Assembly (NCBI RefSeq): GCF_001027285.1
Contig: NZ_CP011509.1
Coordinates: forward strand, 10,750,501 to 10,814,500
DNA: 64,000 nt
Source: Archangium gephyra
GTDB taxonomy: Bacteria > Myxococcota > Myxococcia > Myxococcales > Myxococcaceae
Direction: 5' to 3'
The position numbers were made by a program, and so were the translations under genes. Shown piece after piece: positions 1 to 64,000 of the stretch. The stretch's first letter is position 1, and the number at the start of each line of letters is the position of its first letter. The notes under the pieces are model-generated. The model did not search any database. It saw only the letters and a program-made list of their open reading frames with translations, and was not told the origin of the DNA.

Positions 1-1080
1 CACCCCCTTGGACTCCACCGTGAAGTGCTCGAAGCCGCCCGTCACCAGGGCGCTGCGCAGCACCTCCAGATCGTAGCCCACGTCCCGCTCGGTGAACTGC
101 GCCAGCAGCTTGAAGCCCCGGCGCGTGGAGATGCGCTCGGCCCACGGGTTCTTCGAGCGCCGCAGCGTGTACCAGAGCGCCACGTCGTCGCAGGCGAGGA
201 AGTCCTCCGGGTCCGAGGGAATCTCGAACTCACCGGGCGCCTCCTCGTAGTAGCGCCGCAGCATGTAGTCGAAGTTCACCGAGGTGTGGTGGTAGTAGAC
301 GGAGACGAACATGTGGTAGCGGCTGAGGAGGAAGTCCTCGAAGGCGAACGCCGCCGCCCGGCTCAGCGCCAGGTAGACGCGCCCGTCCTTCACCGCCGGG
401 TTCAGGTTCGAGATGAGCCAGTCCATGTCGTACCGGCCGTAATTGACTCCCGTATAGAAGGAGTCGCGCACCAGGTAGTCCATGCGGTCCGCGTCCAGCT
501 CGCCCGACACGATGGCGCGCAGCAGCGGCGTCCAGTCCACGCCCGCGTGCGAGAAGCCAGGATCCTGGGGCGCCCGGGCTCCGGTGATGAGGCCCACCAC
601 CGCCGCGGGGGTGATGCCCAGCGGCCCGTAGCGCTGCTCGATGATGGGGGTGAGCGAGCTGTCGAGCAGCAGCTTGGCGGTGAAGTCCTCGTGGGTGGCC
701 TGCTCGCCCTCCGCCACGGCATCCAACCAGGGGGGGAGCCGCAGGGAGGCCCGGGCCGGGGCGATGCGCTCCGAGGCGTGGGACAGCGGCATGTGGCCCA
801 GGTCGTGACACAGCACGGCCAGACGCACCGCGGCACTGAAGCGGGCGCGGACCTCCGAGGGGAGGGTGGAGCGGCCGGTGACGGCCTGGAAGACTCGGGA
901 GGCGACGTGCATCGCGCCCAGCGAGTGGGCGTGCCGGGTGTGGGTGGCGCCGGGGAAGGCCAGGTCGCCGAAGCCCAACTGCCGGACGTGACGCAGCCGC
1001 TGGTAGTAGCGGCTGTCGATGACGGCCTTCTCCTCGTCACTCACGTCGATGGTGCCGTGGATGGGGTCGCGAATCCGCAT
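1..1080 (-). CDS. HD-domain phosphohydrolase (dNTP triphosphohydrolase-like), 3' end cut by window
   Basis: Translating the minus strand from the ATG at 1080 gives an open frame that runs off the left edge (at least 360 codons). It begins MRIRDPIHGTIDVSDEEKAV and carries the signatures of the YwfO/SAMHD1-like HD family: RHAHSLG (first His), CHDLGH (the HD pair) and DYLVRDS (the distal Asp region). These proteins are metal-dependent phosphohydrolases, many acting on dNTPs; the substrate here cannot be read from sequence. It is divergently oriented to the ATP-grasp gene, with 112 bp between the two starts, so promoters for both probably lie in 1081-1192. The family call is secure; the dNTPase activity is inference. 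Confidence 0.88.
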   Translation of the reverse strand, partial: MRIRDPIHGTIDVSDEEKAVIDSRYYQRLRHVRQLGFGDLAFPGATHTRHAHSLGAMHVASRVFQAVTGRSTLPSEVRARFSAAVRLAVLCHDLGHMPLSHASERIAPARASLRLPPWLDAVAEGEQATHEDFTAKLLLDSSLTPIIEQRYGPLGITPAAVVGLITGARAPQDPGFSHAGVDWTPLLRAIVSGELDADRMDYLVRDSFYTGVNYGRYDMDWLISNLNPAVKDGRVYLALSRAAAFAFEDFLLSRYHMFVSVYYHHTSVNFDYMLRRYYEEAPGEFEIPSDPEDFLACDDVALWYTLRRSKNPWAERISTRRGFKLLAQFTERDVGYDLEVLRSALVTGGFEHFTVESKGV

Positions 1081-1192
1081 GGTTCTCCTCTCATACTTCC
1101 CGGACCCGCTCGGCGGCCAGCCAAACGGGCCATCTGTGAACTGTCATCCCCCGGGGGACGTGCTAACCCTCGACGCAGCACACGCACCACGC

Positions 1193-2323
1193 ATGCATAT
1201 CGCCATCCTGTACAACCGAGACCATGAGCTGTTGGAGGACGACCCGGGTCGGGAGGCGCGAGAAGACGTGACGCGCGTGGCCTCCGCCCTGTCGGAAGCC
1301 CTCTCCCACGGGGACGTCCACGCCGAGCCGCTCGCCGTCGAGGGCGCGGGGCTGGAGTTCGTGGACCTGCTCGCCCGGATGCAGCCCGACCTGGTCATCA
1401 ACCTCTGCGAGTCCGTGGCCGCGGACGCCCGGGGCGAGATGGTCATCCCCTGCCTGCTGGACATGCTGGGGCTGCCCTACACCGGCTCGCCGGCCCTCTC
1501 GCTGGGCCTGGCGCTGCACAAGGACAAGGCCAAGGAGTTGCTCAAGGCCCGCGGCGTGTCCACCCCGGGGTTCGCCCGGCTGGACCGCGTCGAGGACGTG
1601 GCCACGCTGGAGCTGCCCTTCCCGCTCATCGTCAAGCCCGCGCGCGAGGACGCCAGCGTGGGGATCACCAGCGACTCGGTGGTGCACGACCGGGCCTCCC
1701 TGGGCCGCGCCGTGGAGGCCGTGCTGCGCACCTTCCACCAGCCCGCCCTCGTGGAGCAGTTCATCCCCGGGCGTGAAATCTACGTGCCGCTGCTGGGCAA
1801 CCACCCGCGCCGCGCGCTGCCGCTCACGGAGATCCGCTTCGGCAAGCTCTTCGAGGACCGGCCCAACATCGTCACCTACGCGGCGAAGTGGGAGTCCAAC
1901 TCGCCCGACTACCAGAACACGCCCACCGCGCCCTGCCTGCTGGAGGACGCCGCGCTCGAGGCCCGCCTGGTGCGGACGGCGATGGACGCCTTCGCCGCCC
2001 TCGAGTGCCAGGACTACGGCCGCGTGGACCTCCGGGTGACTCCGGAGGGCGTGCCCTACGTCATCGACATCAACCCCAACTGCGATCTGCACCCCGAGGC
2101 GGGATTCGCCAAGGCCGCTCGCGCGGCCGGCCTCGACTACTCCGCCCTGGCCACCCGGCTGGTGGAGATCGCGCTAGAGAGAGCCCATGCCCATGGACAT
2201 CCGACCGCTCGAAGGAAAGGACCGGGAGCCCCTCGCCTCCCTGATCCGTCGAATCGAAACGTTCTCGCAGGAAGAAATGGGAGTCGCGATCGAGCTCGTC
2301 GAGCTCGCGCTTCAGCCGAATAA
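1193..2323 (+). CDS. ATP-grasp ligase of the D-alanine--D-alanine ligase family
   Basis: 376 codons from ATG 1193 (MHIAILYNRDHE). An upstream in-frame ATG at 1019 exists but lies inside the divergent HD gene. The ATP-grasp core shows a lysine-bearing strand (FPLIVKPAREDASVGI), VEQFIPGREIYV and the metal-binding C-terminal strand VPYVIDINPNCDLHPEAGF. ATP-grasp ligases form amide bonds through acyl-phosphate intermediates; this is a paralogue rather than clearly the peptidoglycan Ddl, so the substrate is open. The last 47 residues (from about 2180) are Arg/Pro-rich and are simply the alternate-frame reading of the following GNAT gene; the recognisable fold ends near ALATRLVEIALERAH. The two genes are probably cotranscribed and may act in one amide-forming/acetylating pathway. 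Confidence 0.85.
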   Translation: MHIAILYNRDHELLEDDPGREAREDVTRVASALSEALSHGDVHAEPLAVEGAGLEFVDLLARMQPDLVINLCESVAADARGEMVIPCLLDMLGLPYTGSPALSLGLALHKDKAKELLKARGVSTPGFARLDRVEDVATLELPFPLIVKPAREDASVGITSDSVVHDRASLGRAVEAVLRTFHQPALVEQFIPGREIYVPLLGNHPRRALPLTEIRFGKLFEDRPNIVTYAAKWESNSPDYQNTPTAPCLLEDAALEARLVRTAMDAFAALECQDYGRVDLRVTPEGVPYVIDINPNCDLHPEAGFAKAARAAGLDYSALATRLVEIALERAHAHGHPTARRKGPGAPRLPDPSNRNVLAGRNGSRDRARRARASAE

Positions 2324-2660
2324 CCCCGACTACAAGATTCTCGTCGCGGACCGGGACGGCACGCTGGTGGGGTACGTGTGCTACGGCCCCACGCCGATGA
2401 CGGAGGGGACGTACGACCTGTACTGGATCGCCTCCGACCCAGCGGTGCGTGGGCAGGGCATCGGCGCCTCGCTGATCTCCGGCATGGAGGCGGACCTGCG
2501 CCGCATCCAGGCCCGCATCATCCGCGTGGAGACGAGCGCCACCGAGGCCTACGGCCCCACCCGCGGCTTCTACGCCTCCATGAAGTACACCGAGGAGGCG
2601 CGCATCCGCGACTTCTACAAGGTCGGCGACGACCTCATCATCCTCACCAAGCGGGTCTGA
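2187..2660 (+). CDS. GNAT-family N-acetyltransferase
   Basis: 157 aa, starting MPMDIRPLEGKDREPL; a second ATG two codons later is equally possible. It has the GNAT acetyl-CoA motif A (DLYWIASDPAVRGQGIGASL, with the R/Q-x-x-G-x-G/A loop) preceded by the VGYVCYGPTPMTEGTYD strand. GNAT enzymes transfer the acetyl group from acetyl-CoA to an amine; the acceptor is unknown. The gene begins inside the 3' end of the ATP-grasp ORF, overlapping by 137 nt in another frame, which implies translational coupling or a recently lost stop codon upstream. Base composition and codon use match the neighbours. Confidence 0.9.
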   Translation: MPMDIRPLEGKDREPLASLIRRIETFSQEEMGVAIELVELALQPNNPDYKILVADRDGTLVGYVCYGPTPMTEGTYDLYWIASDPAVRGQGIGASLISGMEADLRRIQARIIRVETSATEAYGPTRGFYASMKYTEEARIRDFYKVGDDLIILTKRV

Positions 2661-2696
2661 CGAGCCACCCGCCCCCGCGCCGGAGCGCAGCGAGCG

Positions 2697-4226
2697 ATGC
2701 GACTTCCCAGAAGAGTCCTCCTTCCCGTGGGCGCCGCGCTGCTGAGCCTGGCGCTCGTGCAGTGCAAGAAGCAGGAGCCCGCGCCCGAGGCGGCCCCCGT
2801 CCAGGTCCGGACGCAGCCGCCTCAGGAGCAGGCGCAGGCTCCGGCCACGGTGTCCGACGTGCTCAAGGCCCCCCGTCCCCAGGGCGGCGAGTACCTGGGG
2901 CTGTACCTGGTGGACAAGAAGGTGGGCTACGTCTTCAACGACCTGGCCCCCGTCCCGGGCCGGAGTGACCGGGTGCGCAGCGTCAACGAGCTGCACTTCA
3001 AGGCGCAGGTGGGCGCCCGGCTCTCCGAGCGCGTCCACCGGGAAGAGCGCATCTACGAGTCGCGGCCCGGCGGCAAGCTGGTGGCCTTCACCATCGAGCA
3101 GCGGGGAGATGGCGGCAACCAGACGCTGGTGGGCACGGTGACGGCCGGCGGAATGAGCGTGGTGCGCAAGCGGCCGGGCCTGCCGGACGAGACGGTGAAC
3201 CTGCCGGCCACGACGGAGGTGGTGGAGGACGCCGATCAGGTGCGCGTGGCGCTGCTGCGCCAGACGAACGTGAGCGGCAGCGCGATGGATGGGACGGACC
3301 TCGGCACCTACAAGGTGAGCACCACGGTGCAACCGGCGGAGGAGCGGCTCATCAGCGGCGTCAAGGTGAAGGTGGGCAAGGCCGTCAGCATGTCGGAGAA
3401 GGAGAAGGTGCCCGTCACGGCGTGGGTGGCCGAGGACGGACGGCTGCTGGAGCTGGAGTACGGCCAGACGATGAAGGCCCGGGCCGAGCCCGAGGAGATG
3501 GCCAAGCGGCTGGACATGGTGGAGGTGTTCGGCCTCACGCGCGTCGTGCTCCCCAAGGCGCTGCCGCCCGAGGCGCAGGCCATCCCCGGGCAGGTGAAGC
3601 TGGTGATGGAGAACCTGCCGGAGAAGTTCCAGCGCGACACCTACCGGCAGACGTACCAGGCGCAGCCGGACGGGCGCGTGCTGGTGACGCTGTCGGCGCG
3701 CCCGCCCGAGCCCAGGAAGCTCGCCCCGCGGCCCCTCAAGGATCCCGAGGGCGGCGAGAACCTCAAGAGCTCCATCATCGTCGAGAGCGACAGCACGCAG
3801 ATCCGCGAGCTGGCCACGCAGCTGGTGGGCAACGAGAAGGACGCCTACTCGGCGGCGAAGAAGATCGTCGAGTGGGTGGCCACGAACCTGAAGAAGGACT
3901 ACGGGGCGAGCGCGGACCGGGCCACTGACGTGCTGCGTCAACGCAAGGGGGACTGCACCGAGCACTCGCTGCTGACGGTGTCCCTGCTGCGCGCCTCGGG
4001 CATCCCCGCACGCAGAGTGGATGGAGTCATCTACATGGTGAACCAGGACGGGGTGCCGGCCCTCTACTGGCACGAGTGGGTGGAGGCCTTCGTGGGCGAG
4101 TGGACCCAGATGGACCCGACCTTCAACCAGGTGGTCGCGGATGCCACCCACTTCGGGGTGGGCCAGGAAGCCAACGCGGAAATTACTCCCCTCATTGGAA
4201 CGCTCAAGGTCGTCGAGGTGAGGTAG
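2697..4226 (+). CDS. Lipoprotein with C-terminal transglutaminase-like domain
   Basis: 509 aa. The N terminus is a lipoprotein signal (MRLPRRVLLPVGAALL, lipobox LVQC followed by KK), so the protein should be lipid-anchored in the cell envelope. A long beta-rich middle part lacks recognisable motifs. The C terminus is a transglutaminase/protease-like fold with the complete triad: Cys420 in KGDCTEHS, His459 in YWHEWVE and Asp473 in QMDPTF. Bacterial members are usually cysteine peptidases or amidases rather than cross-linkers. It lies 36 nt after the GNAT gene on the same strand and may belong to that transcript. A Pro/Gln-rich linker follows the lipid anchor. Confidence 0.85.
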   Translation: MRLPRRVLLPVGAALLSLALVQCKKQEPAPEAAPVQVRTQPPQEQAQAPATVSDVLKAPRPQGGEYLGLYLVDKKVGYVFNDLAPVPGRSDRVRSVNELHFKAQVGARLSERVHREERIYESRPGGKLVAFTIEQRGDGGNQTLVGTVTAGGMSVVRKRPGLPDETVNLPATTEVVEDADQVRVALLRQTNVSGSAMDGTDLGTYKVSTTVQPAEERLISGVKVKVGKAVSMSEKEKVPVTAWVAEDGRLLELEYGQTMKARAEPEEMAKRLDMVEVFGLTRVVLPKALPPEAQAIPGQVKLVMENLPEKFQRDTYRQTYQAQPDGRVLVTLSARPPEPRKLAPRPLKDPEGGENLKSSIIVESDSTQIRELATQLVGNEKDAYSAAKKIVEWVATNLKKDYGASADRATDVLRQRKGDCTEHSLLTVSLLRASGIPARRVDGVIYMVNQDGVPALYWHEWVEAFVGEWTQMDPTFNQVVADATHFGVGQEANAEITPLIGTLKVVEVR

Positions 4227-4312
4227 GGGAGTGCCAGGACCCCCCCCTTGGCAACACGTTGGCGAGTCGACTATGCAGCCCCCGCCTTTGTGGCAATCAA
4301 GACGGGGGTTAC

Positions 4313-5572
4313 ATGAACAAGTTGACGCAGAAGTTCCTGGTGGTCTCGCTGCTCGCCCTTGCGGGCTGTGAGGGTGAGGCCAACAGTGGCCGGCTCGTGG
4401 GTTTCATCGTGGACGGCCAGACCGGTCAGCGGTTGAACTTCTTCAAGGAGACGGGCGAGAAGGGCAACCTGGGCGACGACGGCGACAGCACGAGCCAGGT
4501 GTACGCGATCATCGACGGTGAGTTCCGCCGGGCCAGGCCCTGCGGCCGCGGCGATCTGAACGACAAGAACGCCATCGAGGCGGACGGTTGCTTCCAGATC
4601 GACAACATCCCGGAGGGGATGACGGTCCCCGTGTTCGCGCAGGCCCCGGGCTACGAGCGGTTCGTCGGTGAGTACACCTACTCGCTGCTCGACTACGATC
4701 AGGAGCACGCGCAGAAGGTGGCCAACATCCGGCTGTTCCCCAAGGGCTTCTCGGTGGACTACCGGATCAACGTGACCTTCAACAACAACCCGGTGCCCAA
4801 CGCGCAGATCATCTGCCAGTACACGCCGACGACCGCCAACACGCTGCAGGTGTCGGGCATCTTCCTGGAGCCGGTCACCACCGGGACCACCACCGTCTCC
4901 GCCACGAGCAACGCGGATGGCGTGGCGGCCATCCCGGGCTCGGCGCTCGTCAATGGCGCGAGCTACCGCTGCGAGGCGGTGATGGCCCAGTCCATGGACG
5001 GGGTGACCCTGGCGGGACAGGGCAACTTCACGGCCGGCGTGAGCCAGGCCGAGCAGCGCATGGGGCTGACCACCAGCGGCTCGACCGACACCCTGCTCTA
5101 CGCGGTGCGCTCCACGGGAGACGACACCACCAGGCTGATGGGCGCGGACGGCAAGCTGGCCATCACCTTCAACCGTCCGGTGGAGGTCGTCCCGGGCACG
5201 GCGGATTGCCAGTACGCGGTGGCCTCCATCGGCTACCCGGACGCCGACGGTGTCACGGGCGCCATCTACCCGACGCCCGCTGGCTCCACCACCAACGGCG
5301 TGTCGGAGTCCGTCACGGCGGAGGTCTCCTCCGACGGCCTCACGCTGACGCTGGGCTTCAAGGCCGAGCGGCCGTTCGACCCGGATGACCGCGGCACGTA
5401 CGTCACGTTCAGCGGCATCATCGTGCGCCCGCGCGGCACCACGTCCTCCTCCGAGCTCCGCGCCATCGGCGGCGTGGGCGCGTGCCCGGCCGTCTCCGGC
5501 TACACCGTGGGCGACGTGTCCAACCTGCGCACGGGCGGCGCGGATCAGATCAGCTACATCCAGCTGTTCTGA
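4313..5572 (+). CDS. Secreted lipoprotein of unknown function
   Basis: 419 aa from ATG 4313. The frame is open upstream to 4076, but only this start yields a signal: MNKLTQKFLVVSLLALAGC ends in a lipobox (ALAGC). The mature protein is Thr/Ser/Gly-rich, with carboxypeptidase-regulatory-like segments (GRLVGFIVDGQTGQRLNFF; CFQIDNIPEGMTVPVFAQAPGY) and later beta-sandwich-like stretches with paired cysteines (IICQYTPTT, YRCEAVM). This resembles surface lipoproteins common in myxobacteria, but I do not recognise a specific family. It has no catalytic motif. It is followed by a strong hairpin shared with the converging gene. Confidence 0.7.
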   Translation: MNKLTQKFLVVSLLALAGCEGEANSGRLVGFIVDGQTGQRLNFFKETGEKGNLGDDGDSTSQVYAIIDGEFRRARPCGRGDLNDKNAIEADGCFQIDNIPEGMTVPVFAQAPGYERFVGEYTYSLLDYDQEHAQKVANIRLFPKGFSVDYRINVTFNNNPVPNAQIICQYTPTTANTLQVSGIFLEPVTTGTTTVSATSNADGVAAIPGSALVNGASYRCEAVMAQSMDGVTLAGQGNFTAGVSQAEQRMGLTTSGSTDTLLYAVRSTGDDTTRLMGADGKLAITFNRPVEVVPGTADCQYAVASIGYPDADGVTGAIYPTPAGSTTNGVSESVTAEVSSDGLTLTLGFKAERPFDPDDRGTYVTFSGIIVRPRGTTSSSELRAIGGVGACPAVSGYTVGDVSNLRTGGADQISYIQLF

Positions 5573-5587
5573 TCCTCTGCTGGTGAG

Positions 5588-5621
5588 CCCGAAGCGAGCG
5601 GAAACCACCGTTCGCTTCGGG
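5588..5621. terminator. Bidirectional hairpin terminator candidate
   Basis: A 14-bp inverted repeat (arms 5588-5601 and 5608-5621, one G-T pair, 6-nt loop aaacca) sits between the stop of the 4313-5572 lipoprotein and the stop of the converging YyaL-like gene. No T-tract follows on either strand, so its efficiency is uncertain, but the position between convergent genes fits a shared terminator. Confidence 0.6.
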
Positions 5622-5633
5622 TAGGAGCGGAGC

Positions 5634-7736
5634 TCATGGCCCCCCGGGTCCAGGAGCTCCGCTCGTCAGTTTTCTGGCGAGCTCGCCCGGCTCCTTCATG
5701 GGTGGCTCGCAAGCGAAGTGGCGGCACAGGTAGGCGGCGCCCTGGCCCCCCACCGGCTCGCGCCCCTCGAAGGTCTCGCGCATCGACGGTGGCACCGGCG
5801 CTCCCGGCTCCTTCCACGCGAAGGCGAAGGTCGGAGCGTAGGCCGCCCGGGCCACTGACAGCAGGGGCTCCACCACGTCCCTGCTCCCGGAGAAGGTGAC
5901 GCTCGGCGCGCCCTCCACCAGCGCGTCCGCGGCCAGTCCCAGGTGCCCGTAGCCCATCGGGTTCTGCCGCAGCTGCTCCCGCATGCGCGAGACGTAGCGC
6001 TCGGCCAGGTCCAGGTACTGCTTGTTGCCCGTCAGCGCCGCCAGCGCCACCTGCGCCTCCGTCAGCGTCGAGGCCCCCGAGGGAAACGCGTTGTCGAACG
6101 TCGCGTAGGTCGCCACCACCAGGTCCTGCTGATCCCTGGGTGCCGTCAGGTACGCCCGCTTCTCCCCATCCCAGAAGCGCGCCTCCGCCGCCTTCACCAG
6201 CGCCTCCGCCGCCTCCAGGTACCTGGGCTCGAAGGTGGCCTGGTACAGCGCCGTCAGGCCCGAGGCCAGGTCTCCGTAGTCCTCGAGGAACCCCGGGATG
6301 CGCGCCTGCCCTTCCTGGTACGAGCGCAGCAACCGCTGCCCGTCCCACAGCTCCTTCAACAGGAAGTCCGCCGCCCGGCGCGCCAGGTCCACCCAGTCCG
6401 CCCGCTCGAAGACACGTCCCGCGAAGGCCAGGCCCCGCATCATCAGCCCGTTCCACCCCGCGAGGATCTTGTCGTCCCGCCCCGGCTTCACCCGCGTCTC
6501 CCGCGCCTCGAAGAGCTTGCGCCGCGCCTCCCCGAGCCTCGCCGCCACCTCCTCCACCGGGAGCTGGAAGTCCTTCGCCAGCGTCTCCACCGGCACCACC
6601 GCCTCCAGCACCGTGGCCCCGTGCTCGAAGTTGCCACCCGGGGTGATGCGGAAGTGGCGCAGCGCCAGCTCGGCCAGCTCCGGCGCCAGCACCTGCCGCA
6701 CCTGCTCGGGCTTCCAGACGAAGAACTTCCCTTCCTCGCCCTCGCTGTCCGCGTCCTGCGTGGCGTAGAAACCGCCGCGCGCGTCCGTCATCTCGCGCCG
6801 CACGTACCCGGCCGTCTCCTCCACCACCTTGCGCCACAGCGGCCGCGGCTCCACCTGGTACGCCTCCGTGTACAGGTGCAGCAGCTGCGCGTTGTCGTAC
6901 AGCATCTTCTCGAAGTGCGGCACCGTCCACCGCTCGTCCACCGAGTAGCGGTGGAACCCGCCCCCGAGCTGATCATAGAGGCCGCCCAGCGCCATCTTCT
7001 CCAGCGTCAGCGACACCGCGCTCTTCAGCGCCTCGTTGCCGCGGTTGCGCCGCCAGGCACGCAGCAGCAGCGCCACGTTCATCGGGTTGGGAAACTTGGG
7101 CGCTCCACCGAAGCCGCCATTCACCGCGTCCACCCGGCGCAGCATGGACTCGCCCATGGCCACGAGGTCCTCCCCCTTCAGCACCCCCGCCACCGCGTCC
7201 AGGCCATAGTCGGCCAGCTCGCCCAGTCCCTCGCGGAACTCCTCCGACTGCCGCAGCACCTCCTCCCGCTTCGCCGTCCAGGCGTTGTGCAGCGCCTCCA
7301 GCACCTTGGGAAAGCCCGGCCTCCCGTACTTGTCTCCCGGCGGGAAGTACGTGCCCCCGTAGAAGGGCAGCAGGTCCGGCGTCAGGAACACCGTCAGCGG
7401 CCACCCACCGCCCTGCCCCATCAGCTGCACCACGCCCTGGTAGATCTGATCCACGTCCGGCCGCTCCTCGCGGTCCACCTTCACGTTGATGAACCACTCG
7501 TTCATCAACCCGGCGATGGTGGGATCCTCGAAGGACTCGTGCGCCATGACGTGGCACCAGTGGCAGGCCGAGTAGCCCACCGACAGCAGGATGGGCTTGT
7601 TCTCCGCCCGGGCGCGCGCGAAGGCCTCGTCCCCCCAGGGGTACCAGTCCACCGGGTTCGACGCATGCTGGCGCAGGTAGGGCGACGGCTCGCGCGCGAG
7701 GCGGTTGTTCGCACCGGAAGGCGGAGTCTGGGCCAC
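5634..7736 (-). CDS. Thioredoxin-domain protein, YyaL/SSP411 (DUF255) family
   Basis: 700 aa. The frame extends far upstream, but the family's N terminus ([20 protein letters not shown]) fixes the start at GTG 7736, which has a good AGGAG 7 nt upstream. The N-terminal DUF255 thioredoxin-like domain carries the CxxC motif in [17 protein letters not shown], followed by [10 protein letters not shown] and [12 protein letters not shown]. The remainder is the alpha/alpha-barrel (six-hairpin, N-acylglucosamine-epimerase-like) half, with [12 protein letters not shown] and [19 protein letters not shown]. Length matches the family (about 680-700 aa). Its cellular role is poorly defined; it is usually cytoplasmic and proposed to be redox-linked. 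Convergent with the upstream lipoprotein and divergent from the glycosyltransferase. Confidence 0.93.
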
Positions 7737-7835
7737 GGGATGCTCCTGACGAAGAAGGCGGGCGCTCTGTGATAAGGGGCACACACCGCGCGAGCAAGCG
7801 CCTCGGAGCGTGCGTGTTCCCCGGTACAATTCCGA

Positions 7836-9257
7836 GTGTTCAGGGATGGGTGGAAAAGGGGCTGGGCAAATGCCCCGGGTTGCGCTTTGTCCTGGGTCGT
7901 GGCCGAGCCCCTCCCCACCCGCGCCCCCTCCCCCCTGACGCTCAGCCTCGTGCTGCTGGCGGTGAGCGCCGGAGTGCGGCTCGCGCTCGCGTCCACCACG
8001 GACATCTACTTCGACGAGGCCTACTACTGGCAGTGGGCCCAGCACCTCGACTGGGGCTACTACGACCACCCGCCCCTGGTGGCCTGGCTCATCGCCGCGC
8101 TCGGCATCCGGCTCACGGCCGTGCTGTGCGGCGCGGGCACGGTGGCCGCCGTGTGGGGGCTCGCCCGGGACGTGTACGGAGACCGGGAGGCCGCCTGGCG
8201 CGCGGCCGCGCTGTGGAGCGTGGTGCCCGCGGGCATGCTCGCCGGTGTCTGGGCCACCCCCGACACGCCCCTGCTGCTGTGCTGGGTGCTCGCGCTGTGG
8301 GCGCTGTACCGCGAGCGGTGGATGCTGGCGGGGCTCGCCTGCGGGCTGGCGCTGCTGTCCAAGTACCCGGGCGTCCTGCTCGCCGCGGCCTTCGTCGCCG
8401 CCTGCGTGCGCGCGCGCCGCCTGCCCGCCGGAGCGTGGCTCACCGCGCTGCTCGGGGTGCTCCTCTTCCTGCCCGTCGTGCTGTGGAACGCGCGGCATGA
8501 CTGGGTGGGCTTCGCCTTCCAGCTCAAGCACGGCCTTGGTGGCACCGGGGGCTGGCGCACCTTCGGGGAGTTCCTCGCCGGCCAGCTCGCGCTCGGTGGC
8601 CCCCTGCTGTTCCCGTTGACGGGGGTGTACATCCTCCGCGGCCCGAGGGAGCAGTTCCTCCTGCGCGCGGCGGCGGCCGCTCCCCTGCTCCTCTTCGGCT
8701 ACGCGTCCATCCGCACCCGGGGCGAGGCCAACTGGCCGGCCGCCGCGTACCTCTCCGCGTGTGTGGGGCTCGCGGGCATGCGCCCCGGGTGGTTCCGCGC
8801 CGCGGCGCTCGCCAACCTCGCCGGGGTGCTCGCGGTGGGCTCGCACCTGCTCTTCCCCGTGCTGCGCTTCGAGCGCGACGTTCCCCTGGCCCGCACCCAC
8901 GGCTGGTCCGTGCTGTCCCAGCTCGCCGAGCCCTCGCGGCTCTTCCCCGGGCTCGAGCGCGCGGACGTGGCGGGCGTGTACGCCCCCAGCTATCAGCTCG
9001 CCTCCGAGGTGGCCTACTACACCCGGCTGCCCACGGACACCGCGGGAGGCGCTCGCTACAGCCAGTATGACCTCTGGCCCAGGCCAGGGGTGGCACCCGG
9101 CCAGGACGCGCTGTGGCTCTCCGAGGACCAGCCGCCTCCCGAGGAGCTGACCGCGCGCTTCGCCTCGGTGGAGGGGCCGGTGGAGCTGCCCGCCGACTTC
9201 CAGGGACGCCGCGTGCACACCTTCTCCGTCTGGCGGCTGCGCGACGCGAAGCCCTGA
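7836..9257 (+). CDS. Membrane glycosyltransferase of the GT39/ArnT (PMT-like) superfamily
   Basis: Up to 473 aa. The first loop has the catalytic acidic signature of GT-C enzymes ([20 protein letters not shown], then [11 protein letters not shown]), with about ten hydrophobic segments after it. Such enzymes move sugars from polyprenyl-phosphate donors onto lipids or proteins at the periplasmic face of the inner membrane. The start is uncertain: ATG 7836 gives 21 extra residues with no function I can see, and GTG 7899 would begin 13 residues before the first membrane helix; neither has a convincing Shine-Dalgarno sequence. The non-membrane C-terminal third contains [20 protein letters not shown]. 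Single gene, divergent from the YyaL-like gene. Confidence 0.87.
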
Positions 9258-9332
9258 GGCCCGGCCCGAACGGCCGCTCCGCCGCATCCGCTATGCTGCG
9301 TGCCCCTTCCCCACTCTTCCGTGGAGCACGCC

Positions 9333-11042
9333 ATGCAGCGCAGCCGCCTCGCCGTCCTGCTGTTTCTCCCGCTGGCCTTCGCCACCGGATGTCCCGACCC
9401 CGAGTGCAAGGACACCTCTTGTGACGGCAGCGATGCCGGAGTGGATGGCGGCGTCGCCGACCCGGGAGACTTCGAGACCAACGGCCCCTACGCCAACTGC
9501 CACTTCATCCAGGGCACCACGGGCACGCAGTGCGGGGAGCTGCCCAGCTTCGACCTGTCCGCGTGCCCGCGCACCACGCTCGGCGGAGCCGGCCAGGAAG
9601 GCGTCTTCACCACCCACCTGCGCGGCGAACAGAGCGATGGCGGCCCGCGCTACTACATGCAGAGCCACTCGCTGCGCAATGACGGTGGCGTCGAGACCTT
9701 CAACAGCTGGGCCACGTTCAGCTCCAACATGAGCCTCACCAAGCAGTTCACGAATGACACCTGGTTCGTGTCGCGGCACACCACGAGCCGGCTCGCGGAC
9801 GGCGGCACGAGCAACGTCACGTGGGGTTACGCCGGCTGCTCGGCCCAGGACCCCAACCACATCACCGGCTGCTACGCCGTGTGCCGCAACGGGCAGACCA
9901 CGGAGGTGGGCACCTTCAAGACCGCCCGCATCGTGCCCGCGCGCAACGAGAGCGAGGCCAACGGGCTCACGCTCGTCTCCGAGTCGCCCATCAACGACAT
10001 GTACGATCCGAGCTACACCTTCGGCCTCCCGGTGGACGTCTACGTCACCAAGAGCCACGCGTATGTCGTGTCCCTCGAGGGCTCGTACCAGGGCTGGGGC
10101 GGCCTGACGGTCTTCGATGTGAGCGATCCCGCGCACCCGCGGCTCGTCAATCAGATCTCCGCCGACAACGGCTACTGGAACGGCGTCTGGGCCAAGGGAG
10201 ACGCCCTGTACATCGCCAGCGGCAAGCACGGCGTCATCACCTACGACATCTCCAACCCCGCCAACCCCGTCCTCTCCCAGGTGCAGGTCCAGGAGAACGT
10301 GGACGCCCACACCGTCTTCGTCGAGGGCAACCACCTCTACGCCATGGGTGCCCCGACGCGCATCTATGACATCTCCACCCCGCTCGCGCCCCGGCTGCTC
10401 GGCCGCTACGTGCCGCCCGGCGCCGAGTCCTACCCGTACGCCTACGTGCACGATGCCTTCGTCTACCGGGGCCGCATGTACAGCTACTACTGGTCGTACG
10501 GCATGCAGATCAGCGATGTCTCCCAGCTGAGCGAGGCGCAAGGGCCCGTGGCGCTCGGTAGCTACCGCTACGGCACCCACCGCGATGGCACCCCGATGCT
10601 CAGCTACGCCCGCAGCCACGCGGGCGCCGTGGGCACCTACGTGGATCGGCTCATCGCCTTCGAGGGCGGCGAGACCTGGGGCGCCCACCTGCGCGTGCTC
10701 GATGTGACCGACCCCACCCAGGTGAAGCTCATCTCCCGCTACCGCCTGCGCGAAGAGGCCTCCATCCACAACATGATCCTCGACGAGGCCCGCAAGCGCC
10801 TCTACATCGCCTACTACCACGAGGGTGTCCGCGTGCTGGATGTCGCCAACCCCGCCCAGCCGCGGGAGCTCGGCTACTTCAACAGCTTCCGCTCCGAGGA
10901 TCCGATGCGCGGTCTGGGCTTCTACGAAGGCGCCATCGGCATCCGCGTCCCCAAGGCGCCGGATGTCACCGCCCTCAACGCGGGCCTGCTCTACGTCGTC
11001 GATACCTCCCGCGGACTGCTCATCCTGCGCGAGACGAAGTGA
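9333..11042 (+). CDS. LVIVD-repeat lipoprotein
   Basis: 569 aa from ATG 9333, with GGAG 8 nt upstream. The signal peptide ends in a lipobox (LAFATGC), followed by a Cys/Asp/Gly-rich linker (DGSDAGVDGGVADPGD). The body holds repeated beta-propeller blades of the LVIVD type: LTVFDVSDPAHPRLV, VITYDISNPANPVLS, TRIYDISTPLAPRLLG, LRVLDVTDPTQVKLIS and VRVLDVANPAQPRELG, about seven in all. LVIVD proteins are surface or secreted adhesion-like propellers of unknown ligand, abundant in myxobacteria. No enzymatic residues are evident. It stands alone between the glycosyltransferase and the DUF350 gene. Confidence 0.85.
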   Translation: MQRSRLAVLLFLPLAFATGCPDPECKDTSCDGSDAGVDGGVADPGDFETNGPYANCHFIQGTTGTQCGELPSFDLSACPRTTLGGAGQEGVFTTHLRGEQSDGGPRYYMQSHSLRNDGGVETFNSWATFSSNMSLTKQFTNDTWFVSRHTTSRLADGGTSNVTWGYAGCSAQDPNHITGCYAVCRNGQTTEVGTFKTARIVPARNESEANGLTLVSESPINDMYDPSYTFGLPVDVYVTKSHAYVVSLEGSYQGWGGLTVFDVSDPAHPRLVNQISADNGYWNGVWAKGDALYIASGKHGVITYDISNPANPVLSQVQVQENVDAHTVFVEGNHLYAMGAPTRIYDISTPLAPRLLGRYVPPGAESYPYAYVHDAFVYRGRMYSYYWSYGMQISDVSQLSEAQGPVALGSYRYGTHRDGTPMLSYARSHAGAVGTYVDRLIAFEGGETWGAHLRVLDVTDPTQVKLISRYRLREEASIHNMILDEARKRLYIAYYHEGVRVLDVANPAQPRELGYFNSFRSEDPMRGLGFYEGAIGIRVPKAPDVTALNAGLLYVVDTSRGLLILRETK

Positions 11043-11158
11043 GTCCAGGGCTGGGGTGGGCGGCCGGGCAGCCCCTCACTCCGGCCCTTTCCCAGAGGGA
11101 GAGGGAGCGTTGAATGATTCCGTCCTCGCGGGCTTCCTCCTAGAGTGAACCCGCTCCC

Positions 11159-11701
11159 ATGAACCTGCTCCTCGTCGCCGTCGGGTTGTCCAAGGTGGTC
11201 TTCGGTGGGCTGGTCGCCGCGCTCGGCATCTGGCTCGCGTTCCGCGGCCTCAACCGGCTGCTCGGCACGGACCCGACCGTCGACCTGAAGCAGGGCAATG
11301 TCGCCGCTGGAGTCGTCCACGCCGCCAGCCTGCTCGCTCTCGGGATGCTGGTGAACAGCGCCGTCAGCGCCACCTTCGACGCCGTGGACCTCACCGTCCG
11401 TGGCGCCTCCGTCGAGCCCTCGGCCCTGGTGCGGCTCACCTTCTTCGCCCTCACGCACGTGGGCGTGGCCCTCCTCGTGGGCACCGGAGTGCTCGCCCTC
11501 GGCGTGCTCCTCTTCGACCGGATGACCCCCGGCATCGACGAGCTCGCCGAGGTTCGCCGTGGCAACGTGGCGCTCGCGCTCGTCCTGGCCGCCATCCTCG
11601 TCGTGCTCGCCTGGCTCACCGCGCCGGGCCTCCAGGCCGCCCTCAACGGCCTCATCCCCTTCCCCGAGCTCCCGCCCTCCACCTTCCAGTCTCCCTCCTG
11701 A
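11159..11701 (+). CDS. DUF350 (YjfL-like) inner-membrane protein
   Basis: 180 aa of two homologous halves, each two hydrophobic helices with a conserved polar turn (FRGLNRLLGTDPTVDLKQGNVAAG near residues 28-52; LFDRMTPGIDELAEVRRGNVALA near 117-140). This is the duplicated DUF350 pattern, usually four transmembrane helices. Function unknown; family members are often encoded beside membrane-stress or ATP-grasp/spermidine-synthase-like genes. The following transglutaminase-like gene starts 7 nt after this stop, so the two form an operon. Confidence 0.85.
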   Translation: MNLLLVAVGLSKVVFGGLVAALGIWLAFRGLNRLLGTDPTVDLKQGNVAAGVVHAASLLALGMLVNSAVSATFDAVDLTVRGASVEPSALVRLTFFALTHVGVALLVGTGVLALGVLLFDRMTPGIDELAEVRRGNVALALVLAAILVVLAWLTAPGLQAALNGLIPFPELPPSTFQSPS

Positions 11702-11707
11702 ACCTCC

Positions 11708-12652
11708 GTGGCCGACCCGCCGTCCAGCCCGCGGAAGACGCTCCTCCAGCTCTTCCTCGCCCTCTTCCTCGTCTCGAGCTGCTGCTTCCTCGGGCTGCGC
11801 TGGCTCGTCACGTCCGGAGTCGGCTCGCACACCCCGTCGCAGGGCTCGGCCCCGCCTCCCGAGCTTCCCGGCACCCGGGGCACCCACCTCGGCATGGCGC
11901 TCGTGCCCGACTCCACCCCGCTGAGCCAGGCCCGCACCTATGAGTGGCGCGCCGAGTCGCTCCTCCCGCCCGAGTACCGGGTGGTCTACGGCCTCGGGGA
12001 GTCACTCGCGCGCTCGCTGGACAGCCAGCACCGGGCCTACGGCCGGAAGATGCGCTTCCGCGCGCTGAGCCACGCCCGCTTCACCTACCAGGCCCCCTCC
12101 GGGTGCCAGCAGGACATGCGCTGCATCTACGCCGAGCTCATGCGCAGCAACGCCGAGCCCGTGCACGTGCTGGGCACCCGCTTCATCGAGCACATCCGCG
12201 AGCGGCGGTTGGATCCGCTGGAGGCCGCCGAGCTCATCATCAGCTTCGTCCAGCGCATCCATTACGTGGAGCCCGAGGGCCAGCCCTTCGGCGTCATTCC
12301 CCCGGCGCTCGTCGCCGCCCGGGACGAGGGCGACTGCGACTCCAAGGCCGTGCTCGCGGTGATGCTGCTGCGCCAGGCGGGCATCGACGCGGCCATCCTC
12401 TACTCGGATCCCCTCGCCCACGCCGCCGTGGGCGTGGCCCTGCCGGTGCACGTGCGGGGCCCTCCCTTTCGCCTCGGCAGCCACGTGTACCGTTACGCGG
12501 AGCTCACCACCGAGGGCTGGCCCCTCGGGATGATTCCGCCCCAACACGACAAGCCCCACCTGTGGAAGGTTCTGCCCCTGCCGGAATCACCCGGGGAGAC
12601 GGGCTCGTCTGTTGAGGCGGTGGACACTCCCGTGTCCGGAGACGTGGAGTAG
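11708..12652 (+). CDS. Membrane-anchored transglutaminase-like cysteine protein
   Basis: 314 aa from GTG 11708. An N-terminal hydrophobic segment (LLQLFLALFLVSSCCFLGLRW) suggests a signal anchor facing the periplasm. The C-terminal half has a transglutaminase-like core: Cys210 in DEGDCDSKAVLAVMLLRQAG and His238 in DPLAHAAVGV; the acidic third residue is not clear. The helical region before it includes DPLEAAELIISFVQRIHY, typical of this fold. It lies 7 nt after the DUF350 gene. Family members can be proteases or inactive scaffolds, so activity is unproven. Confidence 0.75.
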   Translation: MADPPSSPRKTLLQLFLALFLVSSCCFLGLRWLVTSGVGSHTPSQGSAPPPELPGTRGTHLGMALVPDSTPLSQARTYEWRAESLLPPEYRVVYGLGESLARSLDSQHRAYGRKMRFRALSHARFTYQAPSGCQQDMRCIYAELMRSNAEPVHVLGTRFIEHIRERRLDPLEAAELIISFVQRIHYVEPEGQPFGVIPPALVAARDEGDCDSKAVLAVMLLRQAGIDAAILYSDPLAHAAVGVALPVHVRGPPFRLGSHVYRYAELTTEGWPLGMIPPQHDKPHLWKVLPLPESPGETGSSVEAVDTPVSGDVE

Positions 12653-12785
12653 TCGAAGCGGCATCTGGCCCGAAGGGTGGGTTCCCCATGCACGCCCGGG
12701 GACGAAGCTTCACCACCCAACCCCGAGGCGCCCCCCCCGCCGAGCCCTTCTTCAACCACCGCACTTCTTCCCTCGCACGGGCTCG

Positions 12786-12824
12786 CTCCGGTGCATCCCG
12801 TTCGACAAACGGGTCGCACCGGAG
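12786..12824. terminator. Strong hairpin in the 12.65-12.86 kb intergenic gap
   Basis: Nested inverted repeat: outer 9-bp arms ctccggtgc/gcaccggag (12786-12794, 12816-12824) and inner 6-bp arms cccgtt/aacggg (12797-12802, 12808-12813), separated by a 2x2 internal loop and closed by cgaca. No T-tract follows. It could terminate the DUF350/transglutaminase transcript or be 5' UTR structure for the gene starting at 12857. Confidence 0.45.
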
Positions 12825-12856
12825 TGCGTGGTGGGCACCCCTTACCGGAGGTCGCC

Positions 12857-14200
12857 ATGCCGTCCATCTCCCGCTGGCTCATCCTGTCGCTGCTCGGCCT
12901 GTTGACCCTATCCGCCTGCCTCGCGCTGCCTCCCGAGCAGGACGCCGAAGCCGCCATCGAGGCACCCGCTCCCGAGCCGCGACCCGTGGCCCAGGCCCTC
13001 CTCGGAAGTGGCGAGCTGGCCACCACGAGCTGCCTCGCCAAACCCCTGCTGTCCGCGCTCGGCAAGAGCCGCGTGCTCGTCGGCGGGAAGATGAGCGATG
13101 CCATCGCCTCGCAGGCGCCGTTCGACGTGCGCTACATGTACCTCGCCGGTGGGTTGTTCGACTCGGCGGAGGCTTGCGGCTCGTGTCTGAGTTGCAGCGC
13201 CCAGGCGCACTCCTGCTCCAACGCGAGCGGCGGTTGCGCCTGGTGGGGATGCTGGCAATGGGACCAGCAGGCCCCGGGGCAGTACCTGCGCGACTTCCTC
13301 CAGGCCGCCGCCGCCCGCAGGCAGATTCCGATGATCACCTATTACGAGCTCCTCCACGCCAGCGGCGCCGTGGATGGGACCGCCGAGGTGCTGCGGGTGG
13401 TGGATATCTCCCTCATGCGGCGCTACTTCAACGACTGGCGCTTCGTGCTGAAGCAGATTGGAAGCTCCACCGCCCTGCTCCACCTCGAGCCGGACTTCTG
13501 GGCCTACGCGCAGTTCCTCGCCCTGGATCCCCGCCTGCTGCCCGCGGCCGTCGCCTCGGCCAATCCCACCGACTGCGGGCATCTGCCGAACACGGTGGCT
13601 GGGATGGGGCGCTGCCTCATTTCGATGGCTCGCAAGTACGCGCCCAACGCCAAGGTGGGCCTGCATGCCTCGGCGTGGGCCACGAAGATCGACGCCCACC
13701 TCAACACCAACCCGCTGTTCGATGTGACTATCGAGGCCCGCAAGGTGGCCGACTTCCTGAGCCTGTGCGGTGCCGCCGAGGGGGACTTCGTCGTCGTCGA
13801 GGCCAGTGACCGCGATGCGCAGTGGTACGAGGTGACCACGGGCACCCGGCGCTGGTGGGACCCGAGCAACTTCAACTACCCCAGCTTCCGCCAGGCCTTT
13901 ACCTGGTCCAAGGCCCTCTCCGAGCGGCTCGGAAAGCCCCACCTGTGGTGGCAGCTCCCCGTGGGCAACATGTCCCTGACCGGCACCTGGGAGCAGTGGC
14001 GCGACAACCGGCTCGATTACTTCTTCGACCACCCCGACCAGGTCGCCGCCGCGCACGGGTTCGGCATGGTGTTTGGCGCCGGCATGGAGGGACAGACCAA
14101 TCCCTCCTCGGATGGCGGGAACTTCGTGCGGCGCTCGAAGGCCTATTTCTCCAGTGGCGGGCAGCTCGCTTGCCCCACCGGGCTGACTGAGGCGCGGTAG
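12857..14200 (+). CDS. Secreted lipoprotein of unknown function, possible glycoside-hydrolase-like fold
   Basis: 447 aa; ATG 12857 has a near-perfect GGAGG about 6 nt upstream. The signal is MPSISRWLILSLLGLLTLSAC with a lipobox at LSAC. The mature part is Cys- and Trp-rich (CGSCLSCSAQAHSCSNASGG, CAWWGCWQWDQQ) and then has strand/helix alternation with LLHLEPDFWAYAQF, KVGLHASAWATKI and DFVVVEASDRDAQWYE. The acidic residues at the ends of strands suggest a TIM-barrel polysaccharide-active protein, but I cannot name a family. The stop codon lies 4 nt before a tRNA 3'-end remnant, so the gene abuts an integration scar. Confidence 0.7.
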   Translation: MPSISRWLILSLLGLLTLSACLALPPEQDAEAAIEAPAPEPRPVAQALLGSGELATTSCLAKPLLSALGKSRVLVGGKMSDAIASQAPFDVRYMYLAGGLFDSAEACGSCLSCSAQAHSCSNASGGCAWWGCWQWDQQAPGQYLRDFLQAAAARRQIPMITYYELLHASGAVDGTAEVLRVVDISLMRRYFNDWRFVLKQIGSSTALLHLEPDFWAYAQFLALDPRLLPAAVASANPTDCGHLPNTVAGMGRCLISMARKYAPNAKVGLHASAWATKIDAHLNTNPLFDVTIEARKVADFLSLCGAAEGDFVVVEASDRDAQWYEVTTGTRRWWDPSNFNYPSFRQAFTWSKALSERLGKPHLWWQLPVGNMSLTGTWEQWRDNRLDYFFDHPDQVAAAHGFGMVFGAGMEGQTNPSSDGGNFVRRSKAYFSSGGQLACPTGLTEAR

Positions 14201-14204
14201 GGGC

Positions 14205-14232
14205 ACGGGTTCAAGTCCCGTACTCCTCGCCA
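14205..14232 (+). other. tRNA 3'-end fragment (putative att site scar)
   Basis: The segment reads as a complete tRNA T arm (acggg / ttcaagt / cccgt), a 3' acceptor strand actcctc, discriminator g and encoded cca. No matching 5' acceptor (gaggagt) or anticodon arm exists upstream; that DNA codes the end of the 12857-14200 protein. Such orphan 3' ends are typical of integration by tyrosine recombinases at tRNA genes, and an integrase remnant lies 60 bp away. The tRNA isotype cannot be told from this part. Confidence 0.7.
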
Positions 14233-14235
14233 AAA

Positions 14236-14282
14236 GAAGGGCCCGGAATCCAGAGGGAAACCCCAACGATTCCGGGCCCTTC
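14236..14282 (+). terminator. Rho-independent terminator behind the tRNA fragment
   Basis: Perfect 15-bp arms (14236-14250 and 14268-14282) around a 17-nt loop, followed by gcctttctc. Its place 3 nt after the encoded cca is where a native tRNA terminator would sit, suggesting that the tRNA's original downstream DNA is retained here. It can also terminate the gene ending at 14200. Confidence 0.75.
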
Positions 14283-14293
14283 GCCTTTCTCAC

Positions 14294-14533
14294 CTACCTG
14301 CCTTTCCCTGCGTCGCGGAGCCCGTCTCCAGAAAGCTGGGCGCCCGCCGAGTCCAGCAGGCGGATGGCCGCGTCTTTCGCCGTTAGGGTGAGGTGCATGT
14401 ACCGCTGTGTCGTGGTGAGGCTCTCGTGGCCCGCCAGCTCCTGGATGGCCTTGGCGGGAGCCCCACGCATCGCCAGCCGCGAGCACCGGAGAATGTGCAA
14501 CACCCCGGTGACCGAGTTTACCGGCAGGCGCAT
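14294..14533 (-). pseudogene. Tyrosine recombinase (phage integrase) C-terminal remnant
   Basis: 79 codons reading toward the tRNA fragment. The end of a tyrosine integrase is recognisable: SRLAMRGAPAKAIQELAGHE (box II His), then SLTTTQRYMHLTLTAKDAA with the nucleophilic Tyr. The expected HxLRHTF block is damaged (HILRCSRLAM lacks the HTF-like residues), and nothing upstream encodes the N-terminal and core-binding domains. It is therefore a decayed fragment, consistent with a past island at the neighbouring tRNA 3' end. Confidence 0.8.
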
Positions 14534-14554
14534 CCGCGCTGGAGTCGGATCATC

Positions 14555-15406
14555 TCAGTAGAGCTTGCAGCAGATGCCCTCGGCCCTGACCTTGGCGGTG
14601 GTGGATGACGGACCCACCAAGGCACACGCATAAACGGTATTTCCGCTCACCGATGTGATGGTGCCCTCCGCTCCGATGGAGCTTGAGCCCGACGGCACAG
14701 TGCACGCACCACCCGTCAGAAACTCTCCAGGCAAGCAGCCCACGTAGGAGCCAGGGTAGGAGTAGCTGTTCACTGTGGCCCCGACAGGATAGCGGCATGA
14801 CAGCGCCCTGGGAGGACCCGACGGTCCCTGATCGCCCGTGTCTCCCTTCAGCCCTTGAATGCCCTGCACACCTTGAGGCCCCTGCGGCCCCATATCTCCC
14901 TTGGGCCCCGTGTCCCCCTTGAGCCCCTGCGGCCCCATGTCTCCCTTGGGCCCCGTATCCCCCTTGAGCCCCTGCGGCCCCGTGTCCCCCTTGAGCCCCT
15001 GCGGCCCTACTGCACCGATGGTCACATCGAAAGCGTCGTTCTGCTCCAGGTTGGAACCGGTCGCCATCGTCAGCAGGTAGGTGCCAGGCTGCAGAAATGC
15101 TGGGGGCAACTCGGCGACGACGGTGGAGGCACCGTACGTCTTAACCGTCACGCCAATCTCTGCCACGCGGACGACAGGCGCAGTCCCGGAAGAAGTCGAG
15201 AAATTGCGACCGTGAATGAACATCAATTTTTGGCCATGGTCCACGTCCACGTTGGTGATGACCAATCGGTTCTGGTTCTCCTGCGCTTGAGCCTGGTTCG
15301 AGAGTGAAAGCCCCGCCATCAAGCCTGTCAGCACACCCAGTCGAGTGGTCATGGATGACATGCGCAGCCGGATCGCCAATGCCTTGCCACCGAAGAACTT
15401 CGTCAT
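14555..15406 (-). CDS. Secreted collagen-like (Gly-X-Y) protein with N-terminal IPT/TIG-like domain
   Basis: 283 aa from ATG 15406 ([12 protein letters not shown]); GAGG lies about 10 nt upstream. A signal-type segment ([22 protein letters not shown]) is followed by an IPT/TIG-like Ig fold ([20 protein letters not shown]), then 22 uninterrupted Gly-X-Y triplets ([15 protein letters not shown]), then a Cys-rich C-terminal domain ([33 protein letters not shown]). Bacterial collagen-like proteins form trimeric surface stalks; the TIG-plus-collagen layout is common in soil bacteria and phages. It lies between an integrase remnant and an IS-like remnant, so it may be horizontally acquired. Confidence 0.8.
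14810..15007 (-). repeat. Tandem collagen-coding repeat
   Basis: 198 bp encoding 22 Gly-X-Y triplets. The DNA repeats 9-, 18- and 39-bp units (cccttgagcccctgcggccc recurs) with few silent changes, so the array could vary in length by slippage or unequal recombination. Confidence 0.85.
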
Positions 15407-15759
15407 GATAAGAGATCCTCTTTCTTTTGGTGAATGAACGGGCGAGGCGAACCTCACCCGCCTCGTGGGCCTCCAACTCGGGTCCAAAGCCATCCATTCT
15501 CAAGAGCTTTATTCCTACGTCCTCTGACTGGTCGCTCCTTGACCGAGGCGCTGAATCCCTTTGTCCGCCAAGCTTTCAATTGCGCCCCCACGACACTGCG
15601 AGCCGGTGTGTTGCACGGCCGGCTGGCAGATCGTCACGAACGGATGCGGCTCTGACGCTCAGCAAGCGGGCAGCCGAGCTTCCCTGCGTGCCGGGCTGGC
15701 GGGATGGATGGCTCCCTCCAACGGACGAGTGGGTTCCGTTCCCACTACCGAACGGGGTT
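15407..15759. other. Non-coding stretch upstream of the collagen-like gene
   Basis: No convincing gene in either strand; the short ORFs here lack ribosome sites and recognisable motifs. One 7-bp hairpin (cgaggcg/cgcctcg, 15443-15465) lies near the collagen-like gene start and may sit in its 5' UTR. Composition is less GC-rich than the flanks. It probably also carries that gene's promoter, which I cannot place. Confidence 0.5.
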
Positions 15760-15845
15760 ACTCGGTCTCTGAGCCTGCCCCGGTTTTGTGGACACACCTC
15801 ATCAGTCGACTACACGGGAGGTCGTGTTCATGAAGCGAAGGAGGC
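15760..15845 (+). mobile_element. Probable left-end remnant of an IS3-type insertion sequence
   Basis: The string cctgccccggttttgtggac (15774-15793) resembles a terminal inverted repeat of IS3-group elements. It is followed by gggaggtcgtgttc and an ATG (15831) that opens MKRRRP, like the start of an orfA transposase, but the frame soon becomes the antisense of the Thg1-like gene. This suggests a truncated IS end abutting that gene's 3' end. The match is from memory of typical IS ends only. Confidence 0.35.
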
Positions 15846-16595
15846 CGGGGACTTCATCCGCTCCCGGACGTAGGCGTCGTACTCCTCCTTCATCGGGAGG
15901 GATTCGTCCACCCGCAGCCGCCGGCGCAGCGTGCTCACCTTCCGGCCGCTGCGCGGGTCCTCCCCCTCCTTCTCGTACTGCTCCCAGTGGATGCCCGAGC
16001 CACGTCGCTGCCAGAGCGGCAGCTCGTTGAAGTTGATGCCCCGCTGGAAGAGCAGCTCGTTCTTGAAGCCCACCGACTTGCCGTGCAGCTCCCGCGACGC
16101 CTGCGCCACGCTCTGGCCCTCCTTGCGCAGCGTCCAGTAGCACCAGCCGTGCAACGCGCAGCGCGTCGCGTCCGCCTGTCTCCAGCGGAAGTAGTCCACC
16201 ACCGCGCTCTCGTTCACCCCCATCCACACCCGGCTGTCGAATACCGCCGGCACTCCCGCCACGTGTGTGAAGGTCGCGCTCGCCACGCCCGCGGAGATGG
16301 ACACCAGCTTCTCCACCTCCCGGTCGAAGAGCGACCAGTCCGGCCGGAAGAGCACCGAAATCTCATCGCTCTCCGTGTACGCGTAGACGCCCTGCAGCTC
16401 CTCCAGCAGCGCCGAGGCCGTGCGCACCATCTGCTGGTGCAGCGTCGCGTCGAAGGGCTTCTCGTAGCGCGCCTCCGTGAAGCGCGAGAAGCCCCGCCCG
16501 TCCACCCGTAGCACGCACCACGCCCCGCTCAGCAGCCGCAGCGAGTGGAAGAACTCGCCCTCCCGCATCCGGGCCTCGAAGTCATTCGGACTCAT
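15828..16595 (-). CDS. Thg1-like protein (3'-5' nucleotidyltransferase / tRNA-His guanylyltransferase family)
   Basis: 255 aa, beginning MSPNDFEARMREGEFF. Thg1 signatures are present: LRVDGRGFSRFTEARYEKPF with a metal-binding Asp32, and YAYTESDEISVLF with Asp77/Glu78, equivalent to the two-metal catalytic carboxylates of the palm-like fold. Bacterial Thg1-like proteins add nucleotides in the 3'-5' direction and repair 5'-truncated tRNAs rather than adding G-1 to tRNA-His. The start overlaps the 3' end of a polynucleotide-kinase-like gene by 14 nt, so the two are translationally coupled; a 5' kinase plus a 5'-end polymerase suggests joint RNA end repair (inference). The last codons adjoin an IS-like scar, but length is normal. 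Confidence 0.9.
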   Translation of the reverse strand: MSPNDFEARMREGEFFHSLRLLSGAWCVLRVDGRGFSRFTEARYEKPFDATLHQQMVRTASALLEELQGVYAYTESDEISVLFRPDWSLFDREVEKLVSISAGVASATFTHVAGVPAVFDSRVWMGVNESAVVDYFRWRQADATRCALHGWCYWTLRKEGQSVAQASRELHGKSVGFKNELLFQRGINFNELPLWQRRGSGIHWEQYEKEGEDPRSGRKVSTLRRRLRVDESLPMKEEYDAYVRERMKSPASFAS

Positions 16596-17052
16596 GTTCC
16601 TCCCTCCATTCCCTCACGTCGAAGCCTCCCTCCGGGTGGGCCCGTACGTGGAACAACACATCGAATCCCTCGGCGGACGAGGGCCACCGCAGCTTCCGGT
16701 ACGTGATGTGGATGGCCTTGTCCTCCACCCGCGCCCTCCCCACCCGCCCCGCGTTGCGCGCCAGGCACGTCTCCAGGTCCGACTCGAAGACGTAGCCCAC
16801 CACCCGCGCCCCGTGCTCTCGCCCCAGCGCGATGAGCGGCTCGCGGTCCTCCACGAGCGGGTTGGTGTTGTCCACCACCACCGACTCGCCTCGGGCCAGC
16901 GCCTCGGCGATGAGCCTGCGCTGCCGGGCCTCACGCTTGCGCGCGTTGGGCCACAGGTCCTTGCTCACATGCACGTGTGAGCCCGCGAAGCGCTGCCGGT
17001 AGAAGCTGCTCTTTCCCGAGCCCTGCAGACCGATGAAGAGGACCAGTTCCAT
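16582..17052 (-). CDS. P-loop polynucleotide-kinase-like ATPase
   Basis: 156 aa from ATG 17052, preceded by ggggaggg. The P loop is FIGLQGSGKSSFY near the N terminus, followed by VSKDLWPNARKREARQ, VVVDNTNP (Walker-B-like region) and a lid-like stretch, the layout of T4-Pnkp-type 5'-OH polynucleotide kinases. It lacks a phosphatase domain. It sits directly upstream of, and overlaps, the Thg1-like gene. Kinase activity on RNA 5' ends is the obvious model but is inferred; other small-molecule kinases of the same fold (zeta-toxin or gluconate-kinase-like) cannot be excluded. Confidence 0.8.
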   Translation of the reverse strand: MELVLFIGLQGSGKSSFYRQRFAGSHVHVSKDLWPNARKREARQRRLIAEALARGESVVVDNTNPLVEDREPLIALGREHGARVVGYVFESDLETCLARNAGRVGRARVEDKAIHITYRKLRWPSSAEGFDVLFHVRAHPEGGFDVREWREEHESE

Positions 17053-17121
17053 GACACGTCCCTCCCCGGACGGTGTGCACGCCCGGGCCCTGACGCCGGG
17101 CACGGCCCTCCGATTCCCGCG

Positions 17122-19161
17122 TCACGCCGAGGGAATCCTGCTCCTCCATCGCGCCGCCTCCTCCACTTCCCCCGAGGACTCCAGGATGGACGCGGCCCGC
17201 GCGTAGTTCGTGGCCGCTTCCGTCCTGCGCAGGTGGGACTCGTCCACCTGGGCCGCCGCCAGCAGGAAGGGCACCGCGCGCCGCGTCTCCCCTCCCTCCA
17301 GCCAGTGCTGCGCGATGATGGCCGGGGCCGCTCGCCTCGCCTCCAACCGCTGCGCCAGGCGCCGGTGCAGCAGACCCCCCATCGCCGAGGGAATGGAGCC
17401 CTTCACCGCCTCGAACACCAGGTCATGCGTGAAGCGCTCGCCCCTCAGGATCTGCGCCGCCTCCAGTTCGCGCAGCGGCTCGGCGAAGGACAGCGGGCTC
17501 ACCTCCAGCACCTCCCCGGCCAGCTCCAGGCTGAACTCCATGAGGGCCAGCGCCGCCACCTGCGCCAGCTGCGACGCGAGCGGGGACAGCCGCTCCAGGC
17601 GCTGCTGGATGAGCTGGCGCACCCGTCCCGGTGGAGGCAGCCGCTCCGGCCACCCCTGCTCCAGGCTCCCCGACTCCATCAGGTGCTTGAGTGTCTCGGT
17701 GATGAAGAGCGGGTTGCCCCCCGTGTAGCGCGTCATCTCCCCGGTGAGAGACCCCGCTCCTGGCAGCGACAGACTCTCCAGCAGCTCGCCCACCGCCTCT
17801 GGAGGGAGCGGCTCCAGGTACATGAACATCGCCAGCCCCGCGGCCTCCAGCCGCTTCGTGATGGCGAGCGCCTCGCCCCCGAAGTCGCTGCTGCGGCAGC
17901 AGTCGATGATGAGCGGGAAGGTGCCCGCCGAGTGGAAGCGCGCGTGGGCATAGGCCCCCACCTGGAGGCTGGCCGTGTCGGCGAACTGCAAGTCGTCGGT
18001 GATGAAGCTCTCCAGGCCCTCGGTGCAGCGGCGGAGCACCTCGCTGTAGGCATCCAGGCAACGCACCCGCTCGCCTTCGTCACGCACGGGAGGAATCCGC
18101 TCCCCGGGCCCGGCGAGCTCCGGCATCACCCGCGCCAGCTCCCGGCGAATCCAGGGCTCCAGGCCCTGCCGCAGCTCGGGCCGCTCGGAGAAGAGCTCCC
18201 GGATGTGCCGCACATAGAGGGAATAGGGCACCTCCGCGTCCCCGGGCCGGGCGGAGAACACCAGGTAGCGCCCCTTGGAGGCCGCGAAGTCATGCGCCAG
18301 CCGCGTCTTGCCCACGCCCGGCTCGGCCAGCAGCAGCATGAGCTGCCTCGACTGCCACGCCACCTCCATCTGCGCCCACTCGCGCGCGCGGCCCACCAGC
18401 ACCGGCGGACGCAGCACGGAGAGCGGCAGCGTCCGCTCCGGCTTCTTTCCCGCGGCACGAGGCCTCACCTGTCCGCGCTCCACGTCCCGCGCCAGCGCCA
18501 GCGTGTCCGGGTGCGGCGCCGCGTCGTACTCCTCGAACAACATCTTCCGGCAGCGCTCGAAGAGGTTGAGCGCCGCCATGCGGTCTCCCTGCAGGTAGTG
18601 CAGCCGCATCAACCGCCGGTAGGCATCCTCCGAGAGGGGCGCCAACGCCAGCAGCCGCTCGGCGAAGTGCAGCGCCCCGGCCAGGTCTCCCTGCTGCTCG
18701 CGGGCCTCCACCTCGGCGATGGCGGCGCGGCACCGCAAGGACTCGAGCTGCTCGCGGGCCCGGAGCAGCCACGCCTCGAAGTCCGGGCAGTCATCGAAGT
18801 CCAGCGTGCCCAGCAGCGAGCCCGCCAGCGACAACGCCTGCGCGTGGCGGCCGGCGAAGACGTGCGCCTCCAGCTCCACCGCGTCGGTGTTCACCCGCTC
18901 CGAGAGGGACACCACGTCCCCGCCGAGCACCAGGTCCGTCCCGGTGGCCACCCGCAGCCGGCGCAGCAACTGGCGCATGTTGTTGCGCGCCGTGTCCTCG
19001 CCGGAGCCGGGCCACAGCATGCCCGCCAGCCTGTACTTGGGTGTGGGCCCCTCCAGGGCCAGCCACGCCAGCACCGCCGCCACGCGCCGCTGCAACTCCA
19101 GGGGCTCCGCCAGCCCCAGGAGCCGTGCCCCCCCGAGCACTTCCAACCGCCAGTCCGTCAC
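17122..19161 (-). CDS. BTAD-domain transcriptional activator with AAA ATPase (AfsR/LAL-like)
   Basis: 679 aa from GTG 19161, in front of which stands a G-rich ribosome site; the frame extends further upstream without support. N-terminal winged-helix DNA-binding part (LEVLGGARLLGLAEPLELQR), then a bacterial transcriptional activation (BTAD) TPR region (DLAGALHFAERLLALAPLSE), then a STAND/AAA module with Walker A LAEPGVGKTRLAHDF and Walker-B-like FITDDLQFAD, followed by helical repeats. Such proteins sense an unknown signal through the ATPase/TPR parts and activate transcription. It lies 69 nt upstream of the kinase/Thg1 pair on the same strand, so it might regulate or be cotranscribed with them. 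Confidence 0.85.
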   Translation of the reverse strand: MTDWRLEVLGGARLLGLAEPLELQRRVAAVLAWLALEGPTPKYRLAGMLWPGSGEDTARNNMRQLLRRLRVATGTDLVLGGDVVSLSERVNTDAVELEAHVFAGRHAQALSLAGSLLGTLDFDDCPDFEAWLLRAREQLESLRCRAAIAEVEAREQQGDLAGALHFAERLLALAPLSEDAYRRLMRLHYLQGDRMAALNLFERCRKMLFEEYDAAPHPDTLALARDVERGQVRPRAAGKKPERTLPLSVLRPPVLVGRAREWAQMEVAWQSRQLMLLLAEPGVGKTRLAHDFAASKGRYLVFSARPGDAEVPYSLYVRHIRELFSERPELRQGLEPWIRRELARVMPELAGPGERIPPVRDEGERVRCLDAYSEVLRRCTEGLESFITDDLQFADTASLQVGAYAHARFHSAGTFPLIIDCCRSSDFGGEALAITKRLEAAGLAMFMYLEPLPPEAVGELLESLSLPGAGSLTGEMTRYTGGNPLFITETLKHLMESGSLEQGWPERLPPPGRVRQLIQQRLERLSPLASQLAQVAALALMEFSLELAGEVLEVSPLSFAEPLRELEAAQILRGERFTHDLVFEAVKGSIPSAMGGLLHRRLAQRLEARRAAPAIIAQHWLEGGETRRAVPFLLAAAQVDESHLRRTEAATNYARAASILESSGEVEEAARWRSRIPSA

Positions 19162-19223
19162 GTCTTCCCCCCCGCCACTCCATGGAGCAGCCGAGCGCCC
19201 CGAGCGCTCTCGAGGGAGCGTCC

Positions 19224-20393
19224 TCAGGTCCAGAATCCCGTCGGCTGCCCGAGGAGGGAGGCCCCGGCCTGACCAAACCACCCCTCAGCGGCAGCCGCAT
19301 GCTGCCTGAAGGTGTAGATGTCACGGAAGCGCCTCTGCAACGACGAGCCCTCTTTGAGCGAGCTGGCGCCTCCCGCGCGATAGCAGGTTTCCACTACGCC
19401 CGAGGCGTTCTCCGTCACCCACGCCAGAGCGGCGGACAGGCGCGGTGCCAGCGGTACGGCGGAAGCGGGGTCGTTCACACACGCGGCCCAGAACTCATCC
19501 GCCGTGGCGTACAGCAGCGCCCGGGCGGCGCGCACACTCGTGTCCACGCGGCCGAGCTCGAGCTGGAAGACGGGCGACTCGAGGAGCGGGACGCGCGCGT
19601 ACATGCGCCGCTTGCCCGTGGTGACGAGCTGCACCAGGTCATCCACCGCGCCCTGCGCGATGCCCAGGGACACCGCGGCCATGTGCAGCACGAAATGCAG
19701 CACCGGCGCGACGAAGCCCGGCCCCGGCACGGTGGACGTCCCGGCGAAGATGTCGAAGGTGTTCTCCTCGGGGCAGAAGGCGGCCTCCAGTGCGAGGTCA
19801 TGGCTGCCCGTGCCCCGCAGGCCGAGCGCGTTCCAGGTGTCGAGGATGCGCACCTCGCGGGCCGGGAAGAGCATGGAGCGCGTCTGGGGCACACCGGGGA
19901 CGGGGCCAGGGCGGGGCTGGCCGTCCTGCAGGACGACGCAGTTGGCGAACAGCCAGTCACAATGCTCGCAGCCGCTGGCGAAGCCCCACCGTCCGTTGAC
20001 GCGGTAGCCGCCTTTCTCCACCGAGGCCTGCCCCTGCGCGTTGAAGGCCCCGCCCATGATGACGTCCGGCCCGGCGGAGTAGATGGCATCGAAGCGCTCG
20101 CGCGGCAGGAGCGCGAAGAGGTGCGGGCTCTCCATGCCAATCATCGTCGTCCAGCCGGCCGCCCCATCCGCGCGGGCGAGCGTCTCCAGCACCTCGCAGC
20201 CGGTCCGCAGGTCCACCTCGAAGCCGCCGTGGCTCCGGGGGACGAAGGCCCGGAAGAACCCCGCCTGCTTGAATTGGGCGAGCAGGTCCACCGGCAACCG
20301 CCGTCCCGACTCGATGTCCGCGGCCCGGGCGGCAATCACCGGAGCCAGGTCCCGCGCGGCCTGCACCACCTTCGTCGTCTCAGCGCTCTTCAT
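19224..20393 (-). CDS. Acyl-CoA dehydrogenase-like flavoprotein (flavin-dependent monooxygenase subgroup)
   Basis: 389 aa, MKSAETTKVVQAARDLAPVI. The acyl-CoA dehydrogenase fold is clear: LARADGAAGWTTMIG, then GGYRVNGRWGFASGCEHCDW, then RILDTWNALGLRGTGSHDLA. The spacing resembles HsaA/DszC-like two-component monooxygenases, which use reduced flavin from a partner, rather than true acyl-CoA dehydrogenases. No flavin reductase is adjacent. It is separated from the BTAD gene by 62 nt and from the permease gene by about 120 nt. Substrate unknown. Confidence 0.82.
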   Translation of the reverse strand: MKSAETTKVVQAARDLAPVIAARAADIESGRRLPVDLLAQFKQAGFFRAFVPRSHGGFEVDLRTGCEVLETLARADGAAGWTTMIGMESPHLFALLPRERFDAIYSAGPDVIMGGAFNAQGQASVEKGGYRVNGRWGFASGCEHCDWLFANCVVLQDGQPRPGPVPGVPQTRSMLFPAREVRILDTWNALGLRGTGSHDLALEAAFCPEENTFDIFAGTSTVPGPGFVAPVLHFVLHMAAVSLGIAQGAVDDLVQLVTTGKRRMYARVPLLESPVFQLELGRVDTSVRAARALLYATADEFWAACVNDPASAVPLAPRLSAALAWVTENASGVVETCYRAGGASSLKEGSSLQRRFRDIYTFRQHAAAAEGWFGQAGASLLGQPTGFWT

Positions 20394-20514
20394 GCGTCAC
20401 TCCTGGTCGCGGGCGCGGGAGTCCTCCCATGCGCCTCGTCCGACGTGGAGCAACGAATACCGGCAGGGGTGTGACGGGGCCGTGACCGGGTCCACGGACG
20501 CCCGTCACACGGGC

Positions 20515-23169
20515 CTACTCCGCTCGCAGGCTGACGGCCGGGTCTACGCGCATGGCCCGCCGCGCCGGCACGAGGCACGCCACCAGCGCCACCCCCAGCA
20601 ACACCACCGCCACCGCGCCGAAGGTGAGCGGATCATGCGGTGCCACGCCGAAGAGGATGCTGCTCATCACCCGGGACAGGACGAGCGCACCCGCGACGCC
20701 CAGGGCCACGCCCAGGCCCGCGAGCCGCATGCCATTGCGCAACACCATGCCCAGCACCTCCGCCGGACGCGCGCCGAGCGCCAGCCGCACGCCGATCTCC
20801 CGCTGCCGCTGGCCCACCGTATAGGCGAGCACCCCGTAGATGCCCACCGCGCCGAGCACCAGCGCCAGGACGGCGAAGAGGCCGAGCAGCGCCGCGATGA
20901 GCCGGGGACGGGCCACGGAGCCCCCCACCACCTCCTCGAGCGTGGTGATGCGGGTGATGGTCTGGTTCGGGTTCACCGACCAGATGGCCTGACGGACGGC
21001 GGCGGCGAGCTGCAGGGGCGCGCCCTCGCCCCGCACCACCAGGTTCACGCTCGAGCGGGACTGCTGCAGCACGTGGACGTAGACGAGGGGCGGAGCGGGC
21101 TCGGAGAGGCTCTCCTGGCGCACGTCGCCCACCACGCCCACGATGGGCGCCGTGGCGTCCCCCCACTGGATGGCCTTGCCCACCACGTCCTCGCCCGGGA
21201 AGAAGCGGCGGACGAAGGCGTCGTTGACCATCATCGCCGGGGGCCCCTCCCTGTCCAGGGTGGTGAAGGCGCGGCCACGCAGTAGCGGAATGCCCATGGC
21301 GCGGAAGTAGTCGTTGCTCACGAACAGGTAATTCACCCGAGGCGCGTCCGCGGCGCTCTCCTGGGACTGGCCCGGCAACACCAGCGGCGCCGGCTCGCCC
21401 GAGCCCTCCAGGGGGAGGTTCCTCGTCGTGCCGGCCACCTGGACACCGGGAACCTCGCGCACCCGCTCCAGCACTTCGGCCAGGTACTGGCGACTCGTGC
21501 GCCCCGCCGGGGACGAGGAGAAGCTCACCACCACCGCGCCTTCCGCGCGGAAACCCGGCTCCACCGAGAGCAGCGACATCAGGCTGCGGACGGCCAGTCC
21601 CGCTCCAGCCATCAGCACCACGGCGAGCGCCACCTCGGTCACCACCAGCGCGCCCCGCAGCCGTGCGCCGCCCCCGCCCGCCGTGCCACGGCCAGCGGCC
21701 TTGAGCACCGGGGCGAGCTGGGGCGAGCCCGCGCGCAACGCCGGCAGCAGGCCGAACAGCACGCCCGTGAAGAGCGTGGCGCCCATGGCGAAGCCCAGCA
21801 CCGCCCCGTCCACCCGCACCTCGTGCAGGCGCGGCAACTGCTTCACGGAGAAGGCCAGCAGCAGCTCGGTGCCCCACACCGCCAGCAGCAGACCGAACGC
21901 ACCGCCCAGCAGCGCGAGCACGAGGCTCTCGGTGAGCAACTGCCCCATCAGCCGCACCGGCCCGGCGCCCAGCGCGGCCCGCACCGCCAACTCGCGTTCG
22001 CGCGCCGTGGCCCGCGTCAACATCAGGTTGGCCACGTTGACGCACGCGATGAGCAGCAGGAAGCCCACCGCGCCGAGCAGCACCATCAGCCCCGCTCGCA
22101 CGTCCCCGGTGACGGCCTCGTGCAGCGGCACCACCGTGACGGCGGAGGTCTGGACGTTGGTGGCCGGGTACTCCTCCGCGAGCTGCCGGGCCACGCCATT
22201 CATCTCCGTGCGCGCCGTCTCCAGGGACACGCCGGGCTTGAGGCGCGCCACCACGGACTGCCAGCGCACCTGGCGCTGGCGGGGAATGCCGCTCTCCTCG
22301 ATGAGGGAGTCGGAGAGCCACACGTCCACGCGCTCGGAGGGGAAGGAGAAGCCCGGGGGCATCACGCCCACCACCGTGATGGGCAGCCCATCCAGCGTGA
22401 GGGTGCGGCCCAGGAGGGTGCGGTCTCCGCCGAAGCGCCGCTGCCACAGGCCATGGCTGATCACCGCCACCGCGTTGTGCCCCGGCTGGTGCTCCCCGGC
22501 GAGCAACGCGCGCCCCAGCACCGGCGCCACCCCGAGCGTGGAGAAGAAGCCGTCGTTCACGTAGGCCGCCGGCAGCCGCTGGGGCTCCCCATCCCCGCTG
22601 AGGTTGCTCCCGGACATGCCCTCCACGTACCACCAGGTGCCCATGTCCTCGAAGGAGCGCTGGCGCGCCTTCCAGTCCGCGAAGTCCAGCGGGGACACCT
22701 CGCCCCGGGCCACGCCCTGGGAGGGGTTGGCCTGCCACATCCGCACCAGCCGCTCGGGCTCCGCGAAGGGCAGCGGCCGCATCAACACGCCCCGCACCAC
22801 GCTGAAGATGGCGGTGGTGGCGCCAATGCCCAGCCCCAGGGTGAGCACCGCCACCAGCGCGAAGCCCGGCGCGTGCCGCAGCATCCGCAGCGCGTACCGC
22901 ACGTCCTGCACCAGCGCATCCCACAGCAGGAACCGCTTCATCTTCCGCTCCCTCTCGTGCCCGATGCGCACACACTCCTCGCGCACGCTGGCCACGTCCC
23001 CGAACTCGCGCTCGGCGGCCGCACGCGCCTCGGTGGGGGACAGGCCCTCCCGCTCGTGCGCGGCGGCACGCATCTCCAGGTGGAACCGCAACTCCTCGTC
23101 CACGTCCTGCTCCACCGCGCGCGGCCGCACGGCGAGCTTCAACAACCGCTTGAAACCCGGGTAGCGCAT
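20515..23169 (-). CDS. ADOP-family ABC-type permease
   Basis: 884 aa from ATG 23169 with GAGGA upstream. An N-terminal soluble segment (ELRFHLEMRAAAHEREGLSP, AEREFGDV) is the hallmark of ADOP (acidobacterial duplicated orphan permease) proteins. It is followed by two MacB/FtsX-like modules, each with a periplasmic core domain and transmembrane helices (LTLGLGIGATTAIFSVVRGV; ANLMLTRATARERELAVRAA; YTVGQRQREIGVRLALGAR). These proteins resemble MacB/FtsX transporters but lack a linked ATPase; the exported substrate is unknown. It lies 8 nt downstream of its PadR regulator, the usual pairing. Confidence 0.92.
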   Translation of the reverse strand: MRYPGFKRLLKLAVRPRAVEQDVDEELRFHLEMRAAAHEREGLSPTEARAAAEREFGDVASVREECVRIGHERERKMKRFLLWDALVQDVRYALRMLRHAPGFALVAVLTLGLGIGATTAIFSVVRGVLMRPLPFAEPERLVRMWQANPSQGVARGEVSPLDFADWKARQRSFEDMGTWWYVEGMSGSNLSGDGEPQRLPAAYVNDGFFSTLGVAPVLGRALLAGEHQPGHNAVAVISHGLWQRRFGGDRTLLGRTLTLDGLPITVVGVMPPGFSFPSERVDVWLSDSLIEESGIPRQRQVRWQSVVARLKPGVSLETARTEMNGVARQLAEEYPATNVQTSAVTVVPLHEAVTGDVRAGLMVLLGAVGFLLLIACVNVANLMLTRATARERELAVRAALGAGPVRLMGQLLTESLVLALLGGAFGLLLAVWGTELLLAFSVKQLPRLHEVRVDGAVLGFAMGATLFTGVLFGLLPALRAGSPQLAPVLKAAGRGTAGGGGARLRGALVVTEVALAVVLMAGAGLAVRSLMSLLSVEPGFRAEGAVVVSFSSSPAGRTSRQYLAEVLERVREVPGVQVAGTTRNLPLEGSGEPAPLVLPGQSQESAADAPRVNYLFVSNDYFRAMGIPLLRGRAFTTLDREGPPAMMVNDAFVRRFFPGEDVVGKAIQWGDATAPIVGVVGDVRQESLSEPAPPLVYVHVLQQSRSSVNLVVRGEGAPLQLAAAVRQAIWSVNPNQTITRITTLEEVVGGSVARPRLIAALLGLFAVLALVLGAVGIYGVLAYTVGQRQREIGVRLALGARPAEVLGMVLRNGMRLAGLGVALGVAGALVLSRVMSSILFGVAPHDPLTFGAVAVVLLGVALVACLVPARRAMRVDPAVSLRAE

Positions 23170-23177
23170 GGGAGTCC

Positions 23178-23510
23178 TCAAGCCGCCTCCAGCACCCGGG
23201 ACACGGCCGCCACGTAGCGCTGCCACGCCTGCGTCTCGGCCCTCAGGTGCGCCCGGCCCGCCGAGGTGAGCCGGTAGAACTTCGCCCGCCGGTTGTTCTC
23301 CGACAGGCCCCACTCCGCCTCCAGGAGGCCCCGCTTCTCCAGCCGGTGCAGCGCCGGGTAGAGCGCCCCCTCCTCCACCTTCAGCTCCTCCCCACTCCGC
23401 TCCCGCACCACCTCCGCCACCGCGTACCCGTGCAACGGGCCCCACGACAGGCTCTTGAGGATCAGCACGTCCAGCGTGCCCTGCATCAACTCCAGCGAGT
23501 CGCCCGCCAT
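23178..23510 (-). CDS. PadR-family transcriptional regulator
   Basis: 110 aa. Classic short PadR winged helix: MQGTLDVLILKSLSWGPLHG, then YAVAEVVRERSG, EEGALYPALHRLEKRGLLEA and NNRRAKFYRLTSAGR, plus a C-terminal dimer helix. PadR proteins repress neighbouring membrane or efflux genes, with release by ligand. The gene precedes the ADOP permease by 8 nt, and its own ribosome site overlaps the first of three operator-like palindromes, strongly suggesting autorepression of the operon. Confidence 0.95.
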   Translation of the reverse strand: MAGDSLELMQGTLDVLILKSLSWGPLHGYAVAEVVRERSGEELKVEEGALYPALHRLEKRGLLEAEWGLSENNRRAKFYRLTSAGRAHLRAETQAWQRYVAAVSRVLEAA

Positions 23511-23517
23511 GTCGCTC

Positions 23518-23608
23518 TTCCCCTCAGCTGCTCAGGGGAACGACGCGCACGTTCCCCTCAGGTGTTGAGGGAAGTGTCCCCCAGGTTCCCCTAAGGCGTC
23601 AAGGGGAG
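23518..23608. promoter_or_regulatory. Triplet of operator-like palindromes upstream of PadR-ADOP
   Basis: Three copies of TTCCCCT-N9-AGGGGAA-like palindromes begin at 23518, 23552 and 23586, exactly 34 bp apart, each 23 bp long. Copy 1 is a near-perfect dyad; copies 2 and 3 keep the left arm exactly and vary at one or two right-arm bases. Copy 1 covers the PadR ribosome site and the others lie upstream, where its promoter should be. They are probable binding sites for the PadR protein, though the sequence differs from the ATGT-N8-ACAT operator of PadR itself. Confidence 0.75.
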
Positions 23609-23628
23609 CACCCGGACACGGGGGCGCT

Positions 23629-25242
23629 TCAGCCGGTGTAGGAGGCTTCCCCGAGGGGCCCTCGCCACTCCACCCGGTGGAGCGCCAGCGGCTCCTGCCG
23701 TCCGTGCTCCGGGAGCGGCGGCAGCGGCGTGACGGGCCAGGCGCGCTCCCGCCAGCGCTCGAGGGTGGTGCGGGTCAGGAGGATCTCCCCCGGCCGGGCG
23801 GCGGCGCACACCAGGGTGGCGACGTTGGTGGCGTCTCCAATGGTGGCGTACTGCAGGTACTGCTCGGAGCCGATGTTCCCGGCCGCCACCCGGCCCGTGT
23901 TGAGGCCCACGTGGATGTTCAGCTCGGGCCGGCCCTCGGACCGCCAGCGCGCGTTCAACCGCGCCAGCGCCCGCTGCATCTCCACCGCGGCGCGCACCGC
24001 CCGGTCCACGTCGTCCGGGTGCGCGACGGGCGCCCCCCACACCGCCATCAACGCGTCGCCGATGTACTTCTCCAGCGTCCCCTCGTGCCGGAAGACGATG
24101 TCCGCCATCACCGGGAAGTACTCGTTGAGCAGGTCCACCACCTGCCGCGGCTCGAGCGTGGAGGACAGCGCGGTGAACTGGCTGATGTCCGAGAAGAGGA
24201 TGGTCACCTCCGTCTCGATGACGCCCAGCTGGGCGCTGCGCGCGAGCTGCAGCTTCTTGAGGGTGGCCGGGGGGAAGAAGCGCAGGTACGTGGTGCGCAT
24301 CACCGCCTCCTCCTCGAGCTGCTGGCGCAGCAGGGAGTTGTCGAGCGCGATGGCCGCCTGGTTGGCGAAGGCGGTGAGGAACTCCAGGTCCTCCTGGGTG
24401 AAGCCGTTGGCCCGGGTGAGGTTGTCCAGGTAGAGCACCCCCATCACCGTGTCCCGGGGCTTGAGCGGCACGCACATGGACGCGCAGATGGACTGCTTCA
24501 GCACCGAGTCGGCGGAGCCCAGCCGGGGATCCCTCCGGGCATCCGAGAAGAGCGCCGCCACGCTGTGCGTGCGCACGTAGTCGACGATGTGCTGGCTGTA
24601 GAAGGGCCCCGCGGGCAGCTCGCCCGACGCACGGGCCACCCGCGGGCGCAGCTGCCCGCTGGTGGGCTCCACCAGCAGGATGACCGCCCGGTCCACCTCC
24701 AATATCTGGAAGACGAGCTGAAGGACGCGGTCCAACACCTCGTCGATGGAGCCGGGCGAGGAGAGCAGCTGACTCACCTTGAGGAGGATCTGCAGCTTGT
24801 TGTTCGCCCGGCCCTCCCCGCTCACGGGCTTCATCTTCAAGGCGGTGTTCGAGTCGGGATCGGCATGCGGCCGCAGCAGCTCGCCCATGGAGGTGGGAGA
24901 GAAGCGCGTCTGCAGCGAGCGCACCTGCGTCGGCATCGGCTCCTCGGAGCGCGAGGCGGAGATGCTCGAGAGCAGGAACGACACCTGGCCGCACCGGAAG
25001 ACTTCTCCCTCGCGCAGCTCGTGGCGCTGGACCTCGGCCTGGCCCACGAACGTCCCGTTCTTGCTGCCCAGGTCCACCAGGACGAGGCGCCCACCCTCCC
25101 ACTCGAGCCGCGCGTGCCGCCGCGACAGGCTCTTGTGGACGACACAGACGGTGCAATCCGGCGTGCGCCCGATCGTGACGGGGCCCTCGGGAAGCACGAA
25201 CGTCTGCTCATCCAGAGCGCCCGGGTTCATGATGAGCTGCAT
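23629..25242 (-). CDS. FHA-GAF-class III adenylate/guanylate cyclase
   Basis: 537 aa. FHA domain at about 15-95 (VTIGRTPDC, SLSRRHARLEW, LGSKNGTFV) to bind phospho-Thr, a GAF domain at about 145-310 (DRVLQLVFQILEVDRAVILL, ASMCVPL), then a class III cyclase catalytic domain at about 345-500 with metal-binding aspartates in VTILFSDISQFTAL and YIGDALMAVWGAP. It is cytoplasmic, with no membrane segment. The architecture links protein phosphorylation and small-molecule sensing to cyclic-nucleotide production, a theme common in myxobacteria. Cyclase versus pseudo-enzyme and ATP versus GTP preference are not decided here. Confidence 0.92.
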   Translation of the reverse strand: MQLIMNPGALDEQTFVLPEGPVTIGRTPDCTVCVVHKSLSRRHARLEWEGGRLVLVDLGSKNGTFVGQAEVQRHELREGEVFRCGQVSFLLSSISASRSEEPMPTQVRSLQTRFSPTSMGELLRPHADPDSNTALKMKPVSGEGRANNKLQILLKVSQLLSSPGSIDEVLDRVLQLVFQILEVDRAVILLVEPTSGQLRPRVARASGELPAGPFYSQHIVDYVRTHSVAALFSDARRDPRLGSADSVLKQSICASMCVPLKPRDTVMGVLYLDNLTRANGFTQEDLEFLTAFANQAAIALDNSLLRQQLEEEAVMRTTYLRFFPPATLKKLQLARSAQLGVIETEVTILFSDISQFTALSSTLEPRQVVDLLNEYFPVMADIVFRHEGTLEKYIGDALMAVWGAPVAHPDDVDRAVRAAVEMQRALARLNARWRSEGRPELNIHVGLNTGRVAAGNIGSEQYLQYATIGDATNVATLVCAAARPGEILLTRTTLERWRERAWPVTPLPPLPEHGRQEPLALHRVEWRGPLGEASYTG

Positions 25243-25337
25243 GGCCCGGACCTTACCATTCCACTGGTGGACAGTCCGGGTTGTCAGCCTTCACGCCCCG
25301 TGGAAACCTGCTCCCGGGAGCCAAGGGAGGTGTGGGC

Positions 25338-26165
25338 ATGGACATCATCACCATCGACAAGCAGGGCGAGAAGGTCAGACTCGACGGCATCTCCGCGGCG
25401 CCCCCGAAGAAGACGGACCGGGACGAGGCGAAGCGCGAGCTCGAGACGCTGGGCGAGGAGCTCTTCGATCTGCAGGATCTCCTGTGGGGCGCGAAGATGA
25501 ACTCGGTCCTCATCGTCCTGCAGGGCCGCGACACGGCCGGCAAGGACGGGACCATCAAACACGTGGCGGGCTTCCTCAACCCGCGAGGCGTCAGCGTCAC
25601 CTCCTTCGGCGTGCCCTCCGAGGAGGAGAAGGAGCACGACTTCCTCTGGCGCATCCACCGCCACACGCCGCGCAAGGGCGAGCTGGCCATCTTCAACCGC
25701 TCCCACTACGAGGACGTGCTCGTCGTGCGCGTGCACGGGCTCGTCCCCGAGTCCCTCTGGAAGGAGCGCTACGGGCACATCCGCGACTTCGAGGAGATGC
25801 TCGCCGAGCACGGCACCCTCATCCTCAAGTACTTCCTCCACATCAGCCGCGAGGAGCAGGAGCAGCGCCTGGTGGAGCGGGAGAAGGAGCCGCGCAAGGC
25901 GTGGAAGCTCAACGCCGGAGACTGGGAGGACCGCGAGCACTGGGACGACTACACGCAGGCCTACGAGGAGGCCCTCTCGCGCACCTCGGCGAAGAAGGCC
26001 CCGTGGACCATCGTCCCCGCGGACTCGAAGTGGTACCGCAACCTCGTGGTGGCGCGCTCCCTCGTCGAGGCGCTCCGCCCCTACCGCCAGGCCTGGCAGG
26101 ACCGGCTCGACGAGGTGGGCGTGCGCAAGAAGACGGAGCTCGAGGCCTGGCGCAAGAGCCGCTAG
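25338..26165 (+). CDS. ppk2: Polyphosphate kinase 2
   Basis: 275 aa from ATG 25338 behind gggaggtg; the frame's earlier ATG at 25281 lacks a ribosome site. Walker-A-like GRDTAGKDG is at residues 63-71 and the Walker-B/lid region FNRSHYEDVLVVR at 120-132, with KYFLHISREEQEQRL and the conserved DWEDREHWDDY. PPK2 uses inorganic polyphosphate to phosphorylate nucleotides (AMP/ADP or GDP, depending on class); a single PPK2 domain of this length fits class I or III, and which is not decidable by eye. The next gene starts 3 nt after its stop. Confidence 0.95.
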   Translation: MDIITIDKQGEKVRLDGISAAPPKKTDRDEAKRELETLGEELFDLQDLLWGAKMNSVLIVLQGRDTAGKDGTIKHVAGFLNPRGVSVTSFGVPSEEEKEHDFLWRIHRHTPRKGELAIFNRSHYEDVLVVRVHGLVPESLWKERYGHIRDFEEMLAEHGTLILKYFLHISREEQEQRLVEREKEPRKAWKLNAGDWEDREHWDDYTQAYEEALSRTSAKKAPWTIVPADSKWYRNLVVARSLVEALRPYRQAWQDRLDEVGVRKKTELEAWRKSR

Positions 26166-26168
26166 CCC

Positions 26169-27269
26169 ATGCCCGTCCGGGAGCTGTGGATTGAAAACTA
26201 CCGCTCGGTGCAGGCGCTGCGCTTCCCGCTCGCTCCCGTGACGGTGGTGGTGGGCCCCAACGGGAGCGGCAAGACGAACGTCTACCGCGCGTTGCAGCTG
26301 CTGCTCGCCGGCGCCGAGGGGACGCTGGCGCGCACGCTGGCCGAGGAAGGCGGAATGCCCTCCGTGCTGTGGGCGGGCCCCCGGCCCAAGAGCGCGCCGA
26401 AGTCCGCCCCGGTGCGGCTCACCGTGGGCGTGCGGCTGGAAGACCTGGCCTACGAGCTGTCCTGCGGGGTGGTGCCGCCCCCTCAAGGGCCCTTCTCGCT
26501 GGACCCGGACGTGAAGGAGGAGACGGTCTGGGTGCACGAGGGCAAGCGCCGGCACGTGGTGGCCGAGCGCAAATCCCAGAGCGTCTTCGCGCGCGACGCG
26601 GAGGGCCACCGCACCACCTTCGCGGCCCAGCTGTGGAGCAGTGAGTCCGTGCTGGCGCAGCTCTCCGAGCCCCACCGCTTCCCGCTGCTGAGCGCGCTGC
26701 GCGCGGAGCTGCTCCGCTGGCGCTTCTACCACCACTTCCGGACCGACCCGGACTCGCCCCTGCGCCACGCACAGGTGGGCGTGCGGACTCCCGCGCTCGC
26801 GCACGATGGGAGGGACCTGGCGGCGGCGTTGATGACCATCGACAACATCGGCGATGACCGCGGGCTGCACGCGGCCGTGGAGAGCGCCTTCCCCGGCTCA
26901 CGGCTGGAGCTCGACAGCGAGGACGGGCGCTTCTCCTTCCGCATGCACATGCCCGGGCTGATGCGCCCGCTGGAGGCCACGGAGCTGTCGGATGGGACGC
27001 TGCGCTACCTCTGCCTGCTCGCCGCGCTGCTGTCGCCGCGTCCCCCGCCCTTCCTCGCGCTCAACGAGCCGGAGACGAGCCTGCACCCCTCCCTGCTGGA
27101 GCCGCTGGGACGTCTCATCGCCACCGCGAGCCGGCAGGGACAGGTCTTCGTCACCACGCACGCCCAGGAGCTGGCCACCGCGCTGGAGAAGCACGCCGGA
27201 GCGTCCATCCTCCCGCTGCGCAAGGACTCGGGCGCCACGGAGCTCGAGGAGAGGGACGAGGAGCGGTGA
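26169..27269 (+). CDS. AAA ATPase (RecF/OLD-like, AAA_21 type)
   Basis: 366 aa, MPVRELWIENYRSVQALRFP. The RecF/SMC-like P loop VVVGPNGSGKTNVYRALQ is at the N terminus; the C-terminal half holds the signature and Walker B (ELSDGTLRYLCLLAALLS; FLALNEPETSLHPSLLEPLG) and the switch His in FVTTHAQEL. There is no TOPRIM domain, so it is not a complete OLD nuclease. It follows ppk2 by 3 nt, implying an operon. Some relatives take part in DNA repair or defence, but nothing next to it supports a defence role. Confidence 0.85.
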   Translation: MPVRELWIENYRSVQALRFPLAPVTVVVGPNGSGKTNVYRALQLLLAGAEGTLARTLAEEGGMPSVLWAGPRPKSAPKSAPVRLTVGVRLEDLAYELSCGVVPPPQGPFSLDPDVKEETVWVHEGKRRHVVAERKSQSVFARDAEGHRTTFAAQLWSSESVLAQLSEPHRFPLLSALRAELLRWRFYHHFRTDPDSPLRHAQVGVRTPALAHDGRDLAAALMTIDNIGDDRGLHAAVESAFPGSRLELDSEDGRFSFRMHMPGLMRPLEATELSDGTLRYLCLLAALLSPRPPPFLALNEPETSLHPSLLEPLGRLIATASRQGQVFVTTHAQELATALEKHAGASILPLRKDSGATELEERDEER

Positions 27270-27281
27270 CGCGGGGAAAAG

Positions 27282-27352
27282 TGGCAGGCCGCCAGGGAGT
27301 TGAACCCTGCACGCCCGGATTTGGAGTTCGGGCTGCTCCCGGAGCACGGCCT
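27282..27352 (-). tRNA. tRNA-Trp-like gene (anticodon CCA) with reduced D arm
   Basis: Read on the minus strand, the 71-nt element has acceptor aggccgt/gcggcct, discriminator G and encoded CCA; an anticodon arm with loop CTCCAAA (anticodon CCA, one A-C mismatch in the stem); a 5-nt variable loop; and a perfect T arm (caggg-ttcaact-ccctg). Positions 8-21 hold only 14 nt: the D arm is a 4-bp stem with a 3-nt loop (gctc-cgg-gagc), and the usual T8 A9 and GG are missing. Trp identity elements (anticodon, G73, A1-U72) persist. The acceptor helix can extend by two more pairs. It could be an extra Trp isoacceptor or a tRNA-like element. Confidence 0.75.
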
Positions 27353-27382
27353 GCATGAAGCACTGAAATGAAGGAGAAGAAG

Positions 27383-27464
27383 TGGGGACGCTGGGAGTCG
27401 AACCCAGCGGGCCATGGCTCCGGCTCTACAGGCCGGCGCGTCTTCCGTAACGCTCTACGTCCCC
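27383..27464 (-). tRNA. tRNA-Tyr-like gene (anticodon GTA), CCA not encoded
   Basis: The minus strand folds into a type II tRNA of 82 nt: acceptor ggggacg/cgtcccc, anticodon stem ccggc/gccgg with loop CTGTAGA (anticodon GTA), a 12-nt variable arm, T arm ctggg-ttcgact-cccag and discriminator A. CCA is not encoded. The D arm is odd: a 4-nt linker precedes a gcgt/acgc stem. G1-C72, A73 and the long variable arm match bacterial tRNA-Tyr identity. It lies 30 nt upstream of the Trp-like gene on the same strand; the two are probably cotranscribed. Confidence 0.75.
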
Positions 27465-27470
27465 AGAAGG

Positions 27471-27490
27471 GTGAGGCGGGACCGCCTCAC
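27471..27490. other. Short hairpin between the 22-codon ORF and the tRNA-like genes
   Basis: Perfect 8-bp arms gtgaggcg/cgcctcac with a 4-nt loop, located 17 nt after the ORF's stop codon and 6 nt before the tRNA-Tyr-like 5' end. It has no T-tract, so it may be a processing or attenuation structure rather than a terminator. Confidence 0.5.
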
Positions 27491-27507
27491 GTCTGGGAGG
27501 CGGAGCA

Positions 27508-27576
27508 TCAGAAGAGGCGGCGATAGCGACGCCAGGGGGAGCGGCTGTTCGAGTGCTGGAGGTTCGTCGTCTTCAT
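27508..27576 (-). CDS. 22-codon basic peptide ORF upstream of the tRNA-like genes
   Basis: ATG 27576 has an ideal AAAGGAG 8 nt upstream and encodes a 22-residue peptide beginning MKTTNLQHSNS and ending SPWRRYRRLF before TGA. The peptide is strongly basic (six Arg, one Lys) and contains one Trp (TGG) and one Tyr (TAT) codon, the two amino acids of the tRNA-like genes that follow on the same strand. It could be a leader peptide, a small effector, or chance. I do not recognise a homologue. The strong ribosome site is the main support. Confidence 0.5.
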   Translation of the reverse strand: MKTTNLQHSNSRSPWRRYRRLF

Positions 27577-27923
27577 CGTCACCGCTCCTTTCACCCAGAA
27601 AAGACGCCGAGGACCGGTAATCCTGACGCGGTATTTTCCGGGCTCGGAGCCCGTCTCCTGGCCTGTCGCAACCCAGGACAGCTCCGTCCGAAAACAGGAC
27701 ACCCCTGATTGAGTGGTTTCAACCCATTGAAATCAGGAGCCTCTCCCCATCGCGTGTAAACCCGCTCTACATCCGGAAGGTCCCGGGGCGTGACATACTT
27801 GCTCCACAAAATTAAAACATGAAGCCGCAACCTTCGGAGTTCCAAGCATTTACGGGGTTGGCGCGTTCCCTGCTTTAGCGAGGGCCGTCCGAGGGCACAC
27901 CGCCGTCGGTCAGGAGATACCCC
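27577..27923. promoter_or_regulatory. Divergent intergenic region, 22-codon ORF / M4 protease
   Basis: About 350 bp of lower-GC DNA without a supported gene. It should hold the minus-strand promoter for the small ORF and tRNA-like genes and the plus-strand promoter for the protease. The most AT-rich part, around 27800-27822 (cacaaaattaaaacatgaag), is the likeliest protease promoter zone. I cannot assign -10/-35 boxes with confidence. Confidence 0.4.
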
Positions 27924-29795
27924 GTGATCCGCACCCGCTTCCTTGCTGCCGCGCTGTTCGCGATTCCCCTCGCCGCGTGCGAGGTCGACCACTCGCAGCT
28001 GCCCGAAGGCGCCCCCAAGTCCGACGAGGCCGCCGACTCGCTCGGTGACGTGCGCGCCGCGCTCGCCGCGCTGCCCTCGGCCGAGGTCGTTGGCGCCAAC
28101 GACGATGGCGTGCCCTTCATGCTCAAGGGCTCGCTGGACAACGTGAACGGCCTGCAGGGCATCGCCGCGGCCTTCCGCCTCGAGGCCTCCGATCTGGTGA
28201 TGACGCGCACCAGCGTGGACGAGCAGGGCAACTCGCACATCCGCTACAGCCAGACCAAGAACGGCCTGCCGGTGGTGGGGGGCGAGCTCATCATCCACAA
28301 GGATCCGAGCGGCAAGATCTTCATGGCCAACGGCTCGGCGCGTGACGGCGAGCTCGTCCCGGCCAAGGCGCGCATCTCCGGCGAGGCCGCCAAGGCCGCC
28401 GCCCTGGACAACACCGTGGGCCGCCACATCGCCACCGAGGGCGAGGCCCGCCTGGTGTACATCCGCTCCGAGAAGGACGGCCGTCTGCGGCTGGCCTACG
28501 AGGTGGTGGTGACGGGCGAGGGCGCGGAGCTGCCCATCCGTGACCACGTCTTCGTCAACGCGCTGACCGGCGCCATCGAGGACACCACCACGGAGATCCA
28601 CTCGGCGAAGAACCGCGCGGTGTACTCGGCCAACAACGGCACCAGCCTGCCCGGTACCCTCAAGCGCTCCGAGGGCGGCGCCGTCACCGGCGACACCCAC
28701 GTGGACATCAACTACGACCACCTGGGCACCACCTACGACTGCTACAGCGTGAACTTCGGCCGTGACTCGTACAACGGCGCGGGCGCGCAGCTGCGCAGCA
28801 CGGTGCACTACAGCAGCAACTACACCAACGCCTTCTGGAACGGCACCCAGATGGTGTACGGCGACAGCAACGGCGTGGACTCCGCGCCGCTGGGCAAGTC
28901 GCTGGACGTGACGGTGCACGAGCTGACGCACGCGGTGACCAGCTCCGAGTCCAACCTCACCTACTCCAACGAGTCGGGCGCCCTCAACGAGGGCCTGAGC
29001 GACATCTTCGGCGCCTACTGCGAGTCGTGGAAGCGCGGCTGGGTGGTGGACGCGGCGGTGTGGATGGTGGGCGACGACGTGTGGACGCCGAACACCCCGG
29101 GTGACGCGCTCCGCTACATGGCCAACCCCACGCAGGATGGCTCGTCCAAGGACTACTACCCCACGCGCTACACGGGGACGTCCGACAACGGCGGTGTGCA
29201 CTGGAACTCGGGTATCGCCAACCTGGCCTTCAAGCTGCTCACCACGGGCGGCACGCACCCGCGCGGCGTGACCACCACCAACGTCACGGGCATCGGCATC
29301 CAGAAGGCCGGCCAGATCTTCTACCGCGCCAACCGTGACCTGATGACGGCCTCCACCACCTTCGCCCAGGCGAAGACGTACACGGAGCAGGCGGCGACGC
29401 AGCTGGGCTACACCACGGCCGAGGTCGCCTCCGTGTCGGCGGCCTGGACGGCGGTGGGCGTGGGCGCCTCGACGCCTCCGGCGACCTCCACGGCGCTGAC
29501 CAACAACGTGGCGATCACCGGCATCTCGGGCGCCTCGGCCTCGCTGAAGTACTACCACCTGGACGTGCCGGCCAGCCGGGCGGTGACCTTCACGATGAGC
29601 GGCGGCACGGGTGACGCGGACATGTACGTGAAGTACGGCTCGCAGCCGAGCACCTCCTCGTACGACTGCCGTCCGTACCTCACGGGCAACAACGAGACGT
29701 GCTCCTTCGCCGCGAAGACCACCTCCGGCCGCTACCACGTGATGCTGCGCGGCTACACCTCGTACTCCAGCACCTCGCTCAAGGGCGCGTACTAG
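27924..29795 (+). CDS. Secreted M4 (thermolysin-family) metalloprotease with C-terminal PPC domain
   Basis: 623 aa. Signal of lipoprotein type (MIRTRFLAAALFAIPLAAC), then the FTP/PepSY propeptide (SHIRYSQTKNGLPVVGGELI) that chaperones folding, then the M4 catalytic domain with zinc ligands His332 and His336 and catalytic Glu333 in VTVHELTHAV, third ligand Glu356 in GALNEGLSDIFGAY, exactly 24 residues after the first His as in thermolysin. Substrate-binding GGVHWNSGIANLAF follows. The C-terminal 100 residues are a bacterial pre-peptidase (PPC) beta-sandwich with TGDADMYVKYGSQPSTSSYD. The enzyme is likely processed and released to degrade extracellular protein, fitting a predatory or scavenging lifestyle. 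Confidence 0.96.
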   Translation: MIRTRFLAAALFAIPLAACEVDHSQLPEGAPKSDEAADSLGDVRAALAALPSAEVVGANDDGVPFMLKGSLDNVNGLQGIAAAFRLEASDLVMTRTSVDEQGNSHIRYSQTKNGLPVVGGELIIHKDPSGKIFMANGSARDGELVPAKARISGEAAKAAALDNTVGRHIATEGEARLVYIRSEKDGRLRLAYEVVVTGEGAELPIRDHVFVNALTGAIEDTTTEIHSAKNRAVYSANNGTSLPGTLKRSEGGAVTGDTHVDINYDHLGTTYDCYSVNFGRDSYNGAGAQLRSTVHYSSNYTNAFWNGTQMVYGDSNGVDSAPLGKSLDVTVHELTHAVTSSESNLTYSNESGALNEGLSDIFGAYCESWKRGWVVDAAVWMVGDDVWTPNTPGDALRYMANPTQDGSSKDYYPTRYTGTSDNGGVHWNSGIANLAFKLLTTGGTHPRGVTTTNVTGIGIQKAGQIFYRANRDLMTASTTFAQAKTYTEQAATQLGYTTAEVASVSAAWTAVGVGASTPPATSTALTNNVAITGISGASASLKYYHLDVPASRAVTFTMSGGTGDADMYVKYGSQPSTSSYDCRPYLTGNNETCSFAAKTTSGRYHVMLRGYTSYSSTSLKGAY

Positions 29796-29830
29796 TCCCG
29801 AGCACGCTGAACAGAACGTGAGCTGAACGG

Positions 29831-29865
29831 CCCCTGGGAGGCATGCCTCCCGGGGGTTTCTGTTT
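29831..29865 (+). terminator. Rho-independent terminator of the M4 protease gene
   Basis: An 11-bp G/C-rich hairpin (cccctgggagg / cctcccggggg with a short loop, one T-G pair) directly followed by tttctgttt, about 36 nt after the protease stop codon. It also lies at the 3' end of the convergent Rpn gene. Confidence 0.85.
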
Positions 29866-29879
29866 CGAGGGCCTTCACT

Positions 29880-30902
29880 TCACCAGGCCAGGCCGTCCAG
29901 CACGTCGGCGAGGGTGGTGGCACTCAAGGAACGGTCGAACCAGAGGTCGAGGGTCGTCAGGTCCGAGCAGGTGAGGATGCGCTGGCGGGCGGCCTCATCG
30001 ACCTGCACGCCCCGCTTGGAGAGGATTCGCAGGACGTCCTCGGCACGCCCTCGGCTCAATCCTTGCTGCAACCCCTGAGCCAGACCTTTCTCCAAGCCCT
30101 GCTGGATTCCCCGCTCGATCATCTCCTCGGCCCAGCTGCCCATCAGCTCCTCCGCTCGCTGCTCATCCAACACCGAATGTAACACCCGCCTCGCCGCGGT
30201 GTGGACGGCCGCATCCCCTACCCACACCAGGTAACGGATGACGACCACCAGATGCTCGGCTCCCTCGGCGTCCGCGTGCACCTGCGCGAAGAGCGTCACC
30301 CAGTCCGGCAGCTTCCGGGCCAGTTCCCCGGTGCGTCCGTAACGCAACACCAGCCAGGCCAGCCGGGCCAACGGCGGTCCGGAGCGCGCGCTCAGCGCCT
30401 CTTCGCGCTCGGCCGTCAGGTCATCGAGCAGGTACTCGAAACGAGGGACCAGCGCTCGCCATCGCTCCCGCTCCTCCCGTGGCAGGTCGAAGAGGTCCTC
30501 CACCCGGCGCGGCGCCGTCCAGGCGCCATCCGGCCCGTGGTACATGACGAGCGGGATGATGAGGGGCAGCCGCGTGTGCTCCGGGTGCTCCGTCCGCCAC
30601 CGCTCCACCTGGCGCACCACGTAGCGCAGCATGCGGAGCGCCATCCATCGGTCCACCGACGACTGGTGCTCCAGCAAGACATACAGCAGTAGCGACTGAC
30701 CCGTGCGCATCCGTGCCGTGAAGAGCAGGTCGCTCTCGGTCTCGCGCAACTCCGGGTCCACCACGCTGCCAGGCTCTCGCCGCAGGGACGCCCAGTCCAC
30801 CTCCGAGACGACATATGCGGGCAGCACGGCGCGCAGTTCGGCGGCGGCCCGCTCGGGGTGGCCGAAGGTGTAGCGGGCGAAGAGATCATGCGGTCCAGAC
30901 AT
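29880..30902 (-). CDS. Rpn/YhgA-like PD-(D/E)XK nuclease family protein
   Basis: 340 aa from ATG 30902; an upstream in-frame TTG is possible. N-terminal GPHDLFARYTFGHPERAAAE and the PD-(D/E)XK core ESDLLFTARMRTGQSLLLYV then LLEHQSS (Asp...ExQ) are typical of Rpn recombination-promoting nucleases once labelled putative transposases. The C terminus has a Gln/Gly/Leu repeat (IQQGLEKGLAQGLQQGLSRG), common in the family, which is where some members start internally to make short regulatory forms. It is not an insertion sequence: no inverted repeats flank it. It lies 75 nt downstream of the PEGA gene, possibly on the same transcript. Confidence 0.88.
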   Translation of the reverse strand: MSGPHDLFARYTFGHPERAAAELRAVLPAYVVSEVDWASLRREPGSVVDPELRETESDLLFTARMRTGQSLLLYVLLEHQSSVDRWMALRMLRYVVRQVERWRTEHPEHTRLPLIIPLVMYHGPDGAWTAPRRVEDLFDLPREERERWRALVPRFEYLLDDLTAEREEALSARSGPPLARLAWLVLRYGRTGELARKLPDWVTLFAQVHADAEGAEHLVVVIRYLVWVGDAAVHTAARRVLHSVLDEQRAEELMGSWAEEMIERGIQQGLEKGLAQGLQQGLSRGRAEDVLRILSKRGVQVDEAARQRILTCSDLTTLDLWFDRSLSATTLADVLDGLAW

Positions 30903-30977
30903 GGCCGCCGCGCCCAAAGCATGTGGCGGGCCAAGGCCGATATGCGGCCCTCTGGGCTACGAGATGACGTCCCTGGC

Positions 30978-31277
30978 TCAGTTCACCGGAGTCGACTCGG
31001 CAACGACTTCCAGGCGCTCTCCCGCCTTGATGACCACCTCGATACGGTAGTCCTTGACCCTGGGGTTGCCGCGCAGCTCGACGACATGCTTGCCCGCGGG
31101 CAGGGAGATGGGCGGCGTGGGTGCACGCCCCTTCCGCTTGCCATCCACGTACACGTCGGCCCAGTAATTCGTCACGATCCGGAGCTGCCCTGGACCGGCC
31201 GTCCCGGGCTCCCCGGCCTGTGCCGCGGGAAGAGCGACGAGCAGCAACAGCACCCACCCCAGGGGACGCGTGGACAT
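30978..31277 (-). CDS. Small secreted PEGA-domain protein
   Basis: 99 aa from ATG 31277. A signal peptide (STRPLGWVLLLLVALPAAQA) precedes one PEGA domain: GQLRIVTNYWADVYVDGKRK, then GRAPTPPISLPAGKHVVELR and a closing strand. PEGA domains are beta-sandwich surface modules. It lies 37 nt after the lipoprotein gene and is probably the distal member of the sigma/anti-sigma/caspase operon, perhaps an envelope component that the system monitors. Confidence 0.82.
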   Translation of the reverse strand: MSTRPLGWVLLLLVALPAAQAGEPGTAGPGQLRIVTNYWADVYVDGKRKGRAPTPPISLPAGKHVVELRGNPRVKDYRIEVVIKAGERLEVVAESTPVN

Positions 31278-31314
31278 GAGACGGTGGCACTCCTCGAAAC
31301 GGGAGACGGGGACA

Positions 31315-32247
31315 CTACTGAGGCGGAGCACCCTGCTCCACGCAGAAGGAGCGCGCCGGCTCCCGCCCGTTGACGTCCACGACGACCTCGGCCGAGGGCC
31401 TGCAACCCCGGATCTGCTGGTCGCATTGATAGGGATGGAGACGTCCGCAGTCCTCCGTCACCGTACAGGCCTTGATCCAATAGGCCGTCGTCTCCGGCGC
31501 GGGGGACCGGAGCAGGACCGAGCCCTTCTGGCGGCAGCCATTCGGCGGAGGCTCCGGAATGAGGCATGCACCCCCGCCCCACTCCCCCACGAAGTTGAGG
31601 ACACACACGCCGCCCCCGCAGTCGGAGTCCCTCTTGCAGCCAGCCCCGAGCGGTACTCCGCACTCCCCATCCGCCACGGGACTAGGGGTCCGGATGGAGG
31701 ACGGGCACATCATCGGGGCCGAGACGAGGTGCCACCCCGCGCTCAAGGGAGCTCCGGTGGGTGAATCACCGCCCGACAGCGCCACGGGCACGCGCATCAA
31801 GGCGTTCTGGGAGTAGCCCTCGAAACGCTCCGAGTCATCCTTGCGCCTATTGCCATTCGCATCGCGGAACGCCCCGAGCCGCCCGATGCCATACCGCGCG
31901 CCGGAGGGCGTGGTGTAGAGGAACTCGGGTCCGGGCTCGTCGAACAGGTGCATCTCGAAGGACCGGAAGAACTCCATGCGGCGTGTGGTCCCCGGCTGCG
32001 CCACCAGCCTGTCCGCCTTCATGGCGCCACCCGGGCTCCACAGCACCATGAGGAAGACCTCGGCATTCTCCTCATCGACGTAGTCCGAAGGCGCCACCAC
32101 CTTTCCCCGCAGCGAGAACAGCGGCGTCCCCGAGTACGTCTCGTCGACGAGCGTCTCTCCGCATGCGAGTGCCACGCCCGCCAGCACGCAGACGAGCCCG
32201 CGAAGAAGCGTGGAAGCAGCCCTGCCCTCGATGCTCACCGGCGCCAT
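31315..32247 (-). CDS. Cys-rich lipoprotein of the caspase cassette
   Basis: 310 aa from ATG 32247 with GGGAGGA upstream. The signal ends in a lipobox-like LAGVALAC. The mature protein has a carboxypeptidase-like or transthyretin-like start (LFSLRGKVVAPSDYVDEENA), GRLGAFRDANGNRRKDDSER and a Cys-rich C-terminal half (CGVPLGAGCKRDSDCGGGVC; CTVTEDCGRLHPYQCDQQ) resembling the Myxococcus Cys-rich repeat (DxDC). No enzymatic motif. The start overlaps the 3' end of the caspase gene by 13 nt, so the two are translationally coupled. Confidence 0.75.
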   Translation of the reverse strand: MAPVSIEGRAASTLLRGLVCVLAGVALACGETLVDETYSGTPLFSLRGKVVAPSDYVDEENAEVFLMVLWSPGGAMKADRLVAQPGTTRRMEFFRSFEMHLFDEPGPEFLYTTPSGARYGIGRLGAFRDANGNRRKDDSERFEGYSQNALMRVPVALSGGDSPTGAPLSAGWHLVSAPMMCPSSIRTPSPVADGECGVPLGAGCKRDSDCGGGVCVLNFVGEWGGGACLIPEPPPNGCRQKGSVLLRSPAPETTAYWIKACTVTEDCGRLHPYQCDQQIRGCRPSAEVVVDVNGREPARSFCVEQGAPPQ

Positions 32248-33827
32248 ACGAGTCCTCCCGCGCCCCACCAGGTGAGTGGAGTCGCCAGCTCACGGCCTTC
32301 CGTCACCACCCCGTTCTTCATCACGGCCCGCTGGAAGAGGCCGGTCACCGGCCCGCCCTCGAGCCGCAGCGCGAGCCCCGCGCCCAGGTGCCGCTCCACC
32401 GACAGGATTCCGCCGAAGGCCGCGCCCAGCGCCTGCCGGTTCGAAGACACCCGCTCCGTGTCGAAGCTCTGCCAGTGGTACACGCCCTCGACGAAGAGCC
32501 CGAACGACAGGCTCACGGGCGCGAGGTCCACGAAACGCTGGAGCGTCAATCCCAGTCCGAGCTCGTCGTGGGTGCGCGGCAACAGCCCGTCCAGCCCGGT
32601 GCTCTGGCTGCGCAGGCCCCGCAGCCGCACGCCCACGGAGCCCCAATCGAAGTCGAGTCCGTAGCCCACGCGAAGCTGTGGCGCGGTGCCGTCTCCCGCG
32701 AGCATCTCGCCCTGAGCACCCCCTAGCAGGAGGACGTGGTGGGTGTAGCGCTTCTCGCCACCGCGGCGGCGCACGAGCCGGTCGTAGCGGACCGTCTCGA
32801 AGGGCAGCGCGTCCACGTCGGCCACGGTGCCCGCGGCCAGCGCCACCTGATACTCGCGGTACTCATCGGCGTTGCGCTGCTGCACGAAGTACTGGCCCGC
32901 GGGCAGGGACAGTTCCCGGCGGTTGCCCTGCGGCGACACCTCCGCCACCACGGGCCCACCCCGCCGCCCCTCCAGGATGAGGTAGAGCGAGGAGGAGCCG
33001 AGCCGCAGCCGCCCCATCCGCCCCTGCGTCTCCGCCGGTGTCGACAGCACCAGCTCGCCGCGCCCCTTCACCTCCCAGGAGTAGGTGGGGTGCTGCAACG
33101 CCACCGTCTGGCCACTCGAGCGCAGCGTCTGGGTATAGGCATAGCCATACGCCTCGGTCAGCGTGACCTTGCCATCGTCGTCATGGTCGGCCGCGCCGCG
33201 CAGCGCGTTCATCAGGTGGTGGGTGAAGAACGAGCCGCGCAGCTCGTCGGACTCCTGGCTCGACTCGCCCGCGGCGCTCGAGGTGAGGATGGCCAGGCCC
33301 TCGGTGGCGATGTTGTTGCGCAGGGAGATGTCGAAGCTCTCGGCGGCGTTGACGCCCTTCACCCGGGTCACCGCTCCGGAGCGGCAGGCATCGAGCACGA
33401 GCAGCCGCACGCCCGCGGGCGAGCCCGCCACCAGCGTCTTCAGCTCCTCGAGGGGCAGCTCCGTTCCACCCAGGTGGAGTGCGGCCGCGTCGGCATGGCC
33501 CGAGTAGAAGACCACGAGCGCGGTGGGATGCCCCGCCCCCGCCTGGGCCCGGATGGCGGCGTTCACATCCTGCAACGCCCGCCGCACCGAGGCCGCGTCA
33601 TCGCCGAGCAGCAGCATCGTCCGCCGCGACGAGACGCCCCCATGCTGGCGCAGCACATCGGTGAAGGCCCGGGCATCCTGCTCCGCGAAGAGCAGGCCCA
33701 CCTCGTTGGGAGCCCCCTGGTCATGGCCGATGGCCACCACCCAGGTGTGCTCGGGGAGCGCCCGGGCCGGCAAGGACACCAGCGCCGCCAGGACGAGGCC
33801 CAGGAGGAAGACGGTCCCTTGTCTCAT
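32235..33827 (-). CDS. Caspase-family (metacaspase-like) protease with signal peptide and C-terminal beta-barrel-like region
   Basis: 530 aa from ATG 33827. A signal peptide (GTVFLLGLVLAALVSLPARA) precedes a p20-like caspase fold: WVVAIGHDQGAPNEVGLLFA, catalytic His111 in VVFYSGHADAAAL and catalytic Cys148 in LLVLDACRSGAV. A C-terminal region (about 300-530) is rich in alternating strands and ends FxxxWxxGGLVWRR-like, suggesting a surface or outer-membrane domain. The domain is predicted to act outside the cytoplasm. The gene overlaps its neighbours by 4 nt (anti-sigma) and 13 nt (lipoprotein). The caspase triad is intact; substrates are unknown. Confidence 0.87.
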   Translation of the reverse strand: MRQGTVFLLGLVLAALVSLPARALPEHTWVVAIGHDQGAPNEVGLLFAEQDARAFTDVLRQHGGVSSRRTMLLLGDDAASVRRALQDVNAAIRAQAGAGHPTALVVFYSGHADAAALHLGGTELPLEELKTLVAGSPAGVRLLVLDACRSGAVTRVKGVNAAESFDISLRNNIATEGLAILTSSAAGESSQESDELRGSFFTHHLMNALRGAADHDDDGKVTLTEAYGYAYTQTLRSSGQTVALQHPTYSWEVKGRGELVLSTPAETQGRMGRLRLGSSSLYLILEGRRGGPVVAEVSPQGNRRELSLPAGQYFVQQRNADEYREYQVALAAGTVADVDALPFETVRYDRLVRRRGGEKRYTHHVLLLGGAQGEMLAGDGTAPQLRVGYGLDFDWGSVGVRLRGLRSQSTGLDGLLPRTHDELGLGLTLQRFVDLAPVSLSFGLFVEGVYHWQSFDTERVSSNRQALGAAFGGILSVERHLGAGLALRLEGGPVTGLFQRAVMKNGVVTEGRELATPLTWWGAGGLVWRR

Positions 33828-34591
33828 CCGCCCTTCTCCATGATGAACGGCGTCATCGCGCAGCCCTCGGGGCACACGGGCTTCTCACCGGCGCCCCCCG
33901 AGGTGCACTCCGGCGGACCCACCTCGAGCGGGCAGTGCACCAGGTAGAACATCTCGCGGCCCGGCTGCGCGTCGAGCGACACCGCGCCGGGGAGCTCGAT
34001 GCCATCGCCCTCCTCGAAGCGCGTCTGGACTCCAGGCTCCAGCGGCCACGCGGGATAGAGCGCCCCGGACGCCTCGACGCCGAACACCGCCACGTGTCCC
34101 TCCGACGGAACGTCCACGCTGAAGCGGAGCCGGTCTCCCGGCGCGAACGTGTCACCGCTCACCACTTCCTCGGCATGGTCGCCCGTGAGACGGAACACGT
34201 GCAGCCCGAGCGCGCCCTTCATCCGCGTCCCCTGCTGCTGGCCGGGGACCACCACCATCATCACGGCGGCCGCGGTGGCCACCATCGCCATCGGGGCGAG
34301 CAGGCGGCGAGACCAGCCGATCAACCGCTCGGAGAACGAAGCCCGGGCGGGCTCATCGAGCCCCTTGCGGATGCGCGCCAGCATCACGCGCGGGTCCACC
34401 CCTTCGACGGCGTCGAACCCGGCCTTCCGCTCGGCCAGGCGCGCGCCACAGCCGGCACAGCCCGCCACATGGAGCTCGGTCTTCCGAGCCTCCTCCGGCG
34501 GGAGCTCGCCCGCGTGGAGCCGATCCAACGTGAAGTCGGAGGGGCACTCCGGCCCGCCCGCGCGCAGCTTGACGAAGTCAGGCGGCTTCAT
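33824..34591 (-). CDS. Zinc-finger anti-sigma factor with one transmembrane helix
   Basis: 255 aa from ATG 34591. The N-terminal zf-HC2 zinc-binding motif is ELHVAGCAGCGARL (His-x3-Cys-x2-Cys), the sigma-binding part. One membrane helix (LLAPMAMVATAAAVMMVVVPG, about 95-117) is followed by a periplasmic DUF4384-like sensor (RLRFSVDVPSEGHVAVFGVE; YPAWPLEPGVQTRFEEGDG). It overlaps the upstream sigma-factor gene by 4 nt (ATGA) and the downstream caspase gene by 4 nt. The predicted role is to hold the ECF sigma factor until an envelope signal arrives. Confidence 0.88.
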   Translation of the reverse strand: MKPPDFVKLRAGGPECPSDFTLDRLHAGELPPEEARKTELHVAGCAGCGARLAERKAGFDAVEGVDPRVMLARIRKGLDEPARASFSERLIGWSRRLLAPMAMVATAAAVMMVVVPGQQQGTRMKGALGLHVFRLTGDHAEEVVSGDTFAPGDRLRFSVDVPSEGHVAVFGVEASGALYPAWPLEPGVQTRFEEGDGIELPGAVSLDAQPGREMFYLVHCPLEVGPPECTSGGAGEKPVCPEGCAMTPFIMEKGG

Positions 34592-35265
34592 GAGCGCCTC
34601 CTTCCAAATCCCAGGAAACCCGAGCTCTTGCGTTCCGGCGGCGGCGGCGGTGGAGGAGTCTCCTCCGTGCCTCCCGCCGTCCGCGCGTTCACCCACTCCT
34701 GGAACCGCTCCAGGAGGTTGCCCACCGTGCGCTTGGACACGCCCAGCACCGAGGCCGCCTCCTCGTGCGACATGCCGTCGAGGAAGACGTACACGGCGGC
34801 GGCGGCCTGGCGCTCGTCGGCGTCCGCGAGCAACCGGCGCAGCAGCACGAGATCATCGGGGCTCACCGCTTCGGTCCGCGAGCCATCGTCCGCCAGGGGA
34901 GCCACGTGCTCCTCGTGCAGCGCGGTGCGGCGCGAGCGGTCCCGGATGTGGTTCAGGCAGTAGTTGGTGGTGATCTGATAGAGCCAGGTCGTCATCTGGC
35001 TCTGCTGCCGGAAGCTGCCGGCGGCGCGGAAGACACGGATGAAGATCTCCTGCGTGGCCTCTTCCGCGTCGGCCGGATTGCCCAGCAACCGCAACGCCCG
35101 GCGGTACACCCGGGCGCCATGCTGGTTGAAGAGCAGGGAGATCTGCTGCGAGTCGGCTCGGCTCAATGCGTCATTCGGGGATGGGGGGGACAGCACTCTA
35201 CCAGAGCCGAACACGCCCGGCCGAGGCCCGCTGCCGCCGGATTGTAACTGCAATAGAATCGTCAT
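34588..35265 (-). CDS. ECF RNA polymerase sigma factor
   Basis: 225 aa from ATG 35265 with AGGAGG 9 nt upstream. Region 2: SLLFNQHGARVYRRALRLLG, NPADAEEATQEIFIRVFRAA, MTTWLYQITTNYCLNHIRDR. Region 4: DADERQAAAAVYVFLDGMSH then EEAASVLGVSKRTVGNLLER. A Pro-rich C-terminal tail ending KSSGFLGFGRRRS follows. It heads a five-gene overlapping cassette with its anti-sigma factor, a caspase-like protease, a lipoprotein and a PEGA protein, and probably controls that cassette; I could not recognise its own promoter element upstream. Confidence 0.93.
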   Translation of the reverse strand: MTILLQLQSGGSGPRPGVFGSGRVLSPPSPNDALSRADSQQISLLFNQHGARVYRRALRLLGNPADAEEATQEIFIRVFRAAGSFRQQSQMTTWLYQITTNYCLNHIRDRSRRTALHEEHVAPLADDGSRTEAVSPDDLVLLRRLLADADERQAAAAVYVFLDGMSHEEAASVLGVSKRTVGNLLERFQEWVNARTAGGTEETPPPPPPPERKSSGFLGFGRRRS

Positions 35266-35536
35266 CGACGCGGGCCTCCTGCTGGCACTCCCACATCCTT
35301 GGACCCGTGAGCCGATAATCCGGGCAACACCCACGGTGGATTTCCCCGGGCAGGCTGTTTCTCCTCGGGTGGAAGGCCGCCTGCACCCCGAGTGAGCCGG
35401 CGCCCGCCGCCGTGCATGTCCGTTCCTGAAGGGGCTCGTCCCAGAAGTGGGAACGCCCCCGGGCGCGGGGGCGGCTGTCCCACATGGAAGGGGTAGCCCC
35501 GTGTGGCTGGCCCGGGCATTGCGATACTCCCCCGTC

Positions 35537-36853
35537 ATGGCTCCCCCCCCCTCCTCTCCCCCCGCCTCGAACGCCCGTCCCGTCGATGAGGGCGAACGCC
35601 TCGTGCTGCTCGACACCCTGCGGGGTTTCGCGCTGAGCGGCGTCTTCCTGGCCAACGTCCACCTGTGGTTCAGCGGGCTCATGTTCCGCCCCCTCACCGA
35701 GGTGAAGGCGTTCTACCGGGACACGTCGGGGATGGATGCCGTCATCACCCATACCTTCGGTCCGCTGATCGGCGGCCGGTTCATCACCCTCTTCTCGGTC
35801 TTGTTCGGCCTGGGGTTCGCGGTGCAGCTCGAGCGCGCCGAGGGCCGCGGCACCTCCATCGTCCCGGTCTACGCGCGGCGGCTGGTGGTGTTGCTGGGCG
35901 TCGGCCTCGTGCACCTGTTCCTGCTCTTCCAGGGCGACATCGTCAGCACGTACGCCCTGCTGGGCTTCACCCTGCTGCTGTTCTACAAGCGCGCGGACCG
36001 CACCCTCCTCGTCTGGGCCGCCGCGCTCATCTTCCTCGCGCCCCTGCTCTGGCACCTCGTCCCGCGGGTGACCCAGCTGCTGGGCTCGCCAGGCAGCGAG
36101 GAGGCCGCGAAGGCCGCCATGGAGCGCAGCCTGGCCCTCCGGGCCGGGGCGCTGGAGGCGTTCTCGCACGGCTCCTGGCTCGACACGGTGCGCTCGGGCG
36201 GGGCGTACTACCTCGGGGACCTCTTCTGGAATCTCAGCGCCCTCCTGCCCGTCATCGCCGGCCGCTTCCTGCTGGGGCTGTGGGCGGGGCGCCGCCGCCT
36301 CTTCCATGACGCGCCCCAGCACCTGCCCTTCTTCCGCCGGCTGCTCGGGTGGGGCCTGGGACTGGGCCTCCTCGGCAGCAGCGTGGCCATCGTCGTGTGG
36401 CTGCTCTCCACCCGGAAGATCATCCAGCCCCAGTCGATCCCGTGGCTGCCGTTCGTCACGGGGCCGATGCGCCACCTGGGAGAGCTGGGCATGGCGTCGG
36501 CCTACGCGGCGGGCATCACCCTGCTCTTCCAGCGCGACACGTGGCGCCGGCGGCTGGCCGTGCTCGCGCCCGTGGGCCGCATGGGGTTGACGAACTACCT
36601 GCTGACCTCGGTGCTGGGCGTGCTCTTCTTCTACGGCTACGGGCTGGGACTCATGGACGGACTGAAGAGTCCCACGGCGCAGTTCGCGCTGACCCTGGTG
36701 CTCTTCGCCCTGCAGGTCGTCTTCAGCCATCTGTGGCTGGCGCGCTTCCGCTTCGGTCCCGTCGAGTGGGTGACCCGCTCACTGACCTACGGCAAGGCCC
36801 AGCCCATGCGCCGGACCTCCGCGCCCGAGAAGAAGGAAATGGCGAACGCCTGA
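35537..36853 (+). CDS. DUF418 multi-pass membrane protein (YeiB-like)
   Basis: 438 aa from ATG 35537; the frame extends upstream without support. Starts ERLVLLDTLRGFALSGVFLA, the conserved N-terminal motif of the DUF418/acyltransferase-3-like family, followed by about nine hydrophobic helices. The C-terminal DUF418 block contains APVGRMGLTNYLLTSVLGVL and FRFGPVEWVTRSLTYGK. The family is related to membrane acyltransferases; its function is unknown. It is divergent from the ECF sigma gene. Confidence 0.92.
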   Translation: MAPPPSSPPASNARPVDEGERLVLLDTLRGFALSGVFLANVHLWFSGLMFRPLTEVKAFYRDTSGMDAVITHTFGPLIGGRFITLFSVLFGLGFAVQLERAEGRGTSIVPVYARRLVVLLGVGLVHLFLLFQGDIVSTYALLGFTLLLFYKRADRTLLVWAAALIFLAPLLWHLVPRVTQLLGSPGSEEAAKAAMERSLALRAGALEAFSHGSWLDTVRSGGAYYLGDLFWNLSALLPVIAGRFLLGLWAGRRRLFHDAPQHLPFFRRLLGWGLGLGLLGSSVAIVVWLLSTRKIIQPQSIPWLPFVTGPMRHLGELGMASAYAAGITLLFQRDTWRRRLAVLAPVGRMGLTNYLLTSVLGVLFFYGYGLGLMDGLKSPTAQFALTLVLFALQVVFSHLWLARFRFGPVEWVTRSLTYGKAQPMRRTSAPEKKEMANA

Positions 36854-36971
36854 GCCATGCGGCCAGAGCGCCAAGGAGGCAAGCAGCGCTGGAAGGCTCT
36901 GTGACATCGGCGGTGCGATTTCTCTACCGGCACGTAGCGAGGAGTTACACCCCACCACCCAGAGCGACTCC

Positions 36972-37787
36972 ATGCCCAATCCGTGCCAACCCATCATCGA
37001 CAAGATCCGCGCACTCGAAAAGCAGAAGAGCGAGCTGAACGGGAGCAACGAGTTCCCGGGCGTCCCCCCTGGCCTCATCCCCCCTTCGCCCATCGATCAT
37101 CATGGACCCGAGCTCGAGGCACTGAACAAGCAGCTCCTCCAGGAGGCAATGAATCTGAACGCCTGCCTCCTCAAGGGCGTGTCGCCTGTGCCCATGGTGA
37201 TGTCCGTCAAGAGCATCTCGTGCAGAAACGCGAACGATCCGGGGCCGTTCGAGAGCGACGAGCCGTACGTCCTCGTGTACGTGCTCAACCTGCCCAGCCT
37301 GGCCAATCCCGCCCTGCCGAGTCCGAAGGTCGTGCTGGTGGGGCCGCTGTCGGGAGTCGACGCGAAGGAGACCCACCCGGCTCCGGCGAATATTCTCTGG
37401 GGAATCAACGGCGCGCCGGCAACGATCCCCAACCCCGATGACATCATCCTGTTGGTGGCGATGCTGGAGAACGACAACGCGCCACCGGCGAGCGTCAGGA
37501 CGGCCGTCGAGGTGGCCATGGGCCCGATCCTCGCACTGAACCTGACCAGCATCGGCAATCGGGCGGAGTTCGTGGCGAGGCTGAGCAATGGGATGCAGGG
37601 CGCGATCCAGACGGCGGTGAAGCTCGGGCTGCCGGATCCCGACGATCAGATCGGCACCGTCCAGGAGCTGCGCATCAGCAGACTCGACGTGGCGAAAGCA
37701 TTCCACTTCGGCAACACGACCCTGGATCTCACGTTCAAGGGGGATGACTCCCATTTCAAAGTGAACTTCCAGCTCAAGCGGCCGTGA
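36972..37787 (+). CDS. Hypothetical protein
   Basis: 271 aa, MPNPCQPIIDKIRALEKQKS. The N terminus is a predicted coiled coil, then a Pro-rich loop, then a mixed alpha/beta body (MVMSVKSISCRNANDPGPFE; YVLVYVLNLPSLANPALPSP; DDIILLVAMLENDNAPPASV). No signal peptide, membrane helix or recognisable motif, so it is probably cytoplasmic or exported by a non-classical route. Length and codon bias support a real gene, and a strong terminator follows it. Confidence 0.7.
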   Translation: MPNPCQPIIDKIRALEKQKSELNGSNEFPGVPPGLIPPSPIDHHGPELEALNKQLLQEAMNLNACLLKGVSPVPMVMSVKSISCRNANDPGPFESDEPYVLVYVLNLPSLANPALPSPKVVLVGPLSGVDAKETHPAPANILWGINGAPATIPNPDDIILLVAMLENDNAPPASVRTAVEVAMGPILALNLTSIGNRAEFVARLSNGMQGAIQTAVKLGLPDPDDQIGTVQELRISRLDVAKAFHFGNTTLDLTFKGDDSHFKVNFQLKRP

Positions 37788-37793
37788 GTGACC

Positions 37794-37833
37794 GGGCAGT
37801 CTGAAGCGCGGTCCAGCGTGCTTCAGACTGCCC
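37794..37833. terminator. Convergent-gene terminator hairpin
   Basis: Perfect 14-bp arms (gggcagtctgaagc at 37794-37807, gcttcagactgccc at 37820-37833) with a 12-nt loop, placed between the hypothetical gene's stop and the stop of the converging serine hydrolase. No T-tract; it may serve both strands. Confidence 0.7.
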
Positions 37834-37842
37834 CTGGCTCCG

Positions 37843-39405
37843 TCAGCGCGCCTCTGGAACGCGCTCGACCGTCAGCTCGTTGAAGTGCACGTCGAGCAGA
37901 CTGGGTTGGTCGAACTCGAAGCCCTTGAGCTTTCCCTTCGCGTCCAGGGAGAACGTCAGGAAGCCCTTGGGCCAGTTCATCGGGTCCCTCCAATGGAGGC
38001 GGAAGGTGTCGTACTGCCAGTGCTCCAGGTCCGCCGTGAAGGAAGGACTGTGGCTGAAGCGCAGCACCAGCTTCCCGTTCTCCTGGGCGATGGAGAGGTC
38101 CCCGTACATCCGGTCCCGGTAGCCGCCGGCATAGCGCACCAGCTCGAGCGAGGGCTTCGTTCCCTGGACACGCGAGGCCACCAGCGCGGCCTCGGCGTCC
38201 TTCGCCTTCTTCTCGCCCTCCCCACGGTACTTCAACAGGATCCCGGCCCAGTCGGTGGGAGGAGCCCCGAGGTACGCATCGAGCATCCGGAGCGCCAGCG
38301 GATAGAAGAGGCCGCCATCGTTGTGCGTGAGGACGGTGATGCCGAGCTTCTCTTCCGGCACGAGCACCACCATGGCGGCCATCCCGTCCATGCCGCCCGT
38401 ATGGAAGACCAGCTTGCGCCCGCGGTACTCGCGCAGGAACCACCCGAACCCATAGGCGTTGAACCAGGAGTTGAGCGCCTGGAGCTCGGGCCGTGACGAG
38501 GGCCGTTCAGGCACGAGCATCTGCGGGGTGAAGAGCTCCTGGGCCACCTTCTCGCCGTAGAGCTTCTTGCCGTCGAAGGTCCCCCCGGCCAGCAGCAGTT
38601 GCATGTACCTGGCCATGTCATGGGCGCTGGACACGATGGCACCGCCGGGCCCGAGCGCGTCGGAGTCGCGATAGGCGATGGCCACCGGCCTGCCGTCGAT
38701 GCGGACATGCGGCAGGGCGAGGTTCTTCGACTTCTTCAGGTCGCGGAAGAGCGAGCTGCTCTCGTTCATCCCGAGCGGGGCGAAGATGCGCTCGCGGGTG
38801 AAGTCCTCCCAGGACTTCCCGGAGACGGCGCGGATGACCTCTCCCACCGCCATGTACGTCACGCTCTGGTAGGCGAAGGTGCCGCGGAAGCTGGAGACCG
38901 GTTTGATGTAGCGCAGCCGCTTGAGCACCTCCTCGCGGCTGTAATCGGAGCCGTACCAGAGGATGCCGCCGCACACCTGGGGCAGCCCGCTCCGGTGGAC
39001 GAGCAGATCCCGGAGGGTGAACTCGCGGGTGACATAGGGGTCATGGAGCTGGAAGTACGGGAGGTACTGGCTGACGGGGTCGTCCCAGGAAACCTTGCCC
39101 TCGTCCACCAGCATGCCCAGGCCCATGGCCGCGAAGGACTTCGAGATGGACCCGATCGAGAACCCGGTGTGCTCATCGACAGGGGCGGACTCGCCCACCT
39201 TGCGCACGCCATACCCCTTGGAGAACACCACCTTCCCGTCCTTCACGACCGAGACGGCCAGGCCCGGCACGTTCCAGTCGCGCAGGGAGCTGTTCGTGTA
39301 GTCGTCGAAGCCCGAGAGGGGAGCCGGCTGCCCGGCGGCGGGGGAAGCGCCGAGCACCAGCAAGAGCATGAAGAGAAGGGGGAGTACGGCGGCACGTCGA
39401 GGCAT
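37843..39405 (-). CDS. Secreted serine hydrolase of the beta-lactamase/penicillin-binding (class C-like) family
   Basis: 520 aa from ATG 39405 with GGAG upstream. Signal peptide (LPLLFMLLLVLGASPAAGQP), then the S-x-x-K motif SISK (Ser86, Lys89) in GFSIGSISKSFAAMG, a YxN-position motif in FAYQSVTYMAVGE and a KTG-equivalent HTGG in LVFHTGGMDGMAAMV. A C-terminal DUF3471-like domain follows (LVRYAGGYRDRMYGDLSIAQ). These are esterases, peptidases or D-aminopeptidases; antibiotic resistance is not implied. It acts in the periplasm or outside the cell. Confidence 0.92.
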   Translation of the reverse strand: MPRRAAVLPLLFMLLLVLGASPAAGQPAPLSGFDDYTNSSLRDWNVPGLAVSVVKDGKVVFSKGYGVRKVGESAPVDEHTGFSIGSISKSFAAMGLGMLVDEGKVSWDDPVSQYLPYFQLHDPYVTREFTLRDLLVHRSGLPQVCGGILWYGSDYSREEVLKRLRYIKPVSSFRGTFAYQSVTYMAVGEVIRAVSGKSWEDFTRERIFAPLGMNESSSLFRDLKKSKNLALPHVRIDGRPVAIAYRDSDALGPGGAIVSSAHDMARYMQLLLAGGTFDGKKLYGEKVAQELFTPQMLVPERPSSRPELQALNSWFNAYGFGWFLREYRGRKLVFHTGGMDGMAAMVVLVPEEKLGITVLTHNDGGLFYPLALRMLDAYLGAPPTDWAGILLKYRGEGEKKAKDAEAALVASRVQGTKPSLELVRYAGGYRDRMYGDLSIAQENGKLVLRFSHSPSFTADLEHWQYDTFRLHWRDPMNWPKGFLTFSLDAKGKLKGFEFDQPSLLDVHFNELTVERVPEAR

Positions 39406-39522
39406 GGTTGGGGCTCCAGGGTCGGAACGAAACATCCCGATGCGCATCTGCAAATCGGGGACCGTCTCACGCTGGACGTGCCACGGCCCTCCAGGCCATC
39501 CCGCGTCAATGCCTGCTCAGGA

Positions 39523-39550
39523 TTGACAATTCGTGCTGATGTCTTAAATA
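39523..39550 (+). promoter_or_regulatory. Sigma-70-type promoter for the EF-G paralogue leader
   Basis: A perfect -35 TTGACA at 39523-39528 and an AT-rich -10 (TAAATA at 39545-39550, spacer 16; TTAAAT at 15 is an alternative). It stands out in this very GC-rich DNA. The expected start site is near 39557, making the following 34-codon ORF (39561) essentially leaderless. Confidence 0.75.
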
Positions 39551-39560
39551 TGTCCCCGTC

Positions 39561-39665
39561 ATGAGGCCCGTCTCCACCATCCTGGGTGTGCCGTCCGAGC
39601 GCGAGTTCGCGCCGATGGCGGACGTGCGTCTCGGCTCCCGCAACAAGGTTCTGCTCGACATTTGA
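39561..39665 (+). CDS. Leaderless 34-codon ORF in the EF-G paralogue leader
   Basis: ATG 39561 lies about 4 nt after the predicted transcription start and encodes a 34-residue peptide (MRPVSTILGVPSEREFAPMA...) ending TGA at 39665. It has no Shine-Dalgarno site, as expected for a leaderless ORF. Together with the long structured leader it may form a translation-sensing regulator of the EF-G paralogue. Chance ORF status cannot be excluded. Confidence 0.4.
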   Translation: MRPVSTILGVPSEREFAPMADVRLGSRNKVLLDI

Positions 39666-39904
39666 TCAGGCGGACCGGGTTGCCTGGTACGCGGGTTGGC
39701 TGGTTCCCGTGTGCCGCAGGTGCCTGGTTCCGCCGCTGATCATCCCGGGCCTTCGTGTGTCCTCGCGCCGTCCTGAGTGTCCCTGAGGGGCCACTGCCGG
39801 GCATGCGTGTGCGCGCCCGAGGACCCCCGAGCGCCTGAATCCTCTCAACCAGTGTCTGTCTTCAACCCGCGGGTGCGTGCACCCGGCGGGAACGGGAGTC
39901 CTTT
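39666..39904 (+). promoter_or_regulatory. Structured 5' leader of the EF-G paralogue
   Basis: About 240 nt between the leader ORF and the EF-G start. It contains three imperfect gcctggtt-type repeats (39680-39736) and a compact hairpin at 39866-39890 (outer cccgc/gcggg, inner gggtgc-gt-gcaccc) ending 3 nt before the Shine-Dalgarno gggag at 39894-39898. Such a hairpin abutting the ribosome site is a plausible translation attenuator. Confidence 0.5.
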
Positions 39905-42010
39905 ATGTCTCGCACCACTCGAATCGAGCGCTACCGCAACATCGGCATCATGGCCCACATCGACGCGGGCAAGACCACGCTCACCGAGCGCATCCTCTTC
40001 TTCACCGGCCGCATCCACACCGTGGGCGAGGTGCACGACGGCGCCACCGAGATGGACTGGATGGAGCAGGAGAAGAAGCGCGGCATCACCATCACCTCGG
40101 CGGCCACCACCGCCTCCTGGAAGCCGATGCGGGGGCCCTTCGCGGGCCATCCGCACCGCATCAACATCCTGGACACCCCGGGACATGTGGACTTCACCAT
40201 CGAGGTGGAGCGGTCCCTGCGCGTCCTGGACGGAGCGGTGGCGGTGTTCGATGCCAGCCAGGGCGTGGAGCCCCAGTCCGAGACGGTGTGGCACCAGGCC
40301 AACCGGCATGGTGTGCCGCGCATCGCCTTCCTCAACAAGATGGACAAGGTGGGCGCGGACTTCGCCATGTGCGTGCACTCCATCCGTCAGCGGTTGGACG
40401 CCCATCCGGTGCCGGTGCAGCTGCCCATCGGAGCGGGCCCGGAGTTCACCGGGCTCATCGACCTGCCGCGCATGCGGGCCTTCCTCTTCGACGGGGAGCG
40501 CGGCGAGCCCGCCGAGGGACAGGAAATTCCGGCGCACCTGCGCGCGGAAGCGGAAGCGCTGCGCCTGCGGCTCATCGAGGCCTGCGCCGAGGTGGATGGA
40601 ACCGTCCTCCAGAAGTACGTGGAGGAACGGCTGGCGGACATCACCGCCGAGGAGCTGGAGCGCGCGCTCCGCACGGGCACGTTGCAGCGGCAGCTGGTGC
40701 CGGTGCTCTGCGGGGCGGCTTTCAAGAACAAGGGTGTGCGCATGCTGCTGGATGGAATCATCAACTACCTGCCCGCTCCGTCGGACCTTCCGGCGGCCCG
40801 GGGCGAGACTCCCGGAACGCGGGAGCCCGTCACCCGTGCGGCCAGCGACGAGGAGCCGCTGTGCGCGCTCGTCTTCAAGCTCATGCACGACAAGGCCGTG
40901 GGGAGCATCGTCTTCCTGCGCGTCTACTCGGGCACGCTGCGCACGGGCATGGCCGTGCTCAACACCCGCCAGGAGCGCCGCGAGCGCGTGGGACGTCTCA
41001 TGTTCATGCATGCCAACAAGCGCGAGGAGGTGGACGAGGTGCATGCCGGCGACATCTGCGCGGCACTCAACCTGCGCGGGGTGCGCACGGGCGACACCCT
41101 GTGCGCTCCGGAGGCTCCCGTGGTGTTGGAGTCGCTCCGCTTCCCCGAGCCCGTCGTCCAGCTCGCCATCGAGGCGCGCTCTCGGGCGGAGCAACAGAAG
41201 ATGGAGGACGGTCTGACGCGGCTCGCCGCGGAGGATCCCTCCTTGCGCGTGGAAGTGGACCCCGAAACCGGTCAGCAACTGCTGTCCGGCATGGGAGAGC
41301 TGCACCTGGAGATCGTCGTGGACCGATTGAGAACCGAGTACGGCGTGGAGGCGAGCGTGGGCCAGCCACGGGTGGCCTACCGCGAGACGCCGCGCCAGAA
41401 GGTGCGCCAGGAGTACCGGCACGTCCGGCAGACCGGCGGGCCCGGACAGTTCGCCCATGTGGTGCTGGAGGTGGCTCCCGCGCCACGAGGCTCGGGGCTC
41501 GTCTTCGTGGACGAGACGCATGGCGGTGTCATTCCCAAGGAGTTCATCCCGGCCATCGAGAAGGGCGTGGCCGGCGCCATGGATCGGGGCGTGCTCGCGG
41601 GCTACCCGATGGTGGACGTGGAGGTGCATCTGGTGGATGGGAGCACGCACGTGAGGGACTCCACGCCGCAGGCGTTCACGATGGCCGGCTCGCTGGCCTT
41701 CCAGGAGGCGGCGCGGAGCGCGGGCGTGCAGTTGCTGGAGCCCATGATGGACGTGGAGGTCACCACGCCGGAGGAGTTCCTGGGCGACGTGCTCGGGGAC
41801 CTGTCCGCCCGGCGCGGGCGTGTGCGGGGGATGGAGGGCCATGGCGCGGTGCGGAACGTCTCCGCGCTGGTGCCCATGGCCAGCCTCTTCGGCTACGTGA
41901 ACAGCCTCCGCGGCCGCACGCAGGGACGCGCCACCGCCTCCCTGCGCCTGGCCACGTATGAGCCCGTGCCCGACGCGCTCCAGGTGTCGGTGCTCGCCGC
42001 TCGCAAGTAG
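39905..42010 (+). CDS. fusA: Elongation factor G paralogue
   Basis: 701 aa. GTPase motifs are complete: G1 [17 protein letters not shown]2 [12 protein letters not shown]3 [14 protein letters not shown]4 FLNKMDKVG; domains II-V follow ([38 protein letters not shown]). EF-G moves the ribosome along the mRNA; paralogues can share recycling roles or give fusidic-acid or stress tolerance. It is not in a str operon (no rpsL, rpsG or tuf nearby), so it is likely a secondary EF-G. A consensus promoter and a long leader precede it, suggesting regulated expression. The start has gggag 7 nt upstream. Confidence 0.93.
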
Positions 42011-42136
42011 GTGAGCAGGCGGGCAGGCGGGGAATGACGCGGTGCGCGGCGTACGCGCACCGCGTCAGACCCTGACCCGGGCGGAAATCCTCGGGGCCGT
42101 GGCAGAGCCATGACGTGGCGCGGGTAGACGGTCCCC

Positions 42137-43141
42137 ATGTACCTCCACGCGCTCGGACACTTCCACCCGGAGAACCTCATCACCAATGCGTTCCTCCAGG
42201 ACATCGGCCTGGAGACGGACGACGCGTGGATCGTCGAGCGGGTGGGCATCCGCACCCGGCACACGGTGCTGCCGCTCGACTACCTCCGCGAGACACGCAA
42301 CCGGGACGTGCGCGGCGCCCTGGAGGCCGCGCTGTACTCCAACGCGGAGACGGGCAGGCGCGCGGCGCTGATGGCCCTCCAGCGCGCGGGGCGTGACGTG
42401 AAGGACGTGGGGATGGTGGTGGCCGGTGGGTGCTCGCCCGACGAGTGCATTCCGGCGGAGGCCTGCCGCATCGCCGAGGCGCTGGGCATCGAGGCCCCCT
42501 CGTTGGACCTCAACGCCGCCTGCTCCTCCTTCTGCGCGCAGCTGCACTTCCTCGCCGGGATGCGGCCGGAGCGCCTCCCGGACTTCATCCTCGTGGTGAA
42601 CCCGGAGAACTCCACCCGCGTGGTGGACTACTCGGACCGCTCCAGCTGCGTGCTGTGGGGCGATGGCACCAGCGCCGCGCTGATCAGCCCGCGCATCCCC
42701 GGCCCCTGGCGCATCACGCAGACCCTGCTCGGCGGGAGCCCCTCGGGTGCGGACAAGGTGAAGGTGCCCCGCGCCGGCCACTTCACCCAGCAGGGCGCCG
42801 CGGTGCAGGCCTTCGCCATCAAGCGCGCCAGCGAGACCTTCCTCGCGCTGCGCGCGCACTACCTCTCGGCCGCCCCGGGACGGACTCCGGACGGGCTGAG
42901 CCTCATCGGCCACCAGGCCAACCTGCGCATGCTGGAGTCGGTGCAGCGGCGCACCGAGGTGTCCGACGCGCGCCACTTCCACAACGTGGAGCACCGCGGC
43001 AACTGTGGGGCCTCGGGCGCGCCCACGGTGCTCTCGGAGAACTGGGACAACCCCCAGGTGGGAGACGCGGTGGCGCTCGCGGTGGTGGGCAGCGGCCTCA
43101 CCTGGGCGGGCGCCCTGCTGGAGCGCTGCCGCGCGGAGTAG
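42137..43141 (+). CDS. 3-oxoacyl-ACP synthase III-like enzyme
   Basis: 334 aa. The KAS III (FabH-like) triad is intact: Cys129 in LDLNAACSSFCAQLHFLAGM, His259 in LIGHQANLRML and Asn289 in HFHNVEHRGNCGASGAPTVL, with the His-Asn distance of 30 residues as in FabH. Such enzymes condense an acyl-CoA starter with malonyl-ACP, or make related C-C/C-S bonds in secondary metabolism. There is no fatty-acid operon here, so a specialised role is likely. It is followed 11 nt later by a zinc-ribbon gene that may be cotranscribed. Confidence 0.88.
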   Translation: MYLHALGHFHPENLITNAFLQDIGLETDDAWIVERVGIRTRHTVLPLDYLRETRNRDVRGALEAALYSNAETGRRAALMALQRAGRDVKDVGMVVAGGCSPDECIPAEACRIAEALGIEAPSLDLNAACSSFCAQLHFLAGMRPERLPDFILVVNPENSTRVVDYSDRSSCVLWGDGTSAALISPRIPGPWRITQTLLGGSPSGADKVKVPRAGHFTQQGAAVQAFAIKRASETFLALRAHYLSAAPGRTPDGLSLIGHQANLRMLESVQRRTEVSDARHFHNVEHRGNCGASGAPTVLSENWDNPQVGDAVALAVVGSGLTWAGALLERCRAE

Positions 43142-43152
43142 GCTCTCGCGCC

Positions 43153-43560
43153 ATGGCACTCAAGAAGAAGGGCAAATACTTCTACGGGGACTCCCGGGCG
43201 GACATCGCCCCGATGCTCGCACGCTACAGCGAGGCGAACGCGTATCCCGTCGAGCGGATGAACGACCTGAAGTGCGAGTGCGGCTCCGAGCAGTTGGGCT
43301 TGCTGCTGGACGATGACGAGGGAGCGGCCATCCAGGTCTGTGCGGCCTGCCAGCGGCAGACCCCCATCGGAGACAGCGCCGACTACCTCGAGGATGCCGA
43401 GCTCGAGGAGCGCGAGTGCGTCTGTGGCGGCTCGCGCTTCGAGATCGCCACCGGTGCCGCGTTCTACAAGGACAGCACCGACATCCGGTGGTTCTACGTC
43501 GGTTGCCGGTGCGTCGCTTGCGGCCTCGTGGGCTGCTACGGGGACTGGAAGACTCCCTAG
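43153..43560 (+). CDS. Zinc-ribbon protein of unknown function
   Basis: 135 aa from ATG 43153. Paired cysteine knuckles: CECGSEQ, CAACQRQTP, CVCGGSRF and CRCVACGLVGCYGDW, forming two probable zinc ribbons, with an acidic middle (YLEDAELEERE). The N terminus is basic (MALKKKGKYFYGDSRADIA). No signal peptide. It lies 11 nt after the KAS III-like gene and may be a partner or regulator. I do not recognise the family. Confidence 0.75.
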   Translation: MALKKKGKYFYGDSRADIAPMLARYSEANAYPVERMNDLKCECGSEQLGLLLDDDEGAAIQVCAACQRQTPIGDSADYLEDAELEERECVCGGSRFEIATGAAFYKDSTDIRWFYVGCRCVACGLVGCYGDWKTP

Positions 43561-43573
43561 CGCCCGCGATGGA

Positions 43574-43990
43574 CTACGGCTGGAGCGTGAACGTGTAGAT
43601 GGGCCAGGAGCTCGGGTCGTAGGCGACGCAGCTCCCACGGTCCCAGTTCTTGAACCGCATCTCGAGGGTCCGAGCCCCCACCGGCGCCGTGATGGTGGCC
43701 GGCACCGGCTCCCGCCGGTACGTGCTCTGGGTGGTCACGTAGGCACTCTGGAAGGTGCCGTAGTCGAAGCGGTACTCGACGGTGATGAACCAGGTGTCCA
43801 TGCCGCTGTACGTCGCGCGGCACGTCTTCAGCCGGTCGAGCGCGTACTGGACGGTGAGGGGCTGGCCCGCGCGCAGGGTGCCGGTGACCGTATAGGGGCC
43901 GCTCACCGGAAAGGAGATGACCGGGGTCTGCGCCGCGGCGGAGGTGGCGATCAACAGGGGGAGGACGAACGCACAGAGTCTGGACGACAC
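43574..43990 (-). CDS. Secreted DUF6209-family protein
   Basis: 138 aa from GTG 43990 with AGGAG 7 nt upstream. Signal peptide (SSRLCAFVLPLLIATSAAAQ) then a beta-sandwich-like domain: TLRAGQPLTVQYALDRLKTC, YSGMDTWFITVEYRFDYGTF, RTLEMRFKNWDRGSCVAYDP. This matches the DUF6209 pattern I associate with myxobacterial secreted proteins; function unknown. Convergent with the zinc-ribbon gene (13 nt apart). Confidence 0.7.
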   Translation of the reverse strand: MSSRLCAFVLPLLIATSAAAQTPVISFPVSGPYTVTGTLRAGQPLTVQYALDRLKTCRATYSGMDTWFITVEYRFDYGTFQSAYVTTQSTYRREPVPATITAPVGARTLEMRFKNWDRGSCVAYDPSSWPIYTFTLQP

Positions 43991-44094
43991 GACATGCTCC
44001 TGGGGGGATGGACTGCCCCCACATTCTCCGGGAGGCGGCGGAGAAGTTTCCAGGAATTTCCTATTTTTTCTTTTTTACCATTTTACCCACTGTC

Positions 44095-44180
44095 CTCCAA
44101 GGCAGTGGGACGCCTGCCACGAGTGGCGCGCATCCGCATCGCGCGCCAGCCGTTCGCGTACCTCGTCCAAGGTGAGGGAG
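44095..44180 (-). pseudogene. Duplicated 3' fragment of the neighbouring HD-domain gene
   Basis: On the minus strand this segment reads LDEVRERLARDADARHSWQASH, nearly the same as LDEVLERLARDADARLEWQSSH at the C terminus of the gene at 44844-45392. DNA similarity extends over about 75 bp. No gene body precedes it, so it is a remnant of a tandem duplication or of a deleted paralogue. It lies directly downstream of the 44184-44582 gene. Confidence 0.75.
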
Positions 44181-44183
44181 GGA

Positions 44184-44582
44184 CTACTGGCAGGAGCTGA
44201 CGGCCGCCAGCTCGCCCAGGTTGTTCCGGTGACCGGTCTCCAGGTCGGTGACCACGGTCGAGTACAGGGGCACGTAGCCCTCGAAGATCAACTTGCTGTC
44301 GCGGCTGACGGAGACCACGCCCAGGTCGCCATCCTTCTGGTTGACGACCACGGTGTTGCCAACCACCTCACGGCCATCCGGGAGGGCCACGGCGATGTCG
44401 CCCTTGAAGCCCTGGAGCGCCGCCTTCTCCGGGCAAGCCGCCCTGCAGGCCGCTGGACTGCCAATGCAGATGGCACACCCACCGGAGCTGTTGTAGATGA
44501 CGATGACCGCGTGGGCCTGCTGGGCAACGCCGACGGTGAAGAGCAGCGCGAAGGTCGAGAGAGACTTCATCCAGGTCTTCAT
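44184..44582 (-). CDS. Small secreted protein of unknown function
   Basis: 132 aa from ATG 44582. Signal peptide (KTWMKSLSTFALLFTVGVAQQAHA), then a short Cys-rich turn (SGGCAICIGSPAACRAACPE) and a beta-rich body (GDIAVALPDGREVVGNTVVV; YVPLYSTVVTDLETGHRNNL). No known family. It is placed between the HD-gene fragment and the intact HD gene, as though inserted between two copies. Confidence 0.65.
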   Translation of the reverse strand: MKTWMKSLSTFALLFTVGVAQQAHAVIVIYNSSGGCAICIGSPAACRAACPEKAALQGFKGDIAVALPDGREVVGNTVVVNQKDGDLGVVSVSRDSKLIFEGYVPLYSTVVTDLETGHRNNLGELAAVSSCQ

Positions 44583-44843
44583 GGGTCGTCCTTGATCAGC
44601 TCGGGGGATGAGCCGGTGTGAGCGGGGTTGGGGGTGCTTCATTCCCCACGCGGGGAACGTGTGAGAGGCATTGCACGCGGCATGCCCACGGCATTTCCCC
44701 TTCGCGCCAGAGAGAAGAACGCGCTGGCCCCCAGCGGACTGTGGACGCGCCGGCAACAGCTGGAAGGCACCTTTGTTGCCTGGGAATGCATGCCTTCCTT
44801 TACCTACACGTATTTCTGGTTTCTCCTGCCTCTCCAACTGACG

Positions 44844-45392
44844 TCAGGGAGAGTGGGAGGACTGCCACTCGAGGCGCGCATCGGCATCGCGCGCCAGTCG
44901 CTCGAGCACCTCGTCCAGGGCGAGGAACACCTCCCACGGAGCCTGCCCGCATGCGGAGGCCACGCGGCGGCAGACCTCCTGCTCGAGTGGCTCGTCCCGC
45001 TTCCCCTTCCAGACCGTGTCGGCCAGTGTGACGAGGAGATCCTCGAGCGCCAGCTCCTCGCGCCCGGCTTGCGCATGCGTCCGGGCGAAGCGCGCGAGAT
45101 GGGCCGGAACGCCCCGCGAGAGCAGGAGTTGCTCCCCGAGACACTCGTGCCTGTTCCCTGGCTGGGAGAGCTCTTCCCGGACGACCGCCTTGCCGACATC
45201 GTGGAGCGCGGCACCGAAGGCCACGGCCTCGGCATCGAACGCCAGCCGAGGCCAGCGCTTGCGCAGCGCGGAGGTAAGCCTGCCGGCCACGTCATGGACG
45301 AGCGTCAGGTGGGCAATCAGCCGTGGAGGCGCGCGCAGTTCCTCGAGGATATGCGCGGCGGACTCGGGGAGCGCTTGGAGACGAAGGGACAT
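44844..45392 (-). CDS. HD-domain hydrolase
   Basis: 182 aa from ATG 45392; the frame extends upstream without a better start. The HD-domain pattern includes LTLVHDVAGRLTSALRKRWP, AALHDVGKAVVREELSQPGN, RHECLGEQLLLSRGV and LLVTLADTVWKGKRDE. These are metal-dependent phosphohydrolases; the substrate is unknown. Its 3' end is duplicated at 44095-44180, so the locus has been rearranged. Confidence 0.82.
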   Translation of the reverse strand: MSLRLQALPESAAHILEELRAPPRLIAHLTLVHDVAGRLTSALRKRWPRLAFDAEAVAFGAALHDVGKAVVREELSQPGNRHECLGEQLLLSRGVPAHLARFARTHAQAGREELALEDLLVTLADTVWKGKRDEPLEQEVCRRVASACGQAPWEVFLALDEVLERLARDADARLEWQSSHSP

Positions 45393-45568
45393 GGGGCGTC
45401 CGCGAGCATACGCGCGTAGAGTCACGGCCGCAGGGCCTTCAAAAAGGGATGCCCCCATGAGCAGAGAGGGAAGTGTCGCAGCGGGATTGATGATGGAACG
45501 GACTGGCGTTGGAGTTGCCCCCAGGTCCGCCAACCCAGCGCACTGAGCATGAGCAGGAGGTTCTCCAC

Positions 45569-46213
45569 ATGAGCATCAGAATCAACCCCCAGCGACTCAT
45601 GGTGCCGAGCCTCTGCCTCCTGCTGATGTCGTGTAGCGCCACTCGCCCTACCCTGGCGGGACCATCCGGACCGCAGGATCTGGCGGAGTACGTGCTCATC
45701 ATCCAGGAGAAGCCGGACGGGCAACCCCTCCACGAATGGCGGCCAGCACAGGACATCGACTTGTCGCAATACCCGTACGGGGCAAGCAGAAAAACAGGTG
45801 CAGGCCGTATCCTTCGCGCCACCTTCACGCGTGACTGCGAAGAGGAACTCCATGCGTGCTATCAAGATTGCATGAGTCGCCCCCTCCCTCCTGGCTATGG
45901 CGGCATCAAGATTCCACGCAAAGCAGGAGGCAAGGCGGAGTGGTGCAACAAAAAATGCCTCCAGCCTTACAACGACTGCTGCCGATTGCGTGAATTGAAG
46001 GCGCAACGTTTCGAGACGATTGGTCCCGCCGTTGAGTGGGCGAAACAATACCGCGAGCAAATCTTGACCGGCACCGTCATCATCATCGCCGGAGTCACAT
46101 TCGTGGCATTTGGAGGGCCCGGGATCCTCATCCTGGCTCCCGTCTCGGCCGTCCTGCTGACGAGCGGAATCGAGACCGCGCCAGCTGATGCCCTGAATCA
46201 GGAGAGGCTTTGA
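45569..46213 (+). CDS. Lipoprotein with C-terminal hydrophobic segment, candidate toxin-like accessory protein
   Basis: 214 aa from ATG 45569 with AGGAGG 8 nt upstream. The lipobox-like LCLLLMSCSATRP implies a lipid anchor. A Cys-rich middle (CEEELHACYQDCMSRPLP; WCNKKCLQPYNDCCRLRELK) is followed by a hydrophobic stretch (TGTVIIIAGVTFVAFGGPG). GC content is lower than the flanks. The TGATG overlap with the next gene shows translational coupling. The layout (lipoprotein then small soluble partner) recalls myxobacterial polymorphic Sit toxin/partner modules, but I see no family match. Confidence 0.6.
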   Translation: MSIRINPQRLMVPSLCLLLMSCSATRPTLAGPSGPQDLAEYVLIIQEKPDGQPLHEWRPAQDIDLSQYPYGASRKTGAGRILRATFTRDCEEELHACYQDCMSRPLPPGYGGIKIPRKAGGKAEWCNKKCLQPYNDCCRLRELKAQRFETIGPAVEWAKQYREQILTGTVIIIAGVTFVAFGGPGILILAPVSAVLLTSGIETAPADALNQERL

Positions 46214-47052
46214 TGCCAACCCACGATGCAATCATCGAGACCCAGAGACTCATCGGGAGGATCTGGAAGGAGGAGCAATCCCCTGAACGAGAAAGAATCC
46301 TGGAGTGTGCGGGTTACACCCTCTCGTTCATCTCCGCGACTGGCCAGGACTACCGATTCGAGGATTTCCGCCAGACTCACGTCCCAGGTAGCCCGACATG
46401 GGTTGAACCGAGCCATCTCGCCTCAACCGAACCAGGAGCCGCTGGCAGCGCGAACCTCCGAGAGCTTCTGGCCAGAACCCGTGGCTTTTTCACTCAACTG
46501 CTAACCGAGCCGGATGCGACCCACGATCACGGACCGATTCGCGTCCTCCTCGACGTGGTGGATTACATCGTCTTGACCGGCGGGTTCGTTGCTTTGGACG
46601 AGCATGTGCGGAGACTCGAAGCCGGTTCCCCACCGCGCGTCGTCGCTGCGTTTGGCACACGGGAAGAGGCAACTGACTGGCTGGAACGGGCTCCCGATCC
46701 GCCCAGCAAAGCCTTGGTGCTGGTTGGCGACCAGTACCATCAGGCCGTCTATCTCCGCGACATCAACCACCGCAAGATCATGCCGTGGCCCGCCATGGAG
46801 TACTACCTCGCGGAGCTCGTACAGGATGTGACCCCCATCGCCGTGGCCTCCTTCGCCAGCCGGGAGATGGCTGAGTCATGGCTGCAAGCGCAAACCGAGC
46901 CGCCAGATCGCATCTGGGTGCTGATCGCGGGTGAACTCCACCTCGCGGTCAACCACGCCAACGTCCAACGTCGCGCCCTGTATCCACTGTCGATGGCCAA
47001 TGGATACACCGTCAATGTCGAGGTTGAACCCGAGCCACCCCGGCAAGGCTGA
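46213..47052 (+). CDS. Partner protein with a duplicated approximately 58-residue module
   Basis: 279 aa from ATG 46213, overlapping the previous stop. The C-terminal half contains two homologous segments: VVAAFGTREEATDWLERAPD...RDINHRKIMPW and IAVASFASREMAESWLQAQT...ANVQRRALYP, each a beta-alpha-beta-like unit. The N-terminal half is helical (ETQRLIGRIWKEEQSPERER). No signal or membrane segment: cytoplasmic. It could be an immunity or chaperone partner of the upstream lipoprotein (inference from gene order only). Lower GC than neighbours. Confidence 0.6.
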   Translation: MPTHDAIIETQRLIGRIWKEEQSPERERILECAGYTLSFISATGQDYRFEDFRQTHVPGSPTWVEPSHLASTEPGAAGSANLRELLARTRGFFTQLLTEPDATHDHGPIRVLLDVVDYIVLTGGFVALDEHVRRLEAGSPPRVVAAFGTREEATDWLERAPDPPSKALVLVGDQYHQAVYLRDINHRKIMPWPAMEYYLAELVQDVTPIAVASFASREMAESWLQAQTEPPDRIWVLIAGELHLAVNHANVQRRALYPLSMANGYTVNVEVEPEPPRQG

Positions 47053-47140
47053 AGAGCAAGGAGGTGCCACCGTTGGCCAGCAGGCGCCCGGCCCACACGG
47101 CCGGCATGCAGGAGCCCCGCGCGTGGCATAAACCTCCTCC

Positions 47141-49066
47141 ATGTCTCGCGACGTCTCCTTCTTCGACTCCCTTGGCCGCCTCCTCACCCTCGAGCGCGAG
47201 GCCGAGCGCGCCCGCATGGAAGCCCTCGCCGAGGGCATGTCCCTCCAGCAGCGCGCCGAACAGGGCCTCTCCTTCCTCGACCTGGAGAGCATCGAGGAGG
47301 AAGTCGGCCTCGGCGGCCGTGTCCTCGTCACCCTCGCCCGCAAGGACAGGGCCCGCTTCCCCGCGCGCCTTGACAACGGTGACCAGGTCGCCGTCTTCCC
47401 CCGCCGCTCCGAGGTGAAGGAGCCCGCCCGCGCCCTCGTCTCCCGCGCCACCGCCACCCGCGTCCAGCTCGCCTTCGACCGCGACCCTCCTCCCTTCGTC
47501 CACGAGGGCCTCCTCCGCCTCGACCGCGTCCCCAACGACGTCACCTACGAGCGCGTCCGCGCCGGCCTCCAGCGCGTCAAGGCGCTCGACAAGGGCGTTG
47601 CCCGCCGCAAGCGCGAAGTCCTCCTCGGCAACGAGCCTCCCCGCTTCGACTCGCTGCGCGAGTTCACCCCCACCCGCCCCCTCAACCCCGAGCAGCACGA
47701 CGCCGTCTCCCGCGCGCTCGCCGCCGAGGACTTCTTCCTCGTCCACGGCCCTCCCGGCACCGGCAAGAGCACCGTGCTCGCCGAGGTCGCCGCCCAGGCC
47801 GTCTCCCGCGGCCAACGTCTGCTGTGCACCGCCGCCAGCAACGCCGCCGTGGACCACCTCACCGACCTCTGTCTCGACAAGGGTCTGCGTGCCATCCGCG
47901 TCGGCCACCCCGCCCGCGTCACGCCCCGCCTCCAGGAGCACACCCTGGACATCGTGGTGGAAGAGCACCCCGACCGCGTCCTCTCCCGCGAGCTCTTCGA
48001 CGAGGCCTTCTCCCTGCTCGGCTACGCCCGCCGCCAGCGCAACCAGGGCCGCAGCAGCGCGCGCTTCGCCAACGCCCGCGCCTCCACCACCGAGGCCAAG
48101 AGCCTCCTCAGCGAGGCCCGCGCCCTCGAGCGCAAGGCCCTGCACGCCGTCCTCGAGCGCGCCCAGGTCGTCTGCGTCACCCTCGCCAGCCTCGAGTCCG
48201 GCGTCCTCTCCCACGAGGAGTTCGACCTCGCCCTGCTCGACGAGGCCACCCAGGCCACCGAGCCCCTCACCCTGCTCGGCTTCCTCCGCGCTCCGAAGGT
48301 CATCCTCGCCGGAGACCCCCAGCAGCTCCCTCCCACCGTCCTCTCCCAGGAGGCCGCGAAGCAGGGACTCGCCGTCAGCCTCTTCGAGCGTCTGCTCTCC
48401 GACCACGGCGAGGGCGTCAAGCGCATGCTCCGCGAGCAGTACCGGATGAACACCGCCATCATGTCCTTCCCCTCCAAGGAGATGTACGGCGGCGAGCTGC
48501 GCGCCCACCCCAGCGTGGCGGACCGCACCCTCGCGGACGTGCTGCCCCCCGAGGCCAGCAGCGTGGATGCCCCGCCCGTCCTCTTCCTCGACACCGCCGG
48601 CAAGGGCTTCGACGAGGAGCAGGAGAAGGACACTGGCAGCCTCTTCAACCGCGGCGAGGCGGACCTCGTCATCGCCCGCGTGAAGGAGCTGCTCGGCGCC
48701 GGCCTGGAGCCCCGCGAGCTCGCCGTCATCACCCCCTACCGCGCCCAGGCCCACGCCCTGCGCGAGCGCGTGGAGCCCCTCTCCCCCGACGTCGAGGTGG
48801 ACACCGTCGACGCCTTCCAGGGCCGCGAGAAGGACGCCATCCTCGTCTCCCTCACCCGCTCCAACTCCGAGGGCCAGCTCGGCTTCCTCACCGATCTGCG
48901 CCGCATCAACGTCGCCCTCACCCGCGCCCGCAGGCACCTCTTCGTGGTGGGAGACTCGGCCACCCTCAGTGGCCACCCCTTCTACGCCCGCTTCATCGAG
49001 ACCACCCAGGAGGCCTCCTCCTACCGCTCCGCCTGGGAGTGGCCCGACCCCAACGAGCCCCTCTGA
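47141..49066 (+). CDS. SF1B (UPF1/IGHMBP2-like) helicase
   Basis: 641 aa. Helicase motifs in order: Q-like NPEQHDAVSRALAAEDF, Walker A VHGPPGTGKSTVLAEV, CTAASNAAVDHL, DLALLDEATQATEPLTLL (II), AGDPQQLPPTVLSQEA (III), LREQYRMNTAIMSFPSKEMY (IV), TPYRAQAHALRERV, VDAFQGREKDAILVSLTRSN (V) and NVALTRARRHLFVVGD (VI). Such enzymes unwind DNA or RNA 5'-3'. The N terminus (FFDSLGRLLTLEREAERARM) has a coiled-coil-like start. Cytoplasmic, standalone, ordinary codon use. Confidence 0.94.
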   Translation: MSRDVSFFDSLGRLLTLEREAERARMEALAEGMSLQQRAEQGLSFLDLESIEEEVGLGGRVLVTLARKDRARFPARLDNGDQVAVFPRRSEVKEPARALVSRATATRVQLAFDRDPPPFVHEGLLRLDRVPNDVTYERVRAGLQRVKALDKGVARRKREVLLGNEPPRFDSLREFTPTRPLNPEQHDAVSRALAAEDFFLVHGPPGTGKSTVLAEVAAQAVSRGQRLLCTAASNAAVDHLTDLCLDKGLRAIRVGHPARVTPRLQEHTLDIVVEEHPDRVLSRELFDEAFSLLGYARRQRNQGRSSARFANARASTTEAKSLLSEARALERKALHAVLERAQVVCVTLASLESGVLSHEEFDLALLDEATQATEPLTLLGFLRAPKVILAGDPQQLPPTVLSQEAAKQGLAVSLFERLLSDHGEGVKRMLREQYRMNTAIMSFPSKEMYGGELRAHPSVADRTLADVLPPEASSVDAPPVLFLDTAGKGFDEEQEKDTGSLFNRGEADLVIARVKELLGAGLEPRELAVITPYRAQAHALRERVEPLSPDVEVDTVDAFQGREKDAILVSLTRSNSEGQLGFLTDLRRINVALTRARRHLFVVGDSATLSGHPFYARFIETTQEASSYRSAWEWPDPNEPL

Positions 49067-49288
49067 AATTTGAGAAATTGTGAACCTTTGCGGTAACGCG
49101 GGGCGACTACGCAAAAGGTGCAGTCCTACACGCACGTTTTGTCACAACCCCCCGCAAGATTTGTCACTCCAGAAGGGGCAGGCAGGCGCTAAATCCCTGG
49201 ATTCCTTGTGGACCGGCCAAACCCGGACGTCGGCACGCCGCATGCTTGGGAAGGGAGCGGGGGAAGGCAGCCCTCAAAGGAGGCAGCC
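49067..49288. promoter_or_regulatory. AT-enriched intergenic region with direct repeats
   Basis: 222 bp between the helicase and a 57-residue gene. Two direct copies of TTTGTCAC (49138-49145 and 49160-49167, 22 bp apart, two helical turns) lie about 120 bp before that gene, a spacing typical of activator half-sites. I cannot place a -10 box with confidence. Confidence 0.45.
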
Positions 49289-49462
49289 ATGTCGCAGGTT
49301 CGTTCCGTCGTGTCCAAGGAAGCAGATGTGTGGATCCTCCGGCTGGAGAAGGCCAACGGGAAGGTGCAGGAGTACCGCTGCACCTCCGAGGGCCAGGCGA
49401 AGCAGCTCGCCCTGATGCTCTCCGCCCCGGCGTCCATGGAGCCCGTCCAGCTGCAGGCCTGA
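49289..49462 (+). CDS. 57-residue protein of unknown function
   Basis: ATG 49289 has a near-ideal AAAGGAGG 6 nt upstream. The sequence (MSQVRSVVSKEADVWILRLE, KANGKVQEYRCTSEGQAKQL) is a compact, charged alpha/beta protein without signal or membrane segment. Strong ribosome site and codon bias support it. The upstream direct repeats may regulate it. Followed after 84 nt by an alpha/beta hydrolase. Confidence 0.75.
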   Translation: MSQVRSVVSKEADVWILRLEKANGKVQEYRCTSEGQAKQLALMLSAPASMEPVQLQA

Positions 49463-49546
49463 GCCGGGCTCGCGGTTCTCAACGGCGGCCGGATGCGTCA
49501 TGCGGCACCGGCCGGAGTAGTCTTCCCGGCCCGCAAGGAGCCGCCG

Positions 49547-50407
49547 TTGCCCTCTTCTTTCGAGTCGTTCACCGCCGATGCCCACGGCCTCGCCCTCCAC
49601 GCGCGCCAGCGCAATCCCGGGGGCGACACCGCCGTGGTGTTCCTCCATGGCTGGCTGGACCACTCCCACAGCTTCGATCTCGTCGCCGAGCACCTGCCGG
49701 AGGCGTGGCGGCTGGTGCTGCTCGACTTCCGCGGCATGGGCCGCAGCGCGCACCTGCCGGGCCACGCCCACTACCAGTTCGCCGAGCACCTGGTGGACGT
49801 GGAGGCCGTGCTGCGCGCCACCGGGCTGAAGGCGGCGCACGTCGTCGGCCACTCGCTCGGCGGCATCGTCGCCACCGCCTACGCCGCCGCGCGCCCCGAG
49901 CGCGTCCTCAGCCTCAGCCTCATCGAGAGCCTCGGCCCCGGCGGCGGCCCGCCCGAGAACGCGCTCCCCCGGCTGCGCGGCTTCCTCGACGACCTGGAGC
50001 GCCCGCCCAACCGCAAGCGCTACCCCACCGTCGAGGCCGCCGCCGCCCGCCTGCGCGAGAACAACCCCTCCCTGCCCGAGAGCGCCGCGCTCCACCTGGC
50101 CCGCCACGGCACCCAGTCCGTGGAGGACGGCCTCGTCTTCACCTTTGATCCCGCCCACCGCCGCCGCTTCGCCTTCGGCTACGACGACGCGCAGTGGCTC
50201 GCCGTCTCCTCCGCCGTCACCTGCCCCGTGCGGTTGATCCTCGGCAGTGAGGGCTTCCGCTTCGATGATGAGGAGCGCGCCCAGGCGAGGATGAAGGCCC
50301 TGCGGCTGCCGCCCCCGCTCGTCCTCCCCGGCGGGCACCACGTCCACCTGGAGCAGCCCGAGGCCGTGGCGCGGGCCCTGGTGGAGTTCATCCCCTCGGC
50401 CCGCTAG
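49547..50407 (+). CDS. Alpha/beta hydrolase
   Basis: 286 aa if started at TTG 49547, which has AAGGAG 7 nt upstream; ATG 49493 would add 18 residues but has no good ribosome site. The alpha/beta-hydrolase fold is clear: VVFLHGWLDHSHSFDLVAEH (oxyanion HG), the nucleophile elbow GHSLGGIVATAYAAARPERV and the C-terminal His in VLPGGHHVHLEQPEAVARAL. Likely a soluble esterase, lipase or epoxide-hydrolase-type enzyme; substrate unknown. Confidence 0.9.
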   Translation: MPSSFESFTADAHGLALHARQRNPGGDTAVVFLHGWLDHSHSFDLVAEHLPEAWRLVLLDFRGMGRSAHLPGHAHYQFAEHLVDVEAVLRATGLKAAHVVGHSLGGIVATAYAAARPERVLSLSLIESLGPGGGPPENALPRLRGFLDDLERPPNRKRYPTVEAAAARLRENNPSLPESAALHLARHGTQSVEDGLVFTFDPAHRRRFAFGYDDAQWLAVSSAVTCPVRLILGSEGFRFDDEERAQARMKALRLPPPLVLPGGHHVHLEQPEAVARALVEFIPSAR

Positions 50408-50598
50408 TTCGCCCCGGGCTCTCCGGCAACCCGGGAAAACTCCTTCCACCCTTCAGGGTAAGCGGTTTCCCTCCGTTCGTATCCCACATCCACACCCATG
50501 GCCAACCCCCTGTTTTCACTGGGCTCCCCAGTCGACAGAGGGCTGGTCGTCCGTTTGCATTGGAGCCCGGCCGGATGGGTGCGAGGCGAGAACGGTCA

Positions 50599-53500
50599 AT
50601 GAAGACGGGGCTGGGTGGTGGGCGGATCATCGGGCTGTCGCTGCTCGCGGCGCTATTGGCCGCATGCCACGAGCCGGGGAATACCCGCTCGGTGATGGCC
50701 ACGGCGGCAGTGGACTCGGACGCACTCGACTTCGGCGAGGTGCCAGTCGGGCAATGGCGCGAGAAGGTCGTGCGCATACGCAACGTGGGCTACGTGCCCT
50801 TCCGAGCGTTGGAGGCGCTGGGGCTGGAGGGCAACCCCGCGTACCAGGTCTCCTTCGAGGGGGAAGGCCGGGTGGAGCCGGGCGCCGAGAAGCTGGTGCG
50901 CGTGCGCTTCCACCCGCTGGCCGAGGGTCCCGTGGAGGAGCGGGTGCACGTCACCACGGACGCCAACTCGGGCCGGGAGCACACGGTGCGGGTGATGGGA
51001 CAGGGCGCTCCCCTGCCCATCGACATCCAGCCGCCCGTGCTGGACTTCGAGACGCTCGAGGTGGACAGCGAGCGCACGCTGCGGCTCACCATCACCAATC
51101 CGGTGGATCTGCCGCTCATCGTGACGGTGAAGGGCGCGGCGGCGGACGCGTTCCGCACGGACACCATCACCGTGCCGCCGCTCAGCACGCACCAGGTGGA
51201 GACGCGCTACCTGCCCACGGAGCTCGGGGACATGCGCGCGCTGGTGGAGGTGAGGCCCTGCGCCACCTGCACTCCGTCCACAGCGGAGCTGGCGGGCCGC
51301 TCGGTGGCCAACGCCTTCGTCTTCGAGCCCTCGCCGGTGCCCTTCGACTTGATTCCCGTGCACGAGCGCACGCAGTCCTTCACGCGGGCGCGCAACATCA
51401 CCTGGCGGCCGGTCACCCTGCAGGAGCTGACCACCAATGACCGGGCCTTCACGCCCATGGCCTCCCTGCGCGCCACGGAGGTGAAGCCGGGCGAGGTGGT
51501 GAAGCTCCCCATGGAGTTCGCGGCGCGCACCTCCGGGCCCACCAAGGCCATGCTGACGGTGGGCTACGAGTCAGACAAGCCGCGCCAGGCGCAGGTGGTG
51601 CTGGATGCGAGCGGCGGCCGGCCCCGGCTGGCGGTGGCCCCGCTGGCGCTGGACTTCGGCGAGCTGCCCGTGGGCGGCAAGGTGGGCAAGACGATCCGCC
51701 TGACCAACGGCGGCACCACCGGCAACCTGTACTTCCAGGGGGTGCGGGGCACCGGCGCCGCGGCTCACTTCTCGGTGGACGTGCCCCTGCGCGGCAAGAC
51801 GCCCCTGCCCTGGACGGCGGGCACCGCCTGGCCGGCGCTGGGCGCGGACAACCTCCCCATCGCGCCGGGCGCGGATGCGCTGGACCTGACGGTGTACTTC
51901 GAGCCCACGGGCGAGGGGCCCTGGACGGCCACGCTGGTGCTCGTCTCGGACGATCTGATCAACCCCGAGCGGGAGATCGTCCTCACCGGCCGTGCGCGGA
52001 GCACGGGCCCCTGTGTCTTCGAGCTGCACCCGCAGCCGATGCTGGACTTCGGCAACGTGGAGCCGGGCCGGGGCGCCGTGCTGGGCTTCTACTTCCGCAA
52101 CCCGGGCCGCGAGGAGTGCGCGGTGAAGGACATCCACATCTCCAATGACGGCGGAGGTGCCTTCTTCATGCCCGGCGGCAAGCTCGCGGGCGGCGTGGTG
52201 CCGTACGACTCGGCCTTCAGCGCGATGATCGCCTTCCGGCCCCCGGCGCCGGGCCAGTTCCAGGGCGAGCTGAAGCTGACGGTGAACAACCCCACGACGC
52301 CCACGGTGACGCTGCCCCTCCGCGGCGTGTCGCAGGCGAGCTGTCTGGTGGCGGCGCCGTCCTTCGTGGACTTCGGGCCCATCCGTTATGACTGCCCGGC
52401 GATGCCCCGGCGCACGTTCATCTCCAACCAGTGTGCCGCGCCCGTCGTCATGACGGATGCGCACCTGGGCGCGGGCACCAGTCCCCAGTTCCATCAGGTG
52501 ACGCCGCTGGCCCTGCCGCGCATGCTGGCGCCCGGCGAGGGCGTGGAGGTGGAGTTCACCTACGCGCGCAACGTGCATGGCCAGCACTACACGCCCTTCT
52601 TCGCGTCGGCCGAGAGCGAGACGGCGCCGCTGCTCGTCCCGCTGCTGGCGGAGACGAACCACGAGGGCCTGCAACTGGACCGCTTCATCCAGGGCACGGA
52701 CAGCCAGCTGGACGTCCTCTTCGTGGTGTCCAACACCACCACCATGGACACCTTCCAGGCGCGGCTGAAGGCGGCCCTGCCCGGGTGGATCGAGCGCGCG
52801 CGGACGGAAGGCGTGGACCTGCGCCTGGGCGTCACCAGCACGGGCCTGGGTGCCCGGGCCAGCGTGTGCGGCGGCCCGGCGGCGGGTGGCGAGGCCGGAC
52901 GGCTCTCTCCGGTGGATGGCCGGCGCTCCCGGGCCATCTCCAGCACCGCGGCCACGGCGGCCGAGACGGTGGGGGCCAACATCGACGACCTGGGGCTGTG
53001 CCACAACCTGGTGCAGGGCCTGGAGACGATGCGCCAGGCGCTGTCCTCGCCCCTGGCCACCAGCGCGGATGATCCGCGCACCCCGCTGCCCAACGACGGC
53101 AACCAGGGCTTCATCCGCTCCACGGCCCGGCTCGCGGTGGTGGTGGTGTCCGACGAGGACGACCACTCGGGCTTCGATCCGGAGAGCTACGTGCAGTTCC
53201 TCCAGGCCGTGAAGGGCACGGGCATGGCGCACCGCACCCAGCTCTACGCGCTGGTGCCCACCGACTCGCGCTGCACCACCGCGGGCGGGCCCGGGCCGCG
53301 CTTCTCCAGCGTGGCCCAGCGCACCGGCGGCGCGGTGGCCTCCATCTGCACCGGCGACTACGGCCCCTTCCTGGACAAGCTGCTCCAGCGCGCGGGCGAG
53401 CCCCAGGCGGACTTCTCCCTGAGCGCCACGCCCAACGGCACGGCGGAGATGTCCGTGCGCGTCCAGGGCCGGCGGCTGCCCGAGGACCAGTGGACCTATG

Positions 53501-53616
53501 ATCCGGCGCGCAACGCCGTCGTCTTCCGCTCCATCGCGGTGCCCACGCCGGGACAGATGATCGAGGTCCGCTACCGCAGCGCCTGCGTGGTCACCCCCGC
53601 GGCCCCCGCCCCCTGA
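50599..53616 (+). CDS. Very large choice-of-anchor/ASPM-type (MSP-like repeat) lipoprotein
   Basis: 1005 aa from ATG 50599. Lipoprotein signal (SLLAALLAAC). Tandem immunoglobulin-like domains of the ASH/ASPM (choice-of-anchor D) type, about six, each starting LDFGEVPVGQ-like (DALDFGEVPVGQWREKVVRI; LDFGELPVGGKVGKTIRLTN; LDFGNVEPGRGAVLGFYFRN; VDFGPIRYDCPAMPRRTFIS). The C-terminal part (about 700-920) has a VWA-like region (GTDSQLDVLFVVSNTTTMDT, LAVVVVSDEDDHSG). It is probably a cell-surface adhesive stalk with a VWA-like tip. Partners are unknown. The kinase gene follows after about 70 nt. Confidence 0.85.
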   Translation: MKTGLGGGRIIGLSLLAALLAACHEPGNTRSVMATAAVDSDALDFGEVPVGQWREKVVRIRNVGYVPFRALEALGLEGNPAYQVSFEGEGRVEPGAEKLVRVRFHPLAEGPVEERVHVTTDANSGREHTVRVMGQGAPLPIDIQPPVLDFETLEVDSERTLRLTITNPVDLPLIVTVKGAAADAFRTDTITVPPLSTHQVETRYLPTELGDMRALVEVRPCATCTPSTAELAGRSVANAFVFEPSPVPFDLIPVHERTQSFTRARNITWRPVTLQELTTNDRAFTPMASLRATEVKPGEVVKLPMEFAARTSGPTKAMLTVGYESDKPRQAQVVLDASGGRPRLAVAPLALDFGELPVGGKVGKTIRLTNGGTTGNLYFQGVRGTGAAAHFSVDVPLRGKTPLPWTAGTAWPALGADNLPIAPGADALDLTVYFEPTGEGPWTATLVLVSDDLINPEREIVLTGRARSTGPCVFELHPQPMLDFGNVEPGRGAVLGFYFRNPGREECAVKDIHISNDGGGAFFMPGGKLAGGVVPYDSAFSAMIAFRPPAPGQFQGELKLTVNNPTTPTVTLPLRGVSQASCLVAAPSFVDFGPIRYDCPAMPRRTFISNQCAAPVVMTDAHLGAGTSPQFHQVTPLALPRMLAPGEGVEVEFTYARNVHGQHYTPFFASAESETAPLLVPLLAETNHEGLQLDRFIQGTDSQLDVLFVVSNTTTMDTFQARLKAALPGWIERARTEGVDLRLGVTSTGLGARASVCGGPAAGGEAGRLSPVDGRRSRAISSTAATAAETVGANIDDLGLCHNLVQGLETMRQALSSPLATSADDPRTPLPNDGNQGFIRSTARLAVVVVSDEDDHSGFDPESYVQFLQAVKGTGMAHRTQLYALVPTDSRCTTAGGPGPRFSSVAQRTGGAVASICTGDYGPFLDKLLQRAGEPQADFSLSATPNGTAEMSVRVQGRRLPEDQWTYDPARNAVVFRSIAVPTPGQMIEVRYRSACVVTPAAPAP

Positions 53617-53688
53617 GGGAAGCCGGGGGACTTGTGGGGATCCCGTCAAGCACGCGGGGTCCCTTCCGCTCGTGGCCTCGGGGGGGCT

Positions 53689-54852
53689 ATGGTGGGGTCC
53701 CCCGTGGAAACCTTCGGCCGTTACGAGCTGCTCCGAAAACTGGCGACTGGCGGAATGGGCCAGGTGTTCCTGGCCCGGCAGAAGGGGCCCGTGGGCTTCC
53801 AGAAGCTGCTCGTCGTCAAGCGGCTGCTGCCCCACCTGTCCGAGGACACGGACTTCATCAAGATGTTCCTGGATGAGGCCCGCATCGCCGGCATCCTCAA
53901 CCACCCCAACATCGCGCAAATCTACGAGCTGGGGGACGTGGACGGCGTGCTGTACATCGCCATGGAGTACGTCCACGGCGAGGCCGTCAGCCAGGTGAAC
54001 GCCCGCGCCAACCACCGCAAGGGCGGGCTGCCCCTGGGGCTCAAGTGCCGCATCATCGCGGACGCCGCCGCGGGGCTGGACCATGCGCACCAGGCGCGCT
54101 CGCCCTCGGGCCGCAAGCTGGGGCTGATCCACCGGGACGTGTCCCCGCAGAACGTGCTCGTGGGCTTCAACGGCAACGTGAAGCTGATCGACTTCGGCGT
54201 GGCCAAGGTGTCCGTGAAGCTGAGCCACACGGTGGTGGGCACCATCAAGGGCAAGCACGCGTACATGTCCCCGGAGCAGGCTCGCGACGAGGAGCTCGAC
54301 GCGCGCTCGGACGTGTACGGCCTGGGCATCGTCTTCTACGAGCTGCTCACCAGCCAGCGGCTCTTCAAGCGCGAGTCGGACCTGGCCACCCTCAAGGCCG
54401 TGGTCGGCGCCAAGGTGATTCCGCCCTCCGAGGCCGTGCCCGGCGTGCCCAAGTCGCTGGACGCCGTGGTGATGAAGGCGCTGGCCCGCAAGCGCGAGGA
54501 GCGCTTCCAGAGCGCCGGGGAGTTCCAGCTCGCGCTCGAGGACTTCCTGCTCGCCGAGCGGCTCCCGGGCACACCCGCCCACCTCACCGCCTTCATGAAG
54601 GAGTTGTTCTCCTCGGAGCTCGAGGAGGAGCGCTTCGCCAGCGAGCCCACCGTCATCCAGTACGATCCCCGGCTGGCGCGGGAGATCAGCTCGCCCTCCT
54701 CGACCAAGGTGGCACCCGCGCAGGCTCCGGCACCGCAGGCGAAGCAGGCCCGTCCCGCCGGCGCCACGCCTCCCAAGGGCCGGGCGCAGGCGTCCGCCAC
54801 CCGGCGTCCCACCGCACCCCGCGGGGATGGCGAGGAGACGGAGGAGTCGTAG
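53689..54852 (+). CDS. Hanks-type serine/threonine protein kinase
   Basis: 387 aa from ATG 53689. Kinase subdomains: LLRKLATGGMGQVFLARQKG (glycine loop), VVKRLL (Lys), HRDVSPQNVLVGFNGNVKLI (catalytic loop), DFGVAKV and GKHAYMSPEQARD, up to about residue 290. The C-terminal 90 residues are Ala/Pro/Lys-rich without a membrane helix, so it is a soluble kinase. Hanks-type kinases are numerous in myxobacteria and control development and cell-envelope functions; the target is unknown. Confidence 0.95.
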   Translation: MVGSPVETFGRYELLRKLATGGMGQVFLARQKGPVGFQKLLVVKRLLPHLSEDTDFIKMFLDEARIAGILNHPNIAQIYELGDVDGVLYIAMEYVHGEAVSQVNARANHRKGGLPLGLKCRIIADAAAGLDHAHQARSPSGRKLGLIHRDVSPQNVLVGFNGNVKLIDFGVAKVSVKLSHTVVGTIKGKHAYMSPEQARDEELDARSDVYGLGIVFYELLTSQRLFKRESDLATLKAVVGAKVIPPSEAVPGVPKSLDAVVMKALARKREERFQSAGEFQLALEDFLLAERLPGTPAHLTAFMKELFSSELEEERFASEPTVIQYDPRLAREISSPSSTKVAPAQAPAPQAKQARPAGATPPKGRAQASATRRPTAPRGDGEETEES

Positions 54853-55033
54853 GCCCTCCCCGGTGCTCTCGCGGGCAGGCGGACAGGCGTCTCGCGTGAA
54901 GACCGATGGACATTCCGTGGGTCCAGAGGCAACCTCAGAGGAAAGATGGACCGGGGTGACGTGACACGTCAGACCGGGGTGCTAGACCGGCTCCATGGAC
55001 ACGGAGACGGGCGTCGAGGGTCAGAGGGAAGTC

Positions 55034-55582
55034 ATGGGACGTGAACGCGCCACCTACGCCGACCTGGAGGCACTCCCGGATCATGTGGTGGGGGAGCTCA
55101 TCGACGGAGAGCTGTACGCCAGTCCCCGGCCCGCGAGTCCGCATGCCATGGCTTCCTCCGTATTGGGGATGAAATTGGGAGGGGCATTCCATCGAGGGGG
55201 CCCCGACGGGTGGATCCTCCTGGATGAACCGGAGCTGCATCTGGGGGAGGACGTGCTGGTGCCGGACATTGCCGGCTGGCGCAGGGAGCGGATGCCGCAG
55301 ATGCCACGCACCGTGGGCTTCACACTCGCGCCGGACTGGGTGTGTGAGGTGCTCTCCCCCTCCACGTCCAAGCTGGACCGGAAGGCCAAGCTCCCCGTGT
55401 ACGCACGCGAGGGCGTGCGGCACGTGTGGTTCCTGGATCCGGACACACGCACGCTGGAGGTCCTCCGGCTGGACGGAGCGAACTATTCACCGCTGGCCAC
55501 TCACACCGGCACGGCCCGGGTGCGCGCCGAGCCCTTCGAGACACTGGAGCTGGAGCTCGCCGCCCTCTGGGACGAGGCGTAG
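55034..55582 (+). CDS. Uma2-family PD-(D/E)XK-type protein
   Basis: 182 aa from ATG 55034, preceded by agagggaagtc; the frame also has an ATG at 54995 with a weaker site. Uma2 motifs: DHVVGELIDGELYASPRPAS, LVPDIAGWRRERMPQMP, WVCEVLSPSTSKLDRKAKLP, YAREGVRHVWFLDPDTRTLE, including the ExLSPST and D...KxxxY core of the PD-(D/E)XK fold. The family is linked to restriction-like nucleases but mostly uncharacterised. Preceded by 180 nt without a gene. Confidence 0.88.
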   Translation: MGRERATYADLEALPDHVVGELIDGELYASPRPASPHAMASSVLGMKLGGAFHRGGPDGWILLDEPELHLGEDVLVPDIAGWRRERMPQMPRTVGFTLAPDWVCEVLSPSTSKLDRKAKLPVYAREGVRHVWFLDPDTRTLEVLRLDGANYSPLATHTGTARVRAEPFETLELELAALWDEA

Positions 55583-55636
55583 CCGCGCGCCAGGAATAGG
55601 GGTGACAGACCCGGTCCGGAGGAGCACCCTTCCGCC

Positions 55637-56908
55637 ATGGCGAACACCCATCCCGGGACGAGCAGCTCCGACCACCCCATCGCCTACCTCTCGGACGTGG
55701 AGGGCATCTGGGAGAAGCTGGACAGCTTCTGCCAGGACAACCCGCACGTGCACCTCGAGGCCGGGGAGCGGTTGGTGGTGCGTCCCGGCGCCACCTTCAT
55801 CTACGGGGGAGACGCCGTGGACCGGGGGCCGGATGGGCTCCGCGTCGTGCGCACGCTGCTGGAGGCCCGGCGGCGGCAGCCCTCCCAGGTGGTGCTGCTG
55901 GCGGGCAACCGGGACATCAACAAGCTGCGCCTGCTGCGCGAGCTGAACGGCCACCCCCTCCCGAAAACCCCCGCCGACGTGCGGGCCTCCCCCCGGCCGG
56001 TGCTGCTGCGGTGGATCTTCGACCACACCATGGGCGCGCGCGGCGCCTTCGAGTTCCGCCGGGAAGAGCTGGAGCGCACCGGCACGCCCGTGAGCGAGGA
56101 GGACGTGGTGGACAGCTTCCTCGAGGACGTCCGCCCCGGGGGGCCCATGCGCGACTACCTCTCCGCCTGCCAGCTCGCCCACCGCATTGGCAACACGCTC
56201 TTCGTCCACGGCGGCGTGCACGAGCGCAGCCTCGGGGTGGTGCCCACGGGCGAGCACGTGGAGGGCGTGGACGCCTGGGTGGAGGTCATCAACCGCTGGT
56301 ACCGCGAGCAGCTCTCGGCCTTCCGCGAGGAGCGCTTCGAGCCAGACGGCACCCCGGCCTGGGAGCCCCTCATCGCCTACCAGGCCCCCACGCCCGGCGA
56401 GCGCATCAACCTCGGCAGCGTGGTGTACGGACGCATGGCCGACACCCTCAACCACCCCGGGCTGCCCTCCCCCGCCCTCATCGAGACCCTCGCCCGCTCG
56501 GGCATCCACCGCGTGGTGGTGGGCCACACGCCGAGCGGCGACTGTCCCTCGGTGCTGCGCGAGGAGTCCTTCGAGCTCATCCTCGCGGACAACTCCTACG
56601 GCCGCGTCGAGGGGGCCTCGCGCGTCTTCCTCCGCGACGACAGCATCTACGTGGAGGGCCAGGTGAAGCTGGATGACGGACGGCTGGAGCGGCTCCGCTT
56701 CCAGCTCGCGCTCGGCGACACCGCGAGCCCCATCGGCCGGCAGCTGCTCGACACCGGGCAGCTGGTGAAGGGGCCGCTCGAGAGCGGGGACTGGCTGCTG
56801 TTCCGCGCGCTGCCGCGGTTCCAGGTCGAGCAGCTGCCCGTGGCCCCGAGCGCACTCGAGGGCCGGGCACTGGGCCCCGTGCGGGCGGCGGCTCAGCGGC
56901 AGGTGTAG
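55637..56908 (+). CDS. Metallophosphoesterase (PPP-type Ser/Thr phosphatase-like)
   Basis: 423 aa. Calcineurin-like metal motifs: AYLSDVEG (Asp), YGGDAVDRGPDGLRVVRTLL (GDxxDRG), VLLAGNRDIN (GNRD), FVHGGVHERSLG and VVGHTPSGD (GH). The overall pattern fits PPP-family phosphatases, with an insertion between GNRD and HGGVH. It may counter kinase signalling, although it does not lie beside the kinase gene. It overlaps the convergent beta-propeller gene by 16 nt at its 3' end. Confidence 0.9.
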   Translation: MANTHPGTSSSDHPIAYLSDVEGIWEKLDSFCQDNPHVHLEAGERLVVRPGATFIYGGDAVDRGPDGLRVVRTLLEARRRQPSQVVLLAGNRDINKLRLLRELNGHPLPKTPADVRASPRPVLLRWIFDHTMGARGAFEFRREELERTGTPVSEEDVVDSFLEDVRPGGPMRDYLSACQLAHRIGNTLFVHGGVHERSLGVVPTGEHVEGVDAWVEVINRWYREQLSAFREERFEPDGTPAWEPLIAYQAPTPGERINLGSVVYGRMADTLNHPGLPSPALIETLARSGIHRVVVGHTPSGDCPSVLREESFELILADNSYGRVEGASRVFLRDDSIYVEGQVKLDDGRLERLRFQLALGDTASPIGRQLLDTGQLVKGPLESGDWLLFRALPRFQVEQLPVAPSALEGRALGPVRAAAQRQV

Positions 56909-58002
56909 CGCTGCAGCGTCGTGCCCTCGGGCGTGCGGACGGAGTAGAGGACGCCGCCGCTGTCGGGCACGGCGAAGTCCCGGAAGGTCTCCTCGGGCAT
57001 GGCATTGGAGGGCAGATCCGCCGTGCCCAGCGGTGCGCCATCCAGAGGATCCAGGCACAGCAGGCGCACCCAGTGCTTGGGGCGCACCTCCTCGGGCGGG
57101 TGAGGCTCCTCGCCCGACACGGCCACGTAGATGACGCCGGAGGCATCCGAGTCCAGCATCATGAGGGTGAGCACCGGCAGGGGGAGCGAGTACTCGCGGG
57201 AGAAGCGGTGCTGGCGCGAGTCACGGTCGACGGCGTGCACGTACACCTTGCGGGAGCCCCGGGGTCCGAGGTTGGCGGACAGGAAGGACTTCCCATCGCG
57301 GGAGGGACGGCCCGGGAGCTGGGGACGCTCGGTGTCGGAGGTGCCATCGAGGCCCCCCACGCGGATGAGCGGGCCGTGCTCGGCCTCCACGTAGACGGAG
57401 TCCCCCTCCACGAAGAGGCCGGTGCTCAAGCCGCCCTGCGCCAGCCCCTTGCCCTCCAGGGCCAGGTTGCCCATGGGCCTGCCCGTGGCGTCATGCAGGG
57501 CAATGGTCTTGTCGGCGAGCCGGTCGAGCACGGCGATGGTGCCATCCTTCGCGATGGCCACGTCCTGGGCGGACTGGACGGTGAGCGGAATGGTGTCGAG
57601 CGCCTTGCCATCCGGCCCCAGCCGCACGAGGCGGCCGTTGACCTGGTCGAGCACCACCACGTTGCCCAGACGGTCGAAGGTGAGGGACATGGGCGCGGTG
57701 GGGTTGCCCTCGGTGGGACGATCCCTGCCGAGCTGGTCCTCGCCGCTGCCCCAACCGTAGGAGCCGAAGACTCCGGCCGGCCTGGGCTCCGCGCGGGCCT
57801 TGCCCGGGTCCACCTTCGCCACGCCACTCCGGAGCCCGGAGGCAGGCTGTCCCGGTGTGCCCGATCCCTGCGCGGAGGACTCCGAGGACTCCGCCCCGGA
57901 GCTCGCGGGGGCACGGGCGCTCCGGTACATGAGCGCCACTCCGAGCAGCAGGGCCAGGAGGGCTCCCGCGGTGACGCGTCCGATGCGTTTGCCTGCCTTC
58001 AT
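56893..58002 (-). CDS. Membrane-anchored NHL/beta-propeller protein
   Basis: 369 aa. An N-terminal signal-anchor (VTAGALLALLLGVALMYRSA) is followed by a Ser/Ala/Gly-rich linker and a beta-propeller with NHL-like blades: SLTFDRLGNVVVLDQVNGRL, DVAIAKDGTIAVLDRLADKT, LFVEGDSVYVEAEHGPLIRV, YVHAVDRDSRQHRFSREYSL. It probably faces the periplasm. It is cotranscribed or convergent-overlapping with its neighbours: its 3' end overlaps the phosphatase by 16 nt, and it starts 33 nt after the stop of the lytic-transglycosylase-like gene on the same strand. Confidence 0.82.
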   Translation of the reverse strand: MKAGKRIGRVTAGALLALLLGVALMYRSARAPASSGAESSESSAQGSGTPGQPASGLRSGVAKVDPGKARAEPRPAGVFGSYGWGSGEDQLGRDRPTEGNPTAPMSLTFDRLGNVVVLDQVNGRLVRLGPDGKALDTIPLTVQSAQDVAIAKDGTIAVLDRLADKTIALHDATGRPMGNLALEGKGLAQGGLSTGLFVEGDSVYVEAEHGPLIRVGGLDGTSDTERPQLPGRPSRDGKSFLSANLGPRGSRKVYVHAVDRDSRQHRFSREYSLPLPVLTLMMLDSDASGVIYVAVSGEEPHPPEEVRPKHWVRLLCLDPLDGAPLGTADLPSNAMPEETFRDFAVPDSGGVLYSVRTPEGTTLQRYTCR

Positions 58003-58035
58003 GTCGATGTTCCTCCAACGAGAAAGCGGAGCGCT

Positions 58036-58896
58036 CTACAGGTCGAAGACCCAGCGGTGGTCGGTGCCGGTGACGCCCAGGGCCGAGGCGGAGTGCAGCA
58101 GGAAGGTCTTGAAGCCGTCGGCGCCGTTGAGGACGTGGATCTCCGTCTTGCCGCTGGCGGTGGCCGCCTTGTTGGTGGCGTAGAGGTCCGGACGGCCATC
58201 CCCGTTGTAGTCCGCCACGGAGAAGTACCAGCGGCCATCGGTGCCGGTGAGGCCCAAGGCGGTGCTGGAGTGCAGGATGTAGGTGGCGAAGTTGTCGGCG
58301 CCGTTGAGGACATGGACCTCGGTAGTGCCGCTGCCGGTGGCAGCCTTGCTGATGACCCACAGGTCGAGCTTGCCGTCGTTGTTGAAGTCGGCCAGGTCGA
58401 GCATCTGGCTGTTGTCGGTGCCGATGTTGGCGCTGCCGGACACGGCATGCAGCAGGAAGGTCTTGAAGTTGTCGGCGCCGTTGAGGACGTGCACGTCCGT
58501 CTTGCCGTTGGCGTTCTTGTTGACGGCGTACAGGTCCTTGCGGCCATCGCCGTTGTAGTCACCCACCAGGAAGACCCACGTCAGGTCGGTCCCGGTGTTG
58601 TGCAGACCCGTGGCCGCGTGCAACAGGAAGCTCTGGAAGTTGGTGGCGCCATCGAGGATGTGCACGTCCGTCTGGACGGCGTTCTTGGCGATGGCCCACA
58701 GGTCCTGCTTGCCATCGTTGTTGTAGTCGCCCATGCGGAACATCCACGAGCCGTCGGTGCCCGTCTCGTGCAGGGCCGTGCCCGTCTCGTAGATGAAGGA
58801 CTGGTAGTTGGTGGCACGGTTGAGCACGTGCACCTCCGTGGTCCCCGTCCCCGTCGCGGCCCTCATCACCGCGTACACGTTTCCGTCTCCCCCGCT
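58036..58896. repeat. FG-GAP cassette, copy 1
   Basis: 861 bp shared with 59766-60626 at a constant offset of 1730 bp. I find only about seven base differences (for example positions 58089, 58309 and 58650 region, and the edge at 58860-58896), so identity is above 99%. The junction at the 5' side of the coding strand is abrupt. Confidence 0.9.
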
Positions 58897-59625
58897 GTTC
58901 GACGAGTACCAGTAGGCGGTGCCGAAGAGGTTGAGCAGTTCCGTGACGCCCTGACGGTAATCCTCGCGCCGCTGGTTGTGGGCGCTGCAACCCGTGGGAG
59001 TGCAGCCGTTGTAGCACCAGGCCATCGTGGTCAGGAACGTCTCGAACTCGGTGGTGCCGGGCTTCGCCTTGTTGAGGTAGGCGATGGCGGCCGCGTCGCT
59101 GGTGATGAAGTCGCGCGTGTTGGGGCAGGCCTTCATCTTGGCGATGATGGTGTCGATGCCCTTGGAGGCGTTGCCGCTGACAGAGAGGATGCCGCTGCCA
59201 TAGGAGGCGAGCGTCTGGGAGTAGGTACCCGAGTCGAACTGGAACATGCCCAGGCCCCCCTGCTGGAGGGAGCAGGCACCATCGCCAGAGCCAGCGATGA
59301 CGGGTCCACCCCCGCAGTCGGCGGAGCTGGGGCCCTGGCAGGCCCAGGTAGCCTCGGACCAGCACTGGGCCATGCCCGTCTCGTGGTTGGCGACGCCCGC
59401 GTAGACGACGGGGTTGGTGATGCCGCGGGGGGCGGCGACGGACTTGACGACGTCGGAGCGGGAGCGCTTCTGGGCGGCGGTGAGCAGGGACTCGATGGTG
59501 GAGGCCTCACCGTTCCCGGTGGTGGGCTCCACGGCGGGATCGAACTCGGCGGGACCACAGCCCGCGAGGAGGGCCAGGGCCACGCCTCCAAACTTCATGG
59601 CGAACGTCTTCGACAGCAGCTTCAT
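58036..59625 (-). CDS. Secreted lysozyme-like (lytic transglycosylase-type) protein with FG-GAP/VCBS repeats
   Basis: 529 aa. Lipoprotein signal with lipobox LALLAGC. Residues about 70-235 look like a lysozyme/transglycosylase-like fold: VYAGVANHETGMAQCWSEAT (candidate catalytic Glu82) and GGLGMFQFDSGTY, with several cysteines. From about 244 a C-terminal array of six FG-GAP/VCBS-like repeats with Ca-binding DxNxDGxxD motifs (DYNNDGKQDLWAI; DYNGDGRKDLYAV; DFNNDGKLDLWVI). The repeat array is nearly identical to that of the next gene. It is probably an extracellular peptidoglycan-active protein. Confidence 0.82.
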   Translation of the reverse strand: MKLLSKTFAMKFGGVALALLAGCGPAEFDPAVEPTTGNGEASTIESLLTAAQKRSRSDVVKSVAAPRGITNPVVYAGVANHETGMAQCWSEATWACQGPSSADCGGGPVIAGSGDGACSLQQGGLGMFQFDSGTYSQTLASYGSGILSVSGNASKGIDTIIAKMKACPNTRDFITSDAAAIAYLNKAKPGTTEFETFLTTMAWCYNGCTPTGCSAHNQRREDYRQGVTELLNLFGTAYWYSSNSGGDGNVYAVMRAATGTGTTEVHVLNRATNYQSFIYETGTALHETGTDGSWMFRMGDYNNDGKQDLWAIAKNAVQTDVHILDGATNFQSFLLHAATGLHNTGTDLTWVFLVGDYNGDGRKDLYAVNKNANGKTDVHVLNGADNFKTFLLHAVSGSANIGTDNSQMLDLADFNNDGKLDLWVISKAATGSGTTEVHVLNGADNFATYILHSSTALGLTGTDGRWYFSVADYNGDGRPDLYATNKAATASGKTEIHVLNGADGFKTFLLHSASALGVTGTDHRWVFDL

Positions 59626-59765
59626 GGAGCAAACCTTTCGAGGGGAGAGCCGCGAGCCCGGAGCGGGCTCGGCGGCGGATGGCTCATCGCGGCGTCAGGC
59701 CACCCGAGGGCGCGGGAGGCGTCTCGCGACGACCTGCCCCGGCGCCCGCGGAGGAGACAGAGGGA

Positions 59766-60626
59766 CTACAGGTCGAAGACCCAGCGGTGGTCGGTGCCGG
59801 TGACGCCCAGGGCCGAGGTGGAGTGCAGCAGGAAGGTCTTGAAGCCGTCGGCGCCGTTGAGGACGTGGATCTCCGTCTTGCCGCTGGCGGTGGCCGCCTT
59901 GTTGGTGGCGTAGAGGTCCGGACGGCCATCCCCGTTGTAGTCCGCCACGGAGAAGTACCAGCGGCCATCGGTGCCGGTGAGGCCCAAGGCGGTGCTGGAG
60001 TGCAGGATGTAGGTGGCGAAGTTGTCGGCGCCGTTGAGGACGTGGACCTCGGTAGTGCCGCTGCCGGTGGCAGCCTTGCTGATGACCCACAGGTCGAGCT
60101 TGCCGTCGTTGTTGAAGTCGGCCAGGTCGAGCATCTGGCTGTTGTCGGTGCCGATGTTGGCGCTGCCGGACACGGCATGCAGCAGGAAGGTCTTGAAGTT
60201 GTCGGCGCCGTTGAGGACGTGCACGTCCGTCTTGCCGTTGGCGTTCTTGTTGACGGCGTACAGGTCCTTGCGGCCATCGCCGTTGTAGTCACCCACCAGG
60301 AAGACCCACGTCAGGTCGGTCCCGGTGTTGTGCAGACCCGTGGCCGCGTGCAACAGGAAGCTCTGGAAGTTGGTGGCGCCGTCGAGGATGTGCACGTCCG
60401 TCTGGACGGCGTTCTTGGCGATGGCCCACAGGTCCTGCTTGCCATCGTTGTTGTAGTCACCCATGCGGAACATCCACGAGCCGTCGGTGCCCGTCTCGTG
60501 CAGGGCCGTGCCCGTCTCGTAGATGAAGGACTGGTAGTTGGTGGCACGGTTGAGCACGTGCACCTCCGTGGTCCCCGTCCCCGTCGCGGCTCGCATCACC
60601 GCGTACACGTTTCCGTCTCCTCCGCT
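59766..60626. repeat. FG-GAP cassette, copy 2
   Basis: Second copy of the 861-bp cassette, encoding the C-terminal repeats of the NlpC/P60-like gene. The DNA beyond both ends differs completely from copy 1, marking a modular duplication or gene-conversion tract. Confidence 0.9.
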
Positions 60627-61493
60627 CGAAGCCCCCGCGGTGATGCCGTCACGGCCGATGGCCTTGTAGGAGTTGGATGCGGAGCGGATGTTGTAGACGC
60701 ACCCCTCCGAGCAGCCCTTGCACTCGTAGGCGTACATGTTGCCCCACGGATCACCCTTCTCGTAGATGAAGATGTGGCCGGCGCCGTCAACGTTGTACAC
60801 CATGGCGTCGGCCATCTGGATGTTGCCGCGCTCCACGTTGTGCCAGCCGTGGTACTCGTTGTCGAAGGCGACGGTGCTGTAGGGGTGGGAGCCGAGCGAG
60901 ACGGGCTGGTTGGTACTGGGCACCACCCACACCTTGGCGGCGAAGCCGGAGCAGTCGGCACCGTAGGAGCCCGAGTGCGTGCAGTTGCCGCAGCTCCCCG
61001 TGCAGGAGCCCTTGTTGGTGCTGGTGGCACCGGTCTCGAGCCACCGGCCACCACCCCACCAGTAGGAAAATCCAACGACCGTCCTGGCGCGGGCCATGGC
61101 ATCGGTCCGCGTGTTGGCGTAGCTCAGCGCGCTCTCGAGCGTGCCCGTGCTCGCGTGGAGCCAGGCACCGTAGGCCCAGCCCTCGAAGCCACCAAAGCGA
61201 ACCTTGTAGAAGCCATTGTCCGGGCAGGACTCCGCCGCCACGGACAGCGCGGCGCCCTCGGACAGCGTGAGGACGATGGGGGAGCCGGTGGAGGGGCCCT
61301 GCCGCAGGTTCAGCGGGGCCGTCGTCTCCAGTTGCGCCTGCGCGGACACGCAGCCGCTCAGGGCGTGCTCCGGAGCGGGCACCGTCTCGTCGGCACCCGT
61401 CAGCCCAGCGCTCTCCACCCCCTCCCCGCGGGTACCGCTACACCCCGCGGCCAGCGACAGGACACACCCCAATAAGGCTACACGTACATACAT
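59766..61493 (-). CDS. Secreted NlpC/P60-like amidohydrolase with SH3b domain and FG-GAP repeats
   Basis: 575 aa from ATG 61493. Lipoprotein signal (lipobox LAAGC). SH3b domain at about 57-115 (LNLRQGPSTGSPIVLTLSEG), then an NlpC/P60-type domain with catalytic Cys181 in GSYGADCSGFAAKVWV and His240 in VDGAGHIFIYEKG; many paired cysteines lie between. Residues from about 292 are the FG-GAP array. It should cleave peptide bonds in cell-wall stem peptides. Adjacent to the lysozyme-like gene on the same strand, with 140 nt between; the two share the C-terminal module, suggesting a joint target. Confidence 0.85.
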   Translation of the reverse strand: MYVRVALLGCVLSLAAGCSGTRGEGVESAGLTGADETVPAPEHALSGCVSAQAQLETTAPLNLRQGPSTGSPIVLTLSEGAALSVAAESCPDNGFYKVRFGGFEGWAYGAWLHASTGTLESALSYANTRTDAMARARTVVGFSYWWGGGRWLETGATSTNKGSCTGSCGNCTHSGSYGADCSGFAAKVWVVPSTNQPVSLGSHPYSTVAFDNEYHGWHNVERGNIQMADAMVYNVDGAGHIFIYEKGDPWGNMYAYECKGCSEGCVYNIRSASNSYKAIGRDGITAGASSGGDGNVYAVMRAATGTGTTEVHVLNRATNYQSFIYETGTALHETGTDGSWMFRMGDYNNDGKQDLWAIAKNAVQTDVHILDGATNFQSFLLHAATGLHNTGTDLTWVFLVGDYNGDGRKDLYAVNKNANGKTDVHVLNGADNFKTFLLHAVSGSANIGTDNSQMLDLADFNNDGKLDLWVISKAATGSGTTEVHVLNGADNFATYILHSSTALGLTGTDGRWYFSVADYNGDGRPDLYATNKAATASGKTEIHVLNGADGFKTFLLHSTSALGVTGTDHRWVFDL

Positions 61494-61607
61494 GGACCCG
61501 CTCCTCGTGAGTTGACGTCTCACTCCAAGGAGGGCCCGACATTTGCTCCATCCCCAAAAAATCAGGAAAAACCGCGATATCCCCGACCGGCCCTACCCCG
61601 GCGTCCC

Positions 61608-62843
61608 TCAGTCGACGAGCGCCTGATAGACGAGCTGTCGCAGCTGGGAGCGCAGTGGATAGGTGCTCGAGGGGAGCAGCTGGGTCATGAAGACGACGGT
61701 CATCTCCTCGGCCGGGTCCACCCAGAAGGCGGTGCTCGCCATGCCGCCCCAGTGGTACTCGCCCACGGTCGAGAGCGTGCGGTAGGCCACCGGATCCAGC
61801 ACCACGGCGAAGCCGAGCCCGAAGCCGACGCCGTCGTAGCGCGTCTCGGCGAACAGCGGCCGGCCGAAGGCGGTGAGGTCCGCGCCCCCGGGCAGGTGGT
61901 TCCGGGTCATGTACTGGAGGGTCCGCGGAGAGAGCAGCCGCGCGCCCTCAAGCTCGCCACCGTTGAGGAGCATCCACGTGAAGCGCGTGTAGTCGCGCGT
62001 CGTCGACACCAACCCGCCGCCGCCCGAAAACCACGTGGGAGGCTTCAGTATGCCCCTGCCGAACGCCTCGGAGCGGATGGTGCGGGTGCGCGCGGGGTCC
62101 GCCGTGTACAGCGCGGCCAGACGGTGCTGCCGGTCCTCGGGGCACCAGAACGTGGTGTCCCGCATCCCGAGCGGACCGAGGATGCGCTCGTTGAAGAAGG
62201 CCTCGAGCGTCTGCCCGGATACGACCTCGACGAGCCGGCCGAGCACGTCCGTGGCCACCGAGTAGTTCCACTCGGCACCGGGCTGGAAGGCGAGTGGGAT
62301 CTCCGCCCAACCGCGGACGCACGCGGCGAGGTCCATGCCTTCCGGTCCGCCGAGCTCGAAGCCCCGGAGCCGGTACATCTCATCGGTGACGTGCACACGG
62401 TGGAAGCCGTACGTGAGCCCCGCGGTGTGCGTGAGCAGGTGCCACACGCGGATGGGCTCGATCGCGGGCACGGTGACGGGCCGGGCCGCGGAGCCACCGA
62501 CGTAGACGCGCGGCTGGGAGAACTCGGGCAACCACCTGCTGACGGGGTCGGTCAGCTCGAACGCGCCCTCCTCCCACAGCATCATCGCCGCGATGGAGGT
62601 GATGGGCTTCGTCATGGAGTAGATGCGCCAGAGGGTGTCCGTCTCGACGGGACGGCCCGCTTCCTTGTCGGCGAGCCCGTACGACGACAGGTGCGCGACC
62701 TTGCGGCGGCGGGACACCATCACCTGCCAGCCGGCGAGCCGCCCGTCGTCCACATACCGCCGGAGATGCGTGTCGATGCGCCGCAGCCGCCGCGCATCCA
62801 GGCCGACCTCACCCGGGTCGACGTTGATGCCAAAGTCCGCCAT
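61608..62843 (-). CDS. Serine hydrolase of the beta-lactamase (EstB-like) family
   Basis: 411 aa from ATG 62843 with GGAG about 10 nt upstream. No signal peptide: cytoplasmic. S-x-x-K is SMTK in LWRIYSMTKPITSIAAMML, the YxN-position residue is in WNYSVATDVLGRLVEVV and the KTG-equivalent is HWGGMAST. Conserved IRVWHLLTHTAGLTYGF and FSGGGGLVSTTRDYTRF are typical of family VIII carboxylesterases. Probably an esterase acting on small esters. Confidence 0.92.
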   Translation of the reverse strand: MADFGINVDPGEVGLDARRLRRIDTHLRRYVDDGRLAGWQVMVSRRRKVAHLSSYGLADKEAGRPVETDTLWRIYSMTKPITSIAAMMLWEEGAFELTDPVSRWLPEFSQPRVYVGGSAARPVTVPAIEPIRVWHLLTHTAGLTYGFHRVHVTDEMYRLRGFELGGPEGMDLAACVRGWAEIPLAFQPGAEWNYSVATDVLGRLVEVVSGQTLEAFFNERILGPLGMRDTTFWCPEDRQHRLAALYTADPARTRTIRSEAFGRGILKPPTWFSGGGGLVSTTRDYTRFTWMLLNGGELEGARLLSPRTLQYMTRNHLPGGADLTAFGRPLFAETRYDGVGFGLGFAVVLDPVAYRTLSTVGEYHWGGMASTAFWVDPAEEMTVVFMTQLLPSSTYPLRSQLRQLVYQALVD

Positions 62844-62945
62844 CCGTTGATTCTCCCTCGAGGACGCCGAGCACGACGTCCACGGGCGAGGAGCCGTCAC
62901 TCCCGGCGGAGCATGGCACGGGTGACGCGATGCGCAAGCCGGGGT

Positions 62946-64000
62946 CTACTTGACGAAGCCGAACGGTGGAGCGTCTTCGGTCCCCGTGGGGCACCGGAGG
63001 CCGACCGCATGGAAATGGGAGCCATACGTCCGGTGGTAGCAGCGCCGGAGCGCTCGCGGCGTCTCTCCGTTCTTGCTGGCCGAGACGTAGAAGAGCGGCG
63101 TGCTGCCTCCCGTGATGGCCGGGGCGGGGCACTCGGCCTGGGGATTGATGGAAAGGAAGTGCTTGCCGTTGTTGGTGTTGTAACAGCGGTACACCGCCGT
63201 GCGCCCGGTGCCTGCCGCCGAGAAGGCGATGAACGGTCCCGCCTGGTACTCGGGCTCGCCCGTATTGACGCAGAAGTCGTTCGTGCCCGGGAAACGATTG
63301 CAGACAGCGCGCCAGTAGATGCTCGAAAGGAAGGGGGAGATCTCCGAGCGGCTGACGGAGACAAAATGCTTGAAGGCGAAGCCGTTGCCCTGGTTGACCT
63401 CGGCGAGGCTGTGGACGTTCACGTAGTCATGCCCCAGGTTGCAGCAATCCACGCCCCCCACGGCGCCACAGGTACCGCTCTTGTAGCGGTTGATGCAGGA
63501 GCGCGTGAGGTCCCAGTAGAGGGAGCCATACTCGTGGGTGGGCTCGAGGTCGCGGGTGAACTCGGCGCCGTACCCATCGATGAACTGCTTGACGCCATGG
63601 GCGTCGTACTCCAGGCCGGAGGCGTAGAGGTTGGGCAGGTGGCCATAGGCCGAGTCCCAGCGTCCGCTCGCATGCTCATTGAATCCGGAGACGAGCAGAT
63701 AGGTGGGCCGGAGGGAGAAGGCACGCCGGAATTGCTTCTTGAGCGTGAGGCCGCGCAGCTTCCCGGGTGACTGGAACGGCAGGCTGGGGTAGCCGCCCTC
63801 GTGCTGATAGCTGGGGCCCACGGTCACCGACGAGCCGATGGCACTGCCCGAGGTCCAGGGCTGGTTGCACTCGGCGAGCTCCACCAGGCTGGTGACGGGC
63901 TTGCCGCTCACGGTACACGGGGACATGAAGGCCCAGCGGTAGGAACTCCCGAAGGAGCCGTCCGCGTTGGCGTGCGTCCACATGGGCACCGGACGCACGT
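62946..64000 (-). CDS. Secreted protein of unknown function, 5' end cut by window
   Basis: At least 350 codons on the minus strand, open to the right edge; the true start lies outside the window. The visible part includes SSYRWAFMSPCTVSGKPVTS, a Tyr/Trp-rich body (YGSLYWDLTRSCINRYKSGT, CNLGHDYVNVHSLAEVNQG) and a C-terminal pair of short repeats, VYRCYNTNNGKHFLSINPQA and LRRCYHRTYGSHFHAVGLRC, of the YRxYNxxxGxHF type found in secreted proteins. Even cysteine number suggests disulfides. No catalytic motif recognised. Confidence 0.7.
   Translation of the reverse strand, partial: VRPVPMWTHANADGSFGSSYRWAFMSPCTVSGKPVTSLVELAECNQPWTSGSAIGSSVTVGPSYQHEGGYPSLPFQSPGKLRGLTLKKQFRRAFSLRPTYLLVSGFNEHASGRWDSAYGHLPNLYASGLEYDAHGVKQFIDGYGAEFTRDLEPTHEYGSLYWDLTRSCINRYKSGTCGAVGGVDCCNLGHDYVNVHSLAEVNQGNGFAFKHFVSVSRSEISPFLSSIYWRAVCNRFPGTNDFCVNTGEPEYQAGPFIAFSAAGTGRTAVYRCYNTNNGKHFLSINPQAECPAPAITGGSTPLFYVSASKNGETPRALRRCYHRTYGSHFHAVGLRCPTGTEDAPPFGFVK

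Follow-up and report, generated by a model that had tools for sequence, protein, structure and literature searches.

What accounts for a pair of closely spaced tRNA genes with abnormal D arms on the chromosome of Archangium gephyra? The window, a stretch of 64,000 nucleotides from this genome, carries on its minus strand an array-type tRNA-Tyr(GTA) with a shifted D arm (27382..27464) and a tRNA-Trp(CCA) with a conserved mini D arm, composed of a 4-bp stem and a 3-nt loop (27282..27352). The original prediction, made from the sequence alone, had described two tRNA-shaped elements on this strand; ARAGORN recovers both, and the Rfam tRNA model (RF00005) also detects the tRNA-Tyr, at 42.8 bits (cut-off 29) in both a small-region scan and a whole-genome search. 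A fast Rfam scan of the whole window listed neither tRNA. The tRNA-Trp is likewise missing from the whole-genome RF00005 search at E-values up to 1, where it falls short of the cut-off of 29 bits, and in the small-region scan it gives only a sub-threshold match to tRNA-Sec (27.1 bits, cut-off 47). Examination of the tRNA-Trp reveals that its acceptor and anticodon stems are separated by 14 nt, constituted entirely by the D stem GCTC/GAGC and its 3-nt loop, with no linker, no T8/A9 and no GG, exactly as had been stated. The claimed shift of the tRNA-Tyr D stem agrees with a 2-nt insertion 5' of this stem in the Rfam alignment. Both tRNAs keep their anticodons and discriminator bases (G73 in tRNA-Trp and A73 in tRNA-Tyr). 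The other Trp and Tyr tRNAs of the genome, with which the original prediction proposed a comparison, have ordinary D arms as read; by eye, the housekeeping tRNA-Trp (L292) has an apparent T-T mismatch atop its anticodon stem. A tRNA-Trp with a 4-bp stem is reported, in the accessible part of PMC13092985, to be more prominent in Myxococcota.

A pattern for the mini-D tRNA-Trp, allowing at most one mismatch, matches 46 of 195 Myxococcota genomes. All of these lie in the family of the window (46/96 genomes within it against 0/99 outside), and the reversed control pattern yields no match; given this confinement and the empty control, the pattern is not due to chance. The proposed search in related myxobacteria thus recovers the form in nearly half of the family genomes, and the claim of selection on pairing proves right. 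All 17 distinct sequences retain the four D-stem pairs, and one pair switches between A-T (6 sequences) and T-A (11), a compensatory change, though a few irregularities exist: in the anticodon stem, 4/17 have A-C at one position and 1/17 has A-A at another, and 8 of the 46 genomes have the D stem GCTT..GAGC and hence a T-G pair. With the D stem kept and compensated, decay of the tRNA-Trp is rejected. Both tRNAs of the pair are real, and they are conserved rather than decaying.

The context of the pair is provided by a leader ORF and a promoter-like element upstream, both absent from the original prediction. Reading along the minus strand, the promoter-like element GTCAGG-N15-CGTC, which motif comparison finds in almost all related units (27603..27627), is followed by a ribosome-binding region, GAAAGGAGCGG, that family comparison shows to be near-invariant (27582..27592), and by a 22-codon leader ORF, MKTTNLQHSNSRSPWRRYRRLF, recognized as an ORF and through leader-cargo matching, which contains Trp and Tyr codons (27576-27508). 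In the same 12.49-Mb genome the ribosome-binding region and start recur exactly at three more sites, and each time a leader ORF and tRNAs come next, with arrays of 15 tRNAs (L007) and of 4 and 5 tRNAs (both L008). Directly 3' of the 15-tRNA array lies an HNH endonuclease gene (L007:3867-4409, minus strand). Compared to L007, the window unit keeps the promoter-like element, the ribosome-binding region and the Trp/Tyr codons and is without the terminator segment, leaving two overlapping hairpins: the post-stop hairpin CCGCCTC/GAGGCGG (27482..27503, minus strand), a counterpart of the pre-terminator hairpin in L007-type units, and an alternative hairpin, GTGAGGCG/CGCCTCAC, that uses the same GAGGCGG arm and has no U-run (27471..27490, minus strand). 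Hence, between the leader ORF and the tRNAs of the window unit the family-type intrinsic terminator is absent, and only other hairpins lacking a U-run are seen. Because of this absence the control of the window unit is uncertain; it is probably relaxed or exerted via the alternative hairpin. A T-box riboswitch as the leader is ruled out, as Rfam gives no T-box match at cut-off in the window or in L007, L008, L081 and L071, and none up to E 1 in the small region. Two neighboring genes deserve mention: a gene for an AAA ATPase (26169-27269, plus strand; PF13304) with an AbiEii-like annotation, which is convergent with the tRNAs and resembles many defence ATPases, and one for a YhgA-like transposase (29880-30917, minus strand; PF04754).

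An exact scan for the motif of these units across 84,980 species genomes returned 99 stretches, and among the 80 loci read from them a short leader followed by same-strand tRNAs is seen only in myxobacterial loci. With up to one mismatch the motif is present in 50 of 96 family genomes and in one of 99 Myxococcota genomes outside the family, this one without a unit, and with up to two mismatches in 71 of the 96; some of these matches are not units. Myxobacterial motif loci without tRNAs are L067, where the ORF runs on, and the second locus of L125, recovered as L188. Defining a unit by an ORF 10-90 aa long whose first tRNA is at most 600 nt away, counting tRNAs across gaps of at most 400 nt and collapsing units with identical first 300 nt, we collected 104 distinct units from the scanned loci and fetched stretches (those yielding no unit include L200, L201, L281, L282, L283 and L285). 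Their leaders span 22-62 aa and are linked to between 1 and 26 tRNAs, 625 in total; carriers include Archangium, Myxococcus, Pyxidicoccus, Hyalangium and Corallococcus. Four units with 23-26 tRNAs (L072, L081, L229 and L232, of which L081 packs 25 into 2.2 kb) are tRNA array units as defined, in the accessible part of PMC5966550, by 20 or more tRNAs at 2 or more per kb; the window unit, with 2 tRNAs, lies below this definition. One genome contains a sister unit that looks split (L187 and L344), with the leader and a tRNA-Tyr that appears truncated by eye, a tRNA-Arg and a phage-type integrase (PF00589), and with the mini-D tRNA-Trp about 13 kb from the leader part.

The units share a common order: a promoter-like element, a fixed ribosome-binding site, the leader ORF, mostly a terminator hairpin, and then the tRNAs, so that a short ORF with its ribosome-binding site precedes the tRNA genes throughout the family. 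The promoter-like element, GTCAGG-N15/16-CGT (mostly CGTC or CGTA), lies 51-53 nt 5' of the leader ATG in 103 of the 104 units. The A. gephyra genome has 18 exact sites for it against 3 in controls, and only 4 of the 18 precede tRNAs. A similar element is found at 3 of 22 first tRNAs of transcripts in the 200 nt examined. These 22 include the first tRNA of the L007 array, where the element is more distant than 200 nt. Our first thought, that the element marks an alternative sigma factor, is made less certain by the 4/18 and 3/22 counts. One of the three is a leaderless array of Ile, Val, Ala and Ala tRNAs (L382, 8185468-8185838, plus strand), situated right behind the element with no leader ORF or attenuator between. 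At L374 (about 1126280-1126686, minus strand) the element is followed by tRNA-like sequences seemingly broken by inserts; in 620 nt plain ARAGORN finds no tRNA here, and Rfam gives one match of 163 nt.

Between leader and first tRNA, 99 of the 104 units contain an intrinsic terminator hairpin of the GGCCGGG...CCCGGCC type, with a mean of -27.8 kcal/mol; the window unit and 4 others are without it. The T tract is often poor, its longest run being at least 3 in 71 of the 99 and at least 4 in 37. For the stage at which the 3' arm is not yet made, 8 leader families were folded, and in 7 of them the consensus pairs the last leader codons, mostly together with the stop codon, with the terminator 5' arm around a variable hairpin; the L092 family gives only a poor fold, none in common emerges when 27 clusters are aligned, and double-sided changes of a pair are rare (0-2 per leader family). 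The pairing of leader end and 5' arm is better in native than in swapped combinations (z -5.2 over 53 units, -4.1 over 27 units and -2.0 over 15 families), the last comparison being weak, with 517 of 20000 swaps. This helix reaches the stop codon in 95 of the 99 units, and with the ribosome stalled and the 3' arm not yet made, pairing to the leader end takes up more than 40% of the 5' arm region in 88 of them. When synonymous codons are redrawn for the 10 codons at the end of the leader, the pairing is equally strong (-16.5 vs -16.5 kcal/mol), and only 4 of 53 units rank in the best 5%. The predicted equilibrium probability of the terminator averages 0.75 in the stalled state and 0.99 with the ribosome at the stop codon; as the terminator still dominates at equilibrium, the switch would have to be kinetic. 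By computation, the family has a mutually exclusive antiterminator, for which the synonymous-codon test is negative. By their anatomy these units strongly suggest ribosome-mediated attenuation, with the ribosome presumably stalling in the leader.

Leader and tRNAs are also linked through the codons. A cargo amino acid is present in its own leader in 531 of 534 unit-amino-acid pairs; of the three that fail, two concern Glu (L072 and L232) and one Tyr (L257). All 108 pairs of a later batch match, including 4 with leaders that the first set also contained (L327 and L329), two of its loci (L333 and L337) having no tRNAs; being mostly Myxococcus, this batch is not independent by descent. Across 57 leader clusters, each represented by its most tRNA-rich unit, the leader contains 99.7% of the cargo amino acids, a share that falls to 82.5% once cargo is shuffled between units. 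The corresponding z is 8.0 and remains 5.6 for 28 clusters and 4.3 for 16 families, with 0/20000 permutations each time; random representatives give 4.6-5.7 and 3.1-4.3 at the latter two levels. Among the sense frames, this signal is specific to the leader frame: in the 57 clusters the +1 and +2 frames give z of 0.3 and 1.7, and the antisense frames 1.4, 3.8 and 2.2, the highest dropping to 2.1 at 16 families. Permutation within families also yields z 5.5 for the leader frame (0/5000), against -0.3 and -0.5 for the shifted sense frames. In terms of codons, one that the tRNA can read is present in the own leader for 348 of 380 cargo anticodons, compared to 330.8 +/- 4.0 with synonymous codons redrawn (1000 draws, maximum 342); the 32 misses include 11 of Gly-CCC (GGG) and 8 of Arg-CCT (AGG). 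Thus, the regulatory codons of the 104-unit family match the genes they precede. Examples are the Glu-Glu-Arg-Val arrays with the leader RGIAVLFANTEQDTASEEDEFLEG, the Pro-Leu-Asn arrays with NPNPLPDPVPAP and the Glu-Asp-Gly-Leu arrays with LDTALDLLLGLEPTGGL.

The matching is one-way, as many leader amino acids are without a cargo tRNA, a count that is an upper bound given that ARAGORN may miss deviant tRNAs. Ser is in every one of the 57 leader representatives and never in the cargo. The Tyr codons of these representatives are 32 TAT and 11 TAC, a bias through which they may respond more readily when tRNA is short. Changes in leader and cargo can also be followed between close relatives. In the window-type sister units L133 and L079, neither of which has an intact tRNA-Tyr, WRRYRRLF in the leader has become WRRSRRLF, and L133 retains another Tyr codon further up (HPYIR). 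Within the Corallococcus-type Trp/Tyr group of 11 units, a Tyr codon precedes the leader end in all 4 with tRNA-Tyr, and the 7 Trp-only units have Phe or Leu there in 3 and Tyr in 3, L214 differing across the whole stretch. It seems, then, that the cargo tRNA is lost first and the leader codon later.

The array tRNAs diverge from the rest of the tRNA complement. In A. gephyra there are 26 distinct array tRNAs, and every array anticodon also occurs among 49 other distinct tRNAs, which were read from 50 further loci and include the leaderless array. Aligned to the nearest tRNA of the same amino acid, array tRNAs score 0.44-0.85 per base, and some score low in the genome-wide Rfam tRNA search. 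Bacterial tRNA-Leu normally has a long variable arm, which the array Leu tRNAs lack by eye.

Together, these observations lead us to propose, with a probability of about 0.8, that the pair in the window represents a small unit within a family of reserve tRNA arrays that sense tRNA loss and are controlled by attenuators. As read from the sequences, a unit combines a promoter-like element, a leader ORF with codons that its own array tRNAs read, mostly a terminator, a possible mutually exclusive pairing, and tRNAs that are conserved but divergent and whose anticodons also occur at other loci of the genome. With the cargo tRNAs plentiful, the ribosome would reach the stop codon and cover the leader end, and the terminator would form. 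Were any one of them missing, the ribosome would stall upstream; because the terminator 5' arm is able to pair with the last leader codons and the stop, the stall should release the tRNA genes, allowing read-through into the array, whose tRNAs would then be charged and used. The trigger is probably tRNA loss, for example through tRNA-cutting toxins or defence systems, rather than amino-acid hunger, which more tRNA would not cure. This reading is motivated by phage tRNAs that, in the accessible parts of PMC10264068, PMC11555353 and PMC13096335, are reported to replace tRNAs, including tRNA-Tyr, destroyed by tRNA-cutting defences. More tentatively, and with somewhat less than even odds, the arrays might constitute a chromosomal translation-rescue system: a deviant second tRNA set, shaped to escape tRNA-cutting enzymes, that is kept silent and released unit by unit by leaders detecting destroyed tRNAs. 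Escape features would then be the odd D arm of the tRNA-Trp and the missing long variable arm of the Leu tRNAs.

Classic attenuators of this anatomy sense amino-acid shortage, and the leaders here might do the same, sensing uncharged tRNA, with the arrays adding further uncharged tRNA (e.g. for the stringent response) or decoding capacity. The match of leader codons to cargo fits this, but extra tRNA is no cure for lack of an amino acid, Ser is never in the cargo, and up to 26 tRNAs of many amino acids are mixed in one unit; we hence regard hunger sensing as unlikely. The original prediction had instead suggested, as speculation, a role of the pair as aminoacyl donors for chemistry outside the ribosome, in line with an unusual D arm alongside a conserved acceptor, T arm and anticodon. 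This finds no support: codon matching implies decoding, the largest arrays cover most amino acids, and the six neighboring ORFs scanned contain no tRNA-dependent ligase or cyclodipeptide-synthase domain that could use such donors. Given that the pair sits behind the leader ORF of a family whose codons match its cargo, sensing by translating ribosomes is favored, and a donor role appears very unlikely.

The duller alternative of the original prediction, decayed surplus tRNA genes, can be extended to remnants of a mobile element in which leader and tRNAs are linked by descent only. Array content does vary, one array is broken by an integrase-bearing insert, and low scores of some array tRNAs and some anticodon-stem mismatches point the same way. 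However, the fully paired and compensated D stem, the co-change of leader and cargo within families and the near-universal promoter-like element speak against this, and we reject decay as highly improbable. A plasmid or phage origin is also rejected: the window unit has no plasmid match, none of 5 viral contigs with the motif has a tRNA behind it, and blastn of the L007 array against phages gives at most 20% query cover, on tRNA genes, among the 10 matches listed of 905. Least probable of all, in our estimate, is that the leader peptide is itself a secreted or modified product whose synthesis the tRNAs support. Recurring leader starts and ends (MTT..SPMN, PPGL) and a divergent upstream gene for a thermolysin-type M4 peptidase (27924-29795, plus strand) would suit such a product, but the conserved ends are also where the RNA pairing region lies, leader composition changes with the cargo, and the six ORFs scanned contain no other peptide-processing domain.

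We therefore return to reserve arrays released upon tRNA loss as the favored explanation. The operon type is real, conserved and apparently undescribed; its anatomy strongly suggests the mechanism, and its purpose is inferred. Textbook leader-peptide attenuation governs amino-acid synthesis; here it apparently governs tRNA genes themselves, in a closed loop where sensor codons and products would be the same tRNAs. Every leader hints at the tRNAs whose loss the cell anticipates, and this makes the old problem of the purpose of surplus bacterial tRNA arrays directly testable. The window additionally provides an example of a conserved bacterial tRNA with a collapsed D arm.

The leader peptides of the trp, his and ilv operons mediate ribosome-dependent transcription attenuation of biosynthesis, and the present units resemble them in having a short ORF with regulatory codons, a terminator and a mutually exclusive antiterminator. 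Unlike them, these units would control tRNA genes rather than biosynthesis, one leader would sense many amino acids, the antiterminator includes the stop codon, and the cargo and the sensed tRNAs are the same set. In the open-licence literature searched, no paper combines 'tRNA array' with 'leader peptide', and the matches listed include no tRNA genes under leader-peptide attenuation. The closest system found is the trn operon of Anabaena, which according to the accessible part of PMC10272220 holds 26 extra tRNAs that are reported to be silent and switched on by translational stress. It is similarly a reserve tRNA array beside housekeeping tRNAs, but is controlled by a repressor protein, TrcR, with no leader peptide described in that part of the source. 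The arrays of mycobacteria and of their plasmids and phages are likewise dense clusters of extra, partly deviant tRNAs, for which the accessible parts of PMC5966550 and PMC12803027 suggest an anti-defence role; the former also mentions endonucleases near the mycobacterial arrays. These differ in being defined by 20 or more tRNAs (PMC5966550), and the words 'leader' and 'promoter' do not occur in PMC5966550, nor 'promoter' or 'attenuat' in PMC12803027. Finally, the anti-defence tRNAs of phages, as far as the accessible texts describe them, are phage-borne, whereas the units described here reside on bacterial chromosomes and appear to be placed under the control of their own leaders.
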